Positions 1 to 64,000 of a stretch of 64,000 nucleotides of DNA are shown in pieces (position 1 is the first letter of the stretch; every line of letters starts with the position of its first letter). The notes beneath the pieces are model-generated. The model searched no databases, was not told the DNA's origin, and worked only from the letters and a program-made list of their open reading frames with translations. The DNA lies in assembly GCA_015065285.1 (NCBI GenBank), contig SVQP01000003.1:1-64000 (forward strand), written 5' to 3'. The DNA is from Oscillospiraceae bacterium (GTDB lineage Bacteria > Bacillota > Clostridia > Oscillospirales > CAG-272). The translations under genes and the position numbers were made by a program.

Positions 1-1
1 C

Positions 2-538
2 CGGCAGATCAAGCTCCTTCGCCGTCGCGACAAGATCGTTGCCATCGGTGAGATCGGCTTTGACTATTACTGGCAGCCGGTGAATAAGGAGCTGCAGCGT
101 GAATACTTTTCGCGCCAGCTGGATATGGCGAAGGAGCTTGATCTGCCGGTCGTCATCCATGACCGCGAGGCGCACGGGGATTGCCTTGCCATGATCAGGC
201 AGTACCCGGGTGTGCGCGGTGTGTTCCATAGTTATTCGGGCAGTGATGAGATGGCAAAGGAGCTGCTCAAGCTGGGCTGGTATCTGTCGTTCGGAGGTCC
301 CGTAACATTTAAAAACGCGGAAAAAGTCAGACGTGCCGCAAGCGTTGTGCCGCTTGAAAGACTACTGCTGGAAACCGATTGCCCTTACCTGACACCGCAC
401 CCGTTTCGCGGACAGATCAATCATTCGGGACTGATGCATCTGACGGCACAAATGCAGGCGGAGCTGCACGGTGCGAGTGTGGACGAGATTGCAAAGGTTA
501 CGGCAAATAATGCCAAAAAACTGTTTGGAATTGAATAA
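2..538 (+). CDS. tatD: TatD family metal-dependent DNase, 5'-truncated by window edge
   Basis: Frame open from position 2 (RQIKLLRRRDKIVAIGEIGFDYYW...); TatD motifs GEIGFDYY, PVVIHDREAH, GVFHSYSG, LLETDCPYLTPHPFRG. Confidence 0.93.
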   Translation, partial: RQIKLLRRRDKIVAIGEIGFDYYWQPVNKELQREYFSRQLDMAKELDLPVVIHDREAHGDCLAMIRQYPGVRGVFHSYSGSDEMAKELLKLGWYLSFGGPVTFKNAEKVRRAASVVPLERLLLETDCPYLTPHPFRGQINHSGLMHLTAQMQAELHGASVDEIAKVTANNAKKLFGIE

Positions 539-558
539 ATTTGTGTAAAACAAACAAA

Positions 559-587
559 AAAGGGGGCGTAATTTTTACGTCCCCTTT
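559..587 (+). terminator. Intrinsic terminator after tatD
   Basis: AAAGGGGGCGTA/TACGTCCCCTTT hairpin (one G-T wobble) just after the stop. Confidence 0.65.
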
Positions 588-609
588 GTAAAAAAATCAA
601 TTTGGTATC

Positions 610-638
610 TTGAAAAATCATTTTTGGTGCTGTATAAT
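610..638 (+). promoter_or_regulatory. SigmaA-type promoter for EF-G-like gene
   Basis: TTGAAA (610-615), 17-bp spacer, TATAAT (633-638). Confidence 0.65.
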
Positions 639-767
639 AAAATAGTATGCTGTATAAATATTGGCATATTTGCACCATGAAAAAACATTTCGTTTTGCAA
701 TAAATTTCAAGGAAAGGATCCCTCGTCCCGGCAAAGGTCGGGAAAAAAGGAAACAAGGAACACTATC

Positions 768-2822
768 ATGGCTACTTTTAACACCAAGCAGATCAGAAAC
801 GTTGCTCTGTTGGGCCACGGCGGCTCGGGCAAGACCTCTCTGGCAGAGTCTATGCTGTACGTCTCCGGCGGCATCGACCGTCTGGGTAAGACGTCTGACG
901 GCAACACCGTTTGCGACTACGACGCAGAGGAAAAGGCAAGAGGCTTCTCTCTGTCCGCATCTCTGGCGCACATCTTTTGGAAGGATATTAAGATCAACGT
1001 CATCGACGCTCCCGGCTACCTGGATTTCGAAGGCGAAGTCAACCAGGCTGTTCGCGTAGCTGACAGTGCTGTGATTATGGTTGACGGTAAGGCAGGTCTT
1101 GAGGTTGGTACCGAGCTTGCATGGGATAAGGCTTGCGCTATGGGTATCCCGAAGGCATTCTTTATCAACAAGTGCGACGACTTGGACGCTCACTTCAACA
1201 AGACCTTTGCAGAGCTGCACGAAAAGTTCGGCAACTCTCTGTGCCCCGTATTCATCCCCGTTGGTAAGAACGGTAAGGATATCACCATGATCGACCTGAT
1301 CGACATGAAGGCATACGTATATGACGACAGCGGCAAGAGAACCGAGACCGCTATGACTGCTGAGCTGGAAGCAAATGCAGAGAGATACCAGGAGGTTCTC
1401 AAGGAAGCACTGGCAGGCACCTCCGACGATCTGATGATGAAGTTCTTCGACGGTGAGGAGTTCACCAAGGAAGAGTCCATGGAGGCAATGCACCAGGGTA
1501 TTATCGACGGTACCATCACTCCCGTATTCTGCGGCGCTGCTACCAGACTGTGGGGCGTTGTTGCACTGATGGATTCCATCGTAGAATCCTTCCCCAGACA
1601 CACCGCTAAGAAGGTTGAAAAGCTTTCTGACGGCTCTGAGGCTGAGATCAAGGTTGACGGTGAGACCGCGCTGTTCGTATTCAAGACCGTCGCTGACCCG
1701 TTCCTTGGCAAGATGTCCTTCTTCAAGGTAATGAACGGTACTGTCAAGAGAGATATGGTGCTTACCAACCTGACCAGCGATGCGCAGGAGAAGATGGCTC
1801 ATATTTACATTATGAAGGGTAACAAGCAGACTGAGGTTGAAGAGCTGGCTTGCGGTGATATCGGTATGGTTGCAAAGCTGTCCGACACCAACACCAACGA
1901 TACTCTGACTGCTACCGGCAAGGCTTACGCTGCTACCAAGTATCCCAATCCTTACATGTGCCAGGCTATGATGCCCGCAACCGCTAAGGATGAGAGCAAG
2001 ATCTCTCAGGCTATTGCAAGAATGACTGAGGAAGACCTGACTCTGAAGTATGAAAACAACCCCGAGACCAAGCAAATGCTGATCTACGGTCTGGGTGATA
2101 TGCACCTGAGCGTTCTGGCTGCCAAGATGAAGGGCAAGTTCGGCGTACAGATCAAGCTGGAAACTCCCAAGATCGCTTACCGCGAAAAGATCACCAAGAA
2201 GTGCGACGTTGAAGGTAAGCACAAGAAGCAGAACGGTGGTTCCGGTCAGTACGGTCACGTTAAGGTAAGATTTGCTCCCGGTGAAGAGGACGGTCTGACC
2301 TTTATCGATGCAACCGTTGGCGGTTCTGTTCCCAAGAACTTTATCCCCGCAGTTGAAAAGGGTCTGCAGGATGCTATGGCAAAGGGTATTGCAGGTTATC
2401 CCATGGTGAACCTTAAGGCAGAGCTGTACGACGGCTCTTACCACGCAGTTGACTCGGATGAACTTTCCTTCCGTACCGCTGCTAACCTGGCATACAAGAA
2501 GTGCCTGGAAATGTCCGCTCCCGTACTGCTCGAGCCTGTTGGTAGCCTGTTTATCACGGTTCCGGACGGCATGGTTGGTGACGTCATGAGTGATATTCCC
2601 AAGCGCCGCGGTAACGTAATGGGTATGAACCCCGCAGAGGGCAAGCCCGGTTACACGGTAGTTGAGGCTGTTGCTCCCAAGTCCGAGCTGGTATCCTACC
2701 CGATCGACCTGCGCGCAATGAGCCAGGGCAGAGCTTCCTTCGAATATGAAGTGACCGGCTATGACGTAGTTCCTGCGAACATCGCTCAGAAGGTTATTGA
2801 AGAGAACAAGAAGGCTGAATAA
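768..2822 (+). CDS. Elongation factor G-like translation GTPase (EF-G paralog)
   Basis: 684 aa; G1 GHGGSGKT, G3 DAPGYLDF, G4 NKCD; EF-G domain IV/V-like sequence (GGSGQYGHVKVRFAP, PKRRGNVMGMNP, YEVTGYDVVPANIAQKVI). Confidence 0.9.
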   Translation: MATFNTKQIRNVALLGHGGSGKTSLAESMLYVSGGIDRLGKTSDGNTVCDYDAEEKARGFSLSASLAHIFWKDIKINVIDAPGYLDFEGEVNQAVRVADSAVIMVDGKAGLEVGTELAWDKACAMGIPKAFFINKCDDLDAHFNKTFAELHEKFGNSLCPVFIPVGKNGKDITMIDLIDMKAYVYDDSGKRTETAMTAELEANAERYQEVLKEALAGTSDDLMMKFFDGEEFTKEESMEAMHQGIIDGTITPVFCGAATRLWGVVALMDSIVESFPRHTAKKVEKLSDGSEAEIKVDGETALFVFKTVADPFLGKMSFFKVMNGTVKRDMVLTNLTSDAQEKMAHIYIMKGNKQTEVEELACGDIGMVAKLSDTNTNDTLTATGKAYAATKYPNPYMCQAMMPATAKDESKISQAIARMTEEDLTLKYENNPETKQMLIYGLGDMHLSVLAAKMKGKFGVQIKLETPKIAYREKITKKCDVEGKHKKQNGGSGQYGHVKVRFAPGEEDGLTFIDATVGGSVPKNFIPAVEKGLQDAMAKGIAGYPMVNLKAELYDGSYHAVDSDELSFRTAANLAYKKCLEMSAPVLLEPVGSLFITVPDGMVGDVMSDIPKRRGNVMGMNPAEGKPGYTVVEAVAPKSELVSYPIDLRAMSQGRASFEYEVTGYDVVPANIAQKVIEENKKAE

Positions 2823-2834
2823 TTTAAAAAGATC

Positions 2835-2862
2835 AAGGGCTGTCGCTTTTGCGGCAGCCCTT
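2835..2862 (+). terminator. Intrinsic terminator after EF-G-like gene
   Basis: AAGGGCTGTCGC-TTTT-GCGGCAGCCCTT followed by T run. Confidence 0.75.
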
Positions 2863-2963
2863 TTTTTGCGTGGAAAATATTTCGTTGTGCCCGACAGGGT
2901 GCGACGTTTTTTTTGCGTCGGACATGCTATGATATAGCCAAAAGAACGAAAGGATGCAAGAGT

Positions 2964-3347
2964 ATGGGAAGAGCGACGTTTACTTATGAGGAAAGCGGAT
3001 ATTTTCTGCGCGTCAAGCTCAAGGGGGATATAGATCACCACAGCGCGGTTGCCACTCGCACGGGGATTGATACGCTGCTTTACAAAATACGCCCAAGGCG
3101 GCTTTATCTGGATCTGTCGTGTGTGGATTTTATGGATTCCTCGGGGCTTGGTTTGATCATGGGCAGATATGCGCTGATGAAGGAGATCGGTGGTGACGTG
3201 GTGGTGTGTGAGCCAAGCGCAGGCGTGGAGCGTGTGCTGAAGCTGGCGGGACTTGAACGGCTTGTGCGCGTTCAACGCAACAAAACGGACGGGGCAGCGC
3301 AGGACAAGCCCCGCGGACGCAAGGTCAGAAAGGAGGTGCTGAAATGA
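2964..3347 (+). CDS. spoIIAA: Anti-sigma F factor antagonist SpoIIAA
   Basis: STAS-domain motif LYLDLSCVDFMDSSGLGLIMGRY; upstream of spoIIAB and sigF in canonical order; ATG at 2964 with SD-like AAAGGA. Confidence 0.92.
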   Translation: MGRATFTYEESGYFLRVKLKGDIDHHSAVATRTGIDTLLYKIRPRRLYLDLSCVDFMDSSGLGLIMGRYALMKEIGGDVVVCEPSAGVERVLKLAGLERLVRVQRNKTDGAAQDKPRGRKVRKEVLK

Positions 3348-3808
3348 AATCGAATAAATTCAATGCCAAGGTGGTCAACAAAATGCAGATCAAGCTCCCC
3401 TCACTTTCTGTCAATGAAGGTATGGCACGAGCGGCAGCGGCAGCGTTTGTCTCGCAGTTGGATCCTACTGCGACCGAGCTTGCTGATATCAAATGCGCGG
3501 TATCCGAGGCGGTTACCAACTGCATTGTGCACGGCTATCGCGATACGGTGGGAGTTGTGCGCATGACGATCAAGCTGTGCGAGGGCAGGATCGTGCGTAT
3601 TGAGATCGTGGACAAGGGGTGCGGCATTGCCGACGTCAAGCAAGCGCGTCAGCCGCTGTTTACCACCGATGCGGCAGGTGAGCGGAGCGGCATGGGGTTT
3701 ACGGTCATGGAAAGCTTTACCGATGGGGTTCGCGTTTCTTCCAAGCCGGGGAAGGGAACCACTGTCACGATGGTCAAACTGCTGGATGCTCTCGATATCT
3801 CTACATAA
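3344..3808 (+). CDS. spoIIAB: Anti-sigma F factor SpoIIAB
   Basis: GHKL kinase motifs IKCAVSEAVTNCIVHGY, IVDKGCGIAD, SGMGFTVMESF; overlaps spoIIAA. Confidence 0.93.
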   Translation: MKSNKFNAKVVNKMQIKLPSLSVNEGMARAAAAAFVSQLDPTATELADIKCAVSEAVTNCIVHGYRDTVGVVRMTIKLCEGRIVRIEIVDKGCGIADVKQARQPLFTTDAAGERSGMGFTVMESFTDGVRVSSKPGKGTTVTMVKLLDALDIST

Positions 3809-3819
3809 ACGTTTAAGAG

Positions 3820-4578
3820 GTGATGGATATCGAAAACACGATAGCACAAGAACGCATGGAAAAGAACCGCGAGCTTTTGATTCTGGCGCAGGCGGGAGAT
3901 GAGCAGGCACTGGAGCAGCTCGTGGTGGACAATATGGCGCTGGTGCGCAGCGTGGCGATCAAATTTAAGGATCGCGGGACCGAATTTGAGGATCTGGTGC
4001 AGATCGGCACCATAGGCATGCTCAAGGCGATCCGCAGCTTTGAGGTGGAGCGCGGCACTGCTTTTTCCACCTATGCCGTGCCACTGATCGTGGGGGAGAT
4101 CCGCAAGCATTTGCGTGACGACGGACCCATCAAGGTGGGCAGGGAATACAAGCGCATGGGGGCTTTGCTTCTTGGCGAGCGAAATCGGATCATGGCACAG
4201 TCGGGGAAAGACCCTTCGATCAAGGAGCTTGCACAGCGTTGCGGAATTTCCGCAGAGGATGCCGCGATTGCACTGGATGCCATTGCACCCGTCTCATCCT
4301 TGTCTGAAACCGTGTATGATGACGGTGGATTGACGCTGGAGGGCACGCTGCCCGACCGTGACAGCGCAGATGAAACCGAGCGCATGTTTGACCGCCTGGC
4401 ACTCTCGCAAGCCATCGGACAGCTTGATCCGCTATGGCGCAAGATCGTACTGCTGCGGTATTGGCGCAATATGACCCAACAGCAGGTCGCAGCCGCGCTG
4501 GGACTGTCTCAGGTCAAGATCTCGCGCGAGGAAAAAAAGATCATGGCAAGGCTGAAAGAGCTGCTTACGGGGGCATAA
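3820..4578 (+). CDS. sigF: RNA polymerase sporulation sigma factor SigF
   Basis: Sigma-70 regions 2-4 (FEDLVQIGTIGMLKAIRSFEVERGTAFSTYAVPLIVGEIRKHLRDDGPIKV); third gene of spoIIA operon. Confidence 0.94.
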   Translation: MMDIENTIAQERMEKNRELLILAQAGDEQALEQLVVDNMALVRSVAIKFKDRGTEFEDLVQIGTIGMLKAIRSFEVERGTAFSTYAVPLIVGEIRKHLRDDGPIKVGREYKRMGALLLGERNRIMAQSGKDPSIKELAQRCGISAEDAAIALDAIAPVSSLSETVYDDGGLTLEGTLPDRDSADETERMFDRLALSQAIGQLDPLWRKIVLLRYWRNMTQQQVAAALGLSQVKISREEKKIMARLKELLTGA

Positions 4579-4679
4579 TCTGCTCTTAAAAGTAAAATAA
4601 TGGTAGAAAAATCAACGACAAATTGCAAAATATCGCGAAATTGCAGGGCGGGGGAGGCTTGTCCGTCGCACTTTTAAGT

Positions 4680-4712
4680 AAAAACGGGATGCCGTCAAGG
4701 CATCCCGTTTTT
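4680..4712. terminator. Bidirectional-looking terminator between sigF and the minus-strand yhbE-like gene
   Basis: AAAAACGGGATGCC-GTCAA-GGCATCCCGTTTTT perfect 14-bp stem. Confidence 0.8.
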
Positions 4713-4718
4713 GCTTTT

Positions 4719-5444
4719 TCAGATCTTTTCGATTCTGCCAACCTTGGCTTTTTCACAAATCTCATAGCGCTCGCTATATTGCAAAAGCTCGATATCACAG
4801 CCCTCACCAATGACAACCACGCGACCCGACACGCGCGGGCAGGTGACGTTTTCTATGGAAATATCGTCTCCCTCAATCGACTGCTCAACCTGAACGCCGC
4901 GAACCTGCTTGTCATGGAACGTGATTGTGATCAGCTTTTTGAAGAACTTGCGCTTTTTGTACTTGATCAAAATTTTGCTGCCACCGATGCTGCCGATCAT
5001 ACATCCGTCCTTGGTGTCAATTTCAATGCTTTCTGCGTTGAGCAAGCTGCCACAGCACAAAGCACCGTGAATAGAAACTGTTTCCGCCTCAATGTCACCG
5101 TCTACGTTCAGTCCACCGTGCGCGTCCAAGGTGCTGCATTTCAAATTTCCTTCTAAATTGACAACACCGGAAAGGTGAACGTTTTCCAAAGCCGTCAGGT
5201 TTTTGTCACAATTGATCGCGCCCGATACGTGCAGCGTCTTTGCTTTGAGATCGCCGCCAAAATCACATGCACCCGAAACGTGGATTTCTCCGGAGCATTC
5301 AACTGATGCATCTGCACCGGCAGAACCGGAGACGTGCAGCTCTGTGCATTTGACGTTGCCCTCAAGCGAGCCGCTGCCGCTGATTTTGATAACCTCGTAT
5401 TCTCCTGCAGGGACAGTACCGCTGCCCGAAATTTTCATATCCAT
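4719..5444 (-). CDS. Bactofilin/polymer-forming YhbE/YhbF-like protein
   Basis: Repetitive beta-helix-like pattern (ISGSGSLEGNVKCTELHVSGSAGADASVECSGEIHVSG...); downstream of YhbD-like gene. Confidence 0.75.
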   Translation of the reverse strand: MDMKISGSGTVPAGEYEVIKISGSGSLEGNVKCTELHVSGSAGADASVECSGEIHVSGACDFGGDLKAKTLHVSGAINCDKNLTALENVHLSGVVNLEGNLKCSTLDAHGGLNVDGDIEAETVSIHGALCCGSLLNAESIEIDTKDGCMIGSIGGSKILIKYKKRKFFKKLITITFHDKQVRGVQVEQSIEGDDISIENVTCPRVSGRVVVIGEGCDIELLQYSERYEICEKAKVGRIEKI

Positions 5445-5457
5445 TGTTATCTCTCCT

Positions 5458-5829
5458 TTACTTGATCAAATGTGTCAGGTCGACCTGTGTACCATCGCCC
5501 TTTTCCAAGGTCAGTTCACGGATGTCGGAAAGGGTAAAGCTGCGGTCACCGTATACGGTACGGACAATCAGAACGGCTTGCTTCTGTGAGTTTTGGTTGA
5601 TCTGCCCGGCAAGGTCGTCGAGTGAGTGCTCGTCCTTCTGATCCATGATCAGCTCCACTCTTTGGCAGATCAATACTTTTGGGAAAAAGGTCTCCTGACC
5701 CGTAACTGTTGATTTTTTGATAAACCAGTCCTCGGGAATCAAGCCCTTTCGCTTCCATCGGTAAAGCGCACCGTATGAAATGCCGTATTTCTCCAAAAGC
5801 TCCTTTTTGGAAATCAGTTCTTGCTCCAT
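5458..5829 (-). CDS. YhbD-like (DUF4004) MerR-type HTH protein
   Basis: [50 protein letters not shown]; adjacent to YhbE-like gene as in Bacillus yhbDEF. Confidence 0.8.
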
Positions 5830-5851
5830 AGTGCCTCCTGTTTTTTCGAAT

Positions 5852-5899
5852 GTAACAATGTTACGATACCATTATAGCATAACAATGTTACGCTGTCAA
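5852..5899 (-). promoter_or_regulatory. Promoter of yhbDE-like operon with two palindromic operators
   Basis: Minus strand: TTGACA (5899-5894), 17-bp spacer, TATAAT (5876-5871); GTAACATTGTTAT in the spacer (5879-5891) and GTAACATTGTTAC downstream of -10 (5852-5864). Confidence 0.8.
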
Positions 5900-5939
5900 T
5901 AGCTTTTTTTTGCAACATGGAAAAATTTGCAAATAAAAA

Positions 5940-5966
5940 GGGTACCGTACGTAGCGTACGGTACCC
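5940..5966 (-). terminator. Intrinsic terminator of the minus-strand small membrane protein
   Basis: GGGTACCGTACG-TAG-CGTACGGTACCC perfect 12-bp stem; followed on the minus strand by CTTTTTATTT. Confidence 0.75.
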
Positions 5967-5985
5967 GAAGGATACACAATTGAAA

Positions 5986-6204
5986 TCAGGTATTGTCCGC
6001 GATCACAACGATTTCGCAGTCGCTATGTCCGTTCATACACTTTTCAAAAGCCTCCTCGTCATCCCATTCCAGAACGATCTGCTTGGATTTCTTGTTCTTG
6101 ATAACCTTGACCAGAACTACGATGCCTGCTGCAACAACAGCGGCTACGCCAAGAGAAATCAACACGATCTTCCATACGTTGTTATTGTTGTTCTTTTGTT
6201 CCAT
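5986..6204 (-). CDS. Small single-TM protein with Asn-rich N-terminus
   Basis: MEQKNNNNNVWKIVLISLGVAAVVAAGIVVLVKVIKNKKSK...; GGAGGTAACAT-like SD; own terminator. The longer 490-aa ORF in this frame is antisense to prmC. Confidence 0.7.
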   Translation of the reverse strand: MEQKNNNNNVWKIVLISLGVAAVVAAGIVVLVKVIKNKKSKQIVLEWDDEEAFEKCMNGHSDCEIVVIADNT

Positions 6205-6420
6205 GTATGTTACCTCCGTAAAAAGTTTTCCACCTACAGTATACAGCATTTTGCTCGGAAAATCAAGTATTTTTTTTGCTTGTCGCAATTTTTTTTGCAT
6301 TTGGACAAAAAAATTTTCATTTGCTTCACATTTTTCGCCTCGTGCAAGAAAAAATTTGAAAAATATCAGAAAAGGTGTGACAGAACAAAAAATATATGCT
6401 ATAATATTAAACAGTGCGAT

Positions 6421-7263
6421 ATGAAAGGGGAGAGCGTGGTGACGTACAAAAGTATTTGTGAGCAGCTGCGCGGTGCGGGCATTGAAAATGCCGAGACCGA
6501 GGCAGGGCTGTTGCTGGAGCATTTTTGCGGTGTGCGTCCTGCCGAGCTGCTCTTTCGCAAAAACGAGGAATTTGATTTGCCGGCACTTGAGCATGCCGTT
6601 GCGCGCAGGCTTGACAGAGAGCCGCTGCAGTATTTGCTTGGCGAATGGGAATTTTTCGGTATGTCGTTTGCCGTCAGCCCCGACTGCCTGATTCCGAGAG
6701 CCGACACCGAGGTTTTGGTTGAAAAGGCAATCTCGCTTGTGCCCCACGGCGCGCATTTTGCGGATTTTTGCACGGGAAGCGGCTGTATTGCAGCAGTAGT
6801 GCTGGCAAACAGACCGGATACCAAAGCAACGCTTGTGGACGCATTTGAGAACACACTCGCCATGGCGAAAAAGAATTGCGAACGACACGGGGTGGACGCG
6901 CGTGCGCAGTTTGTACTGCAGGACCTGCTGCAGCCCCTGCAGGGTGTGTTTGAGCAGAAATTTGACTGTATACTGTCCAATCCGCCCTATATTCCCTGCG
7001 AGGTGGTCAAGGGACTTGCTCCCGAGCTTGCGCACGAGCCGCAGGCGGCACTGGACGGGGGAGAGGATGGCTTGAATTTTTACCGCCATTTCCTTGCGCA
7101 GAGCCGGCACGTGCTCAAAAAGGGCGGCTTTTGGTGCTTTGAGATCGGATACGATCAGGCAGATGCCATGCATCAATTGGCTGCTGCACACGGATTTTCC
7201 TGCGAGATCGGATATGATCTTGGCGGCAACGCGCGCACAGCTCTGATCAGAAAACTTGATTGA
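6421..7263 (+). CDS. prmC: Peptide chain release factor N5-glutamine methyltransferase
   Basis: PRADTEVLVE, ADFCTGSGCIAAVVL, catalytic motif SNPPYIP. Confidence 0.92.
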   Translation: MKGESVVTYKSICEQLRGAGIENAETEAGLLLEHFCGVRPAELLFRKNEEFDLPALEHAVARRLDREPLQYLLGEWEFFGMSFAVSPDCLIPRADTEVLVEKAISLVPHGAHFADFCTGSGCIAAVVLANRPDTKATLVDAFENTLAMAKKNCERHGVDARAQFVLQDLLQPLQGVFEQKFDCILSNPPYIPCEVVKGLAPELAHEPQAALDGGEDGLNFYRHFLAQSRHVLKKGGFWCFEIGYDQADAMHQLAAAHGFSCEIGYDLGGNARTALIRKLD

Positions 7264-7279
7264 TGACAAAAGGAGATAG

Positions 7280-8317
7280 ATGACTTTGAATATTGTGGTT
7301 TTGATGGGCGGACTTTCGCCGGAAAGAGACGTTTCGCTGACCTCGGGGTCGCTGATTGCCAACGCACTGATCCGAAAAGGGCACAGAGTGTGCCTGCTTG
7401 ACGTGTATCTTGGAACGCAGCTTTCGGAAAAAGGACTTGACGAGTGCTTTGTTACCACGCCTTATCCGGCGCACAGCGTCAGTGAGCAGGTGCCCGATTT
7501 AGAGGCGCTTGTGCGCGAGAGCGGAAACGGAGACGCCAAGATCGGTGCGAACGTCATCCCACTTTGCAAGTATGCCGACGTGGTGTTTATGGCGCTGCAT
7601 GGAGATATGGGGGAAAACGGTCAGTTGCAGGCAACGCTGGATTCCTTTGGCATTCGCTATACGGGCTCCGGTTACGTAGGCAGCCTTTTGGCAATGGATA
7701 AGGATCTTGCCAAGAAAATGCTGGTGGGTGCAGGCGTGCCCACACCCGATTGGGTGCTGGTGGATCTTGCGCAAAAGCTGCCCGATCAAGCTCCCGCACA
7801 TATCGGTTATCCCTGCGTGGTTAAGCCCTGCTCGGGCGGCTCCAGCGTTGGGGTTTCCATGGTGGATGATGCTGCGCAGTTTGCAGATGCCATGCACGCT
7901 GCTGCCAAATATGAAAGGTACGTGTTGGTGGAAAAGAAGATCCTGGGCAGGGAGCTGACGGTCGGGATTCTGGCAGGCGAGGTGCTGCCCGCCATTGAAA
8001 TCATTCCCACCGAGGGATTTTACGATTATACCAACAAATATCAGGGTGGCAAGACGCTGGAAATCTGTCCTGCACCTATCGATGAGCAGACCCGCGTGCA
8101 GGTGGGAGAGCTGACGCTCAAAGCCTTTGATGCACTGCGCCTTGGCGAATATGCGCGCTTTGACTGGATGCTGGATTTTGATGGCGGGCTTTGGTGCCTG
8201 GAGGCAAACACGCTGCCCGGCATGACCCCCACCAGCCTTTTGCCGCAAATGGCTGCAAAGATCGGGCTTGACTATGATTCGCTTTGCGAAAAGCTGGTCG
8301 AGCTTGCGCACAAATAA
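7280..8317 (+). CDS. ddl: D-alanine--D-alanine ligase
   Basis: ATP-grasp: MGGLSPERDVSLTSG, ALHGDMGENGQLQATLDSFGIRYTGSG, VKPCSGGSSVGVS, EANTLPGMTPTSLLPQMA. Confidence 0.95.
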   Translation: MTLNIVVLMGGLSPERDVSLTSGSLIANALIRKGHRVCLLDVYLGTQLSEKGLDECFVTTPYPAHSVSEQVPDLEALVRESGNGDAKIGANVIPLCKYADVVFMALHGDMGENGQLQATLDSFGIRYTGSGYVGSLLAMDKDLAKKMLVGAGVPTPDWVLVDLAQKLPDQAPAHIGYPCVVKPCSGGSSVGVSMVDDAAQFADAMHAAAKYERYVLVEKKILGRELTVGILAGEVLPAIEIIPTEGFYDYTNKYQGGKTLEICPAPIDEQTRVQVGELTLKAFDALRLGEYARFDWMLDFDGGLWCLEANTLPGMTPTSLLPQMAAKIGLDYDSLCEKLVELAHK

Positions 8318-8328
8318 ACCTGCTGATC

Positions 8329-8359
8329 AAGCACTCACAAATGGCGTTTGTGAGTGCTT
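8329..8359 (+). terminator. Intrinsic terminator after ddl
   Basis: AAGCACTCACAAA-TGGCG-TTTGTGAGTGCTT then TTT. Confidence 0.8.
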
Positions 8360-8514
8360 TTTGAATTGCAAATTCGGCAAAGTGACTGGTTTTGTATTTT
8401 TTGATTTGTGAAAAACGCAGAAAAGTTGGTCATTGTGCAAAAATGTGAAAAAAGCTCTCCCCAACACGCGCGCGTTATGTTATAATAAAATATAACTTCA
8501 CGCTGGAGGTTTAC

Positions 8515-9957
8515 ATGAAACGCAAGATTTTATGCCTTATATTGGCGATGTTGACCTTGCTTGGCACGTGTATTGGCTGCGCATCGGGAAATCAGCCCGG
8601 GCAAGAAACCAATGACACGCCCGAATCGGAAGGCGATGCCTTTGATCAAGCGCTTGGCGCGCTTTCGGCGGATTGGGGCGGTGAGGATTTTACCGTGCTT
8701 GGCAGAAATGATGCCGGCAGCTCGGTCACCGAGATTTTGAGGGAAGAGGCAAGCTCTGACCCGCTGGAGGATGCCGTTTACCGTCGCAACCTGACGCTTT
8801 CGGAGCGCTGCAATCTGAATTACCGTGCAGTGATTGAACCCTCTGATCAGCTTCCCATTGTGATTGGCAACGATATCAAATCCGGCTCGGGCGAATACGA
8901 TATTGCGTTTCCGGACATGCGTAACGCAGGCATGATGGCAACCAAGAATATGCTGGTGGATTTCCATGAAATGCCCTATATCGACATGGATGCCGAGTGG
9001 TGGGATCAGGGAACCGCAGAGCTGAGCATTTCGGGCAGGCTCTTTTGGATGAACAGCGATATCAACTTCATGGCGCATGACGTCACGTTCCTCACCATCT
9101 TTTCCAAGGTCATGGCGGATAAGCAGGGCATTGACGACCTGTATCAAACGGTCTACGATCAGGAATGGACGCTGGACGTTTTCTCCGAGTATATCAAAAA
9201 GGTCTCCTCGGATCTGGACGGTAACGGCAGATTTGACGAGAGCGATGCTTACGGTCTGATCGGCACGTCGTCCATGGGATATAACATGTTTTATGCCTCC
9301 GACCTTGTGTTTGTCAAATGTGAGAATGAAGAGCCTTACCTGGCAATGACCGAGACCGATCTGCTCAAGGCAAGCGACCTGCTTGATAAGCTGCTGGAGC
9401 TGTTCTATAACGGCAACAGCACCTATCTTGTCGCTCCCGGCAAGGAAAAGGACGCGCTGCAGATGTTTATCAACAATCAGGGCTTGTTCTATATGGAATG
9501 CTGCAGCTACGTCAATGGACTGAGAAACATGTCGGATGACTTTGGCGTGCTGCCCATGCCCAAATACGACAAGAAGCAGGAAACGTACACTACTTACGTG
9601 CATTGCATTTCCTCCACCATGGTCATCGTACAGAGCTTCAAGCAGTTTGACGAGATGAGCAAGATCATCGAAACCATGGCAATCCTGTCCGGCAAGTCGG
9701 TTATCCCCACCTATTATGAGCTGGTGCTCAAGCGCAAGTCCATCCGTGACGAGGATTCTGCGGGTATGCTTGACATCATTTTCTCCAACCGCACCTACGA
9801 TCTTGCAAATTACTATGAAAAGATCGGCTTGATGTATACCTTCCAGGCAGCGGTGGATTCCAAGACCAGCTCGTTTGCGTCCGGCTATAATAAGCAGGTG
9901 CGCAAGGCGACCCGGGAGCTTGCCAAGATCGCGGATGAATATTCCGACCTTGAATGA
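8515..9957 (+). CDS. Extracellular solute-binding lipoprotein, copy 1
   Basis: Signal peptide with lipobox LGTCIGC; SBP-like architecture; close paralog of next gene. Confidence 0.8.
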   Translation: MKRKILCLILAMLTLLGTCIGCASGNQPGQETNDTPESEGDAFDQALGALSADWGGEDFTVLGRNDAGSSVTEILREEASSDPLEDAVYRRNLTLSERCNLNYRAVIEPSDQLPIVIGNDIKSGSGEYDIAFPDMRNAGMMATKNMLVDFHEMPYIDMDAEWWDQGTAELSISGRLFWMNSDINFMAHDVTFLTIFSKVMADKQGIDDLYQTVYDQEWTLDVFSEYIKKVSSDLDGNGRFDESDAYGLIGTSSMGYNMFYASDLVFVKCENEEPYLAMTETDLLKASDLLDKLLELFYNGNSTYLVAPGKEKDALQMFINNQGLFYMECCSYVNGLRNMSDDFGVLPMPKYDKKQETYTTYVHCISSTMVIVQSFKQFDEMSKIIETMAILSGKSVIPTYYELVLKRKSIRDEDSAGMLDIIFSNRTYDLANYYEKIGLMYTFQAAVDSKTSSFASGYNKQVRKATRELAKIADEYSDLE

Positions 9958-10001
9958 TTGAATGAACTAAATTTTATAACAAATTTTCAGGAGGTTTTTT
10001 T

Positions 10002-11441
10002 ATGAAACTCAAGCTTTTGAGTGTGCTTCTGGCTGCTTTGATGCTGCTTGCTTGTCTTGCAGGCTGTGCAGACACGGGTGACCAGGGCGGTGATGACGAG
10101 GGCGCTTCGTCCGAAGCTGAAACCAACGTGTATCAGGACGCATTGAGTCAGATCGACGTTGACCTGGGCGGTGATACCTTTGCGGTTGTTTGCCGTAACG
10201 ATGCGGGTAATGCGCAGAATGAGATGATGCGCGAGGAAGAAAGCTCTGACCCCTTGGAGCATGCAGTGTATAACAGAAATCTGCTGCTGGAAGAAAAGTG
10301 CCACATTGATTATGTTGTGACTCCCGTGGGTACGGCTGACGTCAGTGAGACCATCCGCAGCGACATTCAGGCGGGCGCGGGCGAGTACAGCATTGCCATG
10401 CCCAGTATGGTCGGTGCAGGCACCATGGCAACGCGCGGTCACCTGCGTGATTTCCACGATCTGCCTTACGTAGATCTGGATGCCGAATGGTGGGACCAGG
10501 GTACTGCTGCGCTGAACATTGCAGGTAAGGTATTCTGGATGAACAGCGATATCAATTTCCTGGCGCATGACGTAACCTTCCTTATTCTGTTCTCCAAGGT
10601 TCTGGCAGAGCAGGAGGGACTGGATAATCTGTATGAAACCGTAGAAAATCAGGAATGGACGCTGGATCTGTTCAGCACCTACGTAGAAAAGGTTTCCCAC
10701 GATGCAAACGGTGACGGTAAGTATAACGAATCCGATGTTTTCGGTTTGATCGGTACCTCCTCCATGGGCTCTACCATGTTCTATGCTTCGGGTCTTAAGT
10801 ACGTGGAGTGCCCCGAGGACGAGGATCCTTATCTGTGCATGACCGAGACCGATCTGCTCAAAGCAAGTGATCTTTTGGATAAGCTTCTCAATCTGTTCTA
10901 CTCCGGCAACTCCACCTACATTGTAAAGGCAGGCGATGAGGCAATTGCAAAGGGTATGTTTGCTGCAAACCAGGGCTTGTTCTACAGTGAGGTTGCAAGC
11001 TACATCGTAAACCTGAAGGATATGTCGGACGATTTCGGCGTTCTGCCCGTTCCGAAGTATGATAAGGCACAGGAAAACTACTGCACTTGGGTGCACGGCA
11101 TTTCCTCCACCATGGTAGTACCCAACGGCCCTCAGAGCTCTGAGGATATCAGTAAGGTCATCGAATGCATGGCAATTCTGTCGGGTGAAGAGGTCATTCC
11201 CACCTATTACGAGTTGGTTCTGAAGCGCAAGACCATCCGTGACGAGGAATCTGCAGGTATGCTGGATATCATTTTCTCCAACCGTACCTATGACCTTGTC
11301 AACTACTACACCACGCTGACGCTTGCAGGCACCTTCCAGAGCGCTGTCAGCAAGGGCACCAACTCCTTTGCTTCCTCCTACAGCAAGAATGAAGGCAAGG
11401 CAAAGAAGGCACTGAGCAAGCTGATTGCACAATTTGACTGA
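10002..11441 (+). CDS. Extracellular solute-binding lipoprotein, copy 2
   Basis: Lipobox LACLAGC; long identical blocks with copy 1 (EWWDQGTA, FWMNSDINF, TETDLLKASDLLDKLL, IPTYYELVLKRK). Confidence 0.8.
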   Translation: MKLKLLSVLLAALMLLACLAGCADTGDQGGDDEGASSEAETNVYQDALSQIDVDLGGDTFAVVCRNDAGNAQNEMMREEESSDPLEHAVYNRNLLLEEKCHIDYVVTPVGTADVSETIRSDIQAGAGEYSIAMPSMVGAGTMATRGHLRDFHDLPYVDLDAEWWDQGTAALNIAGKVFWMNSDINFLAHDVTFLILFSKVLAEQEGLDNLYETVENQEWTLDLFSTYVEKVSHDANGDGKYNESDVFGLIGTSSMGSTMFYASGLKYVECPEDEDPYLCMTETDLLKASDLLDKLLNLFYSGNSTYIVKAGDEAIAKGMFAANQGLFYSEVASYIVNLKDMSDDFGVLPVPKYDKAQENYCTWVHGISSTMVVPNGPQSSEDISKVIECMAILSGEEVIPTYYELVLKRKTIRDEESAGMLDIIFSNRTYDLVNYYTTLTLAGTFQSAVSKGTNSFASSYSKNEGKAKKALSKLIAQFD

Positions 11442-11447
11442 TCGCAC

Positions 11448-12389
11448 ATGAAAAAATATCTGCTTCCAAAGAGCGGGACGTTTTTCAAGGCAAATCTGCA
11501 TTGCCACACAATCTGCTCGGACGGGAAATACACGCCCGAGCAGATCAAGCAGAAATATATGGCACAAGGATATGCGGTTGTGGCTTTTTCGGACCACAAC
11601 CGCATTTTGCCCCATCCGGAGCTCGAATCGTCGGATTTTGTCCCGCTGACTGCAATTGAAATTGATTTTAACGCACCGGCAGAGCACTGGAGCCATACCA
11701 GCGTATATCACCTGAATTATTTTTCTCCCGATCCCGACAGAGATGATTTTCTGCCTTTTGAGCGCGTTTACGATACCGACACCATCAGCGATCTGAATCT
11801 GCGTGCGCAGGAACAGGGGTTTTTGGTGCAGTACAATCATCCGCGCTGGTCCTTCCAGCATGCGTCCGATTTCCTTCCTCTCAAGGGGCTCTGGGGCTTT
11901 GAGGTCTATAATACCGGCTGCCAGAAGGAAATGTTCAACGGCTGGGGAGATTATGAATTTGAGCTTTGCTGCCGTGCCGGCATGGGTCTTGTGCCCGTGG
12001 CGACCGACGACAACCATAACTGGGCAATGGACGAGCAATCGCCCTATAACGATTCGTTTGGCGGCTTTAGCATGATCAAGGCTGAATCGCTGTCCTATCA
12101 GAATATTTTTGAAGCCATGAAAAGGGGAGATCTGTATGCCTCCACCGGTCCCGAGATCCGCGAGCTGTGGGTTGAGGATGGGGAGATGCACGTGGTCACC
12201 TCAGGCGTTTGCGGCATTGCGTTTTTAACCAGCGGCAGAGAGACCGCTATGAAGCGCGCGCTTGACGACAGCCTGACCGAGCATAGCTTCAAGGTACCCG
12301 AGCACGTGAAATTTGTTCGCGTGGAGCTGGCGGATACCAAGGGCGGGCGCGCCTTCTCGCGTCCTTACGACATCGGGGAACTTTTGTAA
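11448..12389 (+). CDS. PHP-domain metal-dependent phosphoesterase-like protein
   Basis: FKANLHCHTICSDGKYTPEQI, VVAFSDHNRI, VQYNHPRW, PVATDDNHN. Confidence 0.8.
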   Translation: MKKYLLPKSGTFFKANLHCHTICSDGKYTPEQIKQKYMAQGYAVVAFSDHNRILPHPELESSDFVPLTAIEIDFNAPAEHWSHTSVYHLNYFSPDPDRDDFLPFERVYDTDTISDLNLRAQEQGFLVQYNHPRWSFQHASDFLPLKGLWGFEVYNTGCQKEMFNGWGDYEFELCCRAGMGLVPVATDDNHNWAMDEQSPYNDSFGGFSMIKAESLSYQNIFEAMKRGDLYASTGPEIRELWVEDGEMHVVTSGVCGIAFLTSGRETAMKRALDDSLTEHSFKVPEHVKFVRVELADTKGGRAFSRPYDIGELL

Positions 12390-12406
12390 TCAAGAAAGGG
12401 TTTATT

Positions 12407-13978
12407 ATGGATTTTTGGGTAAAATCATCCGCTGAGCGTGTGTTCAAGCACACCAGAAAGCAAAAGGCGGACAGCGCGTACCTGTCCTTGCACACCGGAA
12501 AAAACATGTTTGTCAGCGCACAGCTTTTGTTGCGCGAGGTGGAGACTGCGTTTGAGATTTGTGACGTGACCGTCAGCGGTCTGCCCAAGGGCGTGCAGGC
12601 AGAGATCTGCGTGCAGGACTATGCTGTATTCAATGACGGTGTGCCGTATCCGGATATTCAAAAGCCCGGTAAGAGCGTACAGGTGCTTTCCAACACCACG
12701 CAGGGCATCTGGGTGCATTTGTGGGTGTCTCCCGAGGCTTGTGAGGGCAGTGCTGCGGTGCTTTGCAAGGTCAGCACGACAAGAGGAGACTTCTGCGCGC
12801 ACCTTGCGCTTGTTGTGTATCCCGTGACCATTCCCGAGCCTGCAGAGTCCGAGTTCGGACATGAATATTTCTTCTGCTCCACCGGCTATTTCGCGCCCAA
12901 GGGGCTTACTTGGAATACGCCTATCACGCCTTTCTACGACACCTATCGCTACAGCGACGAGTGGTGGCTGCTGATGGCAAATTACGCGCACGCCATGAAA
13001 ACGTTGCGCGTCAACAGCCTGAATCTTTCCATCATTGATTTTTTGGTCGATGGCGGATCCAAGCGCATCTGTGAGACCGAGTGGTATTTCGATTTTGCGC
13101 TGCTTGATCGCTTTATCGAGCTGTTTTTGACCGAGGGCAGCTTCCGCTATATCACGCTGGCAGCTATGATTGCCTCTGTGAACGGTGATACCGTGATCGC
13201 GGTGGATGAAAACGGACATCACGTGTGGTACAAGACCTCCGAGCCCCAAGCCAAGTATTGGCTGGAGGCTGTGTGGGGCAGCATTTACAAGCACTTTACC
13301 GAAAAGGGCTGGATCCATATGCTGCAGATGCGCCTGGAGGATGAGCCGCACACCAGCAACGTATGGATGTGGGCAAAGGAAATTGCCGACCGCGTATGCC
13401 CCGGCATTGTGTGCGGTGAGCCCTTGGATACCCATGCCATTTCGCTGGAGCTGGCAGGCAAGTGCAACCAGTACGTGCCCAGACTTGAGGTGTATGCAAG
13501 CGATCCTTTCTTCTACGCGCAGCGTCAGAAGGCAGGGGATACCGTATGGTGCTACAGCTGCTGCTTCCCCGAGGAGAACTGGTGGCTCAACAAGTTTATC
13601 GATCTGCCGCACTCCTTTAGCAGAATGATCAAGTGGGCATGCTTCTCACAGGGCATTACCGGATTTTTGCATTGGGGATTCAACTACTGGGGGGAGAAGA
13701 CCATTTACGGCATTCAGCCCCACGCAAGATATAAGGGTGACGGCTATATCGTGTACCCCGATATCGAGCATTTTGACGTGATCCATTCCAACCGCGGTGT
13801 AGCAACGCGCGAAGGACTTTACGACTGGGAGCTGCTGCATATGCTGGCGCAGAAGGATGCGCAGGCAGCTCTTGCAATCTCCCGCTCGGTCGCACGCACC
13901 TTTGATGATTTTACCGACGATGCAACCGTGATCGATTCCGCTCGCGAACGCTTGCTCCGGGCAATTTCTCAGTTTTAA
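12407..13978 (+). CDS. DUF4091 / GH123-like protein
   Basis: 523 aa; HMLQMRLEDEPHTSNVWMWAKEI, DTVWCYSCCFPEENWWLNKFIDLPHSFSRMIKWACFSQGITGFLHWGFNYW. Confidence 0.65.
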   Translation: MDFWVKSSAERVFKHTRKQKADSAYLSLHTGKNMFVSAQLLLREVETAFEICDVTVSGLPKGVQAEICVQDYAVFNDGVPYPDIQKPGKSVQVLSNTTQGIWVHLWVSPEACEGSAAVLCKVSTTRGDFCAHLALVVYPVTIPEPAESEFGHEYFFCSTGYFAPKGLTWNTPITPFYDTYRYSDEWWLLMANYAHAMKTLRVNSLNLSIIDFLVDGGSKRICETEWYFDFALLDRFIELFLTEGSFRYITLAAMIASVNGDTVIAVDENGHHVWYKTSEPQAKYWLEAVWGSIYKHFTEKGWIHMLQMRLEDEPHTSNVWMWAKEIADRVCPGIVCGEPLDTHAISLELAGKCNQYVPRLEVYASDPFFYAQRQKAGDTVWCYSCCFPEENWWLNKFIDLPHSFSRMIKWACFSQGITGFLHWGFNYWGEKTIYGIQPHARYKGDGYIVYPDIEHFDVIHSNRGVATREGLYDWELLHMLAQKDAQAALAISRSVARTFDDFTDDATVIDSARERLLRAISQF

Positions 13979-14034
13979 CGTATCACTGCAGAGGTGGCAA
14001 GTCTGCCACCTCTGTATGATTGAAGGAATATTGA

Positions 14035-17028
14035 ATGATGAAAACAAAAACAAAAGGCAGGTTTTATCTCTCGCTGATCCTGTTCGGTCTGCTCGGTCAG
14101 ATCGCATGGGTGGTCGAGAACATGTACCTGAACGTGTTTATCTATAATACTTTCCGTGCGTCAGCAGGGGATATCCGCATGATGGTCAGCGCGTCTGCCG
14201 TTGCGGCAACCCTGACCACGGTATTCATGGGCGCGCTGTCGGATAAGATCGGCAAGCGAAAGCTGTTCATCGCGGGCGGCTACGTTGCATGGGGCATTTC
14301 GATCATGGCATTTGCGCTGATGCGCACCGATCTTTTGGGCATGATCTTTCCCGTTGCGGCAACCGCTGCCTCGGTGGGTATTTCGCTGACCATCGCGCTG
14401 GACTGCATCATGACCTTTTTCGGCTCTACCGCCAACGATGCAGCCTTTAACGCATGGCTGACCGACAGCACCACAGAAAAGAACCGCGGTGCTGCCGAGG
14501 GGCTCAATGCCATGATGCCGCTGGTGGCAATTCTTGCTGTGTTCGGTGGTTTTATGGCGTTTGATCTGCAAAAGAGCAGCAGCTGGACGTGGATCTTCTG
14601 CATCATCGGTGTGCTGGTGCTGGGCGCGGGTATTCTGGGCTTTTTCATTATTGAAGATCCCAAAATCGCCCCCTCCAAGGACGGATATTTCTCCACCGTG
14701 TTTTACGGATTCCGCCCCTCTACCGTCAAGCAGAATCTCAAGCTTTATTTGTATCTTGCCGTTTTCGTGGTGTTCAATATCGCCATTCAGATCTTTATGC
14801 CGTATCTGATCATCTACTACGAGGTTTCACTCGGAATGTCGGATTACGTGCTGATCATGGCGCCTGCCATTATTTTAGCGTCGGTTGCCACGGCACTCTG
14901 GGGCAGGGTATACGACAAAAAGGGCTTCAAGCTGACCGGTGTGATCGCGCTGATCAGTTTGTGCGCGGGCTTCGTTTTGCTGTATTTGTTCCGCAGCACG
15001 GTGCTTGTATTTATCGGCTCCTTGCTGATGATGTGCGGTTATCTTTGCGGAGCGGCTGTGTTCGGTGCCAAGATCCGCGACCTGACTCCTGCAGGTAAGG
15101 CAGGCAGATTGCAGGGCATCCGCATCTTTACGCAGGTGCTGCTGCCGGGCGTGATCGGACCCTGGATCGGTGAGCTGGTGCTTGCCGATGCAGAAAAAAT
15201 TCAGAATTCGGACGGTACGGAGTCCTTTGTACCGTCGGCGGATATTTTCTTGGCAGCGCTGGTTGCGGCAGCCGTTGTGCTGGCGCTTGTGCTGCTGATC
15301 AAGGATAAAAAGAAGCCCAATTTGCAAAAGCTGTACACGCCCTTTGAGGGTGATCCCGAGGCTTGGGAGAAGGAATATCCCAGACCCTCGATGCGTCGCG
15401 CAAGCTGGCAGAGCCTTTGCGGTGAATGGGAGCTTTCGGTTGTCTCCAAAAAGGGTACCGAGCACTTAGGCAAGATCCGCGTGCCGTTTTTGCCCGAAAG
15501 CAGACTTTCGGGGATTGAGCGCACGCTTGGTAAGGGCGAGGAATGGCTGTATGAGCGTGAATTTGATCTGCAGGAGAACGCCGGTAAGGTGCTCTTGCAC
15601 TTCGGTGCGGTGGATCAGATATGCACCGTGACGGTCAACGGTGAAAAGATATGCTGCCATGAGGGAGGATATCTGCCGTTTACCGTGGATATTTCAGCCC
15701 TTGTCAAGCATGGAAAAAACAGCATTGCCGTACAAGTGTCCGACACGCTTGACCACGCTCTTGGCTGGGGCAAGCAAAGACGCGACCGAGGCGGCATGTG
15801 GTATACGCCCGTCAGTGGCATCTGGCAGCCCGTATGGCTGGAGCACCTTCCCGAGCAGTATATTGAAAATATTCGCCTGACCCCTTCGCTTGATTCGGTC
15901 AAGCTTGAAATTGCGGGCGGTACGGGGGAATTCACCTTGTGCGTGCAGACTCCGGACGGTGCGGATACGGTCACGTTTACAGGGGATTCTTACATCTATC
16001 AGCCCAAGACCGCCATGCTTTGGACGCCCGAAAATCCTTATCTTTACGAGTTTACCCTGACCTCGGGTAAGGACTGCGTGCAATCCTATTTCGCACTGCG
16101 CACGGTTTCGGTGGAGCGTGTGGGCGGTACACCCCGCATGTGCCTGAACGGCAAGCCGTATTTCTTCCACGGGCTTTTGGATCAGGGCTATTTCCCGGAT
16201 GGCATTTATCTGCCGGGCAGCCCCGAGGGCTATGAGCACGATATTCTGACTGCCAAGAAAATGGGCTTTAATATGCTGCGCAAGCATATCAAGATAGAGC
16301 CGCAGACCTTCTATTACCTGTGCGATAAGCACGGTATGATCGTGTTCCAGGATATGGTCAACAGCGGAGATTACAGCTTCCTTGTAGATACCGCGCTGCC
16401 CACGATCGGATTTAAGCGCGGCATGACCCACAAGGCAAGCAAGCGCCGCAAGCAAGCCTTTTTTGCCGACAGCGAAGCAACCATCAAGCTGCTTTACAAT
16501 CACCCCTCTGTATGCTATTACACCATTTTCAACGAGGGCTGGGGACAGTTTGAAGCAGATAAGACCTATGATACACTAAGGCCCCTTGACCCTACGCGAA
16601 TCTGGGATACCACCTCGGGCTGGTTTTGGGAGCAGGGGAGCGACGTGCAGAGTGAGCATATCTACTTTAAAAAGATCAATATCAAGCCGTGGGGAGATCG
16701 CCCCGTGGTACTCTCCGAATTTGGCGGCTACGCCTGCCGCATAGAGGGGCATATTTTCAATCCCGATCACAATTACGGTTACAGCACCTATCCCGATCCT
16801 GTCGCATGGCAAAAGGCAACCGAGGCGCTGTACCGCGAGCAGATCATCCCGTCCATTCAAAAAAGCGGCTTGTGCGCAGCAGTGCTGACGCAGCTTTCGG
16901 ACGTGGAGGATGAAACCAACGGTCTTATGACCTATGACCGACAAAATGAAAAGGCAGACGCGACTGCAATGGCAGCGCTTGCCAAGGAACTTTACAACTG
17001 CTATGCCGACACGGCAGCAGGGAATTGA
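14035..17028 (+). CDS. Fusion protein: N-terminal MFS/GPH-type sugar transporter + C-terminal GH2 glycoside hydrolase
   Basis: 997-aa uninterrupted ORF. About residues 1-425 hydrophobic MFS-like (LSDKIGKRKLFIAGGY between TMs); from about 15391 GH2-like sandwich and TIM barrel (GGMWYTPVSGIWQPVWLE, FFHGLLDQGYFPDGIYLP, YYTIFNEGWGQF acid/base, VVLSEFGGYA nucleophile). Confidence 0.88.
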   Translation: MMKTKTKGRFYLSLILFGLLGQIAWVVENMYLNVFIYNTFRASAGDIRMMVSASAVAATLTTVFMGALSDKIGKRKLFIAGGYVAWGISIMAFALMRTDLLGMIFPVAATAASVGISLTIALDCIMTFFGSTANDAAFNAWLTDSTTEKNRGAAEGLNAMMPLVAILAVFGGFMAFDLQKSSSWTWIFCIIGVLVLGAGILGFFIIEDPKIAPSKDGYFSTVFYGFRPSTVKQNLKLYLYLAVFVVFNIAIQIFMPYLIIYYEVSLGMSDYVLIMAPAIILASVATALWGRVYDKKGFKLTGVIALISLCAGFVLLYLFRSTVLVFIGSLLMMCGYLCGAAVFGAKIRDLTPAGKAGRLQGIRIFTQVLLPGVIGPWIGELVLADAEKIQNSDGTESFVPSADIFLAALVAAAVVLALVLLIKDKKKPNLQKLYTPFEGDPEAWEKEYPRPSMRRASWQSLCGEWELSVVSKKGTEHLGKIRVPFLPESRLSGIERTLGKGEEWLYEREFDLQENAGKVLLHFGAVDQICTVTVNGEKICCHEGGYLPFTVDISALVKHGKNSIAVQVSDTLDHALGWGKQRRDRGGMWYTPVSGIWQPVWLEHLPEQYIENIRLTPSLDSVKLEIAGGTGEFTLCVQTPDGADTVTFTGDSYIYQPKTAMLWTPENPYLYEFTLTSGKDCVQSYFALRTVSVERVGGTPRMCLNGKPYFFHGLLDQGYFPDGIYLPGSPEGYEHDILTAKKMGFNMLRKHIKIEPQTFYYLCDKHGMIVFQDMVNSGDYSFLVDTALPTIGFKRGMTHKASKRRKQAFFADSEATIKLLYNHPSVCYYTIFNEGWGQFEADKTYDTLRPLDPTRIWDTTSGWFWEQGSDVQSEHIYFKKINIKPWGDRPVVLSEFGGYACRIEGHIFNPDHNYGYSTYPDPVAWQKATEALYREQIIPSIQKSGLCAAVLTQLSDVEDETNGLMTYDRQNEKADATAMAALAKELYNCYADTAAGN

Positions 17029-17035
17029 GGCTTAT

Positions 17036-18517
17036 ATGGAAAACAAAATGGCTTTGCCCGGACAAGAGGAAAAGGAGTTGCAGCCCCTCGAGGCTGCAGG
17101 CTGGCAATGTCCCGATTTCAAGGTTTCGGGTGTGTTTGGCTCGCATATGGTGCTGCAGCGCGAGCGACCGATCCGTATCTGGGGCTTTTCAAACGTGCCC
17201 GGATCGGTGATCACGGGTGAGTTTATGGGCGAGAGAGTCACGGCAGCTGTGACAGAGGATTGCCGCTGGACGCTGCGCTTTGTTCCGCACAGTGCCGTTT
17301 GGGAAGGCAAGCAGATGGTGATCTACGACGATCGCGGTCACAGCGCTGTTCTCGAGGACGTGCTGGTGGGCGATGTGTGGATAATCGGCGGTCAGTCCAA
17401 TGCGGAGCACAATCTTGGCAGCTGCCTTGATTGGGCACCCGAGCAGTGGTACGACAAGGATGAGCCGCTGAGATTGTTTGCACAGACCAGACAGTATGCC
17501 TTTGAGCATCAGGATCTGTGCGCGCAGCCGCAGCCCGATATCATTTGCCCCGATTGGGGCTGGCAGCTGCCGCTTGAGCAGGCTGCGCATTGCTTCTCTG
17601 CAATCGGTTGGTTCTTTGGCAAGGAGCTGCTGCGTTATATCGATGCTCCGGTGGGTGTGATCATGATGGCTGCGGGCGGTGCCTGCATCCGTGAGCTGAT
17701 GCCTGCACCCCTGGCAGCAGAGCTTGGCTACACCACCACGGTTGCCGTACCGCTGGGAGGGTTTTATAACTCGCTGATCCACCCGTTTATCCCGCTGCAA
17801 TTCAAGGGTCAGATCTTTTTCCAGGGCGAGAGCGAGGGCTGCTTTGCGGACCGTGCTCCCGTGTATGACAAGGAGCTGATCCGCCTGGTAGAGGACGAAA
17901 GAGCACGCTTCGGGCATGATTTTCCGTTCTACAACGTGCAGCTCTCGGATTACCGTGACGAGTGCTTTACCTATTTCGGATGTCTGGATACCGTGCGCGT
18001 TAAGCAACTGGATGCGCTTGCCGCCATTCCCAACAGCACACTGACGCCTGCTATGGATCTCGGATCTCCCGACGGGTACCCGGATTTTGCACATTCACCC
18101 AGAAAGTATGAGCTTTCCATGCGTCTTGCCAAGCTGGCACTTGCAAGAGAATACCACATTGGCAATGAGTATGATGCCCGTGCCCCCAAGCCCACCATGG
18201 CAAAGAGAAGCGCGGACGGCAAGCAGATCACCGTGGCGTTTACCGATATCGGTGACGGGCTTTGCATCTGGGGACAGTCGCCCAAGGATAGCATCGGGCA
18301 AGAGGTCAAGGGCTTTACGCTGGGAGAAAAGGGAAATCAAATGCCTGTGCACGCAGTGATCGAGACGCGCGGACTTGTTTGCGTAGACGTGCCCGATGGC
18401 GCGGATGCGAGTGTGATCTCCTATGCGTATGACATTCGCGTGACCACCGAGCATGCCGACCTGCGCAACGGGAACAACCTGCCCGCATTTGCGTTTTGCA
18501 TGCCTGTTGAACAATAA
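17036..18517 (+). CDS. Sialate O-acetylesterase-like (SASA/SGNH) carbohydrate esterase
   Basis: VSGVFGSHMVLQRERPIRIWG, VWIIGGQSNAEHNLG, QIFFQGESEG, block I-like GGQSN. Confidence 0.82.
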   Translation: MENKMALPGQEEKELQPLEAAGWQCPDFKVSGVFGSHMVLQRERPIRIWGFSNVPGSVITGEFMGERVTAAVTEDCRWTLRFVPHSAVWEGKQMVIYDDRGHSAVLEDVLVGDVWIIGGQSNAEHNLGSCLDWAPEQWYDKDEPLRLFAQTRQYAFEHQDLCAQPQPDIICPDWGWQLPLEQAAHCFSAIGWFFGKELLRYIDAPVGVIMMAAGGACIRELMPAPLAAELGYTTTVAVPLGGFYNSLIHPFIPLQFKGQIFFQGESEGCFADRAPVYDKELIRLVEDERARFGHDFPFYNVQLSDYRDECFTYFGCLDTVRVKQLDALAAIPNSTLTPAMDLGSPDGYPDFAHSPRKYELSMRLAKLALAREYHIGNEYDARAPKPTMAKRSADGKQITVAFTDIGDGLCIWGQSPKDSIGQEVKGFTLGEKGNQMPVHAVIETRGLVCVDVPDGADASVISYAYDIRVTTEHADLRNGNNLPAFAFCMPVEQ

Positions 18518-18530
18518 AAGTATCATATAT

Positions 18531-18560
18531 AGCCCATGGCAGCAGCCATGGGCTTTTTTT
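18531..18560 (+). terminator. Intrinsic terminator of the carbohydrate locus
   Basis: AGCCCATGGC-AGCA-GCCATGGGCT then T7. Confidence 0.85.
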
Positions 18561-18659
18561 GCGGAAAATATCATAAAATATCTACGGATAATTCATTGAC
18601 AATTGTAACTTTTTGTGATAGAATACAGAGTGAATCACTGTGAGAATGGAGACAGAACC

Positions 18660-19433
18660 ATGTTTCAATACTTTTTTGAAACAAAGGATACCATTGCAAA
18701 GGGAGTCGGTTTCAAGCTGTTTGATCTGACCCATATCTTCTGGCTTGTGCTGCTGGTCGTGCTGGCGGTTGCGCTCTGCCTGGTCTATCGCAGATTGAGC
18801 GAAAAGGGAAGAAAGATCTTCCGCATCGTGCTCGCATCTCTGATCGTAGCAGACGAGCTTTATAAGATCATCGGTCTTTTGGCGATCGGTAAGTACACAG
18901 CGGGATATTTGCCGCTGCACCTTTGCTCTGTCAACATTATCATGATTTCCATCCATGCCTTCAAGCCCTTCCGTATACTGGATAATTTTCTGTATACGGT
19001 GTGCATTCCGGCATCCTTGGCAGCATTGCTGGTACCCAACTGGACCCAGCTGCCGCTGCTCAACTTCATGCACATACACAGCGCAACGGTACATATTCTG
19101 TTATTGCTGTACCCGTTGATCCTGACCGTGTGCGGAGATATCAAGCCGCGCCTGCGCGATCTGCCCTTAAGTCTTGGGCTGCTGCTTGGCATGGCGATTC
19201 CGATTTACGGCATCGATTTATGGCTTGGAAAGAATTTTATGTTTTTGATCAAGCCGGACGGAGTTCCTCCGCTGGTGTTCTTTGAAAAGCTCTGGGGGAA
19301 TCACGTGCTTGGTTTTCCCGTGCTGATTGCCGCCATTGTGGTGGTGATGTATACCCCTTGGGTTGTGGCGCACCTGATAAAGAAGCGTCGCGAAAAGCGC
19401 TCTGCAAGTATGCAGAGTGATCTTGAGGTTTAA
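18660..19433 (+). CDS. TMEM164/YwaF-like integral membrane protein (TIGR02206-like)
   Basis: Multi-TM; YLPLHLCSVNIIMI, DNFLYTVCIPASLAALL pattern. Confidence 0.65.
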   Translation: MFQYFFETKDTIAKGVGFKLFDLTHIFWLVLLVVLAVALCLVYRRLSEKGRKIFRIVLASLIVADELYKIIGLLAIGKYTAGYLPLHLCSVNIIMISIHAFKPFRILDNFLYTVCIPASLAALLVPNWTQLPLLNFMHIHSATVHILLLLYPLILTVCGDIKPRLRDLPLSLGLLLGMAIPIYGIDLWLGKNFMFLIKPDGVPPLVFFEKLWGNHVLGFPVLIAAIVVVMYTPWVVAHLIKKRREKRSASMQSDLEV

Positions 19434-19442
19434 GGAGATTAT

Positions 19443-19823
19443 ATGGCGAACTATAGAAGAGGCAGAATCAATGACGAGATGCAAAAGGAGCTGATGGTCA
19501 TTTTGCGCAGCGTCAAGGATCCGAGAGTCAGCGATGCGTTTGTCAGCGTGACCGCTGTGGATACCACTCCCGATCTGAAATATGCAAAGGTGTATTATTC
19601 TTGCCTTTCCGGCGATAAAAAAGACGTACAGAAGGGCTTGAAGCAGGCAAGCGGATACATGCGTTCCCAGCTTGCCAGAACCTTGAATTTGCGCATGACG
19701 CCCGAGCTGACCTTTATTGAGGATGCTTCGGTAGAGCATGGCGCAAGAATCGCGAAAATACTGGAAAATATTGAATTCCATGATGAGATCATGGAGGAGG
19801 ATATAAATGGAAAGCAAGAATGA
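19443..19823 (+). CDS. rbfA: 30S ribosome-binding factor A
   Basis: RRGRINDEMQKELMVILRSVKDPRVSDAFVSVTAVDTTPDLKYAKVYYS; PELTFIEDASVEHGARI. Confidence 0.95.
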   Translation: MANYRRGRINDEMQKELMVILRSVKDPRVSDAFVSVTAVDTTPDLKYAKVYYSCLSGDKKDVQKGLKQASGYMRSQLARTLNLRMTPELTFIEDASVEHGARIAKILENIEFHDEIMEEDINGKQE

Positions 19824-20844
19824 TCAGCAATTCCGTGCGCTAACTCTGACGCAGACAGCTCTGGAACTTGCCAAAAGGCAGGACACCTTGATCGTTTTTC
19901 ATTCGAATCCCGATGCGGATGCGGTTGGCTCTGCATTTGCGCTCAAATTAATGCTCGAATCGCTTGGCATGCGTGCATATTGCGTATGCTCCAGCGGGAT
20001 TCCCAAGCGTTATCGCTTCTTGACCGAAACCTTGCAGGACGCAGCAACGTTTGAATCGATTCCCAAGGATTTTACTGATTTCAGAATTATCACCGTGGAT
20101 ACTGCCGCAGTTGTGCAGATGGGTGCTATGAGTGAGCCCTTTGGCAATCGCGTCAGCCTGATGATCGACCACCATGCAAAAAATTCCCCTTATGCCAACT
20201 ATCTGATTGATTCCGAAGCAGCGGCTACGGGTGAGATTTTGTTTGATCTTCTGCGCCTGTTCCAGGCAAACGGCATTGCTGTCAGGGTCAATCCTTTGGT
20301 GTATAGCCTGTTGTATGCTGCCATCAGCGGTGATACCGGATGTTTCCGCTACAGCAACGTCACGGCAGACACAATGCGTCGCACCGCGCTTTTGCTGGAA
20401 TACGAGGTACCGATTGCGGATATCAACTATCACCTCTTTGAGGTGAAGTCGAGTACGGTTATGCGCGTTGAGCATGCAGGCTATGACAGACTCAAAATCC
20501 ATTGCTCCGGCAAGCTGGCGATGATCACGTTCCCCTATATGGAGAAGATGAGATTGCAGGCTAACGATACCGAGACAGAGACACTGATCGACGTTGCCAG
20601 AAGCGTGGAGGATACCTACGTGGCAGCCGTGATCAAGCAGCTCTCGGAGAGCCTTCGCTTCCGCATTTCTCTGCGCTCCAACGTGAATATTGACGTCGCG
20701 CAGATCTGTGAAAAATTCGGCGGCGGCGGTCACGTGCGTGCAGCCGGCTGCACCATGTATGCCGATCATATCGACCAGGCTGCAGATAGAATTATCGCTG
20801 CTGTACAGGAAGCAATTGACGAATACGAAAAACGTAAAAAGTAA
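19807..20844 (+). CDS. DHH/DHHA1 phosphoesterase (NrnA-like)
   Basis: IVFHSNPDADAVGSAFAL, DHHAKNSPYANYL, GGGGHVRAAGCTM; follows rbfA. Confidence 0.9.
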   Translation: MESKNDQQFRALTLTQTALELAKRQDTLIVFHSNPDADAVGSAFALKLMLESLGMRAYCVCSSGIPKRYRFLTETLQDAATFESIPKDFTDFRIITVDTAAVVQMGAMSEPFGNRVSLMIDHHAKNSPYANYLIDSEAAATGEILFDLLRLFQANGIAVRVNPLVYSLLYAAISGDTGCFRYSNVTADTMRRTALLLEYEVPIADINYHLFEVKSSTVMRVEHAGYDRLKIHCSGKLAMITFPYMEKMRLQANDTETETLIDVARSVEDTYVAAVIKQLSESLRFRISLRSNVNIDVAQICEKFGGGGHVRAAGCTMYADHIDQAADRIIAAVQEAIDEYEKRKK

Positions 20845-20845
20845 T

Positions 20846-20875
20846 GAATAAAATATCCTTCCCGGGGCAATCATA
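20846..20875 (+). promoter_or_regulatory. Candidate sigmaF promoter of spoIIR
   Basis: GAATA (20846-20850), 15 bp, GGCAATCATA (20866-20875); one mismatch to the recalled -10 consensus GGNNANAHTR. Confidence 0.55.
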
Positions 20876-20920
20876 GCCTTGTCGTAAGACAGATTATGAA
20901 AGCGAAGGGAAGGATATTTT
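20850..20920 (+). promoter_or_regulatory. Long-range RNA stem covering the spoIIR SD
   Basis: AAAATATCCTTCCC (20850-20863) perfectly complementary to GGGAAGGATATTTT (20907-20920), which contains the SD 9 nt before ATG 20923. Confidence 0.6.
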
Positions 20921-20922
20921 TT

Positions 20923-21546
20923 ATGTATAAGAGGATACTTACGGGTGGAATCGTCCTGCTGTTTATTTTGGGTATTTTCAGCGTGCTGCCCATTCACGGG
21001 GAGCAGGAGATTTATGAGAGTGTGGTCAGGCTGCACGTGCTTGCCAATTCGGACAGCGAGCAGGATCAAGCCTTAAAGCTGCTGGTTCGCGACGAGGTGC
21101 TGCGGCAAAGCGAGCCGCTTTTGCGCGATTGCAAAAGTCGCGAGCAGGCGATCAGAATCCTTGACGAGAATCAAAGCCTTTTGCAACAGGCTGCGCAAGC
21201 GATTGTGCTGGAGCATGGATATGATTATCCGGTTACAATCCTGCTTGGAAAAGAGGAATACCCTACCAAGAATTATGAAAATTGCTGTTTTCCGAGCGGC
21301 ACCTACGTTTCTTTGCGCATCTGTATCGGAGAGGCGGAAGGGCAGAACTGGTGGTGCGTGCTGTTTCCGCCGCTTTGCCTCTCGGCAGCAAGTGCGGACG
21401 ACGAGAAAAGCAACGAGGACGCCTTTATTTCGGTGGGCTTGACGTCAGAGCAGTACCGCGTCATAACAGAAACGGACAACGTCAAATACCGCATTCGATT
21501 CAAGGTGCTTGAGGCTGTGCAGGATCTGTTTGGAAAGAAAAACTGA
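20923..21546 (+). CDS. spoIIR: Stage II sporulation protein R
   Basis: VVRLHVLANSDSEQDQALKLLVRDEVL, YPVTILLGKEEYPTKNYENCCFPSGTYVSLRICIGEAEGQNWWCVLFPPLC. Confidence 0.93.
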   Translation: MYKRILTGGIVLLFILGIFSVLPIHGEQEIYESVVRLHVLANSDSEQDQALKLLVRDEVLRQSEPLLRDCKSREQAIRILDENQSLLQQAAQAIVLEHGYDYPVTILLGKEEYPTKNYENCCFPSGTYVSLRICIGEAEGQNWWCVLFPPLCLSAASADDEKSNEDAFISVGLTSEQYRVITETDNVKYRIRFKVLEAVQDLFGKKN

Positions 21547-21550
21547 AAAA

Positions 21551-21587
21551 ATAAAAGAGCATGCGCGACTCGCGCATGCTCTTTTAT
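21551..21587. terminator. Bidirectional terminator between spoIIR and minus-strand small protein
   Basis: ATAAAAGAGCATGCGCG-ACT-CGCGCATGCTCTTTTAT perfect 17-bp stem. Confidence 0.85.
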
Positions 21588-21592
21588 GTCGA

Positions 21593-21886
21593 TTACTCTT
21601 CAACAGTCAGGATTTCCAAATCAGCATCTGCCTCTTCAAAGCCAAGCTCCTCGGGAATCTCGTAGTCCTCGTCAACGTTGATCTCAACGTCCTTCTTCTT
21701 GGAAAGCTTGGATTTCATGTTCTTGGCAGCAGCAACGCTCTTCTCCTTTACGCGGATCGCGGTTGCCTTGATCTTATCTCTGTTCTGAATGGCAAAGATG
21801 ATGCCTGCGGTCAGAGCTGCAGCGGAAACTGCGCTGATAACGGCTGTCAGGATAATTGCACCGGTGTTGCTATTATTGTTTTCCAT
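21593..21886 (-). CDS. Small single-TM protein with Asn-rich N-terminus and acidic tail
   Basis: MENNNSNTGAIILTAVISAVSAAALTAGIIFAIQNRDK...; AAAGGAG SD. Confidence 0.7.
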   Translation of the reverse strand: MENNNSNTGAIILTAVISAVSAAALTAGIIFAIQNRDKIKATAIRVKEKSVAAAKNMKSKLSKKKDVEINVDEDYEIPEELGFEEADADLEILTVEE

Positions 21887-22059
21887 GAGTTAACTCCTTT
21901 CACCCCTTGTCGGGCAAGGGAAATGGTATACACATTTAATATACCACATTTTTTCGGTTTGTGCAATGGCTTTTTTTACAAATTCACAAATTGTTTATTC
22001 TTGCCGATAAAAGGGCTTGAGTCATATATCGGAATTCTTGAAAATCGCATGAGTCACCC

Positions 22060-22088
22060 TTGAAAAAGAAAGCAATCTGTGTTACAAT
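22060..22088 (+). promoter_or_regulatory. SigmaA-type promoter of dus
   Basis: TTGAAA (22060-22065), 17 bp, TACAAT (22083-22088). Confidence 0.6.
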
Positions 22089-22112
22089 AAAAGAAAAATG
22101 CAAGGATTTGAC

Positions 22113-23072
22113 ATGAAGTACTATCTTGCCCCCATGGAGGGCTTGACCGACAGCGTGTACCGCACGCTGCACCATCAATATTTTGGCGGTGTGGACCGCT
22201 ATTATTCACCGTTTTTCTCACCCACCGAGGTGCATAGATTAACAGCACGGGAGCTGCGCGAGCTGGATCCCGATCACAATCCCGCATCTTTCGTGCCGCA
22301 GCTGCTTTGCAAAAATGCCGATGATTTTTTGTGGATGGCAGGGGAGATTGCCGCGCGCGGATATGGCGAGGTCAATCTCAATCTCGGCTGCCCATCCGGC
22401 ACCGTAACAGCCAAGAAAAAGGGCGCGGGCATGCTTGCCGATACCGATGCGCTTGAGGTGTTTTTGGACCGTGTATATGCCGCTTGCCCGATCGATATTT
22501 CGATCAAAACGCGCATTGGATATCAGGACGTGCAGGAGCTGCCCGAGCTTTTGGAGATCTTTAACCGATATCCCGTCAAGGAATTGACAGTGCATGCTCG
22601 CACGGGTAAGGAAATGTACCGCGGCATGCCGCACCTTGATGCTTACGAATACGTGACACGGCATACAAGCCTGCCCCTGTGCTACAACGGAAACGTCAGC
22701 ACCCGTGCCGATGCTCTTTATATTGGCGAAAGATTTCCCCAAACCCGGGCGATCATGATAGGCAGGGGGCTTTTGGCAAATCCGGCGCTGCTCTCGGAAG
22801 TGCCCGTGACGCGCACGCTGATTCGCGATTTTCATAAGGCGCTCTTTGAACGGTACTCAGCCACTCTTGGCGGTGAACACGCCACGGTGGGGCGCATGAA
22901 AGAGATCTGGCTTTTGATGAGCGGCATGTTCGTGCAGGACAAAAAATATATCAAGCGCATGCAACAATGTAAAACTGCCTCGGAGCTGAACTCGGCGGCA
23001 CTGGCTATGATCTGCGAGCTGCCGCTCAGGCAAGCCAAAGAGTTTGATGCGCGATCCGATACGTTACAATGA
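22113..23072 (+). CDS. dus: tRNA-dihydrouridine synthase
   Basis: YYLAPMEGLTDSVYR, VNLNLGCPSGTVTAKKKGAGML, ELTVHARTGKEMYRG, IMIGRGLLANP. Confidence 0.92.
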   Translation: MKYYLAPMEGLTDSVYRTLHHQYFGGVDRYYSPFFSPTEVHRLTARELRELDPDHNPASFVPQLLCKNADDFLWMAGEIAARGYGEVNLNLGCPSGTVTAKKKGAGMLADTDALEVFLDRVYAACPIDISIKTRIGYQDVQELPELLEIFNRYPVKELTVHARTGKEMYRGMPHLDAYEYVTRHTSLPLCYNGNVSTRADALYIGERFPQTRAIMIGRGLLANPALLSEVPVTRTLIRDFHKALFERYSATLGGEHATVGRMKEIWLLMSGMFVQDKKYIKRMQQCKTASELNSAALAMICELPLRQAKEFDARSDTLQ

Positions 23073-23093
23073 ATTGATTTTACGGAGGAAAAC

Positions 23094-25685
23094 ATGAAAA
23101 GAGCTTTGTGCGCGATTCTGATGCTTGTAATGCTTGTGGGCGTTGCGCTGCCTGCTTTGGCGGCAGAAAGCCCCATTACATCCGAAAATCCTATCAAGAT
23201 CAAGGCATACGATCCTTCCTTGGACGGGCAAAAATCACCGCATCAGGTGCATCCCGGAGAGGAATACGGTGCACACCTGAGCCTTGGCGCTCCCTTTGAC
23301 GGCTTGGCATACTGCCTGCCTACGTGGGGCACCACCGATTCGGATGCCACGCTTGTGCTGTATGCATGGGACGAGACCTTTGATAAATCGATTGCTGCAG
23401 GTCCCATTGCCGAGCAGAGATTTGAAAACGTGCGCGATTGCCAGACCTATACGCTGAGCTTTGACGAGCAGCCTGCGGGCGAGTATTTGTTCTGCATCAA
23501 GGACGTAGAGGGCTCGATCGGCACGTGGGTATATCCCGCAGCGGTTTCCAAGGGTTACATTATGCAAAACGGGGCAGAGAAGGAGGGCGACCTTGAGATC
23601 ACGGTCAGCTTTACCAAGACCCCCGAAACACCCTTTTACAAGGCAACCTCGCTGGATCAGGCGTTTACCGGACACGATACGCCCGACGAATACGAATTCC
23701 CCGAGGATAGCCTGATCTACACGCACGAGGTCATGCCTGACACATGGGTGTTTACCGATGGGCTTGGCAGAACAGCGCTGACCAATGCAGAGGTGGGAGA
23801 TCTCAGAACCGACAAGACCTTGGCGATCTTTTACTGGACGTGGCACGTGGACCTTGCGGCAAACGAGCCCTTTAATAATACCGCCTTTACCAAACAGCAT
23901 CCCGAAGCCATCAATGATTACAATCATGAGGGCTGGCCCACCTCGGGCACCTCGTTTTTCTGGAATGAGCCGCTGTTCGGCTTTTATCGCACGGATGACG
24001 AGTGGGTGCTGCGCAAGCATGCCGAAATGCTGACCAACGCAGGCATTGACGTCATTTTCACCGACAATACCAACGGCAATTTTACATGGAAATCCAGCTA
24101 CGTGCCTCTGTACGAGACCTGGGCAAAGATGCAAGAGAACGGCATGAACACGCCCAAGGTTTCCTATATGCTGCCGTTTGGCCCTACCGAGGGGTCGCTT
24201 GAGCAGCTGGAATCTCTGTATCTGGACATATATCGTCCCGATAAATATCACAGTCTTTGGTACTATCTGGACGGCAAGCCCATGCTCATGGCACACTCGA
24301 GCAATCTCTCCGGCAAATCCGGCTTGAATAACGAGATCAAGGGCTTCTTTACCTTCCGCGCAGGGCAGCCGGGATATACCGTCAAGGATACTGCCATGAA
24401 GCAGTGGGGGTGGCTTTCCACCTATCCGCAGGCTACGTACTTTGCCACCACCAAGGATAAAAAGACGCAGAGCTGGGAGCAGATTCCGGTTGGCGTGTCT
24501 CTCAATCATTCTTACGTGACCGATACCATGGTTGCCATGAACCACCCCGAGGCAATGGGACGCTCCTATACCTCTGCGGGCTACCGCACCGAGGCGGATG
24601 CCAAGCTGTGGGGCTATCAGCTTGCCGAGCAGTTCGATTATGCCATTGAACAGGATCCTCGCGTGATCTTTGTAACCGGATGGAACGAATGGACCGCGGG
24701 CAGAAATGAAAATTGGGCAAATACGCCCAACGGCTTCCCGGACCAGTTCGACGACGAGCACAGCCGCGATATCGAGCCCTCCAAGGGAGATCTCAAGGAT
24801 CACTATTATTATCAGCTGGTCAATGCCTCCCGCCGGTATCAGGGCGCAAGACCCATTCCCGTGCCCGGCGTGGCACAGAGCATTGATTTGTCTGCAGGGG
24901 CAGAGCAGTGGAGCACAGCAGAGCCCTATTATGCAGCCTACATCGGCAACACGGGCGACCGCGATGCCAAGGGCTACGGCTCTTTGCACTATACCGAATT
25001 TTCGGGCAGAAATGACATTATCGGTGCGCGCGTAGCAAGAGATGACGGATACGTGTATTTCTACGTAGAATGCAACGAGGATATCACACCCTATACCGAT
25101 CCGCTCTGGATGGTGCTGTATATCGACTCCGATCAGCAAAATCAGGGTTGGGAAACCTTTGATTACGTGCTGGGCAAGACCGCTCCGAGCGCGACCGAGG
25201 CGGTGCTGGAGCGCTTTACCGGCAACGGATATGAGACCGAGGTTGTGGGCAAGGTTGCCTATACGGTCAGCAGCAAGTATATGCAGGTTGCAATTCCCAA
25301 GAGCATGCTTGCGCTGCAAGGCTTTGATTTTACCATCAATTTCTCCTGGACCGATAACGTGCACGACGCAGCCGATCAAGGCAAGCAGACCGAGAGCGGG
25401 GAATGGGTATATTCCACCTTCTCGGGTGATATTCTGGATTTCTATACCTCGGGTGACGTAGCTCCCGGTATGAGATTCAAGTACAGCTATATCAGCACCT
25501 CGGAGAATGCAGGCAAAATGCCCGAGCCCGAGCCGCCCGAAACGCAGGGAACCGAGCCCGATTCGGGCGAGTCTGTCACCCATCCCGAGGGTCAAACGGA
25601 TGGTGGCTGCAAGGCGATCGCTTTGTGGATGGGCTTTGCGCTGATTCCCGCGGCGGCGATCTGCATCAGAAGAAAGAGAGACTGA
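23094..25685 (+). CDS. Secreted GH99-like domain protein with C-terminal TM anchor
   Basis: Signal peptide; FYWTWHVDL, DVIFTDNTNG, VIFVTGWNEWTAGRNENW; C-term ALWMGFALIPAAAICIRRKRD. Confidence 0.65.
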   Translation: MKRALCAILMLVMLVGVALPALAAESPITSENPIKIKAYDPSLDGQKSPHQVHPGEEYGAHLSLGAPFDGLAYCLPTWGTTDSDATLVLYAWDETFDKSIAAGPIAEQRFENVRDCQTYTLSFDEQPAGEYLFCIKDVEGSIGTWVYPAAVSKGYIMQNGAEKEGDLEITVSFTKTPETPFYKATSLDQAFTGHDTPDEYEFPEDSLIYTHEVMPDTWVFTDGLGRTALTNAEVGDLRTDKTLAIFYWTWHVDLAANEPFNNTAFTKQHPEAINDYNHEGWPTSGTSFFWNEPLFGFYRTDDEWVLRKHAEMLTNAGIDVIFTDNTNGNFTWKSSYVPLYETWAKMQENGMNTPKVSYMLPFGPTEGSLEQLESLYLDIYRPDKYHSLWYYLDGKPMLMAHSSNLSGKSGLNNEIKGFFTFRAGQPGYTVKDTAMKQWGWLSTYPQATYFATTKDKKTQSWEQIPVGVSLNHSYVTDTMVAMNHPEAMGRSYTSAGYRTEADAKLWGYQLAEQFDYAIEQDPRVIFVTGWNEWTAGRNENWANTPNGFPDQFDDEHSRDIEPSKGDLKDHYYYQLVNASRRYQGARPIPVPGVAQSIDLSAGAEQWSTAEPYYAAYIGNTGDRDAKGYGSLHYTEFSGRNDIIGARVARDDGYVYFYVECNEDITPYTDPLWMVLYIDSDQQNQGWETFDYVLGKTAPSATEAVLERFTGNGYETEVVGKVAYTVSSKYMQVAIPKSMLALQGFDFTINFSWTDNVHDAADQGKQTESGEWVYSTFSGDILDFYTSGDVAPGMRFKYSYISTSENAGKMPEPEPPETQGTEPDSGESVTHPEGQTDGGCKAIALWMGFALIPAAAICIRRKRD

Positions 25686-25690
25686 CCGAT

Positions 25691-26350
25691 ATGTTAAAAG
25701 CATTGATATTTGATCTGGACGGCACGCTGGCGCACACGCTGCCTGCCATTGCCGAGGGCATGAATCTTGCGCTTGCCGAGCAGGGATATCCTGCGGTCGA
25801 CGAGCAAACGGTTTATGAATTTATCAATCTGGGCGCGCGTGATTATGCCAAAATGGCATTGCCTGAGCAATACCGCGAGGATGACGCCCGTATTGATGCC
25901 TTGTACGAGGCATATAACCGCCATTATGCCAAGGTGTACATGCATACGAATACCACTTATGAGGGCGTGCAGGAAATGATTGCGCAGCTGGGGAAAAAAT
26001 ACCCCATGGCGGTCAATTCCAACAAGCAGGATGAATTTGTCAAAGCGCTGGTCGCGCAGCTGTTTGCGCCAGGCACGTTTGTGGCAGCCGAGGGCTTTCG
26101 CACAGATCGCGCAGCCAAGCCCGATCCCGCAGTGCCGTTGCAGCTGGCAGCACTGATGGGCGCCAAACCCTGCGAATGCGCCTATATCGGTGACAGCGAC
26201 GTGGACGTTAAAACCGCACGCAATGCCGGCATGCACGCCATCGACGTTTGCTGGGGATATCGCCCCGAAAAGGTGCTGTACGACATTGGTGCCGAGACGG
26301 TGGCACACACACCAAGGGAACTGATTTCCATTATCGAGAAAACCGAATAA
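25691..26350 (+). CDS. HAD-family hydrolase (phosphoglycolate phosphatase-like)
   Basis: LIFDLDGTLAHTLPAI, AVNSNK, YIGDSDVDVKTARNAGM. Confidence 0.88.
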   Translation: MLKALIFDLDGTLAHTLPAIAEGMNLALAEQGYPAVDEQTVYEFINLGARDYAKMALPEQYREDDARIDALYEAYNRHYAKVYMHTNTTYEGVQEMIAQLGKKYPMAVNSNKQDEFVKALVAQLFAPGTFVAAEGFRTDRAAKPDPAVPLQLAALMGAKPCECAYIGDSDVDVKTARNAGMHAIDVCWGYRPEKVLYDIGAETVAHTPRELISIIEKTE

Positions 26351-26359
26351 TCAAGATGG

Positions 26360-26390
26360 GTGGCAGTCCGCATGCGGACTGCCACTTTTT
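26360..26390 (+). terminator. Intrinsic terminator
   Basis: GTGGCAGTCCGCATGCGGACTGCCAC perfect palindrome then TTTTT. Confidence 0.8.
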
Positions 26391-26594
26391 GGTATTATGA
26401 ATATATAATCAAATATTGTACAAGATTTAAAGCAAGAAATTTGTGGATTTCACCAAAAGTGCGTCAAACGGGTGAGAATCTTGAAAAAAGTGTAGACTTT
26501 TGTCACGGAATGTGATATGATATTATAGCATGGGTCTGTGCGGCTATTTTCGTGTTGCACTGCCTGAGTCTGTGTTCAAAGGAGGTGTGACAAT

Positions 26595-27392
26595 TTGATA
26601 AATGACCTTCAAAAAGCAAGTATCTGGAAGAGAATCGCTGCATTTATGCTGGATGCGATATTGGTGGTGGTGATTGGTACCGGAGTTCTGGTAGTGCTTT
26701 CCTGGGCAACGGGATTTGATAACTACAGGACAACGTATCTGGACCGTATGTTTGCCATCGAAGAGCAGTACGGGCTTGTCGATGCGGGAATTCTTGCGCA
26801 GGACGTGCACTTGTTTGACGTGACCGAGCAGGAATATCTGGCATTTTCCGAGGACAAGAAAGCATTGTACGACAGCGCTGCCGAGGCATTTTTAAAGGAC
26901 CGGGAAGCGATGAATGCTTATGGCATGATGAGCAATCTTCTTTTGCTGTTTGTGTCTCTCCCTTTGCTTGTCGGCGTGATGATCGTTGAGTTTGTCGTAC
27001 CTTTGATCTTGAAACACGGACAAACGGTTGGCAAAAAGGTGTTTGGCATTGCCGTGGTGCGCGTGGACAGCGTCAAAATTACGCCTCTTCAGCTTTTGGT
27101 GCGCACACTGCTTGGCAAATATACCATTGAGATCATGGTACCCGCACTGCTGGTGCTGATGACTCTGAGCGGCTTTTCCGGCATGATTGGCCCTTTGGTG
27201 ATCCTTGCGATTCTGATCCTTGAGATCGTGGTGTTCTTTGTCACCAAAACCAATTCTCCCATCCACGATTTGCTGGCGGGAACTGTTGCGGTCGATATGG
27301 CAAGCCAGCGAATTTTTGAAAGCCCCGAGGAACTGCTGGAGTACAAAAAGAAGCTTCAGGCAGAGGTTGCCGCGGACAGCAAATATTTTTGA
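26595..27392 (+). CDS. RDD family membrane protein
   Basis: ASIWKRIAAFMLDAILVVVIG...; GQTVGKKVFGIAVVRVD; PIHDLLAGTVAVD. Confidence 0.85.
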   Translation: MINDLQKASIWKRIAAFMLDAILVVVIGTGVLVVLSWATGFDNYRTTYLDRMFAIEEQYGLVDAGILAQDVHLFDVTEQEYLAFSEDKKALYDSAAEAFLKDREAMNAYGMMSNLLLLFVSLPLLVGVMIVEFVVPLILKHGQTVGKKVFGIAVVRVDSVKITPLQLLVRTLLGKYTIEIMVPALLVLMTLSGFSGMIGPLVILAILILEIVVFFVTKTNSPIHDLLAGTVAVDMASQRIFESPEELLEYKKKLQAEVAADSKYF

Positions 27393-27450
27393 TTGTTATT
27401 ATTTAGCAATAAATAAATAAAATAAAAAACAAAGCAAAGGAAGAGAAAAC

Positions 27451-28551
27451 ATGAAAGTTGTTTTGCAAAACCTGACAAAAGTCTTCCCCAGCCGAAACAA
27501 GAAAGCGAATGAAGAGGTAATCGCGGTCAACGATTTTACCTTTGAAATTCCGGACGGCAAGCTGATCGGCTTGCTGGGTCCCTCCGGCTGCGGTAAGAGC
27601 ACTACGCTGTACATGATCAGCGGTCTGCAAAAGCCTACCGGCGGTAAGATCTTCTTTGGCGAGGATGACGTTACCGAGCTGGCTACCGAAAAGCGCGGCG
27701 TCGGTCTGGTGTTCCAGAACTATGCGTTGTATCCCCACATGACTGTTAAGCAGAACATTCTGTTCCCCCTGCAGAACCTGAAGGGCAAGGACAAGATGTC
27801 CAAGAACGAAATGCTGGAGCGCGCACATGAAGCTGCAAAACTGGTGCAGATCGATGAGCTGATGGACCGTAAGCCCAGTGAGCTTTCGGGCGGTCAGCAG
27901 CAGAGAGTTGCGATTGCAAGAGCACTGGTTAAGATGCCTCGTGTACTGCTTTTGGACGAGCCTCTTTCCAACCTGGACGCAAGACTGCGTCTGCAGACCA
28001 GAGAAGAGATTCGCCGCATTCAGCGCGAGACCGGTATCACTACCGTATTCGTAACGCACGACCAGGAAGAGGCAATGTCCATTTCCGATATGATCGTAGT
28101 TATGAAGCTGGGCGTTCTGCAGCAGATTGGTGCTCCCCAGGACGTTTATGACGATCCTACCAACCTGTTTGTTGCTAAGTTCCTTGGCACGCCTCCCATC
28201 AACGTATTTGAGGGCAAGGTGCAGGGCGGCAAGGTTTACATCGGTGATGAGGCTGTGCTTGACGTTGCAGACGTTGAGGATAGGGAAGTGTTCATCGGTA
28301 TCCGTCCCGAGGGCTTTGTTCCGGATGAAAACGGTGCTATGTGCTGCAAGATGCGCAGCGTAGAGGTTATGGGCAGAGACGTCAGCGTGGTTTCCGAGCA
28401 TGACGGTATGGTAAGCCCTGTCATCCGCTCTATCATCAATGCAGACAGCGGCATCGATGCAACCGCTACCACCATCCGTTATTCCATCAAGCGTCACAAG
28501 ATCTTCCTGTTTGATAAGCAGACCGAGGAAAGAATCCGTTTCGAGGTGTAA
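27451..28551 (+). CDS. Carbohydrate ABC transporter ATP-binding protein (MsmK/UgpC-like)
   Basis: LLGPSGCGKSTTLYMISG, LSGGQQQRVAIARALV, LLLDEPLSNLDARLR, TOBE-like C-term. Confidence 0.92.
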   Translation: MKVVLQNLTKVFPSRNKKANEEVIAVNDFTFEIPDGKLIGLLGPSGCGKSTTLYMISGLQKPTGGKIFFGEDDVTELATEKRGVGLVFQNYALYPHMTVKQNILFPLQNLKGKDKMSKNEMLERAHEAAKLVQIDELMDRKPSELSGGQQQRVAIARALVKMPRVLLLDEPLSNLDARLRLQTREEIRRIQRETGITTVFVTHDQEEAMSISDMIVVMKLGVLQQIGAPQDVYDDPTNLFVAKFLGTPPINVFEGKVQGGKVYIGDEAVLDVADVEDREVFIGIRPEGFVPDENGAMCCKMRSVEVMGRDVSVVSEHDGMVSPVIRSIINADSGIDATATTIRYSIKRHKIFLFDKQTEERIRFEV

Positions 28552-28552
28552 T

Positions 28553-29563
28553 ATGGTAGATAGTAAACAACAATGGAAAGCGTGGCTGTACCTGTCTCCC
28601 GCCATTGTCCTTCTGCTGGTATTTACGGTATGGCCCATCATTAACACAATTATCATGGCGTTTACTGAAGGCTACACGGCACTGGGAAACATTGGTGAGC
28701 AGACCTTCCAGTTCGGTATCGGCAACTTTACCAAGGTCATCTTCAAGTTCCCGGACTTCAAGGAGTGCTTGATCAATACCATGATTCTGTGCTTTGCCAC
28801 AGTACCGATTTCCACCTTCTTAGCACTTCTGATCGCTGTTTGTCTGAACTCGATCAAGCCCCTGCAGAGATTGCTGCAGACCATCTTCTTTTTGCCCTAC
28901 GTTACCAACTCGATTGCAGTCGGTATGGTATTTGCAGCAATGTTCAACATTGTCGGTACCTTCCTTGGCAGTGAATCTCAGCTGGTAACATCTCCCGGTA
29001 TCGTCAACTATTTTATTGAGATCTCCGGTCTTGGCAACCTGATTGAATGGCTGCTGGCAAATTACCCCAACACCATCAGCTGGCTGACCACTACGTATCC
29101 CATCAGCTGGATCAACGACGGTTCGACCTACATGGCAAATATGCTGGTGATCATTGTTTATATCGTATGGAATGCGCTGCCTTTCAAGATCCTGATCCTG
29201 CTTGGCGGCTTGCAGAGCGTAAACAAGCAGTACTATGAGGCTGCAAAGGTAGACGGTACCTCCCGTACCCGCGTCTTTACCAACATCACCATCCCGTTGC
29301 TGTCTCCCATGCTGGCGTACGTTATCATCACCGGCTTTATCGGCGGCTTCAAGGAATACTCCAGTATCGTCGGTATTTTCGGCGAATCCATGGGTCCCCC
29401 TCACGATCCTTACAGACTCAATACCATGGTCGGCTTGATTTATAAGGAACTGCCTTTAAACCAATACGGTAGAGTTGCTGCCGCTGCTTTGGTCCTGTTT
29501 GCAATCATTTTTGTTATCACCATGATTAATCTCTGGGTGAGCAAAAAGAAAGTGCATTATTAA
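28553..29563 (+). CDS. Carbohydrate ABC transporter permease (MalF/UgpA-like)
   Basis: Multi-TM; EAA loop YYEAAKVDGTSRTRVFTNITIPLLSP. Confidence 0.92.
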   Translation: MVDSKQQWKAWLYLSPAIVLLLVFTVWPIINTIIMAFTEGYTALGNIGEQTFQFGIGNFTKVIFKFPDFKECLINTMILCFATVPISTFLALLIAVCLNSIKPLQRLLQTIFFLPYVTNSIAVGMVFAAMFNIVGTFLGSESQLVTSPGIVNYFIEISGLGNLIEWLLANYPNTISWLTTTYPISWINDGSTYMANMLVIIVYIVWNALPFKILILLGGLQSVNKQYYEAAKVDGTSRTRVFTNITIPLLSPMLAYVIITGFIGGFKEYSSIVGIFGESMGPPHDPYRLNTMVGLIYKELPLNQYGRVAAAALVLFAIIFVITMINLWVSKKKVHY

Positions 29564-29575
29564 GGAGGTGCCGGT

Positions 29576-30517
29576 ATGACTGAACAAAAAAAGCTTTCTG
29601 TAATGCGTGAACGTAACATGCAATCCGAAACGCAAAAGAACAAGATCGGCAAGGTCATTGCACAGATTTTGTGTTATGCGTTCCTGATCACCATGGCGTT
29701 CGTAATCCTGTTCCCGTTTTACTGGATGATCATCTCCTCCTTGAAAACGGTTGACGAGTATTATCTGACAATTCCTACGTTTTTCCCCAAGACCATAGTA
29801 CTCAAGAACTATTTCTGGGATGCGTTTGAAACCGCAAACCTGAGTAGACTGTTCTTTAATACGGTACTGGTTGGTGTGGTTTCCACCGTGCTTTCTCTGG
29901 TGATCACCGTGCTTTCCGCATTTGCGTTTGCACGTCTGGAGTTCAAGGGCAAGAACGCGCTGTTTGCAGCACTGCTTGCTACTATGATGATCCCCGGTGA
30001 GCTTTTCACCATCACCAACTATCAAACGGTTGCAAACTGGGGGTGGGTCGACTATGAAGTTAACTGGTTTGAGGGGTATGCGGTACTGATCGTTCCGTTC
30101 CTCGTCAGCGTTTTCTACATCTACCTGCTCAGGCAGAACTTCTTGCAGATTCCCAACGAGCTGTACCTTGCCGCTAAGGTTGACGGTACGAGCGATCTGA
30201 AATATCTGTGGAAGGTGATGATCCCGCTGGCACTGCCTACACTGATCTCTATCACCATTCTCAAGATGATGGGTTCCTGGAACTCCTACGTCTGGCCTAA
30301 CCTGGTCTCCAAGATCGCAGTTGACCAGCCTAATACCTACAAGCTGATCACCAACGGTCTGCGTGGCGCCAACTTTACGCTTGAGGGAAGTGACCGCGTT
30401 AACTTCCCGGTACAGATGGCAGCAGTCGTGGTTGTTTCCATCCCGCTGTTCTTGGTATTTATCTTCCTTCGTAAGTACATTATGAAGGGCGTATCCCGCA
30501 GCGGTATTAAGGGCTAA
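29576..30517 (+). CDS. Carbohydrate ABC transporter permease (MalG/UgpE-like)
   Basis: Multi-TM; EAA loop ELYLAAKVDGTSDLKYLWKVMIPLALP. Confidence 0.92.
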   Translation: MTEQKKLSVMRERNMQSETQKNKIGKVIAQILCYAFLITMAFVILFPFYWMIISSLKTVDEYYLTIPTFFPKTIVLKNYFWDAFETANLSRLFFNTVLVGVVSTVLSLVITVLSAFAFARLEFKGKNALFAALLATMMIPGELFTITNYQTVANWGWVDYEVNWFEGYAVLIVPFLVSVFYIYLLRQNFLQIPNELYLAAKVDGTSDLKYLWKVMIPLALPTLISITILKMMGSWNSYVWPNLVSKIAVDQPNTYKLITNGLRGANFTLEGSDRVNFPVQMAAVVVVSIPLFLVFIFLRKYIMKGVSRSGIKG

Positions 30518-30581
30518 TAAGCATTTGCTTATTATATAAAAGGCAAAAAATAAAAAATAAAAGAAAGAAGGAACAAAAATT

Positions 30582-32012
30582 ATGAAAAAGTTTTTGTCTG
30601 TGCTTCTTGTCTGCATCATGCTCGTAGGCGTTATCGCAATGAGCGGCTGTACCGATACTTCCAATGCAGCTAAGCCCAATTTCGAAATGCCTGAGGGTGG
30701 TTACGACGGAAGCGAAGTCACCATCACGTTCTACCACACCATGGGTAGCAACCTCTCCGACGTACTCAACGCATACATCGAAGAGTTCAACAAGATCTAC
30801 CCCAACATCACCATCGTTTCCACCCAGGTTGGCGGTTACGATGACGTGCGTGACACCATCTCTACCGACATCACCGTTGGTAACCAGCCCAACATCGCGT
30901 ACTGCTATCCGGACCACGTAGCTCTGTACAACCTTGCTAAGGCAGTTGTGACTCTGGACACCCTGATCGACAGCGAGATCGAGGTTACCCGTGCAGACGG
31001 CACCACCGAGATCATTGGTCTGACCCAGGCACAGAAGGACGACTTCATCAAGGGTTACTATGAGGAAGGTCAGCAGTTTGGTGACGGTCTGATGTACACC
31101 ATGCCTTTCTCCAAGTCCACCGAGGTTCTGTACTACAACAAGACCTTCTTTGAGGCAAACGGCCTGAGCGTTCCCACCACCTGGGACGAGCTGGAGCAGG
31201 TTTGCGCAAAGATCAAGGAAATCGATCCCACCTGCGTACCTCTGGGCTATGACTCCGAGGCAAACTGGTTCATCACCATGTGCGAGCAGTACGGCTCCGA
31301 TTACACCAGCGCTACCGGCGACCACTTCCTGTTCGACAACGAGCAGAACCGTGCTTTTGTTAAGAAGTTCTCCGAATGGTATGACAAGGGCTACGTAACC
31401 ACTCAGACTCTGTACGGTGCATATACCTCCGGTATGTTTGTTGCACAGGGTGCTGATGAGATCCACAGCTATATGTCCATCGGTTCCTCCGCAGGTGCAA
31501 CCCACCAGCGTCCCGCTAAGGATGACAGCGGCAACTACCCCTTCGAGGTAGGCATCGCTTCCATTCCTCAGGTTGATCCCGCTAACCCCAAGGTTATCTC
31601 TCAGGGTCCCTCCGTATGTATCTTCAAGAAGGACAATCCTCAGGAAGTTATCGCTTCTTGGCTGTTCGTAAAGTACCTGACCACCAGCGTTGAGTTCCAG
31701 GCTGAGTTCTCCATGGCTTCCGGTTACGTTCCGGTTCTCAAGTCTGTTGCAGAGAACGAGACCTACGCTGCATTCCTTGCAAATGCTGACGGTTACAACT
31801 ACGTTTCCGCTCTGTCTGCAAAGGTATGTCTGGATCAGCAGGAAGCTTACTACACCTCTCCTGCATTCAACGGTTCCTCCACTGCTCGTGACCAGGTTGG
31901 CGCTCTGCTGACCAAGTGCTTGGGTTACAAGACCTCTGATGCTAACATTGATGCTCAGATCAAGAAGGCATTTGAAGAGGCTATGACCTACTGCGAATAC
32001 TACGGCGGTTAA
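30582..32012 (+). CDS. Sugar ABC transporter substrate-binding lipoprotein
   Basis: Lipobox VIAMSGC; VTITFYHTMGSN, MPFSKSTEVLYYNKTFFEANGLSVPTTWDEL. Confidence 0.92.
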   Translation: MKKFLSVLLVCIMLVGVIAMSGCTDTSNAAKPNFEMPEGGYDGSEVTITFYHTMGSNLSDVLNAYIEEFNKIYPNITIVSTQVGGYDDVRDTISTDITVGNQPNIAYCYPDHVALYNLAKAVVTLDTLIDSEIEVTRADGTTEIIGLTQAQKDDFIKGYYEEGQQFGDGLMYTMPFSKSTEVLYYNKTFFEANGLSVPTTWDELEQVCAKIKEIDPTCVPLGYDSEANWFITMCEQYGSDYTSATGDHFLFDNEQNRAFVKKFSEWYDKGYVTTQTLYGAYTSGMFVAQGADEIHSYMSIGSSAGATHQRPAKDDSGNYPFEVGIASIPQVDPANPKVISQGPSVCIFKKDNPQEVIASWLFVKYLTTSVEFQAEFSMASGYVPVLKSVAENETYAAFLANADGYNYVSALSAKVCLDQQEAYYTSPAFNGSSTARDQVGALLTKCLGYKTSDANIDAQIKKAFEEAMTYCEYYGG

Positions 32013-32024
32013 TTACAGGACAAT

Positions 32025-33368
32025 ATGAGAGCACTGAATAGATGGCTTTGCGTGCTTTCGGTGCTTGTTATGGTGCTCGGCTGCATGGCGGGTTGTGACC
32101 AAAACCCGTCAAGCGGCGAGCAGGGTACCGAAGCTCCCGCACAGAATATTGACTTTGCTGCCGAGGTCAAGCTGGATATGGAGTCCAACACCGCAAAGGT
32201 GAAGGTCAACAGCATCCACGCATTTATCGACGGCGATACCACACACTTTGAGGTTCCGACCTCTGTTGCCGAGAACGGCATTCTCAAGGCAAGATACCTT
32301 GCCATCAACACGCCCGAATCCACGGGTAAGATCGAAGAATACGGCAAAACGGCTGCTGCCTTTACCAAGGAAAAGCTGTCCGGCGCATCTTCCATTTACA
32401 TTGAATCCGATGACGCCAACTGGAATCTCGATTCCACCGGCGGTCGTCATCTCGTTTGGGTATGGTACAGAAACTCGGAGGACGAGGAGTACCGTAACCT
32501 GAATATTGAAATTCTCCAGAACGGTCTGGCAATTGCGTCCAACTCTGCACAGAATCGCTACGGTGAAAAGGCAACTGCAGCCATTGCGCAGGCAAAGGCG
32601 CAGAAGCTCAACGTATATTCCGGCAAGAAGGACCCCAATTTCTACTATGGCGAAGCAGTTGAGCTGACGCTCAAGGAGCTGCGCACCAACATCGAAGCCT
32701 ATAACGGTGTAAAGGTCGCCTTCAACGGTGTGATCACCGCAAACGAAGGTCAGGCAGTTTATATCGAGGACTACGATGCAGAAACCAATATGTACTACGG
32801 CATGTACATCTACTACGGCTACGGTCTTTCCGGTGAGGGTCTTGATATCCTCTCGGTTGGCAACGAGGCAAGAATCGTGGGCACCGTCCAGTATTACGAG
32901 GTTGGTGGCACCTATCAGGTCTCGGGCTTGACCTACCGTCAGATGAAGCCGAACGATCCCGGTAACATTCAGAAGCTCAGCGATGGGCATTCTCCCGCAT
33001 ATTTCCCCACCGAGGCGGATACCTTTATCAACGGTAAGGTAGAGATCGAAAGGGAAGATGAGATCGTTGCCATGGATTATGCACAGCTTGCTCAGTCGAC
33101 CTCGATCGAAATGAAGAACCTGGTTGTCAAGAGCATTTATACCACTGTCAGTGATACCAACTCGAACGGCGCTATGACCCTGACTTGCGAAGTCAACGGT
33201 GTTACGGTAGACGTTCGCACTGTCGTTCTTTACGATGAGAACGGAGCGTTGGTGACCGAAGAATATTTTGCAGGCAAGACCATTGACGTTAAGGGCTTGG
33301 TTGATTATTTCAGCGGCTCTTATCAGATCAAGGTACTGTCTTTGGCAAACATCACCATTCATGAATAA
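32025..33368 (+). CDS. Secreted thermonuclease (SNase)-like lipoprotein with additional C-terminal region
   Basis: Lipobox LGCMAGC; SNase pattern IDGDTTHFEV...ARYLAINTPES...EEYGKTAAAFTKEKL...GGRHLVWVWY...NIEILQNGLA. Confidence 0.75.
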   Translation: MRALNRWLCVLSVLVMVLGCMAGCDQNPSSGEQGTEAPAQNIDFAAEVKLDMESNTAKVKVNSIHAFIDGDTTHFEVPTSVAENGILKARYLAINTPESTGKIEEYGKTAAAFTKEKLSGASSIYIESDDANWNLDSTGGRHLVWVWYRNSEDEEYRNLNIEILQNGLAIASNSAQNRYGEKATAAIAQAKAQKLNVYSGKKDPNFYYGEAVELTLKELRTNIEAYNGVKVAFNGVITANEGQAVYIEDYDAETNMYYGMYIYYGYGLSGEGLDILSVGNEARIVGTVQYYEVGGTYQVSGLTYRQMKPNDPGNIQKLSDGHSPAYFPTEADTFINGKVEIEREDEIVAMDYAQLAQSTSIEMKNLVVKSIYTTVSDTNSNGAMTLTCEVNGVTVDVRTVVLYDENGALVTEEYFAGKTIDVKGLVDYFSGSYQIKVLSLANITIHE

Positions 33369-33388
33369 TTAAAAAGGGGATTACCAAC

Positions 33389-35821
33389 ATGAAAAAGATT
33401 CTTAGTGTCCTCTTGGTTGCAGTTCTGATGCTGGGTGTGCTTGTTGCTTGTAACAACATTCCCTCCACCGGCGAAGAGCCCTCTGCACTGGAAAATGCAA
33501 AGAGCTATCTGCAGACCATGTATAAGGACAAGAACACTACGACCGCCGCTGACTTTGAGCGCGTAGGCGTACTCGTTGTTGACGGTGTAAAGTACACCGT
33601 TACCTGGACTGTTGACGTGACCGAGGGTATCACCATTTCCGTAAGCGAAGATGGTAAGACCGTTCACTTCGACGTTGACGAGGAATCCTCCAAGGAGATT
33701 CCTTACACTCTGACCGCTACCATTTCCGATGCAGAAGGTCAGACCATTGCGCTTGAGTTTAAGTACACCATTCCTAAGTTTGCTGTAACCTCCTTTGCAG
33801 ACTACATGGCTGCTAAGGAAGGCGACACTGTTGTTGTTGAGGGTATTGTAGTTGGTATCAACTCCAAGGCTGCAGGCAACACCAGAAACCACCTGTTCAT
33901 TATGGACGAATCCGGCGTAGGCGGCTACTACTCCTACCAGATGGAGGCTGACCCCGTTGCTGATCTGGGCATCGCGGTTGGTATGACCGTTCGCGTAGCC
34001 GGTCCCGTATCTCCTTACAACGGCATGCAGGAAATCAAGGGCGGCGTTGCAACCGTGCTTGACACCAACGTCAAGGAGTTCGCTCCCGTTGATATCACCG
34101 AAAAGTGGGTTGAGGGCACTGACTTCAACCAGTTCGTAGCACTGCCCGTAGTTGTAAAGGGTGTTACCCTTGGCGGCCAGGAGCTTGCTAATGCTACCAG
34201 CCAGTATCTGTTCTTCAGCCTCAACGGTGTTGAGGGCTACGTAAGAACCTACGTAACCGATTTCCCCACCACGCTCAAGGCAGAGGACAAGGGCACCATT
34301 GATGCAGCACACGCTGAAAAGTTCGGCTACGTTGCTGACGTTACCGGTATCCTGATCACCTACTCCGGCAAGCCCTACCTGATTCCTACCTCTGTAGATT
34401 GCTTCTACAACGTTACTCTCCCCGAGAGAAACGATGCTGAAAAGGTTGCTTTTGAAAAGGAAAACCTCAGCTTTGCTACCACCATCTCCAAGGGCGGTGA
34501 AATGGATCTTCCCGGCGCTGCTACTTACAGTGACGTAGTTTCCATCACTTGGGAATCCAACAGCGAGCTGGCTGTTGTCAACGGCAACAAGCTCAACATC
34601 ACCATTCCCACCGAAACCGCTACCATCAAGCTGACCGCTACCATTACCTGCGGTGAGGCTACCGGTACCAAGGAATTCGAAGTTAAGATCCTTGCAGGCA
34701 GCATGACCTACGAGCAGATCGTTGACGCAGCTTACGGTCTGGCAGTAGGTGAGGCTCTGGAAGGCACTTACCGTCTGTTTGGTGTGATCACCAGCGTTGA
34801 TACCGCTTGGAGCGATCAGTACTCCAATATCACCGTTACCATTCAGGTTGGTGATAAGGCTGACAAGCCGATCCAGTGCTTCCGTCTGAAGGGCGATGGC
34901 GCTAAGGACCTCAAGGTTGGCGACGCTATTACTGTTGACGGTGTTCTGAAGAACTACAACGGCAAGATCGAATTTGACGCAGGTTGCCAGCTCGTAGGCA
35001 TGGGCGAGGTTGTATCTCAGGGTGCAATCCTTGACATCGCATACGCACTGCAGCCCGGTGAGGTCACCGAGGAATCCTACACCCTGACCGGTGTGATCTC
35101 CTCCGTTGATACTCCCTGGAGCGATCAGTACTCCAACATCACCGTTACCATCATTGTTGACGGTAACACCGAAAAGCCCATGATGTGCTTCCGCCTGAAG
35201 GGCGAGGGCGCTCAGGGTCTGAAGGTTGGCGATACCATTACCGTAACCGGTACCTTCACCAACTACAATGGCACCATCGAGTTCAACGCAGGTTGCACGC
35301 TTGATAAGCTGGTTCCCGGTGAGGGCGGCGAGCAGGGCGGTGAAGAGCAGCAGCCCGTAGGCGACGTTACCACCAATGCAGGCGTTGAGATCAAGGAAGG
35401 CGTTGCATACCTGATGTCCATGAACCAGGTAACCAACGGTCATACCGTTTACGTTTGCGGCGGTATCGATCAGGACAGATATCTTGTTACCTCTACCGAT
35501 AAGGCAGCAGCTCTGCAGATCTTTGTTGAAAAGACCGATGCAGGTTACAAGTTCTACACCACCATTGACGGTGCTAAGAAGTACATCAACGTAACCACCA
35601 ACGATGCAGGCAAGACCGCTGTTCTGTATCAGGATACTTGCACCAGCGTATACAAGTACGTTTCCGAAACCAACATTTGGGTAACCACCCTTGACGGTCA
35701 GGACAAGTACCTCGGCTCTTACCAGAGCTTCGATACCATCAGCGCTTCCAACACCAGCTATATCAATGCCGGCAACACCGGTGTTTCCCAGTTCCCCCTG
35801 GAGCTGATCGTAGCTGAATAA
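33389..35821 (+). CDS. Large lipoprotein with OB-fold-like repeats
   Basis: Lipobox VLVAC; two near-identical ~100-aa repeats (GVITSVDTAWSDQYSNITVTIQV...CFRLKGDGAKDLKVGDAITVDGVLKNYNGKIEFDAGCQL). Confidence 0.75.
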   Translation: MKKILSVLLVAVLMLGVLVACNNIPSTGEEPSALENAKSYLQTMYKDKNTTTAADFERVGVLVVDGVKYTVTWTVDVTEGITISVSEDGKTVHFDVDEESSKEIPYTLTATISDAEGQTIALEFKYTIPKFAVTSFADYMAAKEGDTVVVEGIVVGINSKAAGNTRNHLFIMDESGVGGYYSYQMEADPVADLGIAVGMTVRVAGPVSPYNGMQEIKGGVATVLDTNVKEFAPVDITEKWVEGTDFNQFVALPVVVKGVTLGGQELANATSQYLFFSLNGVEGYVRTYVTDFPTTLKAEDKGTIDAAHAEKFGYVADVTGILITYSGKPYLIPTSVDCFYNVTLPERNDAEKVAFEKENLSFATTISKGGEMDLPGAATYSDVVSITWESNSELAVVNGNKLNITIPTETATIKLTATITCGEATGTKEFEVKILAGSMTYEQIVDAAYGLAVGEALEGTYRLFGVITSVDTAWSDQYSNITVTIQVGDKADKPIQCFRLKGDGAKDLKVGDAITVDGVLKNYNGKIEFDAGCQLVGMGEVVSQGAILDIAYALQPGEVTEESYTLTGVISSVDTPWSDQYSNITVTIIVDGNTEKPMMCFRLKGEGAQGLKVGDTITVTGTFTNYNGTIEFNAGCTLDKLVPGEGGEQGGEEQQPVGDVTTNAGVEIKEGVAYLMSMNQVTNGHTVYVCGGIDQDRYLVTSTDKAAALQIFVEKTDAGYKFYTTIDGAKKYINVTTNDAGKTAVLYQDTCTSVYKYVSETNIWVTTLDGQDKYLGSYQSFDTISASNTSYINAGNTGVSQFPLELIVAE

Positions 35822-35830
35822 GAAAAGCTA

Positions 35831-35870
35831 AAACAAAAAGCGATGCACCTCGGTGCATCGCTTTTTGTTT
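35831..35870. terminator. Bidirectional-looking terminator
   Basis: AAACAAAAAGCGATGCACC-TC-GGTGCATCGCTTTTTGTTT. Confidence 0.85.
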
Positions 35871-35942
35871 ATGTAGGGCAGGGATCTGTTTATGTTCGGG
35901 CATCAAACAAAAGGGCGGATTGTATATCCGCCCCAAACTTTT

Positions 35943-36668
35943 TTATTGATTCAAATATCCCGAAAGCTTTTTGAACACGGTCATGTTGGTGCGGTCAGAC
36001 TGCAAAGGAGTTACGGAGATATAGCCGTTCATGACGCAGTCGGTATCCAGCTCCAGATTTTCGGTGTTCTCGAAAATAAATTGTCCTACCTGCTGATAGG
36101 TGCCGTTGCCGTTGTCCACCCACTCGTCGGAATACTTTGCCTGACCCTGACGGGTGATGCGGATGCCCTGAGGATTCTCGGGAATGTTAACGTTGTAGAG
36201 ATTGTTCTGCGCAAAGAGATTATTGCGCTCAAAGAACTTGAACACGTAGTCCAGCTGCTCCAAAGCACCTGCCAGCGTTGCGGGATCGGTGGAGAGCGCC
36301 AAGCCTCTGTGACCCTGCGCGGCAGCCTCATAGATGGCACCCACCGTGCCGGAATACACAATATCCTGCCCGATGTTGTAGCCGCGATTGATGCCCGAAA
36401 TGACCAGATCGTATTGTTCGCCAAGACCGATGATGCCCCAGCGCACGCAGTCGGCAGGGGTGGAATCCACGGCATAAGCGGTAGTTTGGGGGCAGAGATC
36501 GTATTTGGTCACAGCAATGGGGTGGAAAATATCAATGCCGTGGCTCTTGCCGCTTTGCTCATACAGAGGGGCAACCGTGGTGACCTCGCCGTATTTAGAT
36601 GCCCATTTGACCAGAGAGATCAAGCCCTCGGCTTTGATGCCGTCGTCGTTTGTAATCAGAATTTTCAT
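35943..36668 (-). CDS. surE: 5'/3'-nucleotidase SurE
   Basis: MKILITNDDGIKAEGL, VAPLYEQSGKSHGI, AVDSTPADCVRWG, DLVISGINRGYNIGQDIVYSGTVGAIYEAA. Confidence 0.96.
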   Translation of the reverse strand: MKILITNDDGIKAEGLISLVKWASKYGEVTTVAPLYEQSGKSHGIDIFHPIAVTKYDLCPQTTAYAVDSTPADCVRWGIIGLGEQYDLVISGINRGYNIGQDIVYSGTVGAIYEAAAQGHRGLALSTDPATLAGALEQLDYVFKFFERNNLFAQNNLYNVNIPENPQGIRITRQGQAKYSDEWVDNGNGTYQQVGQFIFENTENLELDTDCVMNGYISVTPLQSDRTNMTVFKKLSGYLNQ

Positions 36669-37636
36669 AACCAGCCCTCGTTTTCGGATTTGTATTTTGC
36701 CAAGGTTGCATCAGCCTCGTCGACCAGTGCCTTGACCTCTTTTTTGCTGTAAACCGTAGCACCGCTTGCACATGCGTGACCACCACCGTGATAACGCTCG
36801 GCAATCTGATTGACCGTGACAAAGCGCGAACGCAAACGCACGCGGGTCTCGGTCTCGTGCTCAATAAAGATCATCCAGATCAAGCTGCCCTTGATCGAAT
36901 CCAGAAGGGAAACAGCAGCCGCTGCTTGCTCATGCGTCAAGCCAAACTTTTCCATGGTGGCGCGGCTGATATACAGATATGCTACGCCCGCAGGGGTGAC
37001 CTTGACGTTTTTATACACAAAGGATTTGAAGGAAAAGGACTCCATGTCCTGCAGGTACAGATGTGCGTAAAGCACCTCGGTGTCAATGCCCACGTCCAGC
37101 AGCATGCCTGCCATGCGCATAGTGTCGCCCGAAACGCAGCTGAAGCGGAAGCGACCCGAGTCGGTGACCATTCCGGTATACAGGTAGGTAGCCGCCTCTT
37201 TGTTGATCTTGAGCTCGTCCTTGAAGGTGTAATAGAACTTTGCCACCATCTCGCAAACCGAGGACGCCTCCTCCTCGACCCAGAGAATGTCACCGTAAGG
37301 GTTGACGTTGATATGGTGGTCGATCTTGATCAGCTCGCGGCACAGCGCGTATTTGGGATTGGAGATACGCCCCTCGTTACCGGTGTCCAGCACGATGCCC
37401 AAGGCGCCCTCGTATAAAGAATCGTCCACAGGCGCGTCGTCCTCGCCCAAAAAGGCAAGGTAGTCGGCATGCTCACCGTCGGTCAGAATCACCTGTTTTT
37501 CGGGCCAGGTCTGCAGAATGATCTCCTTAAGGCCCTTGGTTGCACCCACGCAGTCACCGTCGTTGCGCACGTGACGGAACAGCATGATGCGATCGTATTG
37601 CTTGATTTTATTCAGAATTTGCTGTAATACTTCCAT
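36665..37636 (-). CDS. DHH-family phosphoesterase
   Basis: MLFRHVRNDGDCVGATKGL, IKIDHHINVNPYGD, YHGGGHACASGATV. Confidence 0.88.
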   Translation of the reverse strand: MEVLQQILNKIKQYDRIMLFRHVRNDGDCVGATKGLKEIILQTWPEKQVILTDGEHADYLAFLGEDDAPVDDSLYEGALGIVLDTGNEGRISNPKYALCRELIKIDHHINVNPYGDILWVEEEASSVCEMVAKFYYTFKDELKINKEAATYLYTGMVTDSGRFRFSCVSGDTMRMAGMLLDVGIDTEVLYAHLYLQDMESFSFKSFVYKNVKVTPAGVAYLYISRATMEKFGLTHEQAAAAVSLLDSIKGSLIWMIFIEHETETRVRLRSRFVTVNQIAERYHGGGHACASGATVYSKKEVKALVDEADATLAKYKSENEGWL

Positions 37637-37639
37637 TTT

Positions 37640-38581
37640 TTACTGTCCTTTCTCTGCCAGAGCATCCAGATCTGCAAGCATCTGCATTGCAGTTTCACGG
37701 TCCTTGACCGTAGCACCGCTTGCCTTGATATGACCGCCGCCGCCATACTTGACCGCAATGGCATTGATATTGTGCATGCCGGAGCGCAGCTCGCACAGCA
37801 CGCCCTCATCGGTTTCTGTAAAGTTGACCCAGATATTCACACCGCGGATCTCGCCCATGGTGTTGACCATGCCGCGCGAAACCGTAAAGGAATCAGCGCC
37901 CGTGGCTGCCAGCTCCTCCTTGGTAGTGTATATGTAGCCAACGTTGTGCTCGGTGAATTGGATCTTGAGCACGAACGAGGCACGCAGACGGATAAAGGAA
38001 AAATCATCCGCGTACAGATTGCGGTAAATGTCGTTGGTATCAAAGGGATGCGATTTGAGGAAGGAGGCAAGACGGAAGGTGTTTGCGCTGGTAGAATCGT
38101 AGCGGAAACGACCCGAGTCGGTCACCATACCGGTATAAAGCGACTTGGCTGCAAGAGGGGAGAGGGTCAGACCGCTCTCCATGGCAAATTCGGTGATCAG
38201 ACCGCAGCAGCTTTCATAAGAGCTGTCGGTTACCTCCACGTCCGCAATGGTTTCCACAAATAAATGGTGGTCAATGCGCGCGGATACGTGGGCTGTGGTA
38301 TAGCGCATATCACTGATCAGCGCTTTGGCAGAGGTGTCAAGCACAATGGCAAGTGCGTCGCGGTATTCTTGGTCCGCCACCTCGTCCATAATGCTGTCCT
38401 CCATGAAAGCAAAGCGCTTGGCAGGGTCACCCACCACAAGCACACGTTTTTCGGGAAAGTTTTCCTTAATGATGTGCTTCAGACCAATCTGGCTGCCCAT
38501 CGCGTCACCGTCGGGATTGGTGTGACGGTGAATGATGATGGTATCATGGCAGCGGATCTGCTCTAAGATTTTTTCAAACAT
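37640..38581 (-). CDS. DHH-family phosphoesterase
   Basis: IIHRHTNPDGDAMGSQIGL, ARIDHHLFVETIAD, YGGGGHIKASGATV. Confidence 0.9.
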   Translation of the reverse strand: MFEKILEQIRCHDTIIIHRHTNPDGDAMGSQIGLKHIIKENFPEKRVLVVGDPAKRFAFMEDSIMDEVADQEYRDALAIVLDTSAKALISDMRYTTAHVSARIDHHLFVETIADVEVTDSSYESCCGLITEFAMESGLTLSPLAAKSLYTGMVTDSGRFRYDSTSANTFRLASFLKSHPFDTNDIYRNLYADDFSFIRLRASFVLKIQFTEHNVGYIYTTKEELAATGADSFTVSRGMVNTMGEIRGVNIWVNFTETDEGVLCELRSGMHNINAIAVKYGGGGHIKASGATVKDRETAMQMLADLDALAEKGQ

Positions 38582-38599
38582 ATCTATCTCCTTAAAAAT

Positions 38600-39799
38600 T
38601 TAATCAAAGTAGCCTGTGTATTCCACCTTCAGCGTGCTGTTGGGGAACAGGTAATGATGCAGATCCACAAAATAGGATTCCGTCATGCTGGCAATATAGT
38701 CCACCACGATCTGATTGGGCTCCGCGCTTTCATAGGGGCGGGAGCGCTTGTAATGGACCTTGTTGAGGTAGTTGATGTGGTGCGTGTAGATGGGGGCATT
38801 CTTGTTGCCCGCGCGCAGATCATCCAGGCATTGCCCGTAGATCTCTGCCATCATGGGCTTGGCGGTGTGCTCCAGATTTGCACGGGGAGCGGCATAGTTG
38901 TAGATCATGCGATAGTTGGCAGCCTTGGAATCCACCAGCGCCTTGAAATGACGCTTGTCCAGCCCGATGTAAGGCTTTGCGTAGCTGTTTTCGATGATGT
39001 TGACCACCAGATTGTTGATGATCTCTGCGTTGATCGAGCCAATATCCTCATTGAAAAAGGCGGATTCGGGGGTCAGCCCCGCGCGGTCGGCATCCTGTCT
39101 GTCCTTGCCAAGATAGGCAATGATGTCCGAGATGCGCACCACGATTGCTTCCAGCGATCCGGGGAGAATGGTGTTGGCATAACCGGGCTCTGTGTAGCAG
39201 CGCTCGATCATGCGATCAAATTCCTCAAAGCTGTCAATTGGCTGCGGCTCGTACTGCATCATCTCCACCTCACCGTTGTGGGTGGCAATGCCATGCAACG
39301 TTTGCAGGCTGATATTATAGGGGAACATTTCATCCAGCACGCGAACGGAGTGCACGTTGTGGAAGAAAAAGCGCCCGGTGTGCTGATGGTACAACTCGCA
39401 AAGATAAGCTTCGCCCGAATGCGCAAAGGGCGGGTGACCGATATCGTGCCCAAGCGCGATCGCCTCGATCAGATCAAGGTTGAGCCCCAGTGCAGCTCCA
39501 ATGGTGCGCGCAATGCGGGAAACCAGCTGCACGTGCAGGCTGCGACGGGTGATGTCGTCGTTTTTGATCAGCGAGAACACCTGTGTTTTGCCGGTATAGC
39601 GGTTATAAAAGGGGCAGTGCAGGATCTTATCAATATCGTGTACAAAGGGCGGGCGCCAGACGCTTGCGCTGTCCGAAGAGACGCATTTTCTGCGAATGAC
39701 GCTGCTGTTTTCATATCCAATTCGCAGAGTGCTACCCTCAAGCCTGTCCTGCACAATATTGGCAGCCACAGCAGGGGAAAGGGTTTCGTATTTCGGCAT
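38600..39799 (-). CDS. dGTPase-like HD-domain triphosphohydrolase
   Basis: PPFVHDIDKILHCPFYNRYTGKTQVFS, LGHDIGHPPFAHSGEAYL. Confidence 0.85.
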   Translation of the reverse strand: MPKYETLSPAVAANIVQDRLEGSTLRIGYENSSVIRRKCVSSDSASVWRPPFVHDIDKILHCPFYNRYTGKTQVFSLIKNDDITRRSLHVQLVSRIARTIGAALGLNLDLIEAIALGHDIGHPPFAHSGEAYLCELYHQHTGRFFFHNVHSVRVLDEMFPYNISLQTLHGIATHNGEVEMMQYEPQPIDSFEEFDRMIERCYTEPGYANTILPGSLEAIVVRISDIIAYLGKDRQDADRAGLTPESAFFNEDIGSINAEIINNLVVNIIENSYAKPYIGLDKRHFKALVDSKAANYRMIYNYAAPRANLEHTAKPMMAEIYGQCLDDLRAGNKNAPIYTHHINYLNKVHYKRSRPYESAEPNQIVVDYIASMTESYFVDLHHYLFPNSTLKVEYTGYFD

Positions 39800-39963
39800 A
39801 TATACCTCGTAAATCTATCTGAAAATTTTGAGTGTGCTTAACATATCATTATACTATAAAAAGGTGCAAATTGCAAACGTTTTTGAGAAAGAAATTGATG
39901 GAAAACGCATTCTTGTAGATTCTCACAAAATAAAGCCTTTCGTTTTGTAAAAAAGGCAAAAGA

Positions 39964-39993
39964 AAGCCTCTGCCAAATTTTTGGCAGAGGCTT
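39964..39993 (-). terminator. Intrinsic terminator of 5'-nucleotidase gene
   Basis: AAGCCTCTGCCAA-ATTT-TTGGCAGAGGCTT; minus-strand T-rich tail. Confidence 0.7.
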
Positions 39994-39996
39994 GTA

Positions 39997-41475
39997 TCAG
40001 TTGCTCCAACCGCCGCTTTGCATGAAATCTGCAACAAGGTCGCGTGCAAAGGTGGTCTGATCGTAGGTGTCTACCACCGTGATGCGGTTGGGCGCGTAGG
40101 ATGCGCTGTACGTATCCGTGATAATGTAATAGGTCGCATTCGGATCAATGCCGCCCTTGACGCTGTTTCCGTATGCGCTATAGGTAATGAAATAATTGGA
40201 ATTATTGGTGTTAATGAATTTCTTTTGCAGATCCGAGCCCTTGATGCTGCCAAGCACGATCTGATTATCAAAGGGCAACAGCATTTGCAGGTCGCTGTAG
40301 CGAACCTCGCCTGCGGCAAGGTCGTAAGGGGATCTTGTGGAGATAAATCCACCGCCAAGCACCAGATCGTATTGCGAGCCCCAGTGCTGCTGACCAAGTG
40401 CCAGATAAAGATCTGCAACCTTTTGCTTGATCTCGCCCGAGGAGCGCTTGCGTGCGTTGTTACCAAGCACCACGTCACCCATTTGCAGCTGCTCGGCATA
40501 TTTTTGCTCAAGCCCGTCTATAATGGTATCTCCCGTGTATTTGTTGTAAACCTTGGTGGGAATCTGCTGGGCAGTAATCACAGCCGTTCCGGTGATCTCG
40601 TTGATCAGGACCTGCGCATGGGTAATGCCGTCGTTGTCGCCGCCGCCTTGCACGTGGTATACACCGTAAGAATCTATGTTAACATAGCTTTTGTGCGTAT
40701 GCCCCTCGAACACCACGTCCACGTAGCCGTCCGAAAGCTCGTAATCATAATCACTGCCACCTGCGTGGATCGAATACACGATCAGATCCGCGCCCTGCGC
40801 ACGAAGCGCTTGGGATTCATCCTTGACAAGCTCGGTCAGCGCGTCGTCCAAGACAAAGTACACGTCCTCGACCTTGTCCGAGGAAATCGAGGAATAGCAG
40901 TCACCAATCGCACCGATGATGCCGACCTGAATCTTGCCAAGATCTACCATCACCGAGCCCTGACAATAGTCAACCCGTTGATTGGTGCTTTTCTCATAAA
41001 CGTTTATGGCAAGGAAAGGGAACTCGGCAAGCTCCAGATTATCGTATATTGCCTCTTCACCCCAGTCGAATTCATGGTTGCCAAGCGTCATGGAAACAAA
41101 GTCCATCTCGTTCATCCAGTCCGTCACGATCAAGCCCTTGGTCAGACCGGATTCGGAGCTGCCTTGCCACATGTCGCCCGAGGAAAGCAGGATGGTATTG
41201 GGGTTTTGCTTGCGCTGCAGGCGCATATAGCTGTTGAATTCGTCCATGCCGGGCTGGCTGTCGGTATCAAAGATCTTGCCGTGCAGGTCGTTGACGGCAA
41301 ACAGATCCACCTCTACCAGTACCGAGACGGTGCAGGTATCGCATTTTCCGTTGTCATCTGCGTCGGTATGCACGCAGGAGCTCTCGGTAGGGGGCTGAGG
41401 CGCTATGGTCGTGCAGGCGCCAAGGCACAGAATCAGCACAAGCAGCAGCGCCAAAAGAGAAAGAGAACGTTTCAT
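39997..41475 (-). CDS. 5'-nucleotidase / metallophosphoesterase lipoprotein (UshA-like)
   Basis: Lipobox LCLGAC; LFAVNDLHGKIF, LLSSGDMWQGS, TLGNHEFDWG, DVVFEGHTH. Confidence 0.88.
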   Translation of the reverse strand: MKRSLSLLALLLVLILCLGACTTIAPQPPTESSCVHTDADDNGKCDTCTVSVLVEVDLFAVNDLHGKIFDTDSQPGMDEFNSYMRLQRKQNPNTILLSSGDMWQGSSESGLTKGLIVTDWMNEMDFVSMTLGNHEFDWGEEAIYDNLELAEFPFLAINVYEKSTNQRVDYCQGSVMVDLGKIQVGIIGAIGDCYSSISSDKVEDVYFVLDDALTELVKDESQALRAQGADLIVYSIHAGGSDYDYELSDGYVDVVFEGHTHKSYVNIDSYGVYHVQGGGDNDGITHAQVLINEITGTAVITAQQIPTKVYNKYTGDTIIDGLEQKYAEQLQMGDVVLGNNARKRSSGEIKQKVADLYLALGQQHWGSQYDLVLGGGFISTRSPYDLAAGEVRYSDLQMLLPFDNQIVLGSIKGSDLQKKFINTNNSNYFITYSAYGNSVKGGIDPNATYYIITDTYSASYAPNRITVVDTYDQTTFARDLVADFMQSGGWSN

Positions 41476-41531
41476 AAAACCTCCGGGAATATCACATACT
41501 ACGATTATAGCATACAATCGACAAAAAGTAA

Positions 41532-41554
41532 AGGGGTTGCGCAAGGCAACCCCT
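41532..41554 (-). terminator. Intrinsic terminator of HD-GYP gene
   Basis: AGGGGTTGC-GCAAG-GCAACCCCT. Confidence 0.6.
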
Positions 41555-41559
41555 ATTTG

Positions 41560-43683
41560 TTATTTGAGCTTTGAAAGGGATGCGTGGAAGCAATCCAGAA
41601 TCTTGGGGGAGAAGGCACCGCACTCCCCGTTATCGATCATAGCAACCGCCTGCTCGGGCGTGTATGCCTTTTTGTAATAGCGGTCGTTGGTCAGTGCATC
41701 GTAAACGTCAACGATTGAAACGATCTGTGCCCAGATCGGGATTTGCTCACCGCACAGCGCGTCGGGATATCCCTTGCCGTCGTATCGCTCGTGGTGATAG
41801 CGGCAAATGTCGTAGCAGTAGCGGTAGAAGTGGTCTGTGCTCTCGTATTTGCCAAGCATTTCGCAGCCGTAAATGGTGTGCTTTTTCATCTCGGCAAATT
41901 CCTCGTCGGTCAGGCGACCGGGCTTGAGCAGGATATGGTCCGGAATGGCGATCTTGCCAATATCGTGCAATGCGGCAGCGGTTGCAATACGGTCCGCTTC
42001 ACTGGGATCAATGCCGTATTCGGGGTATTTTTCCATCAGCGCATCCAGAATGGAGCGTGTCAGCGAGGTCACACGCTGCACGTGGTCTCCCGTTTCCATG
42101 CTGCGGTATTCAACCGCGGAGGTCAGCACGCGTACGATAAACGAGTTCATCTGGTCGTTTCTCTGGGTTTCCTCCAGCAGCTCCATGCTCTTGATTTTGT
42201 CGGTATTATCCTGCACGAACAGCATCAAAAGACGATCGCCCTCGTATTCCATGGCACGAATTGTGGTGACAAACCAACCGTATTCGTCCTTGCCGTCGAT
42301 CAAGCCCTTGTAGCCGTAAGAGATTTCCTCAGTAAGGTTCGAGCTGTTAACAGCTCGCCGGCATGCTCCGAGAACCTCTTCTCGGAATTCGGGTGCCACG
42401 GTTGCCGAAAAGGCTTCCAGATGTGATTCGATATTGCCACCGCTTGGCTGCTTGACGATGTTACCGTCCTCAAATTGCATATAATAAACGGTGTCCTTGG
42501 TGACGTTGACCTGCATGATGCGTGTATAGGCACCTGTAGCTGCCTTGGTGAACAGATTGCGGAAGTAATCCGAGCGGGAGATCAGCATCTGCTCCTGATT
42601 GACGTCCATAAAGCAGATAATCGCCTCCAGCGCACAGCCCTGTTCGTTTTGCGCGGTCATAATCACGAACATACGGTTCCACTTGACAGTATCCCCGTAC
42701 AGATGACGGTAGGTGACGTAGTAGTAGGGATGCTCTGCGTTGAGCTTTTCATTGATATAATCAATGTCGCAAGCCTCGCGCATTTCCTCTCGGTCATCGG
42801 GATGCACGTATTGCTTGATATAGCCCTTCATCGCCTTTGTGTAAGGTCGCTTGGAGGGCGCCTTTTGCTCGCGATAATCGGGGGAGTGGCGAATGCTGTT
42901 GGCAATGCTGATGCGCTCAAGCGATTCCTCGCGCAAATCGACGCAATAGGAGCTCAAAAACAGCTTACCAAAGCCCTGCAGCTGCGCGTAGATCGAGATC
43001 TGTCCGCGCTCGTATGTGTTGATAAAAAAGAAAGCGTGAATGGCGGCAATGGTCATGGCGATGTTTACAAACGGAACCTCGGGAACCAGTGCCTGAATGG
43101 GGGAGAGCGAAAGAATCAGGAAGGAGTACATGGTGATGGAAAGGTATCTGTTTCTCTCCACCGCATTTTTTTGCATAATGGTTTTGGCGATGGCGCGCGC
43201 ACCGATCAAGCCAAGGTACAGCAGTGCGATGATCAGGTGTACTGCATATAAAGGACCGCGTGCGTGAATGCCGGTTACGGGGTCGATGGTGAATACCCAG
43301 CCCGTCCAGATCGAAGCAAATGCCAGCGCGGTGTTGATCAGGGCGGGGGAAAGGGTCAGGAAGAGGAAGATGGTCTCCTTTTTCTTGTTGCCCGGCTCGC
43401 GCAGCAAATGATCGGAATATAAGTAGCAGCAGTAAGCCGCCAGCCCGGTCATGGCATAATAAAGAATTGCCAATACGTAGTCAACCGCAATGGGCAGCAC
43501 GATGACGTTGTCCTCACAAAGCACCCATAAAAGGTCTACTGTGATCAAAAGAATGCTGGACAGCAGCACCATGGAAAAGCGACGGCGCTTTTGCGTCTGG
43601 CGGATCTCGCCAAGGGTGAGAACGTAGATTGCGACGGTCAATGCAAGAGTAACGCTGGAAATGCTCCAATACATAAATTGCAT
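41560..43683 (-). CDS. Membrane HD-GYP domain protein with N-terminal multi-TM region
   Basis: AAALHDIGKIAIPDHILLKPGRLTDEEFAEMKKHTIYGCEML ... HHERYDGKGYPDALCGEQIP. Confidence 0.87.
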   Translation of the reverse strand: MQFMYWSISSVTLALTVAIYVLTLGEIRQTQKRRRFSMVLLSSILLITVDLLWVLCEDNVIVLPIAVDYVLAILYYAMTGLAAYCCYLYSDHLLREPGNKKKETIFLFLTLSPALINTALAFASIWTGWVFTIDPVTGIHARGPLYAVHLIIALLYLGLIGARAIAKTIMQKNAVERNRYLSITMYSFLILSLSPIQALVPEVPFVNIAMTIAAIHAFFFINTYERGQISIYAQLQGFGKLFLSSYCVDLREESLERISIANSIRHSPDYREQKAPSKRPYTKAMKGYIKQYVHPDDREEMREACDIDYINEKLNAEHPYYYVTYRHLYGDTVKWNRMFVIMTAQNEQGCALEAIICFMDVNQEQMLISRSDYFRNLFTKAATGAYTRIMQVNVTKDTVYYMQFEDGNIVKQPSGGNIESHLEAFSATVAPEFREEVLGACRRAVNSSNLTEEISYGYKGLIDGKDEYGWFVTTIRAMEYEGDRLLMLFVQDNTDKIKSMELLEETQRNDQMNSFIVRVLTSAVEYRSMETGDHVQRVTSLTRSILDALMEKYPEYGIDPSEADRIATAAALHDIGKIAIPDHILLKPGRLTDEEFAEMKKHTIYGCEMLGKYESTDHFYRYCYDICRYHHERYDGKGYPDALCGEQIPIWAQIVSIVDVYDALTNDRYYKKAYTPEQAVAMIDNGECGAFSPKILDCFHASLSKLK

Positions 43684-43767
43684 GTCATGCCTCCTGTGTA
43701 CTTGTCATACAGAATCATTCTAACACAGTTTTTTGCGTTTTTCAATGGCTTTGCGCAAAGAATTAAA

Positions 43768-43803
43768 AAAAGCCGCATTTTGCCCGGGCAAAATGCGGCT
43801 TTT
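43768..43803 (-). terminator. Terminator of serC-serA operon
   Basis: AAAAGCCGCATTTTGCCC/GGGCAAAATGCGGCTTTT perfect 18-bp arms. Confidence 0.8.
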
Positions 43804-43807
43804 GGAA

Positions 43808-44956
43808 TCAGATGCAACGAACGCGCAACACGCCGTCCATGCTATCCATTTCGCAAGGACACATGCTGCCGCTGATGTCAAACATAGTGTAAGCATATTC
43901 GCCCTTGGACTTGCTTGCCATGTTTTCAATGTTATGACCCTTGGCAGAGATGGCAGCCGAAAGGGTTGCGATGACGTTGGGGATATTCTTGTGCAGTACG
44001 CAAACGCGGCTCTCGCCTGTGCGAGGCATGGAGAGGGCGGGGAAGTTGACGCTGTTGACGATATTGCCGTTTTCCAGGTAGTCCGCCAGCTGCTCTGCCG
44101 CCATGACGGCACAGTTATCCTCGCTCTCCTCGGTAGAAGCACCCAGGTGAGGGATGGTGACCGCCCCCTTGATGCCAATCAACTCGGGGGTGGGGAAATC
44201 GGTGACGTAGGCGGAAAGCTTGCCGGATTCCAGCGCAGCAATCACGTCTGCGGCAACCACCAGATCGGCACGCGCCAGATTGATGATCTTGGCGCCGTCC
44301 TTCATGGTTGCAAGTGAGGCGGCATTCACCATGCCCTTGGTATCCTTAGTAGCGGGCACGTGCAAGGTGAGATAATCGGAGCAGGCGAACAGCTCGTCAA
44401 ACGAAGCCGCCTTGACAATGCGGGGGTCCAGATGCCAAGCGGCATCAACAGACAAAAAGGGATCGCAGCCTACAACGTTCATGCCAAGCGAGAGCGCTGT
44501 GTTGGCAACCATGCCGCCAATTGCACCAAGTCCAACCACGCCAAGCGTTTTGCCGCGCAGTTCGGTGCCTGCAAAGGCGGATTTGCCCTTTTCCACTGCC
44601 TTTGCAACATCGGTTGCGGGATCCAACGATTGCGCCCAAGAGATACCGCCCACGATATTTCTTGCCGCCAGAAGCAAAGCGCATACGGTCAGCTCCTTAA
44701 CACCGTTGGCATTGGCACCGGGGGTGTTGAACACCACAATGCCCGCATCCGCACATTTTTCAAGCGGAATGTTGTTCACGCCCGCACCTGCGCGCGCAAC
44801 GGCAAGCAGGGAATCGGGCAGTGCCATGTCGTGCATGACAGCGGAGCGGACCATGATACCGTCCGGGGCGTCCATGCTTTCGGCTACGTGATAATCGGCA
44901 GGCAGCTTGGAAAGACCTACCTTGGCAATCTTATTGAGCAGTTGAATGTTCTTCAT
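43808..44956 (-). CDS. serA: D-3-phosphoglycerate dehydrogenase-like with ACT domain
   Basis: LGVVGLGAIGGMVANTALSLGMNVVGCDPF, LARADLVVAADVIAALESGKLSAYVTDFP, C-terminal ACT-like region; adjacent to serC. Confidence 0.92.
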   Translation of the reverse strand: MKNIQLLNKIAKVGLSKLPADYHVAESMDAPDGIMVRSAVMHDMALPDSLLAVARAGAGVNNIPLEKCADAGIVVFNTPGANANGVKELTVCALLLAARNIVGGISWAQSLDPATDVAKAVEKGKSAFAGTELRGKTLGVVGLGAIGGMVANTALSLGMNVVGCDPFLSVDAAWHLDPRIVKAASFDELFACSDYLTLHVPATKDTKGMVNAASLATMKDGAKIINLARADLVVAADVIAALESGKLSAYVTDFPTPELIGIKGAVTIPHLGASTEESEDNCAVMAAEQLADYLENGNIVNSVNFPALSMPRTGESRVCVLHKNIPNVIATLSAAISAKGHNIENMASKSKGEYAYTMFDISGSMCPCEMDSMDGVLRVRCI

Positions 44957-44971
44957 AAGGTGACTCCTGTG

Positions 44972-46063
44972 TTATGCTTTGGGATTTTCGGCTTCGAATT
45001 TCTTCATAAAGGCAATCAGGTCAACAATGCCTTCTACGGGCATGGCATTGTAGATGGAAGCGCGCATGCCGCCAACCGAGCGGTGACCCTTGAGGTTCTT
45101 AAAGCCTGCCTTGGCAGCCTCGGATGCAAATTTCTTATCCAGCTCCTCGTTGCCCGTTTTGAAGGTAACGTTCATGATCGAGCGGTACGCGGGCTGCGCG
45201 TGTGTGATATAGTAATCGGTGGAGTCCAGATAATCGTACAGCATGCCTGCCTTTTGGTAGTTGATCTTGGCAATCCCTTCAAGTCCGCCAATCTCAAGCA
45301 GGTATTCGTATACAAGCCCTGCCATGTAGATGGCGTAGCAGGGAGGGGTGTTGTACATGGAATCGTTTTCTGCCATCACCTTCCACTCCAGCATTGTGGG
45401 AATGCCGGGCAGCGCCTGATCCAGCAGATCTTCGCGTACAATGACCACGGTCAAGCCTGCGGGTGCCATGTTCTTCTGTGCGCCTGCATAGATCACACCA
45501 AACTTGGAAACGTCCACCGGCTCGGAGAGAATGCAGGAGGACATATCGGCAACCAGCGGCACGTCGCCCGTGTCGGGCACCTCGGGGAATTTGGTGCCAA
45601 AGATGGTGTTGTTATAGCAAACGTGCACGTATGCCGCATCGGGGCGTACGTCGTCCTTGGAAAATGCGGGAATATAGGAGAAGGTATCGGGCTTGGAGGA
45701 GGCAATGCACTTGGCATCAAATCCCATGCGCAAGGCTTCCTTATATGCCTTTTCGGAGAACTGACCGGATACTACGTAGTCTGCCTTTTTGCTCTTGCCC
45801 ATCAGGTTGAGCGGAACCGATGCAAACTGGGTAGAAGCACCGCCCTGCAAAAAGAGCACCTTATAGTTCTCGGGGATCTGCATCAGCGTGCGAAGATCAG
45901 CCTGTGCCTTTGCAATGATCTGCATATAATCCGCGGAGCGGTGACTCATTTCCATGACGGACATGCCGCTCTGTCCATAGCAAAGCAGCTCTGACTGTGC
46001 CTTTTCAAGCACGGGAAGGGGAAGCATGGAAGGGCCTGCAGAAAAATTGTATACTCTGTTCAT
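44972..46063 (-). CDS. serC: Phosphoserine aminotransferase
   Basis: YNFSAGPSMLPLPVLEKAQSELL, LFLQGGASTQFASVPLNL, YAGAQKNMAPAGLTVVIV. Confidence 0.96.
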   Translation of the reverse strand: MNRVYNFSAGPSMLPLPVLEKAQSELLCYGQSGMSVMEMSHRSADYMQIIAKAQADLRTLMQIPENYKVLFLQGGASTQFASVPLNLMGKSKKADYVVSGQFSEKAYKEALRMGFDAKCIASSKPDTFSYIPAFSKDDVRPDAAYVHVCYNNTIFGTKFPEVPDTGDVPLVADMSSCILSEPVDVSKFGVIYAGAQKNMAPAGLTVVIVREDLLDQALPGIPTMLEWKVMAENDSMYNTPPCYAIYMAGLVYEYLLEIGGLEGIAKINYQKAGMLYDYLDSTDYYITHAQPAYRSIMNVTFKTGNEELDKKFASEAAKAGFKNLKGHRSVGGMRASIYNAMPVEGIVDLIAFMKKFEAENPKA

Positions 46064-46097
46064 AACGAGTACCTCCGAACTTTAACAAGATAAAGCC

Positions 46098-46126
46098 ATT
46101 GTATCACTAAATGAAAGTTATGTCAA
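46098..46126 (-). promoter_or_regulatory. SigmaA-type promoter of serC-serA
   Basis: Minus strand TTGACA (46126-46121), 17 bp, TACAAT (46103-46098). Confidence 0.7.
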
Positions 46127-46145
46127 TAGCAAATTGCAAAAAAAT

Positions 46146-46177
46146 AAAAATCTCTTCGAAAATACGAAGAGATTTTT
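46146..46177 (-). terminator. Intrinsic terminator
   Basis: AAAAATCTCTTCG-AAAATA-CGAAGAGATTTTT. Confidence 0.75.
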
Positions 46178-46209
46178 GAATATTATGCAAGATTCTGCGA
46201 AAAATTCCT

Positions 46210-46839
46210 TCATTTTTCTTCCTTGACGCAAATCAGGTCGTTTGCGTAGGGCAAAGAGAGAATCCACTCGCAAAGCACGTGCCATTCCGCCAGCTTATGG
46301 TTGCGGCGCGCGTAGTACATATTGATCAGATTTTCATAGTTGAGTGTGACCGTGCGCATCTGATTATAAGAGGAGGGAAGCATCTGAATCATGTTGTGCC
46401 AGGACTGCTTGTCATTCTTATCTGCAAGGAATTTCTGACGCTCGGATTCAAGGTATGCGATGACGCCGTCCAGCACGGCAAGGCCGCCCTCGTCCATACG
46501 GTCGCAGGAAAAATCGTCGCGCGTAAACTCCTTTGCGTGGATCTTGTGCATGGTGGAGGTAGAGTTTGCGGTGGTGCCGACCTTATACGTATCGAATTCC
46601 TTCCACCAGTACAAAGGAGCGGTAATATCCACCGTCACAAAGATCTGGCGCAGGAACTTGCGGTGGTCACTGCCTGCGTGAGCCAGGCGCTTTGCCAGGT
46701 CAAGGTCGTTGGGACCCAGCACGTAGTTTCCGTTCTCATCATAGTAGCTGTCCATACGGTTCCAGCTGTTCATGGGGTTGCGCGCGCCGCGGATCGCGCC
46801 TTCAAAATTCATAACCGCGCTTCTTTCTGTTTTGAGCAT
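46210..46839 (-). CDS. Conserved hypothetical protein (possible ThyX-like fold)
   Basis: HAGSDHRKFLRQIFVTVDITAPLYWWKEFDTYKVGTTANSTSTMHKI; strong SD GAAAGGGG before ATG. Confidence 0.7.
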   Translation of the reverse strand: MLKTERSAVMNFEGAIRGARNPMNSWNRMDSYYDENGNYVLGPNDLDLAKRLAHAGSDHRKFLRQIFVTVDITAPLYWWKEFDTYKVGTTANSTSTMHKIHAKEFTRDDFSCDRMDEGGLAVLDGVIAYLESERQKFLADKNDKQSWHNMIQMLPSSYNQMRTVTLNYENLINMYYARRNHKLAEWHVLCEWILSLPYANDLICVKEEK

Positions 46840-46911
46840 AGAGTACCCCTTTCAAAGTCATACATATTCTGGAATTATTATAACATAGCCGACAGAATTC
46901 GTCAATAGGAC

Positions 46912-48270
46912 TCAGCGCCTGCGCGTATATTTTCCGCGTCTTGGGCGCAGGGAAAGCCCTGAGTATACGTAAAGGAAATAACCGCCCAGCAAAAGAATGG
47001 CGCATATCACCGTGGCAATAAAGGCGCGGCTGGTTACGTAATCCGAAAGCAGGGAAATGCCGTGCATGATGGGATTGCGCGCATGGTCCTCGAGAATCAC
47101 CGCATCCACGCTGCCAAGCAGCGTATCTTGGTAGTAAACCGAGATCACACCTACCACCTGACCTGCACTGACAGGCGCATCCAGGGAGGTCTGATTCAAG
47201 TGACAGCGCACGTCAAGGTCAGCATCCGAAGCCGCACGCGGCAGGTAAACGGTCAGCGCATCCTTGGCGCAAACGTCTATCTCCATTCCAAAGTGCCCGG
47301 TGTTCTCTACGGGAATGGTTATGGTGGGCTGCCCCTTTTGCAGCACTTGCCTTGTGGCAAAGCCGTTGCATGCCCAGTTGACCAGCTCGTTGGCATATTT
47401 GTAGGAATACACGACGTAGTATTCGCTGCCGTCATCCTGCGTGACCATATCGTCATCTGCGCCCATAACCAGGCACAGATAGCGATCCCCGTCGCGCTCT
47501 GCGACTGTGACCGTGCACCAGCCGCCCTCATCGGTGCTGCCGGCATTCATGCCCCGGCAGGCAGCGTTGAAATAGCCAATGCCGTAGTAGGTGGAGATCA
47601 GGCTATTGCGGTTGTGCAGCGTGCGCTCGGGGGAGCGGTTGGTGGGGGGCATAACGTATTTGACCGCCGAGCTGATTTCCATGTAAAGAGAATTTTTTGC
47701 AGCAGCCAGCGCAATTTTGGCTGTGTCAGCTGCGGTGGTGACCATGGCATCGTCATGCAAGCCTGTGGGGTTGGTATAAATGGTTTGCGAAGCCTCAAGC
47801 AGAGCAGCCTGCTCGTTCATTTTTTCCACTAACGCCTCGGTGCTGCCGAACAGTGAGTGAGCAAGCACTGCAATGGCGTCGTTATATCCTGCGCAAATGC
47901 CTGCATACAGCATATCCTTGATCGTGACGATCTCACCTGCCTCCAAGCCCATCACTCTGCCGTCAATACCGTCCAGCATTTGCGAGGTGATGGTGATCTG
48001 ACGGTCAAGCTGACCGTCCGCCAGCTTGCAGGCAAGGTAGCCTGACATGATTTTGACGGTCGAGGCAGGGAAGCGCACGGTTTCTGTGTTTTTGTCCAGC
48101 ATAACCGTTTCGCTGTTGATATGGTACACGTACACCGAGGCAGCCCTTGAGGTATCGGGTGGCGGTACAAGCGAGACCACGTCGGAGTGATTGGCAAATA
48201 CGGGCAGCGCGCACGTCAATAGCAAAAGGATACAAAAAAAGAGGGAGACGGCTTTTTTCAAAAACATCAT
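46912..48270 (-). CDS. dacF: D-alanyl-D-alanine carboxypeptidase (DacF/PBP5-like)
   Basis: Signal peptide; SXXK ASTVKIMSGYL, SGYND-type AGYNDAIAVLA. Confidence 0.88.
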   Translation of the reverse strand: MMFLKKAVSLFFCILLLLTCALPVFANHSDVVSLVPPPDTSRAASVYVYHINSETVMLDKNTETVRFPASTVKIMSGYLACKLADGQLDRQITITSQMLDGIDGRVMGLEAGEIVTIKDMLYAGICAGYNDAIAVLAHSLFGSTEALVEKMNEQAALLEASQTIYTNPTGLHDDAMVTTAADTAKIALAAAKNSLYMEISSAVKYVMPPTNRSPERTLHNRNSLISTYYGIGYFNAACRGMNAGSTDEGGWCTVTVAERDGDRYLCLVMGADDDMVTQDDGSEYYVVYSYKYANELVNWACNGFATRQVLQKGQPTITIPVENTGHFGMEIDVCAKDALTVYLPRAASDADLDVRCHLNQTSLDAPVSAGQVVGVISVYYQDTLLGSVDAVILEDHARNPIMHGISLLSDYVTSRAFIATVICAILLLGGYFLYVYSGLSLRPRRGKYTRRR

Positions 48271-48286
48271 CTCCTCTCCTAAAATT

Positions 48287-49216
48287 TTATGTCAGATTTT
48301 CAAAATAAGCGCGCGCACTTTTTGCATCGTGTGCTATGGCTGCGCGAAGCTCTTGCGCGTTTGCAAATTTTTGCTCCGGACGCAGAAAAGCATAAAAGGC
48401 GGTGTGCAGCTCTTTGCCATAAAGATCGCCTTCAAAATCAAATAAATAGGTCTCACAGTTCACGCGGGCATCCGAAGCATCCACGGTCGGACGAGCGCCT
48501 ACGTTGGCAACACCGTCATAGGTCTTGCCGTCCACCGTGCAACGCACGGCATACACGCCGCGAGCGGGCAATGCCGACTTGGGCGAAAAATACTGATTTG
48601 CAGTAGGGAACCCCCAGGAAGAGCCGAGGTGCTTGCCGCGGCAAACCTTGGCACGCAGCGCCCAGGGGCGACCCAGCATCAGCGCAGCCTGGTCCACCTT
48701 GCCCTGTACGATCAGCTCACGAATCGCAGAGGATGCAATACGGCGCCCATCCGGCATGGTTTGCGCGGGCAGGATGACTGTGCGCTGTGCTCCAAAGTGC
48801 GCAAGCAGAGTGTCTGCATTTCCCAAGGCTTTTTTGCCAAAGCGAAAATCATAGCCACAAACCACACCCACACAGCCATAACGCTCCAAAAACGTCATGA
48901 ATTCCTCAGCACTCAGGTCGCGCAGCTCGGGAAAGGGGGCAAGCAGGGCAAATTCCGCACCCGCGTCAAACAAAAGCGAAAGGCGCTCTTGTGTGCTTGT
49001 CAGGTGGGCAGGGGCGTCCTTGCATAAATAATCTCCCGAAGGACGCGTAAAGCAAAATGCACCCGCTCTCACGCCAAGCTCCTGTGCCATTTGCCGTGCG
49101 CTCTCTGCCAGCATGGCGTGCGCCTTGTGTACCCCGTCAAAGTTGCCAAGGCACAGCACGCAGGGAGAGGCGGATGGCAAAAGAGAAAAATCCTTGCCGA
49201 TCAGGATAGCCGGCAT
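48287..49216 (-). CDS. ribF: Bifunctional riboflavin kinase/FAD synthetase
   Basis: VLCLGNFDGVHKAH, RIASSAIRELIVQGKVDQAALMLGRPW, GKHLGSSWGFPTANQ, RGVYAV. Confidence 0.94.
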   Translation of the reverse strand: MPAILIGKDFSLLPSASPCVLCLGNFDGVHKAHAMLAESARQMAQELGVRAGAFCFTRPSGDYLCKDAPAHLTSTQERLSLLFDAGAEFALLAPFPELRDLSAEEFMTFLERYGCVGVVCGYDFRFGKKALGNADTLLAHFGAQRTVILPAQTMPDGRRIASSAIRELIVQGKVDQAALMLGRPWALRAKVCRGKHLGSSWGFPTANQYFSPKSALPARGVYAVRCTVDGKTYDGVANVGARPTVDASDARVNCETYLFDFEGDLYGKELHTAFYAFLRPEQKFANAQELRAAIAHDAKSARAYFENLT

Positions 49217-49217
49217 A

Positions 49218-49418
49218 TCACTTGCAAAGGTAGCTGTTGACCAGCTCGCAAAGCAGCTGCTCGCGCTCAATGCTGCAGATCAGCGCGCGTGCACCGTTGT
49301 AATCGGTAATGTAGGTGGGATCGCCCGAAAGCAGATAACCGCTGATCTGCTGTACGGGATTGTAGCCGCCTTCCTTGAGGTCGGCATATACCTTGGTGAG
49401 AATATCTTTTGCGTTCAT
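49218..49418 (-). CDS. Short IreB/UPF0297-family protein lacking the usual N-terminus
   Basis: MNAKDILTKVYADLKEGGYNPVQQISGYLLSGDPTYITDYNGARALICSIEREQLLCELVNSYLCK; AAGGAG SD. Confidence 0.85.
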   Translation of the reverse strand: MNAKDILTKVYADLKEGGYNPVQQISGYLLSGDPTYITDYNGARALICSIEREQLLCELVNSYLCK

Positions 49419-49554
49419 ATCATAGCTCCTTGAAGGTTTTCATACTTAAATATATTATACCGAATTTTCTGCCAAATTGCAAGGGTTTTTGTTGCCTTAT
49501 TTGAAAATATTAAACGATTTGACACATATGCCTTAATTAAAAGGAGAGAGAACA

Positions 49555-49583
49555 TTGACTTTTATCGAAAACCGTGTTACAAT
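49555..49583 (+). promoter_or_regulatory. SigmaA-type promoter of repeat lipoprotein
   Basis: TTGACT (49555-49560), 17 bp, TACAAT (49578-49583). Confidence 0.6.
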
Positions 49584-49652
49584 GGAAGAAAGGACGAGCT
49601 GCGCGCGTGCGCGCCTTACGAGTTTGTCAAGTGATGAAAGGAGATAGAAAAC

Positions 49653-50444
49653 ATGAAAAAATTTGCTTTACTTCTTGCCCTTGTTTTGCTGCTGAGTGCA
49701 GTGATGGTTGCCTGCAACACAGGTGACGATACGGGTGAACCCCCTGTAACGACTGCTCCCGAAACCCAGGCTCCGACCGAGGCGCCCACAACCCAGGCTC
49801 CCACGACTGAAGAGCCTACAACCGAAGCTCCAACCACCGAGGAGCCCACTACCGAGGAGCCTACAACCGAAGCTCCCACCACCGAGGAGACCACAGAGCC
49901 TGCCCCTGCCATAGAGCCCACCGCATACTTTAGTGCAGAGCAGCTGGCAGCGCTGAGCGCCGTGAACGCAACCGGCTCGCTGGAGGACGGTTACGTGCAC
50001 TACTTGACAGGCACCACCGATACCTTTACCAACCCCTGCATTACGTTGAGCGCAGAGGGCGAGGGCTTTACCGATATTATCGCAATCAAGTACCGCACCA
50101 ACTGCGGCTCTTACGGCTCCAACTTCTGGGGCACCTTCTTACTCAACGGCACTGCGGAATTCAACGGCAACCGCAGAGACAGTGATAACTGGTTCTACTA
50201 CTTCACCGACGGAGAGTGGGACGTGCTGATTCTGGATATGAGAAGAAATAAGGCAGGGGCTGACGGTGTTCCCGACACCGACGTCACGGGCGGCGCAGCT
50301 ATTCAGACTGTTGTGTATAATTTCTTTGATTACGTTGGAAACGACGGCAAGATCGTCACTGCGGACGGCGCAGAGGAGTATATCGATCTTGCGTATATCG
50401 CGTTCTTCAACACCAAGGAAGAGGCAGCAGCGTACTGCGACTGA
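49653..50444 (+). CDS. Lipoprotein with TTEEP/TTEAP low-complexity spacer
   Basis: Lipobox SAVMVAC; EAPTTQAPTTEEPTTEAPTTEEPTTEEPTTEAPTTEE then globular C-term. Confidence 0.8.
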   Translation: MKKFALLLALVLLLSAVMVACNTGDDTGEPPVTTAPETQAPTEAPTTQAPTTEEPTTEAPTTEEPTTEEPTTEAPTTEETTEPAPAIEPTAYFSAEQLAALSAVNATGSLEDGYVHYLTGTTDTFTNPCITLSAEGEGFTDIIAIKYRTNCGSYGSNFWGTFLLNGTAEFNGNRRDSDNWFYYFTDGEWDVLILDMRRNKAGADGVPDTDVTGGAAIQTVVYNFFDYVGNDGKIVTADGAEEYIDLAYIAFFNTKEEAAAYCD

Positions 50445-50456
50445 TACGAAACATTC

Positions 50457-50490
50457 AAAATCCCACCGAGAGTGCTCGGTGGGATTTTTT
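50457..50490 (+). terminator. Intrinsic terminator
   Basis: AAAATCCCACCGAG-AGTG-CTCGGTGGGATTTT. Confidence 0.85.
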
Positions 50491-50590
50491 TGAACTCTTA
50501 AATCTGCGCAAAAAGTTTGATATTTATTGACAGAGATATAAAAATATGATATAATCAATATTTACAAGAAATACGAAAAAGGGGGATCTT

Positions 50591-52345
50591 ATGAGCACAA
50601 AAGACCGCAAGCAAGAGCTGGATGCTTTTTGGGATATTGATGGGCTGATGCCTGCCAAGCGCCCTGCCGTGCAGCGCAGACCGGGGGCGATTGATGCCGT
50701 GGAGATCGAGGTGCCGAGTGCAAAGCCGCCAAGGGATCAATCGGATACAAAGCTCAGCAAAAGTGTGCCTGCCAAAAGAACCCCTGCGCCCGAAGCTCCC
50801 GTCGTGCCCGATGCCGTTTGGGAAATGCAGGGGGGACTTGTACACCGCGTGACTGTGTACCCCTGGAAATCGGGATATACTTACTATGAAAAATTCTGCC
50901 GCGACGGGGAATATTTGCGCCGTATCAAGGGTAAGGAAGCACCGCACGTGGGATTCTTCTCCTATATGCCGCAATATGGGCAGATGACCAAGCCACAGCT
51001 TGCGTATTATCTGTGGTGGCGCGAGAATATCCGCTCAAACGGGGTGTACCTGCCTGCCGATTACAGTTATATTTTGCTGAATATGTACGAGCTGATCAAC
51101 CTGCCCGACGATGATCCCGTCAAGGTGCGTGATGCGCTGTGCCGCTTGTGGGTGGCATATCACAAGGACGTGCCCAGGCTTGACCGCTATTTTGCAGAGT
51201 GGATCTGCGATTTTTGTCTGCTGCACGGGCTGCCTGCACCGGTGGAGCAGCTGGCGCCCATTCGCGAGGACGTGCTGGCAGTGGCAACGCTCAAGGAATT
51301 CTATCTGGACTGCGGACAGGGTGCGAGTGAGGCAGCGGCATATGCAAAGGCGTTGCTGGGCTTTTGCTGCCAATATGATTACCGTAAAAGCAAATTTGCG
51401 CAAGGGGAGAGCAAGGCGCTTTATGACCGTATTGTTCCCGGTGTGCTGACCTACCTTTTGGAGCAGGGCGGCGCAGGTGCGCAGATCTTGCGTGGCAAGG
51501 GAGACGTGCAGGAAAGCGTGGTCAGCCGAGACAGCTACGTGGCAGCCCTTTGCTCGCACAGGATCAAAAAGCGCATAGAGGTCAGGTATTGCTCAATCTC
51601 CCGCTCGCACGAGCTGAGATTTGCCGTGACCGATATGGTCAAATATACAGAAAACCGCATTCGTGCGCACATGGGGGTCAAGTCGCGCCTGAGCGTGACA
51701 ACCTTGTCGGATGAGGTCAAGCGCGAGATGGATGTGTATCTGGATGCGCAGGTGCCGCGCATGAAAAGCCGCGAGCAAGAGCAACAGGAGCAGTATGAAA
51801 AGCTTTATGATCTGCCCGTATCGCCCTTGGATCTTTCCCGCAGCGCAGAAATTGAGCAGGAATCCTGGGAGACTACCAAGCGATTGGTAGAGGCATTTGA
51901 TCAGGTAGGGGAGGGGCTTGCTCCTTCCGAAGATCCTTTGCCCCCCGTAGGGGAGGGGCTTGCTCCTTCCGAAGATTCTTTCCCCCCCGTAGGGGAGGGG
52001 CTTGCTCCTCCCGAAGATTCTTTCCCCCACGTAGGGGAGGGGCTTGCTCCTTCCGAAGATCCTTTCCCCCCCGTAGGGGAGGGGCTTGCTCCTTTCGCAC
52101 CCCAAAACGACCTGGCGGCAGCGCTTTCAGATTATCTGCCCTTTATAGCGGCAGCTGCAAGACAAGACGCAGGCGCGCAAAGAGCGGCTGCGCGGCAGGC
52201 GGGACGCATGCTTGATGCCATGGCGGATGAGATCAATGAGATCGCGGCTGAAGTGTTTGGCGACGTGATCTTGGAGGAAGGCGCACAAGGCTACGTGATC
52301 ATTGAGGATTACAGAGAACAATTATCTTCTCTTTACGAGGTGTAA
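50591..52345 (+). CDS. TerB-N domain protein (TerB-N/TerB-C type)
   Basis: FFSYMPQYGQMTKPQLAYYLWWRENIRSNGVYLPADYSYILLNMYELINL (TerB-N-like); C-terminal region with in-frame repeat. Confidence 0.75.
   Translation: MSTKDRKQELDAFWDIDGLMPAKRPAVQRRPGAIDAVEIEVPSAKPPRDQSDTKLSKSVPAKRTPAPEAPVVPDAVWEMQGGLVHRVTVYPWKSGYTYYEKFCRDGEYLRRIKGKEAPHVGFFSYMPQYGQMTKPQLAYYLWWRENIRSNGVYLPADYSYILLNMYELINLPDDDPVKVRDALCRLWVAYHKDVPRLDRYFAEWICDFCLLHGLPAPVEQLAPIREDVLAVATLKEFYLDCGQGASEAAAYAKALLGFCCQYDYRKSKFAQGESKALYDRIVPGVLTYLLEQGGAGAQILRGKGDVQESVVSRDSYVAALCSHRIKKRIEVRYCSISRSHELRFAVTDMVKYTENRIRAHMGVKSRLSVTTLSDEVKREMDVYLDAQVPRMKSREQEQQEQYEKLYDLPVSPLDLSRSAEIEQESWETTKRLVEAFDQVGEGLAPSEDPLPPVGEGLAPSEDSFPPVGEGLAPPEDSFPHVGEGLAPSEDPFPPVGEGLAPFAPQNDLAAALSDYLPFIAAAARQDAGAQRAAARQAGRMLDAMADEINEIAAEVFGDVILEEGAQGYVIIEDYREQLSSLYEV
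51905..52099 (+). repeat. 42-bp in-frame tandem repeat, about 4.6 copies, inside TerB-N gene
   Basis: GTAGGGGAGGGGCTTGCTCC starts at 51905, 51947, 51989, 52031, 52073 (exact 42-bp period); encodes VGEGLAPSED(P/S)(L/F)P(P/H). Confidence 0.95.
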
Positions 52346-52347
52346 AT

Positions 52348-53712
52348 ATGGAACAGAGATCTACACAACAAGTACCAAGACGCGTGCTGGGCGCACTGCT
52401 GGCATCGGTTTCCGCCGGTGTTGTGCCGCGCTCGGGCGCACCCTATATTGCCATTGGGCGCAAGGATGAGATCGCAGCGCTGCTTTCCGATCTGGAGCAG
52501 GTCAATGAGGGCGGTGCAGGCATGCGCTTTCTGGTTGGACGCTACGGCAGCGGCAAAAGCTTTTTGATGCAGCTGATCCGCGGATATGCGCTGGAGCGCG
52601 ATTTTGTCACGGCGGACTGCGATCTGTCTCCCGAGCGTCGCTTGTATGGCACGGGTGGCAGCGGTGTGGCAACCTACCGCGAGCTGATGAAGAATCTTGC
52701 CTCCAAGGCTTCACCCGATGGCGGTGCCTTGCCCAAAATCATTGCCAGATGGATCGCCTCTCTGCAAGCAGAGCTGGTAGCACAAGGGCATTCGCCCGAT
52801 TCTCCCACGTTTGAAAGTGCACTCAACGCGCGCCTTGTGCAAAAGCTTGCCGAGGTGGAATTTTTGGTGGGCGGCTTTGATTTTGCGCGCGTGATCACCG
52901 CGTATTATCGCGCTTATATGAGCGGTGGTGAGCAGGATCGCGAGATGATGAGTGCTTGCCTGCGCTGGTTGCGTGGTGAGTTTTCCACCAAGACCGAAGC
53001 AAAGAATGCGCTGGGATTTTCGGTATCTGTCATCATTGATGACGACAACTGGTATGATTTTCTCAAGCTCTGGGCGTCCTTGGTGCGCCTGATGGGCTAT
53101 CGCGGCTTGGTCGTGTTTATCGACGAGTGCGTCAATCTGTATAAGATCGTGCACCGCGTCAGCCGTGAAAACAACTATGAAAAGATTCTGTCCATGTTCA
53201 ACGATACGCTGCAGGGGCGCGCCCCCGGCTTGGAGATCGTGTTTGGCGGCACACCGCAGTTTTTGGAGGATAGCCGCAGAGGACTGTTCTCGTATGAAGC
53301 ACTGCGCTCCCGTCTTTGCGACAGCCGATTCACCCCCGAGGGCTTTAAGAATCTGATCGGTCCGGTCATTCGTCTGCGCAGACTTTCTGATGACGAGCTA
53401 TTTGCACTGATCACGCGCATTACACAGCTGTACGCACAGTATTATAACGTCAAGCCTCGCATTACCGAGGAGCAGCAGGTAGCGTTTTTGCAAACCTGTC
53501 TTGCACGCGCGGGAGCGGACAGCATGATCACGCCGCGTGAGATGCTGCGCGATTATATGACCGTGCTCAACGTGCTCATGCAAAATCCCGAGGCAAGCTT
53601 TGAGGATATTGTCAAGACCACAAGCGCGCCTGTATCAGCAACCGCCGGCGCGATCTCGGAGCAGCCCGCACCCGAAGCACGCAAATTCACACCCGACGAT
53701 CTTGATTTTTAA
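52348..53712 (+). CDS. BrxD-like (DUF2791) P-loop ATP-binding protein
   Basis: Walker A VGRYGSGKSFLMQL, Walker B LVVFIDECVNLYKI; IVFGGTPQFLEDSRRGLFSYEALRSRL. Confidence 0.85.
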   Translation: MEQRSTQQVPRRVLGALLASVSAGVVPRSGAPYIAIGRKDEIAALLSDLEQVNEGGAGMRFLVGRYGSGKSFLMQLIRGYALERDFVTADCDLSPERRLYGTGGSGVATYRELMKNLASKASPDGGALPKIIARWIASLQAELVAQGHSPDSPTFESALNARLVQKLAEVEFLVGGFDFARVITAYYRAYMSGGEQDREMMSACLRWLRGEFSTKTEAKNALGFSVSVIIDDDNWYDFLKLWASLVRLMGYRGLVVFIDECVNLYKIVHRVSRENNYEKILSMFNDTLQGRAPGLEIVFGGTPQFLEDSRRGLFSYEALRSRLCDSRFTPEGFKNLIGPVIRLRRLSDDELFALITRITQLYAQYYNVKPRITEEQQVAFLQTCLARAGADSMITPREMLRDYMTVLNVLMQNPEASFEDIVKTTSAPVSATAGAISEQPAPEARKFTPDDLDF

Positions 53713-53723
53713 GAGGGAAGCAT

Positions 53724-55961
53724 ATGACCAGAGCAGACGAGATTTTTGAAAGATTTCCCGATTTTATCAGGGAATTCATCTATACCAATACCTGGGAATC
53801 CCTGCGCCCTGTGCAGATGGCGGCAGCGCACACGCTGTTTGAAACCGACCGCAATCTGTTGCTGACCTCGTCTACCGCAAGCGGCAAAACCGAGGCGGTC
53901 TTCTTTCCCATTCTCACAGAGCTGTGGGATCACCCGAGCAGCAGCATTGGCGTGATCTATATAGCGCCCTTGAAAAGCCTGATCAACGACCAGTTTTTCC
54001 GCATTGAGCAACTGCTGGATCAAAGCGGCATCCCGGTCACGCACTGGCACGGTGACGTTGCTGCCTCACACAAGCGTAAGCTGTTGGAGAATCCGCGTGG
54101 CGTGCTGCAGATCACACCCGAATCACTGGAGGCAATGCTGATCAACCGTTCTAACGATATTCCGCGCTTGTTTGGAGACTTGAGATACGTGGTCATTGAC
54201 GAGATCCACACGCTGACGGGCACAGACCGCGGCAATCAGATCCGCTGCCAGCTGGAAAGAATTACCCACCTGATCGGGCACGACGTGCGCCGCGTGGGGC
54301 TTTCCGCCACGATTGGTGACCCACAGGGGGCTGCCGAATGGTTGAGCGCGGGCACGGGCAGGGAGACCGACGTGCCGCTCTTTGACGAGGGCAAGATCCG
54401 CTGGCGACTTGGCATGGAGCACTTTTACGTGCAAAATCCCAAGGCAACGCAAAGCAAGGATGAGGCAGAGAAGGACCATGAGGAGCTTGCCGAAGCCCCC
54501 GCTATGCTGGACGCGGGCTATGAATATATGTATGACTGCGTCAAGGATAAAAAATCTCTGGTGTTTTCCAATTCCAGAGAGGAGACCGAGTATTTGTGCG
54601 CAACGCTGCGTCAGATCGCGCACGCAAGAGGAGACCGTGACGTATTCCTGATCCACCACGGTAACCTTTCGGCATCCTTGCGCGAAGAGGCTGAGCTCAA
54701 GATGAAAAACCAAGAGGAGTTTGCCGTTACCTGCGCGACCGTGACCATGGAGCTTGGCATTGACATCGGCAGACTTGAGCGCGTGCTGCAAAACCAAGCG
54801 CCCAACACGGTGACCGGATTTTTGCAGCGCCTTGGTCGCTCGGGCAGACGCGGACAGCCGCCCGAGATGATGATGGTGTTCCGCGAGGAGGATCCGCTGC
54901 CCAACACACCGCTGCCGCAGCTGATTCCGTGGGAGCTTTTGCGTGGCATTGCCATTGTGCAGCTGTATATTGAGGAGCGTTTTATTGAGCCACCCATGAA
55001 AAAGAAGCTGCCGTATTCGCTCCTGTTCCATCAGACGCTGAGTATTTTGGCTGCGCAAGGAGAGCTGACGCCTGCGGCGCTGGCTGCCAAGGTGCTCGCA
55101 CTGCCACCCTTTGCAAGCGTCAGACGCGAGGACTACAAGGTGCTCATGATCTCCATGCTCAACAACGATTTCCTTGAAATGACCGAGGAAAAGGGCTTGA
55201 TTGTGGGGCTGGCGGGCGAAAGATTGCTCAAAAGCTTCCGCTTTTATGCCGTTTTTAAGGATAGCGAGGATTATACCGTGCGCTGTGGCTCGGATGAGAT
55301 CGGCACCATTACCACACCGCCTCCCGTGGGCGACCGCTTTGCCTTGGCAGGGAGAGTGTGGGAGGTTGAGGAGCTGGACATCTCTCGCAAGCTGATCTAC
55401 GTGCGCAGCGTAGAGGGCAAGATGGAGATCTCCTGGCCGGGCGATTTCGGTGAGATCCACACCAGGATTCTGGAGCGCATGAGACAGGTGCTGACGGAAG
55501 AGACCGTATACCCGTACCTCAAGGATAACGCGCGTGCAAGACTGGATATGGCGCGCCACGTTGCGCACAATACCGGCATGCACGAGCATTCACTTATTCA
55601 CCTGGGCGGATATAGCTGGTGCTTGTTCCCGTGGCTGGGCACGCGCGCTTTTCGCACGCTGCGTCGCTTGCTCAAAAAGCATGCTAAGCAGCTGGGCATT
55701 TCAGGCATTGAATTTGAAGGATGTTATTACATCACCTTCAAGATGGAAGGCAGCGGCGATTTTGAACTGATCCGCCGTCTTTGCCGCATTGCCGAGCAGG
55801 GCATTGACTGCCAAAGCCTTGTGGAGGCGGGCGAGCTGCCGGTATTTGAAAAATACGACGATTACGTGCCGGGCGAGCTTTTGCGCCAAGCCTACGCCAC
55901 AGACAGGTTAACTGCCCCCTTGGTGGAAAAGCGACTGCACGATATTCTGGAGCAGTACTGA
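53724..55961 (+). CDS. DEAD/DEAH Lhr-like superfamily II helicase (BrxHI-like)
   Basis: STASGKTEAVFFPIL, VVIDEIHTLTG, GLSATIGDP, CATVTMELGIDIGRLERVLQ, FLQRLGRSGRRG. Confidence 0.88.
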   Translation: MTRADEIFERFPDFIREFIYTNTWESLRPVQMAAAHTLFETDRNLLLTSSTASGKTEAVFFPILTELWDHPSSSIGVIYIAPLKSLINDQFFRIEQLLDQSGIPVTHWHGDVAASHKRKLLENPRGVLQITPESLEAMLINRSNDIPRLFGDLRYVVIDEIHTLTGTDRGNQIRCQLERITHLIGHDVRRVGLSATIGDPQGAAEWLSAGTGRETDVPLFDEGKIRWRLGMEHFYVQNPKATQSKDEAEKDHEELAEAPAMLDAGYEYMYDCVKDKKSLVFSNSREETEYLCATLRQIAHARGDRDVFLIHHGNLSASLREEAELKMKNQEEFAVTCATVTMELGIDIGRLERVLQNQAPNTVTGFLQRLGRSGRRGQPPEMMMVFREEDPLPNTPLPQLIPWELLRGIAIVQLYIEERFIEPPMKKKLPYSLLFHQTLSILAAQGELTPAALAAKVLALPPFASVRREDYKVLMISMLNNDFLEMTEEKGLIVGLAGERLLKSFRFYAVFKDSEDYTVRCGSDEIGTITTPPPVGDRFALAGRVWEVEELDISRKLIYVRSVEGKMEISWPGDFGEIHTRILERMRQVLTEETVYPYLKDNARARLDMARHVAHNTGMHEHSLIHLGGYSWCLFPWLGTRAFRTLRRLLKKHAKQLGISGIEFEGCYYITFKMEGSGDFELIRRLCRIAEQGIDCQSLVEAGELPVFEKYDDYVPGELLRQAYATDRLTAPLVEKRLHDILEQY

Positions 55962-55963
55962 AA

Positions 55964-55994
55964 AAAGAGCCAAACCGATTCGGTTTGGCTCTTT
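55964..55994. terminator. Terminator between helicase gene and minus-strand small gene
   Basis: AAAGAGCCAAACCG-ATT-CGGTTTGGCTCTTT. Confidence 0.75.
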
Positions 55995-56235
55995 ATCTTT
56001 TTTCCAGATAATCGATCAGTAAAACACCGCCAAGCAGTACCACCGCACCGCCGAGAATGGTTTCAATGGCGGGTATGTAGGCAATACCGATCAGGTTTGG
56101 ATTTGCTCTGAAGGCGGCATCTATGCGCACAGCAGTGTCGCACGTGGCAAGTGTCAGCAAATTCAGCCCGAAAAGGGCGACGTAAAATGCCTTTGGCGAG
56201 AGCGTAAAGAATCGGGATATGCGTGCTTTTTTCAA
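55993..56235 (-). CDS. Small membrane protein, two predicted TM segments
   Basis: TTG start with GGAGG upstream: LKKARISRFFTLSPKAFYVALFGLNLLTLATCDTAVRIDAAFRANPNLIGIAYIPAIETILGGAVVLLGGVLLIDYLEKR. Confidence 0.55.
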   Translation of the reverse strand: MKKARISRFFTLSPKAFYVALFGLNLLTLATCDTAVRIDAAFRANPNLIGIAYIPAIETILGGAVVLLGGVLLIDYLEKR

Positions 56236-56379
56236 AATATGCAACCTCCTTGATATTACTTTCGTAACCATCATAGCATAATGGCGCATAGAATGCTACA
56301 GAAAATGATCGGAAGAGCAGGAAAGTGGTGCCATAAACGCACAAAATATTGAAAAATCGCGGTTTTTTTACAATATTTG

Positions 56380-56430
56380 ACACAATATCTTGTGTAAGGT
56401 CTTTACAAATGTCACAAGATGTGTTATAAT
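56380..56430 (+). promoter_or_regulatory. nrdR promoter with NrdR-box-like operator(s)
   Basis: ACACAATATCTTGTGT (56380-56395); weaker TCACAAGATGTGTTAT from 56412 (32 bp start to start); TTTACA (56402-56407)-17-TATAAT (56425-56430). Confidence 0.7.
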
Positions 56431-56470
56431 GGTACAAGTACCGGAATAAATTTTTGGAGGATTGTTTTTT

Positions 56471-56935
56471 ATGAATTGCCCCGCTTGTGGATATGCAGAG
56501 AGCAAGGTTGTGGACTCCAGACCTATTAATGATGGCAGCAGCATCCGTCGCAGACGTGAGTGCCTGCAGTGCCAGAAGCGCTTTACCACCTTTGAGATTA
56601 TGGAATCGGTGCAGATCTTCGTAATCAAGAAGAACGGGGAAAAGCAGCCCTTTGATAAATCCAAGCTGTTGGTGGGTGTGCTCAAGGCAACGCAAAAGCG
56701 CCCGGTCAATGCAGAGGAGATCGTCAATACCATCGAGCAGGAGCTGCAGAACACGCTGCGCCACGAAATTTCTTCTCAGGAGCTTGGCGAGATGGTGATG
56801 GATCTGCTGCGCGAGCGCGATGAGGTTGCGTACGTGCGCTTTGCTTCGGTATACCGCGAATTCAACGATATTGATTCCTTTATGGCAGAACTCAAATCGC
56901 TCAAAAAGCGCCAGTCCAAAAAGACTAACATCTAA
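56471..56935 (+). CDS. nrdR: Transcriptional repressor NrdR
   Basis: MNCPACGYAESKVVDSRPINDGSSIRRRRECLQCQKRFTTFE zinc ribbon plus ATP-cone. Confidence 0.97.
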   Translation: MNCPACGYAESKVVDSRPINDGSSIRRRRECLQCQKRFTTFEIMESVQIFVIKKNGEKQPFDKSKLLVGVLKATQKRPVNAEEIVNTIEQELQNTLRHEISSQELGEMVMDLLRERDEVAYVRFASVYREFNDIDSFMAELKSLKKRQSKKTNI

Positions 56936-56943
56936 ACCAATCA

Positions 56944-56974
56944 AAAAAAGCCGAACCCCAACTTCGGCTTTTTT
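56944..56974 (+). terminator. Intrinsic terminator after nrdR
   Basis: AAAAAAGCCGAA-CCCCAAC-TTCGGCTTTTTT. Confidence 0.8.
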
Positions 56975-56992
56975 ATTACATGGAGCGATAGA

Positions 56993-57733
56993 ATGACAAA
57001 AAAACCTTTATCTAGAATGAGAAAAGCATATCTTGCGCGCTTTGTGTACCGCTGCTTGGTGTTGCTTGCGCTGATTTTGCTGTGCATTTTCAGACCGCAA
57101 ACAGCAGAGATCATAGAGGGAACGGCGCTGTTTGCAAGCTTTCACTGGACGCACCTGTTCTTGTACTTTTTGTGGGGCGTGTGGATGTTTGACATGCTCT
57201 TTCAGATCATCCCCAGCAAGAACATGTATGCCATGGGCTCGCAAAAGGTGTTTCGCCGCAACTTCAGCCCTTGCGCGAGATGCGAGCAGGTGGACCGCAA
57301 GGCACTGCGTAAGAGATATACCAAGGAAGCCTTGAAGGTGTGGTGCTTCTGGGGACCCTTGACGCTGGCGCTGGCGCTTGTTTGGTTTTTGTGGCTCAAG
57401 CCCATGGGCGCTTATTGGTTTTTGCTGCTGTTTGTAGGCGCATTTTACGTGTGTGATCTGATCTGCGTGCTGTTCTGGTGTCCCTTCCGCGTGTGGTTTA
57501 TGAAAAACCGCTGCTGCACCACCTGCCGCATTTTCAACTGGGATCACTTTATGATGTTCACCCCGTTTTTGTTTGTGCCGGGTGTGTATTCCTGGTCGCT
57601 GGCAGGGCTGGCTGTTGTGATCTATATCATCTGGGAGATTCAGATCTACACGCATCCCGAACGCTTTACCGATGCGTGCAACGATACGCTCAAATGCAAG
57701 AACTGCACGGATCACCTGTGCGGAAAGTTTTAA
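56993..57733 (+). CDS. Cys-rich multi-TM membrane protein of unknown function
   Basis: Several TM stretches; CARC, CCTTC and LKCKNCTDHLC motifs. Confidence 0.75.
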   Translation: MTKKPLSRMRKAYLARFVYRCLVLLALILLCIFRPQTAEIIEGTALFASFHWTHLFLYFLWGVWMFDMLFQIIPSKNMYAMGSQKVFRRNFSPCARCEQVDRKALRKRYTKEALKVWCFWGPLTLALALVWFLWLKPMGAYWFLLLFVGAFYVCDLICVLFWCPFRVWFMKNRCCTTCRIFNWDHFMMFTPFLFVPGVYSWSLAGLAVVIYIIWEIQIYTHPERFTDACNDTLKCKNCTDHLCGKF

Positions 57734-57790
57734 GTAAAAAAGAGTCATCGTTAAGCTGGTTCTCATAAGGATGTTTGGATAATCCAAAAT

Positions 57791-57817
57791 TGTAGGGACA
57801 GGCGTCCTCGACTGTCC
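57791..57817 (+). repeat. REP-like palindrome copy 1
   Basis: TGTAGGGACAGGCGTCCTCGACTGTCC. Confidence 0.85.
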
Positions 57818-57888
57818 ATGACACATAAATTTCGGCAGAGATGTTGTTTTCTCTGCCGATTTGTGTTATAATGATATTGGTGATAAAA

Positions 57889-58413
57889 ATGGATGAACTT
57901 AAAAAGAGAAAAACACCGAGATATCAAAGTTTTGATTACAATAGTGTTGGAGTATATTTCATAACGATTTGCACGCAAAATAGGCGAAGCATCCTATCTC
58001 GCATTGTAGGGACAGGCGTCCTCGACTGTCCGCAAATCGAATTAACTCAATACGGAGAAATTGCGGATAAATACATCAAACAATTAAATGATTTCTATGA
58101 ACATTTGTCGGTTGAAAAATATGTCATAATGCCTAACCACATTCATTTTTTGCTTTGGGTAAAGGAAAATAAGACCGATAACGGACAGTCGAGGACGCCT
58201 GTCCCTACAAATGTTGAAAGAGCGAACAGCGCGTGCTCTCAATTTGTATCGACATTCAAGCGTTTTTGCAATAAGGAGTATGGCGAAAACATTTGGCAAG
58301 CTCGTTTCAACGACCATATAATTCGTAACCGCGATGACTATGAAGAACACGTAAAATACATTTACGAAAACCCTATACGTTGGTACTACGACGAATTATA
58401 CACAGAAGAATAG
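57889..58413 (+). CDS. REP-associated tyrosine transposase (RAYT, Y1_Tnp/IS200-like)
   Basis: YFITICTQNRR, VIMPNHIHFLLW (HUH), KYIYENPIRWYYDELY. Confidence 0.88.
   Translation: MDELKKRKTPRYQSFDYNSVGVYFITICTQNRRSILSRIVGTGVLDCPQIELTQYGEIADKYIKQLNDFYEHLSVEKYVIMPNHIHFLLWVKENKTDNGQSRTPVPTNVERANSACSQFVSTFKRFCNKEYGENIWQARFNDHIIRNRDDYEEHVKYIYENPIRWYYDELYTEE
58005..58031 (+). repeat. REP-like palindrome copy 2, inside RAYT ORF
   Basis: Identical to copy 1; encodes VGTGVLDCP in frame. Confidence 0.9.
58183..58209 (-). repeat. REP-like palindrome copy 3, inverted, inside RAYT ORF
   Basis: GGACAGTCGAGGACGCCTGTCCCTACA, exact reverse complement of copy 1; encodes GQSRTPVPT in frame. Confidence 0.9.
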
Positions 58414-58510
58414 GGGTATGGGCTTTGCCCGAAGCCGGCGTTGCTTGCAACGCTGTAATACAAAGGCGAAACTGGCGATAAAGAAAAATGAAAGCATTTA
58501 ATTTGCCGAG

Positions 58511-58987
58511 GTGAGTGTTTTGATATTTTGGATAGAGAAACAATTCAAAAATGAATATATTGACTCTGCAAAAGAGACTGGCATCAGATGTGTATTTTCT
58601 AAGGAATTTAATGAAGATGCCAGAATCGAAATAATGCAATTCATAAAATTTATCAGAGCCAATTATTATTTTCCCATTAGGGTAAAAATATGGTTTGATA
58701 ACGAAACTCATTTTGTCAATCAAACAGATGGTCACAAATATTATGGAGTTTTTTACGATGGCGATTCTGATAAAACGACATATCCCAAAATTCATATTGC
58801 AGCAAAACAGACCGAAAAAAATTCTATAGAAGATATATTGTTTAGCATAGCACACGAATTGACCCATTATTATCAATGGTATTTTCTTGAAGACGATAAA
58901 CGAACAGACAGAAGTTTGGAAATAGAAGCAAACAAATGGACTAAATATATCCTATACACATATTATTGTGAAAATCCAACCGAATAA
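58511..58987 (+). CDS. Small HExxH zincin-like protein
   Basis: GTG start; IAHELTHYYQWYF with downstream EIEANKW (possible third ligand). Confidence 0.65.
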   Translation: MSVLIFWIEKQFKNEYIDSAKETGIRCVFSKEFNEDARIEIMQFIKFIRANYYFPIRVKIWFDNETHFVNQTDGHKYYGVFYDGDSDKTTYPKIHIAAKQTEKNSIEDILFSIAHELTHYYQWYFLEDDKRTDRSLEIEANKWTKYILYTYYCENPTE

Positions 58988-59001
58988 TATTCTAATTGTA
59001 A

Positions 59002-59033
59002 AACCCCGACAGACATTAAAATCTGTTGGGGTT
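59002..59033 (+). terminator. Intrinsic terminator after zincin-like gene
   Basis: AACCCCGACAGA-CATTAAAA-TCTGTTGGGGTT (one wobble). Confidence 0.6.
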
Positions 59034-59066
59034 AATCTTTGTTTTCTGCAATACAATTATTGTGAT

Positions 59067-59093
59067 GGACCGTCGAGGACGCCGGTCCCTACA
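59067..59093 (-). repeat. REP-like palindrome copy 4, inverted
   Basis: GGACCGTCGAGGACGCCGGTCCCTACA; two changes versus copies 1-3, both in one stem base pair. Confidence 0.85.
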
Positions 59094-59157
59094 AAATGGC
59101 TGTAAACTTCCTTATGAGAGCCTGCCTTTGCGGTGACTCTTTTTTTGCGGAAATCTC

Positions 59158-59218
59158 TTGACAAACCCTGCGCTATGTGGTATCATACAAGCAGTACAGA
59201 TAATACAGATAATACAGA
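59158..59218 (+). promoter_or_regulatory. Promoter and candidate operator of GntR-ABC operon
   Basis: TTGACA (59158-59163), 17 bp, TATCAT (59181-59186); direct repeats TACAGATAA TACAGATAA TACAGA (59195-59218). Confidence 0.65.
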
Positions 59219-59230
59219 AGAGGTGAATGT

Positions 59231-59584
59231 ATGAAATTCAGCTTTTCGGGCAATCAGGATATTTATCTTGAAATTGCCGAGAGATACAAGGAATATATCC
59301 GGCAGGGGATCATCCGAAACGGTGAAAAGCTGCCGTCTGTCAGGCAAGCGGCAGGCGAGCTTTCGGTTAACCCCAACACGGTGGCAAAGGCTTATGCAAA
59401 GCTGGAGCAGGACGGATATATCTGCTCCTTGCCCAAAAAGGGTGTTTACGTGATCTGGGAGGGCGGTGAGCAAAATCAACGCGAAAACGCAGATCTTACG
59501 CTCATTCGAGCCATACGCGACCGCGGCATTGACAAGCAGACCATACTTTCGTGGATCGAGGAGGTGTACAAGGGTCATGATTGA
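59231..59584 (+). CDS. GntR-family (YtrA-like) transcriptional regulator
   Basis: IYLEIAERYKEYIRQGIIRNGEKLPSVRQAAGELSVNPNTVAKAYAKLEQDGYI. Confidence 0.92.
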   Translation: MKFSFSGNQDIYLEIAERYKEYIRQGIIRNGEKLPSVRQAAGELSVNPNTVAKAYAKLEQDGYICSLPKKGVYVIWEGGEQNQRENADLTLIRAIRDRGIDKQTILSWIEEVYKGHD

Positions 59585-60458
59585 AGTAAAGAATTTATGC
59601 TATGACGTTGGCGGTAAAATCATACTTAAAAACGTAAATCTGACGCTGCAGCAAGGCAGTGTGATGGGTCTTGTGGGTATCAACGGTGCAGGAAAGACCA
59701 CGCTGCTGCGCCTGATCTCGGGTGTGTTGACCAAAAAGTATGGTGAGATCCTCATAGACGGGAAAAAAGTCAGCGAGGAAGAGGTGCGTCGCGCGCTGTT
59801 TTTCCTGCCGGACGACCCGTATTTTACCATTTATACCACGGGAAATTCCATGTACCGAATGTACGAGGTATTTTATCCCGAGATCGACAGAGCCGTTTTC
59901 GATCGGTTTACAAAAGAATTTGGGCTGGATCCCAAAAAGCCGATCCGCAATTTCTCCAAGGGCATGCGTCGCCAGCTGTATATTTCCTTGGCGCTTGCGG
60001 TAAAGCCCAAATATTTGCTTTTGGACGAGGCATTTGACGGACTTGACCCGCTCTCACGCCACATCTTCAAGCGCGTGCTCAACGAGTTTGTGGAAGAGTT
60101 TGGCACCTCGGTCATCATTTCCAGCCACTCCTTGCGCGAGCTGGAGGATTTTTGCGATTGCTATGTGCTGCTTGACCAGATGACGGTATCTGCCTCGGGT
60201 GATATTGCCGAGAAGGTCAACAGCTTCTGCAAATTCCAGCTTGCTTTTCTGGATGAGATTGACGAGCGGGCATTTGCGCACCTGCCCGTAACCTCACTGG
60301 AGAAGAGCGGACGCTTTGTGCGTGTGGTGCTGGAAGGCAATGCGGCTGAGCTTTTACCGCAGCTGCAAGCATTGAATCCTGCCGTGGTGGAGGAGATGCG
60401 CATGGACTTTGAAGAGGTCTTTATCCTCGAGGTAGAAAAGAGGGGGTATTTGAAATGA
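59577..60458 (+). CDS. ABC transporter ATP-binding protein
   Basis: LVGINGAGKTTLLRLISG, RNFSKGMRRQLYISLAL, LLLDEAFDGLDPLSR. Confidence 0.93.
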   Translation: MIEVKNLCYDVGGKIILKNVNLTLQQGSVMGLVGINGAGKTTLLRLISGVLTKKYGEILIDGKKVSEEEVRRALFFLPDDPYFTIYTTGNSMYRMYEVFYPEIDRAVFDRFTKEFGLDPKKPIRNFSKGMRRQLYISLALAVKPKYLLLDEAFDGLDPLSRHIFKRVLNEFVEEFGTSVIISSHSLRELEDFCDCYVLLDQMTVSASGDIAEKVNSFCKFQLAFLDEIDERAFAHLPVTSLEKSGRFVRVVLEGNAAELLPQLQALNPAVVEEMRMDFEEVFILEVEKRGYLK

Positions 60459-61468
60459 AGATCTTTTTCAGATATTTGTTTTACAGACTCAAAAACAGTG
60501 TGCTGCGCACGTTGATTTTCACCGCGCTCTCGGTTGCCATTTGCCTGATCGGCATTTCCATGAGGAACGGATCCGCCGAGCCGAAATATTGCGAAAGCGG
60601 ACTTTACATGCTTGCCACCGCCCTGTGTATCACAGCCAGCATCGTGCCGCTCTTTGAGCTCTCGGGGCTCAAAAACCGCAGAAATCTGGATACGCTGTTT
60701 TTCTTCCCGATCAAGCGCGAGAGAATGGCACTCGTGCATTTTATCAGCGGCTTTGTGCAGGTGGCTGCCATTTATACGGTCACTTGGGCGGCAAGCTATC
60801 TCTGGCTTGCGCTCAACACAGATTATTATGCGCTTGGGTATATGATCCCGTATTATTTGCTGTCGCTTTCGCTTGCGTTTGTCATCTATTCGATCTATTG
60901 TTTTTTGTTCATGCAAGCCAACACAACGGCGGACGGTGTGCTGTTCTGCCTGCTGTGGATCTTCCTGCCTGCTTTGGTCTCTTTGGTGCTTGACGTTGTA
61001 TGGCACGTTGAAATTGCAGGGAAATTGGCAGAGTGGGGCATTATGTACACGCCCATGAATCATCTGACCATCATCTTTCAGGATCTGATCGAGATCAACG
61101 ACCCGGCAAGCTGGGATACGTCGACAGAGCTGATTATGGAGCGCTGGTACATGTTTGTGATCTGGGGCGCTGCAGGTCTTGTGGCTGCGAATGCATATCT
61201 GTTCAGCTTTGTGCACAAGGGTGCGGAGCAGGCAGGGGAGATCTCAAATTCTCCTTTCGGATACGCGGTGCTTATTCCTGCCTACGGCTATTGCCTGATA
61301 CAGATTTCCATGGGAATTTTTGTTCCGCTCCTGATCGTTATGTATCTGGGCGTCATGCTCTCGGGCTACCTGATTTACAGAAGAGGATTTAAGTTCAAGG
61401 TCCCCGATATCATCGTGACCGTGATCGGACTTGCCTTGCCGTTTGTCGTGGCGTATATGAATCGCTGA
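60455..61468 (+). CDS. ABC transporter permease-like membrane protein
   Basis: Multi-TM; overlaps ATPase gene by 4 nt in GntR-ATPase-permease order. Confidence 0.75.
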   Translation: MKIFFRYLFYRLKNSVLRTLIFTALSVAICLIGISMRNGSAEPKYCESGLYMLATALCITASIVPLFELSGLKNRRNLDTLFFFPIKRERMALVHFISGFVQVAAIYTVTWAASYLWLALNTDYYALGYMIPYYLLSLSLAFVIYSIYCFLFMQANTTADGVLFCLLWIFLPALVSLVLDVVWHVEIAGKLAEWGIMYTPMNHLTIIFQDLIEINDPASWDTSTELIMERWYMFVIWGAAGLVAANAYLFSFVHKGAEQAGEISNSPFGYAVLIPAYGYCLIQISMGIFVPLLIVMYLGVMLSGYLIYRRGFKFKVPDIIVTVIGLALPFVVAYMNR

Positions 61469-61481
61469 GTAATATGAATAT

Positions 61482-61511
61482 AAAAAACCGCCGATTCTTC
61501 GGCGGTTTTTT
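61482..61511. terminator. Terminator shared by convergent permease and truB genes
   Basis: AAAAAACCGCCGA-TTCT-TCGGCGGTTTTTT. Confidence 0.8.
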
Positions 61512-61512
61512 G

Positions 61513-62433
61513 TTATTCCAATTCAAAGAGCTTGATCATGGCAATGGCGCTGCCGCTTTCGTAGTCGCGCACCTCGCCAAGGGCAAAGAAATGATCCTGT
61601 GCGTCACAGATGCGCACGCGCGTACCGGTTGCAAAATGCGAATGGATCTTGCTCTGGTAGATCTCACAGCCGTTTCTGCACAGCCGCTTGTAAAAATCGG
61701 GCAGGGAAACGGCAGGCAGATCGGAAAACAGCACCTCAACAGGGAGCAATCTCTCCAATCTTTGCGCGTCGTCCATTTCTTCCAGCTCTGTTGTGGTCAT
61801 GCACGCGTCCAAGCCAAAGCCGCCTGTTTGCACGCGCTGTAGCGTTGCCATTGCACCGCCGCAGCCAAGAGAGGCGCCAATATCTGCACACAGCGTGCGG
61901 ATATACGTACCGCCCGAGCAATCTACCGTCAGGATATAGTCGCTTGCTACGTCGGTCGGCTGGCAGGAAAGTGAGAAGATCTCAATCTCTCGCGCCTGCC
62001 TTTCCACCTCAACGCCCTTACGCGCCAAGTCGCAAAGCTTTTGCCCGTCCACCTTTAAGGCACTGTACATGGGCGGAATCTGCGCGATTTTGCCCACAAA
62101 TCTGCGGCATGCTTCTGCCACTTGATCGGGGGTAGGGAGCGCCTCACTTGTCGTCAACACCGTACCCGTGGTATCCTCGGTATCGGTGGTCAGACCAAGT
62201 CGCAGCGTAGCTCTGTAGACCTTGCGGTCGTGGCTGACGTATTCGCAAGCCTTAGCCGCTCTGCCCACAAGCACCACCAGTACACCGGTTGCCATGGGAT
62301 CAAGCGTTCCCGTGTGTCCCACGCGCTTTGTGTGCAGTGCACGGCGCACCTTGTAAACAATATCGTGCGAGGTTGCGCCCGCGTGCTTGTTAATGAGCAG
62401 AATGCCGCTGGGTTCCACTTGCGGCGCGCTCAT
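61513..62433 (-). CDS. truB: tRNA pseudouridine(55) synthase
   Basis: GILLINKHAGATSHDIVYKVRRAL, RVGHTGTLDPMATGVLVVLVG, CSGGTYIRTLCADIG. Confidence 0.95.
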   Translation of the reverse strand: MSAPQVEPSGILLINKHAGATSHDIVYKVRRALHTKRVGHTGTLDPMATGVLVVLVGRAAKACEYVSHDRKVYRATLRLGLTTDTEDTTGTVLTTSEALPTPDQVAEACRRFVGKIAQIPPMYSALKVDGQKLCDLARKGVEVERQAREIEIFSLSCQPTDVASDYILTVDCSGGTYIRTLCADIGASLGCGGAMATLQRVQTGGFGLDACMTTTELEEMDDAQRLERLLPVEVLFSDLPAVSLPDFYKRLCRNGCEIYQSKIHSHFATGTRVRICDAQDHFFALGEVRDYESGSAIAMIKLFELE

Positions 62434-63083
62434 GCGGGAAAGCGCACGTGCGCCGAGTAGATGGGCATACCTTTTGCGGTAAAGTTTGCTTCGTATTCGG
62501 TCATAACGTTGGTTGCAGCCATTTCGCTTTGGTGCAGATCCTCGGTTTTCCACACGATCTCCAAGCCGCAAGCCTCAAATTCCTCAAGGCTGAAGAAAAA
62601 CAGATCGTGATTGTCGGTCTTGAATTTCAGCATGCCGCCCGGGACCAGCAGCTCACGGTACTTTTCAAGAAAGCCGCGGTGCGTCAGTCTGCGCTTTTTG
62701 TAGCCGCTCTTGGGCCAAGGGTCGCTGAAATTGAGATAAATGGTGTCCAGCGAATGCGCGGGCAGCCACTCGGGCAGGTTCTGTGCATTGCCGATGATGA
62801 AACGCAGATTATCGGGGCGGGTGTCGGCACACTCGGTCGCCTTTTCCAAGGCAAGGCATGCCACGTCGGGCACGCGCTCCATGGCGATCAGATTGACCTC
62901 GGGGATAGCCGCAGCCGTGCCGCAGGCAAATGCGCCCTTGCCGCAGCCGATCTCAAGAGAAAGCGGCTTTTTCTCGGGGAAGGGGGCACAGGGGTCATCC
63001 ATCAGTACCTCGGGATGCTCAATCAAAAGGGCGGAGCAGGCGGCAATTCTCTCGGCGCCGTGCTTTTTTCTTCTCATTCTCAT
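62430..63083 (-). CDS. trmB: tRNA (guanine-N7-)-methyltransferase
   Basis: LSLEIGCGKGAFACGTA, IYLNFSDPWPKSGYKKRRLTHRGFLEKY. Confidence 0.95.
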   Translation of the reverse strand: MRMRRKKHGAERIAACSALLIEHPEVLMDDPCAPFPEKKPLSLEIGCGKGAFACGTAAAIPEVNLIAMERVPDVACLALEKATECADTRPDNLRFIIGNAQNLPEWLPAHSLDTIYLNFSDPWPKSGYKKRRLTHRGFLEKYRELLVPGGMLKFKTDNHDLFFFSLEEFEACGLEIVWKTEDLHQSEMAATNVMTEYEANFTAKGMPIYSAHVRFPA

Positions 63084-63098
63084 GAATTTTACCTCAAA

Positions 63099-64000
63099 TC
63101 AAACGTTGAAGCGGAACAGAACGATGTCGCTGTCCTGCATGACGTAGTCCTTACCCTCACTGCGGTAAAGACCTGCATCCTTGCAAGCGGCAACGCTGCC
63201 CAACTTGACCAGATCGTCATAGGAAACCACCTCGGCACGGATAAAGCCGCGCTCAAAGTCGCTGTGGATCTTGCCCGCTGCCTGAGGTGCCTTGGTGCCC
63301 TTGGTGATGGTCCATGCGCGAACCTCCTTGGGACCTGCTGTCATGTAAGAGGTCAAGCCCAAGAGGGAATAGCTTGCCTTGATCAGCTTGTCAAGACCGC
63401 TTTCCTCAATGCCCATGTCTTCCATGAACATTGCCTTTTCCTCGGCATCCAGCTCTGCAATCTCGGCTTCAATGCCTGCACAGATCCACATGATCTCGCT
63501 GTGCTCGCTCTTGGCATATTCCTTGAGCGCTACGTAGCCGGGGTTGTCAAGCGGCTCGCTGCCTGCCTCATCCTCGCTGACGTTTGCCACGTAGATAACG
63601 GGCATACGGGTCAGCAGGTGCGTGTCAGCCAAAAGCTCCTCCTCGTCGGGCGTCAGCACCACGGTGCGCGCGCAAAGACCCTCTTCAAGCGCTGCCAGAA
63701 TCTTCTTGAATACCTCCATCTGCGCTGCGAGCGACTTATCAGCGCGCATTGCCTTGGTGGTGCGCTCAATGCGGCGCTCCATCATTTCCATGTCGGAAAG
63801 GATGAGCTCCATGTTGATGGTCTCAAGGTCACGCATGGGGTCAATGCTGCCCTCAACGTGAATGATGTCGTCATTTTCAAAGCAACGAATGATGTGCAGA
63901 ATCGCATCACATTCGCGGATGTTGGAAAGGAACTGGTTGCCCAGACCCTCGCCCTTGGATGCACCCTTGACAAGACCTGCAATGTCTACGAATTCGCAAA
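63099..64000 (-). CDS. ychF: Redox-regulated GTPase/ATPase YchF, truncated by window edge
   Basis: Frame open to 64000: [58 protein letters not shown]-terminal [11 protein letters not shown]. Confidence 0.94.

Follow-up and report, generated by a model that had tools for sequence, protein, structure and literature searches.

The spoIIR leader and its neighbours

The window, that is, the whole stretch of 64,000 nucleotides that was analysed, comes from an Oscillospiraceae bacterium and contains spoIIR, which was identified with the TIGR02837 equivalog model (159.8 bits against a cut-off of 151.9). SpoIIR is the signal that couples the forespore to the mother cell. Upstream of the gene and on the same strand lie a DHH/DHHA1 phosphoesterase gene and rbfA (Table 1), from which, judging by gene arrangement, transcription may enter spoIIR. 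The stop codon of the DHH gene is 1 nt before the -35 element of the spoIIR promoter. A gene for a TMEM164-family protein (Pfam PF14808; 18615-19433) lies directly upstream of rbfA.

Table 1. Positions in the window of the spoIIR leader elements and of the adjoining genes
Feature	Position	Strand	Basis
rbfA, housekeeping gene, possible source of read-through	19443..19823	+	TIGR00082, above cut-off
DHH/DHHA1 phosphoesterase (NrnA-like) gene, directly upstream of spoIIR	19807..20844	+	PF01368, PF02272
-35-like element GAATA	20846..20850	+	Sequence; motif shared upstream of most spoIIR genes of the family
5' arm of repeat, AAAATATCCTTCCC, anti-Shine-Dalgarno, within promoter spacer	20850..20863	+	Sequence; identical in two same-genus relatives
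Loop with inner helix (20871-20876/20894-20899)	20864..20906	+	Fold; sequence diverged within genus
-10-like element GGCAATCATA	20866..20875	+	Sequence; family alignment
Predicted sigmaF transcription start, ~7 nt past the -10	20882..20882	+	Inference
3' arm of repeat, GGGAAGGATATTTT	20907..20920	+	Sequence
Shine-Dalgarno AAGGA, in 3' arm	20910..20914	+	Sequence
T6 tract between Shine-Dalgarno and ATG, possible terminator tail	20917..20922	+	Sequence; terminator-like score
spoIIR	20923..21546	+	TIGR02837, PF09551

The spoIIR leader holds a perfect 14-bp inverted repeat with 43 nt between its arms, and the Shine-Dalgarno (SD) sequence is inside the 3' arm, the ATG starting 8 nt further on. RNA covering 20840-20935 folds at -33.5 kcal/mol (z = -5.9), which none of 200 dinucleotide shuffles equalled. 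The repeat is single-copy across the 2.1-Mb genome, which speaks against membership of a repeat family or a mobile element. GAATA, a 15-nt spacer and the -10-like element form a candidate sigmaF-type promoter that overlaps the 5' arm. The initial annotation had described both the repeat and the promoter; the arms proved to be exact reverse complements, and the promoter elements are present, a GNATAA-N14/15-GGnnAAnnnTR-like site recurring at the same place before spoIIR in most family members. A genome-wide search with the bare sigmaF pattern gave 58 matches, barely more than the 37 for a reversed control, and these matches were therefore left out of the evidence. An in-frame upstream ATG at 20896 was ruled out as the spoIIR start, the equivalent ATG being out of frame in one same-genus species.

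The element is kept in both other species of the genus for which the region is covered (84-89% identity). Both arms are identical across the three species (28/28 nt) and the loop of 41-43 nt has diverged, so that the evidence for covariation comes only from other genera. The gene next to spoIIR is rbfA in the two relatives and the DHH gene in the window; the arms being kept despite this difference in neighbour, the element goes with spoIIR and not with one particular upstream gene. The named relatives are uncultured Clostridia or Oscillospiraceae, many of them from ruminant guts. As the source contigs are metagenome-assembled, mis-assembly is possible at any one locus; the pattern recurs in independent assemblies.

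Elsewhere in the window, a spoIIAA-spoIIAB-sigF operon lies at 2913-4578, ~16 kb upstream of spoIIR, so that the sigma factor is encoded close to its target; of the three genes, spoIIAB passes its model, and spoIIAA and sigF fall below the curated cut-offs. A single 997-aa frame at 14035-17028 combines an MFS transporter (residues 29-376) with a glycoside hydrolase of family 2 (residues ~500-970) and is a candidate for an unusual transporter-enzyme fusion, or possibly an assembly error.

Covariation of the arms and orientation of the upstream gene

spoIIR is present in 344 of the 397 family genomes. About 130 upstream regions were sampled and 126 loci compared, all from the best-scoring SpoIIR matches at the top of a ranked list, so that the set leans towards genera close to the window. 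The arms vary between species with their complementarity kept, as in CCTTCCTTTCGG/CCGAAAGGAAGG (locus L099), CCTCTCTTT/AAAGAGAGG (L109), AAAAAGCTCCTTTT/AAAAGGAGCTTTTT (L048) and, with one mismatch, ACCTCCCGTTTGGT/ACCAAACAGGAGGT (L061). A spacer/SD duplex of -14 kcal/mol or lower was found for 60 of 126 cognate pairs and 6.6% of cross-genus swaps, and one of -16 kcal/mol or lower for 54 of 126 and 2.6%, respectively. In a helix scan, 50 of the 126 loci were above the 97.5% swap threshold. These thresholds come from swapped-partner nulls and not from a tree; permutation within genera is the best control for relatedness.

In genus g29, at seven positions beside the SD core, with the SD itself excluded, 4.68 were paired on average compared with 2.82 when arms were re-paired within the genus, and none of 2,000 re-pairings equalled this. 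As 19 of 20 g29 loci carry the stem, selection bias in the test is small, and pairing that extends beyond the SD core is not accounted for by complementarity to a generic SD. In genus g33, where the arms are nearly uniform, the same test was not significant (273 of 2,000 re-pairings equal or better). Column-wise covariation (MAFFT alignment, RNAalifold) was uninformative for spoIIR leaders because the register of the helix shifts from one species to the next, and it was replaced by the swap tests. Covariation of the arms, whose absence the initial annotation had named as grounds for refuting its proposal, came out in favour of that proposal both in the swaps among 126 loci and in g29.

Presence of the stem depends on the orientation of the upstream gene, which was assigned by homology; assignments from the longest open reading frame, confounded by antisense frames in G+C-rich genes, were replaced. 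Where a co-directional gene ends less than 60 nt away (64 family loci), 47 loci have a strong helix between the promoter and the SD or AUG, falling to 0-1 of 64 when the 5' window is slid 40-160 nt upstream. Behind a divergent gene the stem occurs at 1 of 42 loci. The association holds under within-genus permutation (p = 5e-5, the lowest value that 20,000 permutations allow) and for genus medians (p = 2e-4). It is also seen inside genus g49, in which stems measure 15-18 bp at six loci whose neighbour lies within 16-18 nt, and loci with a distant or divergent neighbour have stem scores at null level. Some close co-directional loci, for example L018 and L028, lack a strong stem, and the position of the 5' arm differs: in genus g9 it is the 7 nt between the -10 and the expected start, giving a weaker stem (7-8 bp in most), and in g14 it starts in the -10.

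The stem extends to other families of the order, being found at 33 of 88 spoIIR loci (named records included) in at least eight further families, again mainly behind co-directional genes (30/57, compared with 2/27 behind divergent ones; p = 4e-5). Some of these stems are longer than that of the window (20 bp at L170 and 23 bp at L225, where the 5' arm is the spacer plus the -10). Outside the order it occurs at 3 of 30 loci, so that the device is largely, though not exclusively, characteristic of this order.

A similar arrangement precedes sigG in the genome of the window (locus L366, G000:C19, ~68950-69000). There a 15-bp repeat without mismatches, closed by a 5-nt loop (AAACTCCCCTTGACG/CGTCAAGGGGAGTTT), has its 5' arm running from inside the -10 to near the expected start and the SD in its 3' arm; by its layout it appears to follow the same logic as the spoIIR device. 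Across the family, sigG has a stem at 8 of 30 loci, compared with 2.3% of swaps, and gpr, which is mostly behind divergent genes, at 3 of 29. Promoter-embedded stems were observed at the gpr genes L358 and L362, which are behind co-directional neighbours.

Access to the start site, termination and competing explanations

The predicted cost of opening the SD-AUG region differs sharply between long RNA and RNA from the predicted start, with medians for 57 stem-bearing loci of 16.3 and 4.8 kcal/mol, respectively. With only the spacer shuffled, the long RNA costs 6.2 kcal/mol to open. Loci with no stem give 6.2 kcal/mol for long and 3.9 kcal/mol for short RNA. In the window the cost drops from ~18 to 5.5 kcal/mol once the RNA 5' end passes 20862 and is flat for 5' ends from 20864 to 20888, so that the conclusion is independent of the exact sigmaF start. 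These predictions agree with the initial annotation, in which read-through RNA hides the SD and the sigmaF transcript, lacking the 5' arm, exposes it; the comparative evidence likewise favours a sigmaF start downstream of that arm, predicted at 20882.

It is probable (about 0.7), from the sequence, folding and comparative evidence, that the repeat is a silencer of read-through into spoIIR. RNA entering from the co-directional rbfA/DHH genes would carry both arms and fold, burying the region from the SD to the AUG, and in members with a U-tract, including the window, the same hairpin may also halt a share of the polymerases immediately ahead of the start codon. In the forespore, sigmaF RNA polymerase would start RNA downstream of the 5' arm, no hairpin would form and SpoIIR would be made. 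The spacer of the promoter doubles as the 5' arm, which would make the hairpin impossible in sigmaF RNA. The comparative evidence thus supports the earlier proposal of a translational lock in which the promoter acts as the occluding arm, and the dependence on orientation (47/64 compared with 1/42), which that proposal had not predicted, points the same way.

The strongest competitor, though an unlikely one, is that the repeat is solely an intrinsic terminator of the upstream operon, SD burial following incidentally from the packing of terminator, promoter and SD into 80 bp. T6 follows the stem in the window, the last 8 nt ahead of the ATG include at least five T at 42 of 50 stem-bearing family loci compared with 17 of the other 76, and the same dependence on orientation is expected. 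The terminator-like score, calculated by formula and not with a dedicated terminator program, has a positive value in the window (13.7) and at 34 of 58 stem-bearing loci, and it is well below the 36-47 of three compact terminators in the window. The spoIIR hairpin is long (63 nt) and was not listed by a simple terminator scan of the window with loops of 3-8 nt. A further argument against termination alone is that, within the genus, spoIIR retains the element although different genes lie upstream. Moreover, the six g49 loci (terminator scores negative), L102, L174, L240 and L302 lack a U-tract and have stems that cover the AUG, the first codons or both; L014, L019 and L063, as well as L174 and L240, are examples of pairing over the AUG with no U-tract. 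The stems of L174, L240, L302 and L102 pair the promoter with the start or first codons and not with the SD, so that N-terminal codons join the pairing. Burial of SD or AUG is thus the common denominator. At the 42 of 50 stem loci with a U-tract, selection could be partly or wholly for termination, and termination may add to occlusion at most stems; it is likely a partner of occlusion and not the main function. The terminator role that the initial annotation had allowed for accordingly stands as a possible co-mechanism, given T6 and the score of 13.7, and does not cover the loci whose stem has no U-tract.

Three other explanations are far less probable than termination. An inverted repeat overlapping a promoter could be an operator for a dimeric regulator of spoIIR, but the arms are 57 bp apart from start to start, and relatives change arm sequence freely while keeping the pairing, where a protein site would keep its sequence. 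The 3' arm also tracks the SD or start codon, and presence of the repeat tracks the orientation of the upstream gene, which leaves an operator very improbable. A sensory leader, riboswitch-like or protein-regulated, in which a conserved inner loop switches the SD in read-through RNA, is no better placed: the loop does form an inner helix in the window, but its sequence and length vary widely in relatives, unlike a ligand pocket, and no Rfam family matches the element (the sole match, snoRNA-like and due to chance at E = 4.9, is elsewhere in the searched stretch). Least credible of all is chance or a compositional artefact, in which the SD-ATG spacer is rich in T, the -35 is rich in A and the SD is generic. 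SDs are alike across species, and any pyrimidine-rich spacer should therefore be complementary to them to some degree (cross-genus swaps average -8.2 kcal/mol); nevertheless shuffles, swaps, the SD-excluded flanks and the shifted windows all reject it.

Proposed read-through silencing and known parallels

How a cell whose spoIIR lies downstream of housekeeping genes avoids making SpoIIR early appears to be a new question. In Clostridium difficile, residual spoIIR expression in the absence of sigmaF is presumed to be enough for pro-sigmaE processing (PMC3789822), which illustrates why leaky spoIIR matters; silencing read-through RNA may benefit the cell by preventing untimely activation of pro-sigmaE. 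A wider reading, which is tentative and somewhat short of an even chance, is that forespore commitment genes across the order (spoIIR and, in part, sigG) have repeatedly re-invented a silencer in which the core of the sigmaF promoter is the anti-SD or anti-AUG arm, gained and lost with the orientation of the neighbour and acting by occlusion of the ribosome-binding site (RBS) with partial termination. A rule is suggested whereby, for an alternative-sigma gene behind an active operon, selection makes the promoter one arm of an RNA lock. Such a rule would explain promoter-spacer sequences that otherwise appear arbitrary. It would also mean that RNA-seq read-through across these genes is no sure sign of protein, and the device would provide a compact promoter with built-in insulation of its gene.

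The principle of occlusion is not new, being established for T4 I-TevI and proposed for Bacillus subtilis sigG. No report of a read-through hairpin for spoIIR was found in a literature search that was thin in subscription journals. In T4 I-TevI, I-TevII, I-TevIII and segB, and in Aeh1 mobE, a stable structure hides the RBS, but only in transcripts that come from early or middle promoters further upstream; RNA from the late promoter just upstream of the gene is too short for the hairpin (PMC2988022). The spoIIR RBS is likewise predicted to be hidden in upstream-initiated RNA only. However, the phage genes are timed by the stage of infection, whereas spoIIR encodes a developmental signal of the cell itself and is controlled by a forespore sigma factor.

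Another parallel is sigG (spoIIIG) of B. subtilis, for which a hairpin of 20 bp or more is proposed to block translation of RNA that reads through from spoIIG, whereas the transcript from sigG's own promoter is unable to form it; a separate RBS hairpin of 5 bp, present in that transcript, dampens sigG 2-4 fold (PMC5942855). The 5-bp hairpin resembles the spoIIR stem in occluding the RBS of a forespore gene, but the predicted sigmaF transcript of spoIIR does not contain the stem. For the long hairpin and the spoIIR stem alike, a forespore gene is behind an operon that reads through (in spoIIR, by prediction) and the hairpin is excluded from RNA of the gene's own promoter (PMC5942855). Nevertheless, spoIIR is another gene in another bacterial group, its 5' arm is the promoter spacer or the -10, and its stem, often followed by a U-tract, covaries over many genera and tracks the orientation of the upstream gene.
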